A stretch of 25,762 bases of DNA from a virus: positions 1 through 25,762 of IMG/VR virus record IMGVR_UViG_3300009553_000082; one strand, given 5' to 3'. Position numbers and translations under genes: made by a program. Below the pieces are notes generated by a model. It saw only the letters and a program-made list of their open reading frames with translations. It did no database searches and was not told where the DNA came from. Positions 1-25,762 of this stretch are shown here, piece after piece (within the stretch, counting starts at the first letter, position 1; every line of letters starts with the position of its first letter).

Positions 1-9
1 CGCCACGGC

Positions 10-1095
10 ATGAGCGTGTGTATAGCTACACGTTCTACAGTGTATAACTTCACAACAGCAAAGGCGACGTTCCGTGACAAAGACTACACCGCCATCTATT
101 GTAACTATGATGACGAAGTGGTTGAACTCCCATTCACCACACACCTCGGAGCCAACTGGAAACTATGGCAAGCATATCGAGAGCTTTACACCAATGCCAA
201 GGATGAAGGAGGCGGAGTTTGCCTTGCTAATCCTGATGGTAGTCACAGTACTCACGACGTGTGTGTTCTTGTTGGTGGGGATAACATTGCTGAGCTTGTT
301 GTAATCTACAACAATCACAACAAGTACTTCCTCAATGACAACACACCTGTCATCTGCGAAGGCGACCGCATGCGTATCGTCGCCAAGAAACATGACGGCG
401 ACAACGTTGTCTACTATCGCACCATGTACACAGGTACCAAGTTAGACAAACCATCACACTTCACATACGACTACACTGCTAAGCAGGAGTTGACAGAAGA
501 TCGCACACTCGCACACCCGTGGATGTTACGTGAACACATTGGCGATGTGTGGACTGCTAACATGTCATACGACATGTTGATCGAACACCTACCACGTATA
601 TCAAAGATGGATGTCTATGAATACAACCTCGACACATCCTATCACCTTGTTGGGCCTAGCAAAGACTTCTTACGTGCATGTGCCTATCTCATCGAGCATC
701 ATCAATCGATGCCTATGTGGGCACGTGATCTATACACCAAGCAACTACCATTCGACAAACAGATCACAGTCTACCAACCAACGCGTCATCAACAGGCGTT
801 AGTCAAACGCGCCATCGCTGTGCTGCATCATCACCGATGTATGATCGACCCTACACTCGTTGTCTTGTGTGTATCACTGCCAGACGACACACTCGGCTAC
901 TACCGCGAAGGCATCATCTACATCTCCGAAGCTGTGTTCGACTTAGGCTTCGAGAAGTTGCTCGGCACTATGTACGAAGAATACCTCCACCACCACGAAC
1001 ACGTGTCAGACAACTCACGCCACATGCAGAACCTACTCATCGACAAGTGCGCTGCGTTGATGCTTGAGGTGTATGAGATAGACACAACGAATTGA
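10..1095 (+). CDS. Possible GHKL (HSP90/histidine-kinase-like) ATPase-fold phage protein, probably 5'-truncated
   Basis: 361 residues from the first visible ATG. The frame stays open to base 1 and no ribosome binding site precedes this ATG, so the true start is probably outside the window. Residues 52-68 contain RELYTNAKDEGG, which fits the N-box of GHKL ATPases (E58, N62, D65). The sequence before it (LPFTTHLG) and a later TEDRT stretch give the impression of a conserved phage family. The C-terminal part has a His-rich helix (EEYLHHHEH, about residues 324-332) resembling a metal-binding or protease-like segment, but no classical HExxH is present. I see no clear DxGxG box, so ATP binding is an inference. 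A copy of the dispersed palindrome lies inside the 5' end (33-47) and another lies just after the stop. Function in the phage is unknown. Confidence 0.6.
   Translation: MSVCIATRSTVYNFTTAKATFRDKDYTAIYCNYDDEVVELPFTTHLGANWKLWQAYRELYTNAKDEGGGVCLANPDGSHSTHDVCVLVGGDNIAELVVIYNNHNKYFLNDNTPVICEGDRMRIVAKKHDGDNVVYYRTMYTGTKLDKPSHFTYDYTAKQELTEDRTLAHPWMLREHIGDVWTANMSYDMLIEHLPRISKMDVYEYNLDTSYHLVGPSKDFLRACAYLIEHHQSMPMWARDLYTKQLPFDKQITVYQPTRHQQALVKRAIAVLHHHRCMIDPTLVVLCVSLPDDTLGYYREGIIYISEAVFDLGFEKLLGTMYEEYLHHHEHVSDNSRHMQNLLIDKCAALMLEVYEIDTTN
33..47. repeat. Dispersed palindrome, copy 1 (one mismatch)
   Basis: TTCTACAGTGTATAA, one base off the 15-bp consensus TTATACASTGTATAA. It lies inside the first gene, where it is read as S-T-V-Y. 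Confidence 0.6.
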
Positions 1096-1097
1096 CG

Positions 1098-1112
1098 TTA
1101 TACAGTGTATAG
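1098..1112. repeat. Dispersed palindrome, copy 2 (exact core)
   Basis: TTATACAGTGTATAG, with an exact 13-bp core at 1099-1111. It sits three bases after the stop codon of the first gene and directly before a GC-rich hairpin. Confidence 0.85.
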
Positions 1113-1113
1113 G

Positions 1114-1135
1114 CCCCGGTGCTCACGCATCGGGG
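1114..1135 (+). terminator. Hairpin after the first gene (terminator-like, no U-tract)
   Basis: Nine-bp stem CCCCGGTGC / GCATCGGGG with one G-T wobble and a 4-base loop TCAC. It follows the stop codon at 1095 by 18 bases. No run of T follows, so it is an atypical intrinsic terminator, a pause site or an mRNA end-stabiliser. It also argues against starting the next gene at 1119. Confidence 0.45.
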
Positions 1136-1169
1136 TCATGCATGCGACCGCCACTCTGAGGTACACGTG

Positions 1170-1343
1170 ATGAAGCGCAAACAACTCAACGAACTCACAG
1201 AAATGATCGACCGTCTACGCATGATGGCAGGCCTTAGTCCTAACATGCTGCCTGAAGATGCACACACACTGCTCGAAGCCGCAGACCTATTCGAACGCAT
1301 CCGTGATGAGTTCACACGAAAGCCAACAGATGATAGACAATGA
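1170..1343 (+). CDS. Small hypothetical protein (57 aa)
   Basis: 57-residue, mostly helical, charged protein beginning MKRKQLNEL. The ATG at 1170 is chosen over an upstream ATG at 1119 because the upstream one lies in the hairpin and lacks a ribosome binding site, while 1170 is preceded by TGAGG about nine bases away. No family is recognised. Its end overlaps the start of a predicted small membrane protein by 14 bases, which suggests a compact operon. Confidence 0.6.
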   Translation: MKRKQLNELTEMIDRLRMMAGLSPNMLPEDAHTLLEAADLFERIRDEFTRKPTDDRQ

Positions 1344-1485
1344 TCTCATCTACACCATCCAATGGTATGCATACTACTACAAGACCGAAGTCACATTGCT
1401 GTTGCTTGTGTACATGCTACCAATCATCGTCACCATTGTGGGAGTGAAGAGGTGGATAAGAAACCGATACCTGCACATGTCATAG
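1330..1485 (+). CDS. Small single-span membrane protein (51 aa)
   Basis: 51 residues, beginning MIDNDLIYTI. A hydrophobic stretch at about residues 19-39 (VTLLLLVYMLPIIVTIVG) is long enough for one membrane helix and is followed by a basic tail (KRWIRNR), predicting a cytoplasmic C-terminus. It overlaps the previous gene by 14 bases and the HNH gene by 34 bases. The ribosome binding site is weak (GAAAG around 1317-1321). The upstream in-frame ATG at 1258 would bury the start deep in the preceding gene and is less likely. It may be a small phage inner-membrane protein; no family is recognised. The long overlap with the next gene keeps confidence moderate. Confidence 0.5.
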   Translation: MIDNDLIYTIQWYAYYYKTEVTLLLLVYMLPIIVTIVGVKRWIRNRYLHMS

Positions 1486-2129
1486 AGCAACGTGCTAAGC
1501 AGAAACTACAACGCACCAAACCTCTGCGCGGCCGTCGTACACGTGGTGAAGACTACGACGTCTTTCGTCGCATCAACATGCACGATGGCAGTAAGGAACT
1601 ATGTTGGGAATGGCTTGGCGCACATGGCAAAGGCACACGTGAAGAGTACCGCCCGCGTGTCGTATTAGGCCGCACACACTACTACGTCTATCGCGTCGTC
1701 TTCGAACTTTATACAGGGTATAAGCTACAAAAGGGCGACGTCATTCGTCACTCATGCGACCACTCATGGTGCTGCAATCCTCACCACATAACCGTCGGTC
1801 GTCAGGCTGACAACGTACGTGACATGCTTGAACGTGAACGCGTAGGCATGAAGCACTTCCATGTCAAACGCATCATGCAGATGCTTGAGCTTGGTTGCAC
1901 CGCTGAGTTCGTAGCAGAGAAGATGCGCGAAGGTTACAACATGTCACTCGACGTTAGTGTGATACGCAAGATCCGACTACGTAAGGTGTACAAACACATC
2001 GCGTGGCCTTGGGGTGATGAGTACGCTGCACAACGACGCACACGTCTCAACGACCTCAAAAACAGCCGACTTGCAGGTGATCCTGCATGTGCTATAATAC
2101 ATAATCACACAAGCAAAGGAGACACGTGA
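1452..2129 (+). CDS. HNH endonuclease (HNH_3-like, possible homing endonuclease)
   Basis: 225 residues from a GTG start at 1452, preceded by GGAG at 1441-1444. A longer ATG start at 1362 would lie fully inside the membrane-protein gene and adds a Cys/His-rich stretch unlike the rest. The HNH core spans about residues 50-130: CWEWLG, then HxC at 100-102, CCNPHH at 107-112 and N121 of QADNVRDM. This order (H, C..CNP.H, N) is that of phage HNH endonucleases using a beta-beta-alpha-metal site to nick or cut DNA. Residues about 137-180 resemble a helix-turn-helix DNA-binding tail. Its stop overlaps the next start (TGATG), and a sigma70-type promoter for downstream genes lies in its 3' end. A palindrome copy lies inside it. 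Confidence 0.8.
   Translation: MDKKPIPAHVIEQRAKQKLQRTKPLRGRRTRGEDYDVFRRINMHDGSKELCWEWLGAHGKGTREEYRPRVVLGRTHYYVYRVVFELYTGYKLQKGDVIRHSCDHSWCCNPHHITVGRQADNVRDMLERERVGMKHFHVKRIMQMLELGCTAEFVAEKMREGYNMSLDVSVIRKIRLRKVYKHIAWPWGDEYAAQRRTRLNDLKNSRLAGDPACAIIHNHTSKGDT
1709..1723. repeat. Dispersed palindrome, copy 3 (one mismatch)
   Basis: TTATACAGGGTATAA, one mismatch in the right arm. It lies inside the HNH gene and is read as Y-T-G-Y. Confidence 0.65.
2071..2098 (+). promoter_or_regulatory. Sigma70-type promoter inside the end of the HNH gene
   Basis: TTGCAG (2071-2076), 16-bp spacer, TATAAT (2093-2098, a perfect -10 box). It lies 31 bases before the next ATG. The sequence from -35 to -10 matches another promoter at 5276-5303 in two 11-base blocks (TTGCAGGTGAT and CATGTGCTATA), so the two are related. 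The operator-like palindrome that overlaps the -10 of the other promoter is not intact here. Confidence 0.65.
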
Positions 2130-2590
2130 TGTCTACTACCAAGGCTAAGATCAACAAGAACGGCGTGACCGAACTCCCACTCGAAGCACGCGCTATACAC
2201 TGTATAACCGACTTCCCCGCTCCTGCCACTGTGCAAGACACAGTTGACCAACACGCTGCAGAGTTCTTAACCGCTTCGTTGTTACGTACACAGGCAGAGA
2301 AACGCTACGAAGCCATCAAGCGTCTCGTCATTGATGAACATCCCACACACGTTGCGATGGTGCGCAACTCCGCAGTGGAGATGATGCAGAAGTCAACCAC
2401 CAACCTCGTCGGTGTTGATTGGCAGCTTGACTTCGCAGCTAACAAGCCCGCCGTGCGTACGGACATCGATGAGTTGCGCACAGAGTTAGTCAGACAAGGT
2501 GTAAAGGTGGACATCATCGACGCAGCTATCAACAAGGTCAGTAAGAAGTCAATGCCCGCACTCGTGATCAGTGCCAAACCAGTGGTGTAA
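2129..2590 (+). CDS. Hypothetical early protein (153 aa)
   Basis: 153 residues beginning MSTTKAKINKNGV. Start ATG 2129 has a strong ribosome binding site AAAGGAG (2115-2121) seven bases upstream and overlaps the HNH stop by one base; a GTG three bases earlier is an unneeded alternative. The middle (about residues 50-90) is helical and charged, and the C-terminal part contains a short DIDELRTELVRQGVKVD helix. No family is recognised. It is the first gene after the 2071-2098 promoter and precedes genes for coiled-coil and DNA-binding proteins and nucleases, so a role in DNA metabolism is plausible but only inferred from position. Confidence 0.7.
   Translation: MSTTKAKINKNGVTELPLEARAIHCITDFPAPATVQDTVDQHAAEFLTASLLRTQAEKRYEAIKRLVIDEHPTHVAMVRNSAVEMMQKSTTNLVGVDWQLDFAANKPAVRTDIDELRTELVRQGVKVDIIDAAINKVSKKSMPALVISAKPVV
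2193..2207. repeat. Dispersed palindrome, copy 4 (exact core)
   Basis: CTATACACTGTATAA, exact core at 2194-2206. It lies 64 bases inside the 2129-2590 gene and is read as I-H-C-I. Confidence 0.85.
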
Positions 2591-2593
2591 CAT

Positions 2594-2983
2594 ATGACAG
2601 TCGACGACGATAACAAAGTCGTCAAGCTGCGCCAGCCTGCTGTAACAAGCAGTGCTGGCGTTTCTGTTGATGACGCTATCAATCCTCGCTCGTTGTTGAC
2701 GATGACAGACATCGAGCAAGACATGTTCTTACAACATCTACGCGAACGTCGCTTGCGTGTTGTAGAACTCATGCGCCAAGCTGCACGTGCTAAACAACAA
2801 ATCACCTCCGCCGCTGCGCTGATGAAGTTCGAAAAGAAACAAGATCAAGTGGAGAAACAACTAGAACGCACACACAAGGCGCTCGAAAAGCTTGAAGAAC
2901 TCGTATACGATATGCGTGCGCTCGCTCTACAATACACAGACATCGACATCGCTAATGTGAAAGAGGAGAAGACCAATGGTTAA
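2594..2983 (+). CDS. Coiled-coil hypothetical protein (129 aa)
   Basis: 129 residues. The N-terminal 35 residues look disordered. From about residue 45 to 110 the protein is a continuous charged helix (KKQDQVEKQLERTHKALEK) with heptad character, predicting a coiled coil and self-association. ATG 2594 follows the preceding stop by three bases and has no strong ribosome binding site, so translation is probably coupled. The end overlaps the next gene by 8 bases. No family recognised; it could be an accessory subunit for a neighbouring DNA enzyme. Confidence 0.7.
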   Translation: MTVDDDNKVVKLRQPAVTSSAGVSVDDAINPRSLLTMTDIEQDMFLQHLRERRLRVVELMRQAARAKQQITSAAALMKFEKKQDQVEKQLERTHKALEKLEELVYDMRALALQYTDIDIANVKEEKTNG

Positions 2984-3242
2984 CTACGTACAACGCGCAC
3001 GTGACGTTCGTGCATTGATCAAAGAACACGGCACTGAACGTGGTATGATTAAAGCTGTCGAACGTCTCGCAGAGGACAACGAGATGTTACGTCAGGAGAT
3101 GCAACAGATCGTACGCACAGTCGACAAGATGGCCGACATTGTAGCGAACATCGCAGCCGTAGGTGCTCGCCTGAAAGACGATTGGGCCGCCGTACGTAAA
3201 GCAATGCACCCTGACAACGAAGCTTCGGAGGACATTCACTGA
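2976..3242 (+). CDS. Helical hypothetical protein (88 aa)
   Basis: 88 residues beginning MVNYVQRARDVRAL. Start ATG 2976 has AGGAG at 2964-2968, seven bases away. The central part (about residues 25-60, AVERLAEDNEMLRQEM) has leucine/methionine heptads predicting a short coiled coil. It overlaps the preceding gene by 8 bases and shares one base with the next start (TGATG). No family recognised. Confidence 0.7.
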   Translation: MVNYVQRARDVRALIKEHGTERGMIKAVERLAEDNEMLRQEMQQIVRTVDKMADIVANIAAVGARLKDDWAAVRKAMHPDNEASEDIH

Positions 3243-3520
3243 TGTCAAACATCCCCCTCGCACGTGATATGATCGAAGCCGTTATACAGTGTATAGACGA
3301 CCCATCTCTTAAACGTCAATTGCGTAAAGCTGTGTCACTCATGACACGTGAGAAGTACATTCGCCACGCACGCCCTGTGTCACAGGTCATCACTGATGAG
3401 ATGAAGGCTAAAGTACACAAGCTACATGAGAACCTCAATCTGACAGAGACAGACATCGCTCGTCGCACAGGCTTACGCAATGCTGGTCGTGTGTCTGAGA
3501 TACTCAACGGTAAGAGGTGA
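3242..3520 (+). CDS. Small DNA-binding protein with C-terminal helix-turn-helix
   Basis: 92 residues. The last 26 residues (LTETDIARRTGL, then NAGRVSEILNGKR) fit a helix-turn-helix in which a short helix, a turn and a recognition helix ending in an ILNGKR-like tail are typical of XRE/resolvase-type domains. The N-terminal half is helical and basic and may dimerise. Start ATG 3242 has GGAGG at 3227-3231. A perfect-core copy of the dispersed palindrome lies 40 bases inside this gene, so it is one candidate for an autoregulated protein that binds the palindrome; nothing in the sequence proves that. An alternative role is as a replication or recombination accessory factor. Confidence 0.7.
   Translation: MSNIPLARDMIEAVIQCIDDPSLKRQLRKAVSLMTREKYIRHARPVSQVITDEMKAKVHKLHENLNLTETDIARRTGLRNAGRVSEILNGKR
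3282..3296. repeat. Dispersed palindrome, copy 5 (exact core)
   Basis: TTATACAGTGTATAG, exact core at 3283-3295, in the helix-turn-helix gene, read as I-Q-C-I. Confidence 0.85.
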
Positions 3521-3524
3521 TGTT

Positions 3525-4607
3525 GTGATCATACGTCCTACCACAGACACCACGATCCCGTGGGTAGACTACTCCACCCTAACAGCCGTGAACACATGCC
3601 CACGTTGGGGGATCATCAACTCTTGGCATGGTAAGCGTTTATCTGCTGGTGTCGAACGTGTACTAGCTCTCGAAGCTGGTCGCGCGATGCATGACGTCTT
3701 TGCAGCTTGTCGCTTCTTTGATCTTATACACAGTATAATGAACGACAAGAACGATGATGGAGGCAGGCTAGATGCTATCTACAAATATGCTGACCGTGTA
3801 TTCGCCAATGCACTACATCCTGATCGCTGGTCGCAGGCGCTCGCTTACTATCGTAGTAACGAAGACGCCGAAACTCGTTGCATGCAGATGGCTCTCAATC
3901 TCCTCGAAACATCAGGTTATCACGACGACCCCCGTGATGCACGTAGAACGCAGGCTAACCTTGAGAGTGCAGCTATCAACTATGTCCAACGCTATCCACT
4001 TGGTCGCTTCATACCAATCTGTAACTCCGACGCATCACGCATCGGCATAGAGATGCCATTCGACATCACACTACACAACAACAACCACGCTCCACTCATT
4101 CGCTTCATCGGCCGTGTTGATGCTGTGTGTGTAGACACACTACGTCCTAGCGACAAGACGCCTGAAGTACATGAGAACAAAACTGGCTCGCGCATCGACA
4201 CTGTATGGTCCAACTCCTTCGACACATCCAACCAAGTCACCGGCTACTGCGTCGCTATGTCATGCCTACTCGACATGCCTATACGCAACGTCGTCATGTG
4301 GGGTCTACAACTCCCTGTGCCTAAGTCATCCACATACAGCGACGGAATGATGCGCTACCCTACCTCACGCAACGAAGAAAGCTTCCACGAGTGGCAGTCA
4401 TGGGTCCGCCATTCGCTCGATGTTATCCATGCATACGAAGACGCACCTACAGACGCACCTATGTACACACACTCATGCAACCGTTACTTCCGCTCATGCT
4501 CGTTCATACCTCTATGCAGTGAGACATCAGAGCAACGCCGTCACATATACGACAACGAAATGACAACCGAACGCTGGTCGCCTCTAATGGAGACACTTGA
4601 TCCATGA
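3525..4607 (+). CDS. PD-(D/E)XK nuclease, RecB/Cas4-like with candidate Fe-S cysteines
   Basis: 360 residues from GTG 3525, which has AGAGG at 3513-3517. The upstream ATG at 3480 lies inside the preceding gene. The nuclease motifs are in order: H56 (AGRAMH), D199 (GRVDA), E217 and K219 (HENKT) and Q237/Y241 (QVTGY), the RecB-family active-site set. One cysteine near the N-terminus (C25, NTCPRW) and three near the C-terminus (C318, C325, C331) match the 1+3 layout of the Fe-S cluster clamp in Cas4 and AddB nucleases. It most likely resects or processes DNA ends for recombination or replication, beside the Sak4-like ATPase downstream. The stop overlaps the next start (ATGA). A palindrome copy is inside. 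Confidence 0.85.
   Translation: MIIRPTTDTTIPWVDYSTLTAVNTCPRWGIINSWHGKRLSAGVERVLALEAGRAMHDVFAACRFFDLIHSIMNDKNDDGGRLDAIYKYADRVFANALHPDRWSQALAYYRSNEDAETRCMQMALNLLETSGYHDDPRDARRTQANLESAAINYVQRYPLGRFIPICNSDASRIGIEMPFDITLHNNNHAPLIRFIGRVDAVCVDTLRPSDKTPEVHENKTGSRIDTVWSNSFDTSNQVTGYCVAMSCLLDMPIRNVVMWGLQLPVPKSSTYSDGMMRYPTSRNEESFHEWQSWVRHSLDVIHAYEDAPTDAPMYTHSCNRYFRSCSFIPLCSETSEQRRHIYDNEMTTERWSPLMETLDP
3724..3738. repeat. Dispersed palindrome, copy 6 (one mismatch)
   Basis: TTATACACAGTATAA, one mismatch next to the centre. It lies inside the nuclease gene and is read as I-H-S-I. Confidence 0.65.
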
Positions 4608-4804
4608 CTACAACAGACATCGTGAAACAGGCGCGCGACTATGCACGCAATCTAGGTGGGCCGCCAGAAGACTATTTGACATGGCAGCTTGCAGACGAGA
4701 TCGAGCGATTGCGCGCTGTTATTACGCGAGCAAAGGACGCCCTCCTTGACGGACAATCGACGCAACGGGTTCACGACCTATTGGTGAGTGCCCTCCATGA
4801 ATGA
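4604..4804 (+). CDS. Small protein of the DIV..DEIERLR type (66 aa)
   Basis: 66 residues beginning MTTTDIVKQARDYA. It contains ADEIERLR at about residues 30-37, the same motif that is repeated in the next gene, and both proteins open with a DIV-type N-terminus, so the two look like paralogues. Small proteins of this type are common accessory genes in phages of Proteobacteria; their function is unknown. Start ATG 4604 overlaps the nuclease stop by four bases. The base composition is richer in GC than the flanking genes, and no palindrome copy lies in it. Confidence 0.7.
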   Translation: MTTTDIVKQARDYARNLGGPPEDYLTWQLADEIERLRAVITRAKDALLDGQSTQRVHDLLVSALHE

Positions 4805-5162
4805 CATCGTAGAGCGGCTGCGCGGGTATGAAAATCCCGAACTGCGCGAGGCCGCCGACGAGATCGAGCGGCTGGAGAAAGTAATCGCTCTTATGATCCC
4901 TGAACGCAATCGAGATATTAACGAGATAGAGCGACTGCGCAACACGATCAAGAACTGCCCGCCAGTCTCCGAAAGCGAATACGTGCGCCGACTGGAGGAC
5001 GAGATCGAGCGGCTGCGGGAGGAGGTTCGCGTCGGTGCTGAGTTGATAGCAGAGGCGAATGGTGAGATCGAGCGGATCAACGCTGCTCGACATGCCGATA
5101 GTCAGCGCATGGTGCGGATGTCGGACGAGTACGAGGCGGCGCAGAACGAGATCGAGCGGCTG
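4697..5162 (+). repeat. Six copies of a 15-base EIERL-coding unit
   Basis: Variants of GAGATCGAGCGGCTG begin at 4697, 4860, 4923, 5001, 5064 and 5148, the first in the 4604 gene and the rest in the 4797 gene. All are in frame and encode EIER followed by L or I. In the second protein the spacings are 21, 26, 21 and 28 residues, three of them multiples of seven, as expected for a coiled coil. The near-identical codons suggest recent internal duplication. Confidence 0.7.
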
Positions 5163-5264
5163 CGTGAGGCGTTGAAGATCATCGCCGGTCGGCAGCAGTG
5201 CCTCGATAACTTGATGAGCAATGTAGATGTGGCCTGTGCAGCGTTGGATGGAGGTAAACCATAA
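4797..5264 (+). CDS. EIER-repeat coiled-coil protein (155 aa)
   Basis: 155 residues from ATG 4797, overlapping the previous gene by 8 bases; a GTG at 4788 is an alternative. The N-terminus (MNDIVERLRGYENPELREA) and the five EIER units at residues 22, 43, 69, 90 and 118 make an almost continuous charged coiled coil. Proteins with the DIVERLR...AADEIERL pattern are frequent, poorly characterised phage accessory proteins. GC content and codon choice (gcggctgcg) differ from the surrounding AC-rich genes, which points to separate acquisition of this two-gene block. No catalytic motif is visible. Confidence 0.75.
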   Translation: MNDIVERLRGYENPELREAADEIERLEKVIALMIPERNRDINEIERLRNTIKNCPPVSESEYVRRLEDEIERLREEVRVGAELIAEANGEIERINAARHADSQRMVRMSDEYEAAQNEIERLREALKIIAGRQQCLDNLMSNVDVACAALDGGKP

Positions 5265-5275
5265 CTGACGATGAG

Positions 5276-5303
5276 TTGCAGGTGATTACACATGTGCTAT
5301 ACT
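5276..5303 (+). promoter_or_regulatory. Sigma70-type promoter upstream of the Sak4-like gene
   Basis: TTGCAG (5276-5281), 16-bp spacer, TATACT (5298-5303). Between -35 and -10 it is almost the same as the promoter at 2071-2098. The -10 box is embedded in a palindrome copy at 5297-5311, so a protein bound there would block RNA polymerase. The start codon is 23 bases downstream of the -10 box. Confidence 0.65.
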
Positions 5304-5311
5304 ATGTATAA
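5297..5311. repeat. Dispersed palindrome, copy 7 (two mismatches), over a -10 box
   Basis: CTATACTATGTATAA, two mismatches in the 13-bp core. It fully covers the -10 box TATACT of the 5276-5303 promoter, the clearest operator-like placement in the window. Confidence 0.6.
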
Positions 5312-5326
5312 CATCAGGAAGGGGAG

Positions 5327-6106
5327 ATGATGGAATTAAAGATAGAACATCCAACAGACGCACCATCGCGCTTATCTATGATCCTGTGGGGTGATAGTGG
5401 TAGCGGCAAAACTACACTCGCTGCAACCGCTCCCGGTCGCAAGCTATTCCTCATGCTTGACCCTGATGGTGACATGAGTATTCGCAACATGCCCAATTGG
5501 CACCGTGTTAATCTGAGTAAAGAAAGTAGTGTGGACATCGTTAAGGAGGGAATGAAGCCTGACCCTTATACACTGTATAGCATGCTCGCTGACTTCGACA
5601 CCTTGATCATCGATAGCCTGACCAAGTTCAGTGAACATGCTCTTCAGTATGCAGTACGCGTTGCTCCCAAGAGTACAATCGAGCAACCCGGCCTCAATGG
5701 GTATGGTCTTCGTAACATAGCAGTGTCGTCGCTCATCTCCAACACCTTGCGTGTCACAGGTGCCTTGAACAAACACGTGATCTTCATTACGCATGAGAAG
5801 GATGCTGATCGAAACAACGATGGTGCCATCCTCAGCGTCGGGATGTTGCTTGGCGGGCAGCTTCCTAACATCGCTAGCAAGGACATCTCTGAAGTATGGA
5901 ACATTCGTGATGTCAATGGGGTCAGACATATCGCCATCCGTCCTGAACGTTTCCGTGCGCCGATGAAGTCACGCATGTTCGACATGACTGCACAGACGTC
6001 ATTCCCTCTACGCTACAACGCAAACACCAATGCTGGTCCTGCCATATCCACGTGGTGGCAGGACTACATCGCTGGCAACTTCGCAAAGTTACCAGTGCCT
6101 AAGTAG
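5327..6106 (+). CDS. Sak4-like RecA-fold ATPase (phage recombination)
   Basis: 259 residues. Walker A is GDSGSGKTT (residues 22-30), Walker B is TLIIDS (D96), and VIFITHE (H156) is the sensor-like strand. This set, the short length and the lack of any other domain fit the AAA_24/Sak4 family, single-domain RecA-like proteins thought to promote single-strand annealing together with a phage SSB. The next gene encodes a candidate ssDNA-binding protein and a RecB-like nuclease lies upstream, which supports that reading. Two ATG codons overlap at 5327 and 5330 behind AGGAAGGGGAG; 5327 is used here. Expression probably starts from the adjacent promoter and may be controlled by the palindrome over it. 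Confidence 0.85.
   Translation: MMELKIEHPTDAPSRLSMILWGDSGSGKTTLAATAPGRKLFLMLDPDGDMSIRNMPNWHRVNLSKESSVDIVKEGMKPDPYTLYSMLADFDTLIIDSLTKFSEHALQYAVRVAPKSTIEQPGLNGYGLRNIAVSSLISNTLRVTGALNKHVIFITHEKDADRNNDGAILSVGMLLGGQLPNIASKDISEVWNIRDVNGVRHIAIRPERFRAPMKSRMFDMTAQTSFPLRYNANTNAGPAISTWWQDYIAGNFAKLPVPK
5566..5580. repeat. Dispersed palindrome, copy 8 (exact core)
   Basis: TTATACACTGTATAG, exact core at 5567-5579, inside the Sak4-like gene, read as Y-T-L-Y. It lies about 260 bases downstream of copy 7. Confidence 0.85.
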
Positions 6107-6133
6107 CCACTATACATAGTGCCTACTCCTACG

Positions 6134-6169
6134 CACACAGACTAGACCTAGTGGCTTGCTACCTGTGTG
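6134..6169. other. Nested inverted repeats after the Sak4-like gene
   Basis: CACACAG (6134-6140) pairs with CTGTGTG (6163-6169) and encloses the small hairpin ACTAG-AC-CTAGT (6141-6152). There is no T-run. It may be a weak transcript-end structure in the 107-base gap before the next gene. Confidence 0.3.
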
Positions 6170-6174
6170 TGCAT

Positions 6175-6189
6175 GTATACAGTGTATAA
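6175..6189. repeat. Dispersed palindrome, copy 9 (exact core), upstream of the SSB-like gene
   Basis: GTATACAGTGTATAA, exact core at 6176-6188, 25 bases before the start codon of the next gene and just before its ribosome binding site, so it could act as an operator or affect translation. Confidence 0.85.
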
Positions 6190-6213
6190 GCCCGTAACAT
6201 AGGAGAACCCAAC

Positions 6214-6621
6214 ATGGGTTTGCTCAACTTCTCTGCTAACATCGCAGACGCTGAAGCTCCTCCGCAACTCCCTGCTGGTGAGTATAAGTGCATCTGCACT
6301 GCTGCTATCGACAAGACAGCAGCTTCTTCAGGGAACCCGATGCTCACGCTCACCTTGCAAGTGCCGCGCACCGAGTTCCCTGCTGACTTCGACCCCGGTG
6401 ATGGTGTTGATGAGTTGACATTCACGATGAACGTCGTCTCACGTGACATCCCCGCTGATCGTTGGCGTATGAAGAACGTCTGTAAGGCCTTCGGTGTTCC
6501 GATGTCAAGCTCCATTGACCCTAACGACTTCGTGGGTCGTGAAGCACGTGCTCGCATTCGCATGGGTCAAGACCTTGAGAAGAACCCGCGTGCTGAGGTA
6601 GGCCAAGTGTTGCCTCTCTAA
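6214..6621 (+). CDS. Candidate ssDNA-binding protein (DUF669-like)
   Basis: 135 residues beginning MGLLNFSANIADAEAPPQLP. The layout fits phage DUF669-type proteins often found beside recombination ATPases: an N-terminal PAGEYKC strand, a NPMLTLTLQV strand, WRMKNVCKAFGVP, then a DFVGREARARIRMGQD region. Their role is thought to be ssDNA binding. Position directly after the Sak4-like gene supports it. AGGAG (6201-6205) lies eight bases before ATG 6214. The C-terminus lacks the acidic DDDIPF-type tail of bacterial SSB. The family assignment is by pattern only. Confidence 0.65.
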   Translation: MGLLNFSANIADAEAPPQLPAGEYKCICTAAIDKTAASSGNPMLTLTLQVPRTEFPADFDPGDGVDELTFTMNVVSRDIPADRWRMKNVCKAFGVPMSSSIDPNDFVGREARARIRMGQDLEKNPRAEVGQVLPL

Positions 6622-6637
6622 CACGCGTGTGCTACTA

Positions 6638-6676
6638 TGTGTTAGGCACATGCTACCAACGTGTGTGCCTAACACA
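6638..6676. terminator. 13-bp perfect inverted repeat after the SSB-like gene
   Basis: TGTGTTAGGCACA (6638-6650) and its exact reverse complement (6664-6676) with a 13-base loop, starting 17 bases after the stop codon. No T-run follows on either strand, so it is an atypical terminator, a processing site, or a binding site for a dimeric protein. Confidence 0.45.
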
Positions 6677-6722
6677 CTACCACTACACCACACTACAACC
6701 CCATACATGAGGATATATCCTA

Positions 6723-7019
6723 ATGGCTACTCCTTCCAAGTCCGCGTCGTCGTCTGCCTACTCTAGCCTGAAGAAAGCTGTTGCACAACGTGCTGCACAG
6801 AAGCGTACGTTCCACTTCTTTGTTCGTGTAACTGACGAACAGGGCAACGTCATTCCCGGTGCGAAGCTGCAAGTCGACCGCATCATGTCTGATGCACGCA
6901 AGGTGGTTGAGTTCCTCGACACGCCTGAGTATGCACAGTCTGGTCTGACGCGCATCAAGCACGAAGTGATCGCGAACAAGCGTGGCGAAGAGACCGACGG
7001 CTCTACGTCTGTTGGCTAG
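6723..7019 (+). CDS. Small basic hypothetical protein (98 aa)
   Basis: 98 residues. The N-terminal 28 residues are rich in Ser, Ala, Lys and Arg, followed by a predicted beta segment (TFHFFVRVTDEQGNVIPGAKL) and a helical part. It has no cysteine and no recognised domain. Start ATG 6723 has GAGGA (6709-6713). The ribosome binding site overlaps a perfect 10-base palindrome GGATATATCC (6711-6720) that could sequester it weakly. It lies between the SSB-like protein and the helicase, so a nucleic-acid-binding role is possible but not shown. Confidence 0.65.
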   Translation: MATPSKSASSSAYSSLKKAVAQRAAQKRTFHFFVRVTDEQGNVIPGAKLQVDRIMSDARKVVEFLDTPEYAQSGLTRIKHEVIANKRGEETDGSTSVG

Positions 7020-7054
7020 AGCTGCCCCCCAGTGAACTAGTCTGCAGGCTGAGC

Positions 7055-7094
7055 AACGCCGCGCATCTGTCCCCATTCCGCAGTGCGCGGCGTT
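7055..7094 (+). terminator. Strong GC-rich hairpin before the helicase gene
   Basis: Eleven-bp perfect stem AACGCCGCGCA (7055-7065) / TGCGCGGCGTT (7084-7094), extended inside by CTG/CAG after a one-base bulge. It is followed by TTTGCTATTGTT, the closest to a U-tract of the hairpins in this window. It probably ends the upstream transcript, and a palindrome copy follows at 7103. Confidence 0.6.
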
Positions 7095-7102
7095 TGCTAT
7101 TG

Positions 7103-7117
7103 TTATACACTGTATAG
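7103..7117. repeat. Dispersed palindrome, copy 10 (exact core), upstream of the helicase gene
   Basis: TTATACACTGTATAG, exact core at 7104-7116, 30 bases before the helicase start codon and after the hairpin, an operator-like position. I see no convincing -35/-10 pair around it. Confidence 0.85.
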
Positions 7118-7146
7118 CTGCGAAACATGCAGCATGGAGAACATCG

Positions 7147-8496
7147 ATGGACGCGATGCAGCTAGATGCTGAACAGCAGAACGCTATTACTATGTGTGTC
7201 GATCCTCTCAAGCGCCTCGTCTCTGTGACAGGTGAAGCTGGTACGGGTAAGACTACTATTATAAAGCAGACGTGTGACTTACTCACACAACGCAACATCC
7301 CATTCGCACTCGCCGCACCAACAGGTAAAGCCGCCCGTCGTATACGTGAAGCAACAGGCTATCCTGCTCAAACCATACACAAACTCCTTGAGTTCAATCG
7401 CCCTGACATGGACGATGAAACAGGTGAAGCTACATCTGTCAGCACACCAGCACGCGGCAAGTCCAACCCACTTGAACAACACATCGTCATCGTTGATGAG
7501 TATGCAATGGTGTCCACTGGCCTACATCGTGATCTCGTCTCATCACTACGCCACGGTGCATGCTTGCGTGTGTTCGGTGACATTCGCCAACTCCCACCTA
7601 TTGAGAACGCTGACCTCGCAGACCCCACATCCCCCTTTGCGAAGTGTCTCGCCATGCCTAACACTGTCACACTCAACAACATCTACCGCCAAGCTGAAGG
7701 CAATGGCATCATCGAAGCAGCACGTCGCATCAACCGCGGTCAGTTCTTCACAGGCAACAGCGACGTGCGTGTGATGCTTGGCGATGCTGTGCTTCATACA
7801 CTGTATAAGATGCTAGAAGACAACGACATCGATTGGCGTACAATCAACAATCAAATCATCTCGCCCGCGCGTAAGTCAGACATAGGCACTGTGCGTTTGA
7901 ACAGCATCCTCCAACTACGCTTCAACCCCACCATGCCCGGTAAGATCGAACTCCCTCGCAACAAGTGGGAGGTGAAGAACAGATGCTTCGTCAGCATAGG
8001 TGACAAGGTTGTCTGCAACACCAACTCGTACGACTTACGTGACTACACCGAACGTTACACCGACTTCGCTAACGATGGTACAGGCTACGCACATGCGTAC
8101 ATCCCTGCACCTGATACGAAGCAGATGTTGAATGGTGAAGTCGGTGTCATCAGAAGCATCGACCCTATCGGTGTGTTGGAGATTGACTTCGGTGATCGCG
8201 TTGTCGAACTACCACCCAAGGTGCATGAGTACAACAGACGTAGGCAGTTCTTCTACACCTACGATCCACGTCGCGTGATTGAGTTGGCCTATGCTCTCAC
8301 CACGCACAAGTGTCAAGGCTCGCAGTATGACAACATCTCCTACATCATGGCATCATGCGCGTTCTTCAATCTCTCACGTCCCAACCTATACACCGGCCTC
8401 ACACGTGCGATCAAACATGCGACGTTGATAACAGACCAACGCTCACTCGCTACATCGTTGAAGTCACTCGGTTGGAAGAGGAAGCCTAAGTCATGA
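7147..8496 (+). CDS. SF1 DNA helicase, RecD/Dda-like
   Basis: 449 residues. Motif I GEAGTGKTT (residues 29-37), motif Ia APTGKAARR (57-65), motif II VDEY (D117, E118), motif III GDIRQLPPIE (144-153), and in the C-terminal third a THKCQGSQYD motif and YTGLTRA (motif VI) with arginine finger. This is the RecD2/Dda type of superfamily 1B 5'-3' helicases with a UvrD_C_2-type end. It probably unwinds DNA at the phage fork or in recombination; the polymerase is encoded just downstream. No primase or replicative DnaB-type helicase is seen in the window. Start ATG 7147 has GGAG at 7135-7138. Its stop overlaps the next start (ATGATGA). Confidence 0.9.
   Translation: MDAMQLDAEQQNAITMCVDPLKRLVSVTGEAGTGKTTIIKQTCDLLTQRNIPFALAAPTGKAARRIREATGYPAQTIHKLLEFNRPDMDDETGEATSVSTPARGKSNPLEQHIVIVDEYAMVSTGLHRDLVSSLRHGACLRVFGDIRQLPPIENADLADPTSPFAKCLAMPNTVTLNNIYRQAEGNGIIEAARRINRGQFFTGNSDVRVMLGDAVLHTLYKMLEDNDIDWRTINNQIISPARKSDIGTVRLNSILQLRFNPTMPGKIELPRNKWEVKNRCFVSIGDKVVCNTNSYDLRDYTERYTDFANDGTGYAHAYIPAPDTKQMLNGEVGVIRSIDPIGVLEIDFGDRVVELPPKVHEYNRRRQFFYTYDPRRVIELAYALTTHKCQGSQYDNISYIMASCAFFNLSRPNLYTGLTRAIKHATLITDQRSLATSLKSLGWKRKPKS
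7794..7808. repeat. Dispersed palindrome, copy 11 (one mismatch)
   Basis: TCATACACTGTATAA, one mismatch in the left arm. It lies inside the helicase gene and is read as H-T-L-Y. Confidence 0.65.
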
Positions 8497-8657
8497 TGAC
8501 AAACACAGAGATCGTACAACTCGCTGAATGGATTAAGAAGCTGCGTTGGGTATCAATTGACAAAGACAACATGGAGTTCACTGTAGACACTACATGCTAT
8601 GTCAAAGATGCACTTAACAAGTGGGCCGACAGTGTGTTGAAGGGGGACAACGAATGA
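8493..8657 (+). CDS. Small hypothetical protein (54 aa) between helicase and polymerase
   Basis: 54 residues, MMTNTEIVQLAEWIKKLRWV at the start and KWADSVLKGDNE at the end. It starts within the helicase stop (ATGATGA), has AGAGG at 8477-8481, and overlaps the polymerase start by four bases (ATGA), so it is a coupled gene filling what would otherwise be a 157-base gap. Too short for family assignment; it is acidic and helical with three Trp residues. It might be a small polymerase or helicase partner, which is only a guess from position. Confidence 0.6.
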   Translation: MMTNTEIVQLAEWIKKLRWVSIDKDNMEFTVDTTCYVKDALNKWADSVLKGDNE

Positions 8658-11191
8658 CACTAACAACAGCAGAACTTAAAGAACGCTTCTCACTTCAGGC
8701 TAGTGCGGCGGGGCTTGTCGTTGAGTGCTCTATGGGTGGTACTCTCCACTCGACCATCGCTGTCATAGCTGAAGCTCCGGGTCGCAACGAGGTCGCTCAA
8801 GGCATCCCGCTTGTAGGCGGTGCAGGAAACATACTCTGGCGTGCCATCCGCACTCATTGTCCAGAGGTGAAGCGTCATGAGTGTTACATCACCAACGTCG
8901 TCAAGCGTCAGGTTGCGTTCGATGTTAACGAGGGTGCGAACCGTAAGCCGGTAGGGAAACATGAGCTATCCGCTTGGCAGGAGTTGCTGAAGTGGGAGCT
9001 TGAACACCTGCCTAACTTACAACATGTCTTACTCCTTGGCAACTACGCCGTTGAAGCCTTGCTAGGTAAGAAGGGCATAACGTCGTGGCGCGGCAGTGTT
9101 ATACCGTGTATAGTAGGCAATCGTCAGATCACTGCGATTTGCACCTACAACCCAGCCTTTTGCGCGCGTGATCCTATGGCACACATCATGTTCGACATGG
9201 ACATAGGTGACAAACTTCGCCCTGTTGTACTCGGAACCTTCAAACCCCATGCAGTCGTCACACATATCAACCCCACCTGTAAGCAAGCACTCGATTATAT
9301 TGCTATGTGTAAAGCCTCACGTGATCCAATCGCATCTGACATCGAAGTCATCGCTAATGAAACAGCTTGCGTCGGCCTTGCTCCTACAACGCATGAAGCA
9401 ATGTGCATCGCCTTCCGCAACGAAGAACGCAACGTCTACCAACACCACGAAGAAACTGCCATTCGTCTCGCCTTACAGTCGCTCTATGCTGCGCCGACTA
9501 CACGCATGGTGTGGCAGAATGGAGGCTTCGACATGTCATGGCTCTGGTTTAAGGATCGCATTCGCTGTCGGCCTGCCTATAGTGACACGATGCTGGGTCA
9601 TCATGTGCTATACCCAACAATGCCGCACGATCTTGGCTTCATCGTCAAACAATACACAATGCATCCGTTCTATAAGAATGAGAAGGACGAATGGCGCCAT
9701 ACTGGGGGTGTTGATAATTTCTGGATATACAACGGTAAAGACTGCGCTCTCACACTTGCAGCGAACCGTGGCATCATATCAGAACTCCGCGATCAGAAGC
9801 TAGACAAGTTCTACTTCGAGCACGTCATGCGTTTGCAACATCACCTTGTGTGGATGACAGTCGGTGGAGTGTTGAATGACATGGAACTACGTCGTCGTAT
9901 GCTGGACGAGAACACACCCGGTAACTTGTACAGTGATCTGCAATCTAAACTACACGAGTTCTACGTTGCGGCAAGAGACGCTGTGGGTGATAACACCTAC
10001 ACGCCCAACCCCAATTCTCCTAAGCAAATGGCTGAACTCTACTTCAGCAAGCTCAAGCTCGTCGGGCGTGGTGTGAGTACCGACGCTACCAATCGCGAAC
10101 TCATGCGCAAACATCCACGCACATCCCCTGCCGCTCGCCGTGTGCTCGACGCCGTAGACGCATACATCGAGGACGACAAGTTCTACTCTGTCTACGCATC
10201 AGCCAAGCCTGACTACGACAGCCGGATGCGGTGTGACTACAGACAGACGGGGGTGCGTTCTGCTCCGGGTAGGTTGTCGTCTGCTCAAACGCTGTGGGGT
10301 TCGGGAGGAAACTTGCAAAACATCCCAGACCGCGCGAAGGAAATGTTCATTGCTGACCCTGGCTGCTGCTTCATTTACATCGACGGCAGTCAGGCCGAGG
10401 CTCGAGTAGTGGGGTGGAGGTACAACATCACGTCGTGGATGAAGCAGTTTGAACGGGCGCGCATTGACGGTTCCTACGACTGCCACCGCGCTCTTGCCAG
10501 TGACATGTTCGACGTACCGTACAACGATGTTCCTACCTTCGACCGCTACCCATTGGATCAAGTCGCCGCGTTGCGTGATGGCATCGCATACAACGTCGAG
10601 TTGGCTGGCAAACCAACCATTCGTTTTGTTGCTAAACGTTGCCGTCATGGTCTCAACTACCGTATGATGCCTGATCGCTTAGCCCTTACTACAGGCTTAT
10701 CCCTAAGTACAGCAAGCGAAGCGTTTGTCAAGTACCACAAGCTCACACCTGAGTTAAAGAAAGGTTGGGAAGCGGACCTCAAACGTGTGCGAGAAGATCG
10801 TGCAATCTACAACGCCTATGGTCGCCGTTATGTTCAACTCATACCCGCCACGGATGAGAGCACCGAAGCAATCGTCGCGTTCTATCCGCAGTCAACGATA
10901 GGTGATCACGTGTGTAGGGTGATATACAAAGCACACGATGACCCAGCATGGCCCAAAGGCAAGGCACGCATCGCGCTCAACACACATGACGGATTGATAG
11001 GCATCGCGCGTCATGAGGTAGCGAAGCAAGCACTACGCGTCATGGTCAAACACGCAGAGACACCTATCCTCATAGGTGGTAAGCAACTCATCATCCCTGC
11101 TGAGTGTGCGATGTCTGTGCCTGACGCCAATGGCATACACCGCTGGTCAACGATCAAGAAGATGAAACGCTCAGAGCTATACAGTGTATAA
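8654..11191 (+). CDS. Uracil-DNA-glycosylase-like domain fused to DNA polymerase I (exonuclease plus polymerase)
   Basis: 845 residues from ATG 8654 (AGGGGGA seven bases upstream). Residues about 32-180 resemble family 4 uracil-DNA glycosylases: AEAPGRNE (39-46), GIPLVGGAGN (50-59), YITNVVK (78-84) and TYNPA (164-168). The family's usual Fe-S cysteines after VVK and near position 107 are R85 and W108, and the usual His of the HPA motif is N166. The 3'-5' exonuclease has D229/E231, D293 and Y359/D363. Polymerase motif A is DGSQAEAR (D577), motif B has R657 and K661, and motif C is HDG (H778, D779, G780) instead of HDE. It is the likely replicative polymerase. No 5'-3' exonuclease domain is present. 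The last codons contain a palindrome copy. Confidence 0.92.
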   Translation: MTLTTAELKERFSLQASAAGLVVECSMGGTLHSTIAVIAEAPGRNEVAQGIPLVGGAGNILWRAIRTHCPEVKRHECYITNVVKRQVAFDVNEGANRKPVGKHELSAWQELLKWELEHLPNLQHVLLLGNYAVEALLGKKGITSWRGSVIPCIVGNRQITAICTYNPAFCARDPMAHIMFDMDIGDKLRPVVLGTFKPHAVVTHINPTCKQALDYIAMCKASRDPIASDIEVIANETACVGLAPTTHEAMCIAFRNEERNVYQHHEETAIRLALQSLYAAPTTRMVWQNGGFDMSWLWFKDRIRCRPAYSDTMLGHHVLYPTMPHDLGFIVKQYTMHPFYKNEKDEWRHTGGVDNFWIYNGKDCALTLAANRGIISELRDQKLDKFYFEHVMRLQHHLVWMTVGGVLNDMELRRRMLDENTPGNLYSDLQSKLHEFYVAARDAVGDNTYTPNPNSPKQMAELYFSKLKLVGRGVSTDATNRELMRKHPRTSPAARRVLDAVDAYIEDDKFYSVYASAKPDYDSRMRCDYRQTGVRSAPGRLSSAQTLWGSGGNLQNIPDRAKEMFIADPGCCFIYIDGSQAEARVVGWRYNITSWMKQFERARIDGSYDCHRALASDMFDVPYNDVPTFDRYPLDQVAALRDGIAYNVELAGKPTIRFVAKRCRHGLNYRMMPDRLALTTGLSLSTASEAFVKYHKLTPELKKGWEADLKRVREDRAIYNAYGRRYVQLIPATDESTEAIVAFYPQSTIGDHVCRVIYKAHDDPAWPKGKARIALNTHDGLIGIARHEVAKQALRVMVKHAETPILIGGKQLIIPAECAMSVPDANGIHRWSTIKKMKRSELYSV
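9099..9113. repeat. Dispersed palindrome, copy 12 (one mismatch)
   Basis: TTATACCGTGTATAG, one mismatch beside the centre. It lies in the glycosylase-like part of the polymerase gene and is read as I-P-C-I. Confidence 0.65.
11177..11191. repeat. Dispersed palindrome, copy 13 (exact core), at the convergent junction
   Basis: CTATACAGTGTATAA, exact core at 11178-11190. Its last three bases are the polymerase stop codon. The stop of the opposite-strand gene is three bases further, so this site is the only visible element between the two converging modules. Confidence 0.85.
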
Positions 11192-11194
11192 CAA

Positions 11195-14100
11195 CTACTT
11201 GCCAATGCTCTCACGCATCAACTGATCAATCGTGCTGATCGTGAGATGCCTGTCACCTAAACGCGGAGCGAGATACTTGCCGTACTTAGCGGCGATTAAC
11301 TCCTCCGCGTTCTTCGTTGCCAGATGTTGTTGCTGCATGTTATCTTGCATCATCTTCGTAATCTGATTGCCCTTCAACCTGCGCTGCTCTTGTGTCATGT
11401 TGTATGCGACGCTCACTGCGCGCTGTTGTGTAGCTAGCTCACCGTAGTGTGTCTTCAGCTTGCCCAATTCCCCCGTGGGATTTTGCCACTTAGTCACGTC
11501 ATCTGCCAACTGTGCCAACACCACATCCGTCATCTGCTCAGGCGGCACACCACCTGCCATCTTGCTAAGCAGTTGTTTCTTCTGTGCAGCTTTGCCCATC
11601 ATGTCATTGCGCATCTGCACGATCGCTTGTATGTGCTGTGTGTTCTCTCTCACCTGTTGCCATGCAGCCGTCTGCGACGAGTACTTCTCCTTGTTCTGCC
11701 ATAGCAACGGCACGTCGGGTATCTTCGACTTCGCTTGTTCATACACCTCAGTCGTAGCAGCCTTCAGTCCAGCAGCGAAGTCTCTACTCTCACGTGGTGA
11801 GAACCCTCCGCCTGCGTTAGGCTGCAACTTGCTCGCATGTAAGAAGACATCCATCCCTGCTGCGAGATGCGCGCCATTAGCACCCAGCAAACCGTTCATC
11901 ATCAACGCTGTGCTATTCGACACCTGTCCTAGGTTCGTGCGTGCTTCAGCTTGTGGACCTGCCTTGAAGCGAGGCACCATGTTGCGTATCCAATCACCAC
12001 CACGTGTCTCACTTGATTGTGGATCTAACTTCAACCCACTCGCACCTAGTATCGTCTGCGCAAGCGGCGGCATTGCAGGCGTTACGCTATCTGTCAACAC
12101 CTTGAACAGGTCATTGGCAATTGGCTTCGGCGTTGCGTCAGCAGGTATCGCACCCAACATCTGCCAGAACGCAGTCATGCCTGCTACCATCGGCGCTATG
12201 TCAGGCGGTATAGGTACCTTGTAGTATAGGTCTCTGCTATATGGTAGGTTGGTACCTGACGCCCACGCAGTTGCCAGCTTCAACGTCGGCACGTATGCGT
12301 ACTTCCACCGCTGATGCTCAGGTGTACGTTCCCAGAACTCCTTCCTACTCTCAGCATTCCAATACGTCATCATGTAGTAGCTAGCCGCCATCATGTTCGA
12401 CATAGCTACAACACGCGGTATCACATACGCAGCGGTCTCTTTGCTACCCATGTTGCGCATCAGGTGATACGCACCAAGCTTCGTCTGTGTCAGGTAAGGA
12501 AACACACGCTCTAAGTCCTTCATCGCCTTGCTAGCAGGCACCTTCGCCATGTCACCAGCTAACACACGCGCCTCACGTATGATCTTATCAATCTCAAACT
12601 GCGGCACAGCTTGGCCCAGCTTGCTGTACTTGAGATGCTGAAGCGCGTAGTTCTGTGTATAGTACATGCGCTTGTCGGCTAGATAGATAGCATCAAGTCC
12701 ATCCTTGTAGAACTGCCACGCACCCTTCAACACACCGGGCACCTTGTCAGCCATCTCATGAAACGCACCACGTACAAGCGGCACCTTGTCTATGCTCTGA
12801 TGTCCATAACTCGCACCCGCTTTGAGTAGTGACACTGCTGGTGAGTTCTCTGCCCAGCTAGCAACCTTCAACATCATGTTGACCATCTTGCTAAACTGCG
12901 GCGCACCTACTGCCTGTTGCAACGATGCGAACGGAGAGTTCTTAATCAACTGTTGCACAATCGGCTGCGTCATATGATACGCAGACAACTCGATGATCGT
13001 GCGTGTTAAGTGATAAGGCCACGTCAATGGCACAGTGATGTCAGGTAGTGCATCAAGTCCGAACTTGTTGGCCCACTTCGGTAAGAACCTGTGTCCTAGA
13101 TATGACGCTGTGCCGAACGCTCTACCGGGTTGACGTGTTGCTATACCAATGATCGTATTGTACATCGCACCCAACGGCGCGAACCAAGGTGCGAACCTAC
13201 CCGTGGTGAATTGCTTCATGATGTTGCTGGTGACAGACAACATCTTCATCATGCCGGTCAACTGCGCAGGCTCCATACGCAATGCCTGTGCAAGAGCTAG
13301 ATCACCGAACTCCCACAGTCGCAGCTTGCCATCCTGCCACTCACCTACCACACGTGGATTGCGCATGGCGTCGTTGACCTGTGAACTACGCAACAACTCA
13401 CCAGTCCACCACTCGCGTCCATTAGGTCCATTGACAATCCGCATATGTCCATCTGTGTGGAACGCAGTCTTCACACCATTCGCACCTATCCCATCCTCCC
13501 ATGCTAGATGTCTTATATGTTCATTGCGCGTCATCACCAGCTTAGCACTTCTATACGCCTGTTCGACATACTGACGCGCTGCTGACATCGGTTCCAGCGG
13601 TTGCGTGATGCGTGTCTCTGGTGCGCCGGGTAGTTTCTCCTGTGGTATGCCTTTGTCTAGATGACGCAGTGGACTTTCATGCAGCGTACTCGCACCTGCA
13701 CCTTCAGACGAACGCTCAAGCGACCTGTTGATGCCTTGACTAATACTCTCCCACATACGCGACACACCCGTCTTACCTTTCAACGGGTCATTCACCGCAC
13801 GTACATAGTACGGGTTCAATCTGTGCATCTCATCTGCAACAGCCTGACTTAGCTCGCCCGACCTCACTTGCAAATCCAACATGCTCTTGTTGAGCGCCTT
13901 GACTTCGTTCCTAAACTTCACCGTGTTTGGTGACATGTCATTGAGAAATGTATTAGCCATGTTCTGACCTTCCACCATAGGAACGTCAGGTATACGTGGC
14001 CTCGCACTACGTTGATCTAACGTGAACCGTTGTATGTCACTCTGTAACTCTGCCAACCTAGTCGTCGCTGTTGTCCTACCTTGCGGCGTCGTTTGTGGAT

Positions 14101-22442: not shown

Positions 22443-23899
22443 CTCTTTTTCGCTGGTGGCTTATCAGGTGTGCGGCCCTCAAGCACAGCAAGCCTCGCAC
22501 GTACTGCTTTCAACTCCTGCAACAACACAGGGACATACTTACTATAGTCCACATAGTGTCGATCTTCTTTCTCATCATAGGTCACAGGTGTAGCGTAGAC
22601 TTCTTTAGCTTGCTGACCGAGCACACCATATGCACGCTCGCCAGTTGCCTTCCACTTGAAGTCATACACCTCAGTGTCATCAATGATATTACCTGCATCA
22701 AACGATTTCAGGTCTTCTTTCAGGTTTGCGTCTGACGATGTGTTGAACGAGCACGCTGTTGCTGTGGTAGAGATGTTGCCAGTAGATACGCCACTACGAC
22801 GGCAATCCATAAGTCCACCATCAACGTTGCGATTAGAGAAAATCGGTGCATTACCACTGGCAATGCTGACTGTAAAATATCCAGTACCGATTTCAGTTCC
22901 TACAGTAGTATTACCAACACCGGGGTATGTCCCAATAGCAGTTCCAAGGCCGATAGCACTACTGTGAATGTTACCAGCAACACCCAAACCACCAGCTACA
23001 GTCAATGCGCCTGTTGTAGGTGAGGTGGAAGGTAAGGTCCCTTGTAGAACTACAGCGCCCGTCGAACGAACGATTGCCAGTGGCATATCAATATATGCCC
23101 CTGCATCATTGTAGCGAAAAATACCAAAATTAGAGACAGTTGGATCAGCACCACGAATTGTCCATTTTCTCAAGCCAGCGGCATCATAGTGGATATCTGT
23201 ATTTTGAGATGCATTAGACATAACCACGCCTGTCAGCGTCGTAGCACCAGTTGCACGGCTGATTGTCAGTGGTGTTGCCTTTGCTACACCCGCATCTGTA
23301 TCACTGCGAATGCTAAAGTTAGACCCCGCATCGCTGCCTGTCTCTGCAGTACTATCTCCTAAGAATAGCTCCCAACGAACTAAACCACCCTTCATCCCCT
23401 GTATAAGAGGCGATCCTGTGCCAGCACCAGCTTGAATTATTAGATTACCATAGGCGTTGGCAATTGTCGTTTGACCTATTGTAACATAGCCAGTTGCGCG
23501 GTCAATTTTTAGTGCCGCCTCGATGATATTGCCTGCATCATCATATCTATCAATCTGAAAACCTGATCCAACATTTCCACCGCTTTCTGCAAGGCCATTT
23601 GCTAAATTAATCCGCCAACGAGTAAGTCCACCCGTCTTACTGAATATCTCTGCTGGACTGCCAACAGGTCTATCTAATATCACGTTGGGCTTTGTTTTGC
23701 TGATCGTCAAATCACCACTCATAGTGTCGCCAGCTTTAGCAACCTTCAACGCATCCTGCGCATCTACATACGCATTCGTCGCAAGCGCAGTCGTACTTCC
23801 TCCTTTAATAGTCCACCCTGTGCCATTGTACACATACGTCATTCCACCTGACGTGTACTCTTGACCTACAGTAGGTGAAGCAGGGAAGTCGATTGCCAT
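22439..23899 (-). CDS. Tail fibre / spike protein with C-terminal S74 chaperone domain
   Basis: 486 residues from ATG 23899, chosen over the GTG at 23902 because GGGAGGAAG precedes it. The N-terminus (DFPASPTVGQEYTSGG) resembles phage tail-fibre anchors. The body has beta-rich repeats with LTVAGGLGVAGNI. The last 98 residues form an S74 intramolecular chaperone: S389 and K394 in SDANLK fit the autocleavage dyad (Ser-x4-Lys) of the K1F endosialidase type, followed by DFKWK, AYGVLGQQA and a C-terminal coiled coil. The chaperone helps the trimer fold and is then cut off. It binds the host surface; the receptor is unknown. It overlaps the first fibre gene by one base, and is its paralogue. Confidence 0.85.
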   Translation of the reverse strand: MAIDFPASPTVGQEYTSGGMTYVYNGTGWTIKGGSTTALATNAYVDAQDALKVAKAGDTMSGDLTISKTKPNVILDRPVGSPAEIFSKTGGLTRWRINLANGLAESGGNVGSGFQIDRYDDAGNIIEAALKIDRATGYVTIGQTTIANAYGNLIIQAGAGTGSPLIQGMKGGLVRWELFLGDSTAETGSDAGSNFSIRSDTDAGVAKATPLTISRATGATTLTGVVMSNASQNTDIHYDAAGLRKWTIRGADPTVSNFGIFRYNDAGAYIDMPLAIVRSTGAVVLQGTLPSTSPTTGALTVAGGLGVAGNIHSSAIGLGTAIGTYPGVGNTTVGTEIGTGYFTVSIASGNAPIFSNRNVDGGLMDCRRSGVSTGNISTTATACSFNTSSDANLKEDLKSFDAGNIIDDTEVYDFKWKATGERAYGVLGQQAKEVYATPVTYDEKEDRHYVDYSKYVPVLLQELKAVRARLAVLEGRTPDKPPAKKR

Positions 23900-25762
23900 C
23901 ACTTCCTCCCACGTGGTGCAGTGGTGACAACAGGCTTATCAAGTGTGCGACCTTCAAGGTCTGCAACACGTTGTCTCAATGCTTTCAGCTCTTGCAACAA
24001 CACGGGGACGTACTTTGAGTAGTCAACACCCCACCACTCATCTCTCTCAGCACCCTTCTCGGTCGATGCCTCTGTATGTGTGACTGCGAGCGGATATACA
24101 TCAACAGCCTGCTGAGCGATGACACCAAATGCGCGCTCTTTAGTAGACTTCCATGCGAAGTCATACACATTCGTGTTGTCTATGATGCTGCCTGCGTCGA
24201 ATGATTTGAGGTCTTCTTTAAGCTCTGCTCCTGAGGAGGTGTTGTAGGCAGCACTTGCGCCGTCTGATGTTATTGTTCCTACTGTCGCACCATTGGCTAC
24301 TTTCATATAAAGCATATAACGAGTGCCAGACGGATTAAAATTCTGTGCAACATAACATGCGCCTGTGCTGGGAGCTGGATTGCGCATATATGAAAATACA
24401 GTATCACCTGCGCTGTCGCAGGTAATGCTGCTAGCGTTAATATTCCCACCAACACCCAAACCACCAGATACAACCAACGCACCTGTTGTTGGTGAGTTGG
24501 AAGGAAGGGCGTTCTGAACACGGACAACTTGATCAGTTGTAATAGCAAGTGTCGGAACTGGTGATCCGCTTAAACCAGTACGTAGCCAGAAGTGACCCAG
24601 TAAATCAATTCCCATTCCACACCAATTGTTGCCACCTCCATCATACAGCAACAAGTTTGCATCAGCTTGTGCGACTGCCGCGTTGAATGCCGCGCCATTG
24701 GGATTGCCGAGTACATTAGATTTGGCAAATGATCTGATTGTACCAGTAGCATTAATCCCACCACCAACACCTAATCCTCCTGCAACAGTCAATGCGCCTG
24801 TTGTAGGTGTTGTTGAAGCGGTCGTGTTTAACACCTGAACTGTTGAAGGTGCATTAAAGCTGATAAGGTTGGGTGTACCCACGCCAAAACCTATATCACC
24901 ATTTGTGCGATTGATTACAACTGCACTATCGACGAAAACACCTGCTGCGTCGTATCGTTGTAGATGAAATGCTTCGTTCGCTCCTCCATCACCGACTACT
25001 ACACGCCACATCGTTCGCGATCCAGAACGCCCGTAAAGGCCGCCTGCTGTTACTGTTGTCTTGTCGAGGAATATAGAAGGCGCAAGTTTGTTAATCGACA
25101 AATCACCAGTCATCGTGTCGCCAGTCTTCAACACAGCATTCTGGTTGATACTAGCTGCAGCTCCTCCCGCTTGTACCCACTGCGACGTATTGCCGTCATC
25201 GTAGTAGACCCAGAAGATGCCGCTATCACTCTCCCACCACATGTCTCCATCTTTAGGATTGCTCGGTGGATTGTCAGCAGTTGTAGTTGTGCTAGTACCA
25301 AGCGGACCAGCATCGTCCCACTGCGTACCATCCCAGATGTACAGATGCTGATTGTCGGTAGCGATCCACATGTCACCTATAGTGTTACCTGTAGGTGGCA
25401 GTGCTCCTGCGCTAGGCACCGTGCCTTTGATAACAAGTGGCGGTCCAAGCTCACCCTGTATACCTTGCGGACCTATAGCACCTCGCGAGCCAGATACGTC
25501 GATGATCCAGTCAACGAACGTCCCTGCGCCGCCTGATGTGATTGCGTTGATGACAAGTGACGTACCACTGTACGACGACACCTGTCCCCACATCCAATTG
25601 TTAATGGGGTCTAAGTTGGCACGCACCATGATGAACTTGCCAACGTTGAAGTACTTGTTCGCTTGTGTGACGAACGTCTTCGCAGTCAGCCCGATTGTGT
25701 TCGATGATGTAGATGTACCGAACAGCTTCGCAGCTTGTGCAGCACTTTCAACCGCGCTCGCC
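23899..25762 (-). CDS. Tail fibre protein with collagen-like part and S74 chaperone domain (start outside the window)
   Basis: At least 620 residues; the frame runs open past the right edge and the sequence before the internal Met (25629), reading AKLFGTSTSSNTIGLTAKTF, is clearly still a tail-fibre part, so the start is outside. A collagen-like GSRGAIGPQGIQGELGPP segment follows, then a WIATDNQHLYIWDGTQW-type binding repeat, PTTGALTVAGGLGVGG repeats, and an S74 chaperone at the C-terminus with SGAELK (Ser-x4-Lys dyad) and AFGVIAQQA. It probably anchors to the tail through its missing N-terminus and binds host cells. It is a paralogue of the following gene, most similar at the C-terminus. Confidence 0.85.
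   Translation of the reverse strand, partial: ASAVESAAQAAKLFGTSTSSNTIGLTAKTFVTQANKYFNVGKFIMVRANLDPINNWMWGQVSSYSGTSLVINAITSGGAGTFVDWIIDVSGSRGAIGPQGIQGELGPPLVIKGTVPSAGALPPTGNTIGDMWIATDNQHLYIWDGTQWDDAGPLGTSTTTTADNPPSNPKDGDMWWESDSGIFWVYYDDGNTSQWVQAGGAAASINQNAVLKTGDTMTGDLSINKLAPSIFLDKTTVTAGGLYGRSGSRTMWRVVVGDGGANEAFHLQRYDAAGVFVDSAVVINRTNGDIGFGVGTPNLISFNAPSTVQVLNTTASTTPTTGALTVAGGLGVGGGINATGTIRSFAKSNVLGNPNGAAFNAAVAQADANLLLYDGGGNNWCGMGIDLLGHFWLRTGLSGSPVPTLAITTDQVVRVQNALPSNSPTTGALVVSGGLGVGGNINASSITCDSAGDTVFSYMRNPAPSTGACYVAQNFNPSGTRYMLYMKVANGATVGTITSDGASAAYNTSSGAELKEDLKSFDAGSIIDNTNVYDFAWKSTKERAFGVIAQQAVDVYPLAVTHTEASTEKGAERDEWWGVDYSKYVPVLLQELKALRQRVADLEGRTLDKPVVTTAPRGRK

Follow-up and report, generated by a model that had tools for sequence, protein, structure and literature searches.

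The gene under study in the window (the whole stretch of 25,762 nucleotides that was analysed) runs from an ATG at 8654 to the end of the open reading frame at 11191 on the forward strand, to which all coordinates of this gene refer, and encodes a protein of 845 amino acids. By sequence inspection, a Shine-Dalgarno-like AAGGGGGAC for this gene is located at 8640–8648 on the same strand. Pfam searches of the protein matched a uracil-DNA glycosylase (UDG) domain, then DNA_pol_A_exo1, and then DNA_pol_A. The UDG-like domain, assigned by PF03167, the AF2 model, and Foldseek matches to UdgX and UDGa, covers residues 1–193 (8654–9232); its end at about residue 193 in the model is slightly beyond the position of 9193 given in the first-pass annotation. 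It is followed by a 3′–5′ exonuclease domain (PF01612; 9278–9763), in which D229, E231, D293, Y359, and D363 are invariant in the alignment, and by a family A polymerase domain (PF00476; 9929–11188), in which D577, K661, Y669, and D779 are invariant. The encoded enzyme is a proofreading family A DNA polymerase and is presumably the replicase of the phage. Because phrog_17 (phage DNA polymerase) spans residues 33–803 as a single match, the UDG part is a member of an already clustered polymerase family. Polymerase motif C reads HDG (residues 778–780; 10985–10993), compared with HDE in bacterial Pol I, and because it is HDA, HDS, or HDQ in the relatives, the second carboxylate is commonly missing in these phage PolA proteins.

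Upstream of the polymerase, a RecD/Dda-like helicase (7147–8496) and a Sak4-like ATPase (5327–6106) are encoded. The window also contains an HNH endonuclease, possibly a homing endonuclease (1362–2129, forward strand), a GNAT acetyltransferase gene amid structural genes (21377–21928, reverse strand), and two adjoining tail-fibre-like proteins, each with a C-terminal Peptidase_S74 chaperone domain (22439–25629, reverse strand). A genome-contig search for a host link returned three distant matches, namely L269 (39% identity, from a bin labelled "uncultured bacterium") and two that were weaker, from a Cloacimonadota MAG and a Thermoplasmatota MAG, and none of them indicates a host.

The first-pass annotation had described the N-terminal domain as a family 4 UDG layout fused to a polymerase, and our results bear this out. 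Residues 31–174 matched PF03167 with 62 bits (E = 7e-17; curated cut-off 24.3). The AF2 pLDDT was 92.6 for the domain and 84.4 for the full protein (pTM 0.77), with alignments made of the window and related loci only. Compared with UDGa structures, the predicted model has the alpha/beta fold of the UDG superfamily and not a different fold. The top Foldseek ranks of the model were UdgX and UDGa (E = 3e-13 to 3e-10); rank 38 was 9QHS, "phiLo family-A DNA polymerase with modified template" (E = 9e-7), and rank 40 was TDG. In sequence searches, the PDB matches of the domain were UdgX and family 4 UDGs, and a profile of the fused domains matched the UDGa entries 4ZBX (2e-42) and 1UI0 (2e-40) and the polymerase 9QHS (5e-12). 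TIGR00758 (UDG_fam4) scored 73.1 bits with query residues 1–200 and 69 bits with the whole protein, under its cut-off of 125.3 bits. TIGR03914, which tests for UdgX, scored 50 bits against a cut-off of 190.

UdgX of M. smegmatis was the best match in both Foldseek and single-sequence phmmer, but its GEQPG motif and the nucleophile of its KRRIH R-loop are absent from the window. Membership in UdgX was ruled out because A41 replaces the Gln of GEQPG and the R-loop His (nucleophile His109) has no equivalent; a UdgX-like cross-linker was ruled out by the same missing nucleophile. Family 2 (Mug/TDG), which has GINPG with a catalytic Asn, was also rejected, since motif 1 is AEAPG and TDG appeared only at Foldseek rank 40. 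The fold, the motif 1 Glu, the pocket Glu and Asn, and the backbone Arg are common to the window and UDGa (1UI0, 1VK2, and 4ZBX). However, UDGa is a free-standing protein that binds [4Fe-4S] and relies on its motif 2 His, whereas the domain in the window is fused, lacks the cluster ligands, and carries Asn.

Residue equivalences were expressed in the Tth UDGa numbering of Xia et al. 2017 (PMC5387724), and the Cys positions were set by alignment with a free-standing phage family 4 UDG and with cluster-bearing phage fusions. Xia et al. showed that the pocket of Tth UDGa consists of E41, G42, E47, F54, N80, and H155, that N89 positions the water, that N80 makes bidentate hydrogen bonds to uracil N3 and O4, and that E47 lines the pocket (PMC5387724). 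The corresponding pocket set in the window is E40, A41, E46, L53, N81, and N166. The UDGa motif 1, GE(A/G)PG, is represented by AEAPG (residues 39–43; 8768–8782), the pocket E47 by E46 (8789–8791), and the uracil-recognising N80 of the TN motif by N81 (8894–8896). R172 (9167–9169), which is conserved, is the counterpart of UdgX R184, a residue that touches DNA phosphates (PMC10359453).

The 104 sequences examined (window included) lack the four [4Fe-4S] cysteines of UDGa. In the window, R85 (8906–8908; K84-R85 at 8903–8908) replaces Cys 3, W108 (8975–8977) replaces Cys 4, and motif 2 is NPA (residues 166–168; 9149–9157) in place of HPA or HPS, with N166 (9149–9151) at the position of H155. These three substitutions had been reported in the first-pass annotation, with exact numbers, and the alignment places R85 and W108 at Cys 3 and Cys 4. 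Three other changes were absent from it. The N-terminal CxxC (Cys 1 and Cys 2) is also missing; the motif 3 Asn (Tth UDGa N89) has no conserved counterpart, with an entropy of 3.1 bits at N96; and L53 (8810–8812) takes the position of the uracil-stacking Phe54, whose F54A mutation costs Tth UDGa 17-fold in k2/Km.

Scans of IMG/VR yielded many fused relatives, and after the removal of identical copies, the window's group comprised 104 distinct sequences including the window, mostly from soil-derived phage contigs. Group members in the alignment shared 38 to 78% identity with the window over the UDG-like domain. G43, E46, and K84 were found in all 104 sequences and E40, N81, and N166 in 103; position 41 was Ala or Gly in all, and position 53 was Leu in 62, Phe in 38, and Met in 4. 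Position 85 was Arg in 96 and Lys in 8, position 108 was always Trp or Tyr, and CxxC occurred in 0/104. Since N166 is present in 103/104 and the R/K85-W/Y108 pair in 104/104, the substitutions are not sequencing noise. Alternative Fe-S ligands were also looked for and ruled out, as no Cys column exceeded 64/104.

The mean entropy of E40, G43, E46, N81, and N166 was 0.07 bits, compared with 1.69 bits over all 165 positions (p = 2e-5, position resampling; about 63 effective sequences). These five sites were chosen after the counts had been seen, so the fairer value is the one obtained when the variable A41 and L53 are added to give seven pocket sites (mean entropy 0.36 bits, p = 1.7e-4, position resampling). 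Among 16 close members, mean identity was 75% for the UDG, 80% for the exonuclease, and 84% for the polymerase domain, and pairwise dN/dS was about 0.10, 0.11, and 0.07, respectively, values that are rough because dS is near saturation. The UDG-like domain is under purifying selection, and its substitutions are fixed throughout the group.

The suggestion in the first-pass annotation that the fusion itself is unusual did not hold, because many phage PolA proteins carry a UDG domain. The fusion is already known from SPO1 gp31 and from the Thermus phage phiLo polymerase in the PDB (9QHS), and Foldseek against predicted viral proteins found the domain in the PolA of SP-15, EFLK1, HCMJ, Motura, and Rhizobium phage RHph_Y65, among many others. 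The protein in the window, with its phrog_17 match and a UDG fold directly before the exonuclease and polymerase, is one of these fusions. In the literature searched, we found no paper on the phiLo polymerase structure or on what UDG domains do in phage polymerases, and neither UDG nor glycosylase is named in "DNA polymerase swapping in Caudoviricetes" (PMC11348598). What is new here, as read from the aligned sequences, is the fixed set of substitutions (Asn for His, R/K85-W/Y108 for Cys) together with an apparently maintained pocket.

The phiLo polymerase (phiLo_158, AYJ74010.1; assigned to 9QHS by name), which matches the domain by both fold and profile, has the same N-terminal UDG, then exonuclease, then family A polymerase. 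It keeps CxxC, the third Cys, a Cys adjoining the fourth position, GEAPG, PF, TN, and HPS, whereas the window has R85, W108, L53, and N166. Bacillus phage SPO1 gp31 has the same domain order and likewise lacks the cluster Cys, but it keeps the motif 2 His and motif 3 Asn with QENP as motif 1 and Ser at the N81 position, the reverse of the combination in the window; its gene has an annotated intron with a homing endonuclease. The polymerase of Microcystis phage Mel-JY34 and its IMG/VR relatives share the fusion and the cluster loss with the window. They mostly keep F, N, and HPS/HPA, and their Cys 3 and Cys 4 positions are mostly V/I/T and G, not R and W.

In two Mel-JY34-like loci (L093:718–3377 and L099:3001–5660), the break in the polymerase gene falls between query residues 213 and 221, precisely where the UDG part meets the exonuclease, and the UDG and exonuclease-polymerase parts occupy separate frames about 315 nt apart. 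If splicing does not join the reads and the split does not come from misassembly, the UDG module can exist as an independent ORF next to the polymerase. Insertions of about 260–860 nt lie at nearly one place in the polymerase domain (query residue about 550–600) of L095 (near 4674–4936), L101 (near 4725–5588), and L276 (near 4312–5120). They had no Rfam match and are possibly introns or similar elements.

In a tree of the exonuclease and polymerase domains (71 rows, quick method, unrooted), the 50 representatives of the window's group formed a single clade with a support of 100, with Asn in motif 2 of all but one, which has Ser. A single switch from His to Asn that was then kept is sufficient to explain this pattern. 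Fusions other than those of the window's group have kept the cluster, have kept only the His, or have decayed. The cluster cysteines, F, N, and H are all kept in phiLo, vir526, and ctfzr933, and the cysteines and H in L102. The motif 2 His was lost in several Mel-JY34-like fusions, which have P in L085, A in L081, P in L086 and L089, and N in L087, and the UDG domain is badly eroded in L103, Zuko, and Emalyn. These patterns are most naturally read as an ancestral UDGa-polymerase fusion from which the cluster and His were lost repeatedly, with specific new residues fixed only in the window's clade; the deep placement is unsure because of long branches (phiLo, vir526, and a Desulfofustis phage).

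Twenty related records (37–49 kb, possibly incomplete) were searched, and control genomes did match in the same searches. Thymidylate synthase (ThyA/ThyX, also covering dUMP hydroxymethylase homologues; PF00303 and PF02511), dUTPase (PF00692), a second UDG, and AP endonuclease of family PF03372 (Exo_endo_phos) each gave 0/20. Genes for thymine or uracil replacement in the phage were rejected on these counts (PF00303, PF02511, and PF00692). The earlier idea that the domain could let the phage repair uracil likewise found no genomic support. The absences are weak evidence that these phages have neither genes for uracil- or hmU-DNA nor an excision pathway of their own.

Our preferred reading, which we judge about evenly balanced between right and wrong, is that the domain has no cluster and is catalytically crippled but can still bind a base, and that it serves the replicase, to which it is tethered, as a uracil reader. 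This family 4-type UDG domain has lost its [4Fe-4S] ligands and its leaving-group-stabilising His but has kept most of the uracil pocket and the backbone Arg. We infer that catalysis is lost or very slow and that the pocket may still accept a flipped uracil-like base, and the tether would let the domain scan the template near the polymerase. Uracil or a related base in the single-stranded template would then be recognised without excision, or with extremely slow excision, and the polymerase would be held or stalled at the lesion, or the template positioned, instead of the base being removed. Base removal would otherwise put an abasic site into the strand under copy. The R/K85-W/Y108 pair, which replaces two cluster ligands, may fill the structural role of the cluster.

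In published work, H155S in Tth UDGa lowers k2 from 2.3e-1 to 7.2e-5 per s (more than 3000-fold) with little change in Km (PMC5387724). This collapse of k2 without a rise in Km is a published ground to expect binding without cutting, and uracil binding without catalysis would fit both this mutant and the near-invariant pocket. Against a uracil reader, Leu takes the place of the stacking Phe in the window, and E40, E46, and N81 may be conserved for folding and not for base binding. In addition, a motif 2 Asn is also found in active Mug-type glycosylases, so N166 is no proof of lost catalysis.

The main rival, which we regard as possible although somewhat unlikely, is that the UDG fold is a structural or general DNA-binding module replacing the 5′ nuclease domain of bacterial Pol I, with base recognition lost and the pocket kept for stability. 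A role of this kind must exist in the eroded branches, where the domain is retained despite losses in motif 1, N81, and the motif 2 His (L086, L089, L087, L101, L103, Zuko, and Emalyn); L086, L089, L103, and Emalyn have lost most of the pocket and yet kept the domain, so that it acts as a scaffold at least there. The missing His in several Mel-JY34-like branches, the Leu at the stacking position in the window, and the variable motif 3 position agree with it. However, in the window's group E40, E46, N81, and N166, and less strongly R172, have been retained across deep divergence, which is not so in the branches that are decaying. Simple decay was ruled out for the window's group by its near-invariant pocket and accepted for several sister branches.

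We consider it distinctly improbable that the domain is an active cluster-free glycosylase, in which the motif 2 Asn (as in Mug) and the pocket allow uracil or some other base to be excised slowly, in a process linked to replication or repair. The pocket residues are indeed conserved, and TDG, whose related fold was found by structure match, acts without a motif 2 His. Cluster loss need not end activity, since the cluster-free Mel-JY34-like fusions retain His, Phe, and both Asn. However, the H155S mutation in family 4 drops k2 by more than three orders of magnitude, and no water-positioning residue is conserved, motif 1 having A/G and motif 3 being variable. The lack of a PF03372 AP endonuclease in the 20 relatives also argues against excision, though the host or another family could provide one. 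That the pocket reads base modifications in the template DNA of the phage itself and aids the copying of hypermodified DNA is highly improbable: the polymerases of SPO1 and SP-15, phages with modified DNA, have UDG-like domains and the 9QHS title names a modified template, but PF00303 and PF02511 homologues are absent from the 20 relatives and the uracil-recognition residues N81 and E46 are retained.

Archaeal family B polymerases carry a uracil read-ahead pocket, and the logic of the proposed uracil reader would resemble it, by means of a different domain. In its broadest form, which we put forward tentatively and think unlikely, a widespread clade of mostly soil-derived phages would have made a base-excision enzyme into a cluster-free reader built into the replicase, with an Arg-Trp pair in place of the cluster, as an independent counterpart of the archaeal pocket.

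UDG-like domains are present on the family A polymerases of very different phages, some of which have modified DNA. The window's group is informative because the features specific to catalysis are replaced and fixed while those specific to binding are near invariant. Together with the other fusions, it forms a natural series of cluster plus His (phiLo and vir526), His alone (Mel-JY34-like), Asn (window's group), and ruined pocket (L086 and L103), which is suited to testing excision against reading against scaffolding. The role of UDG domains on phage polymerases is thus directly testable with natural proteins, and we believe that it merits specialist attention.
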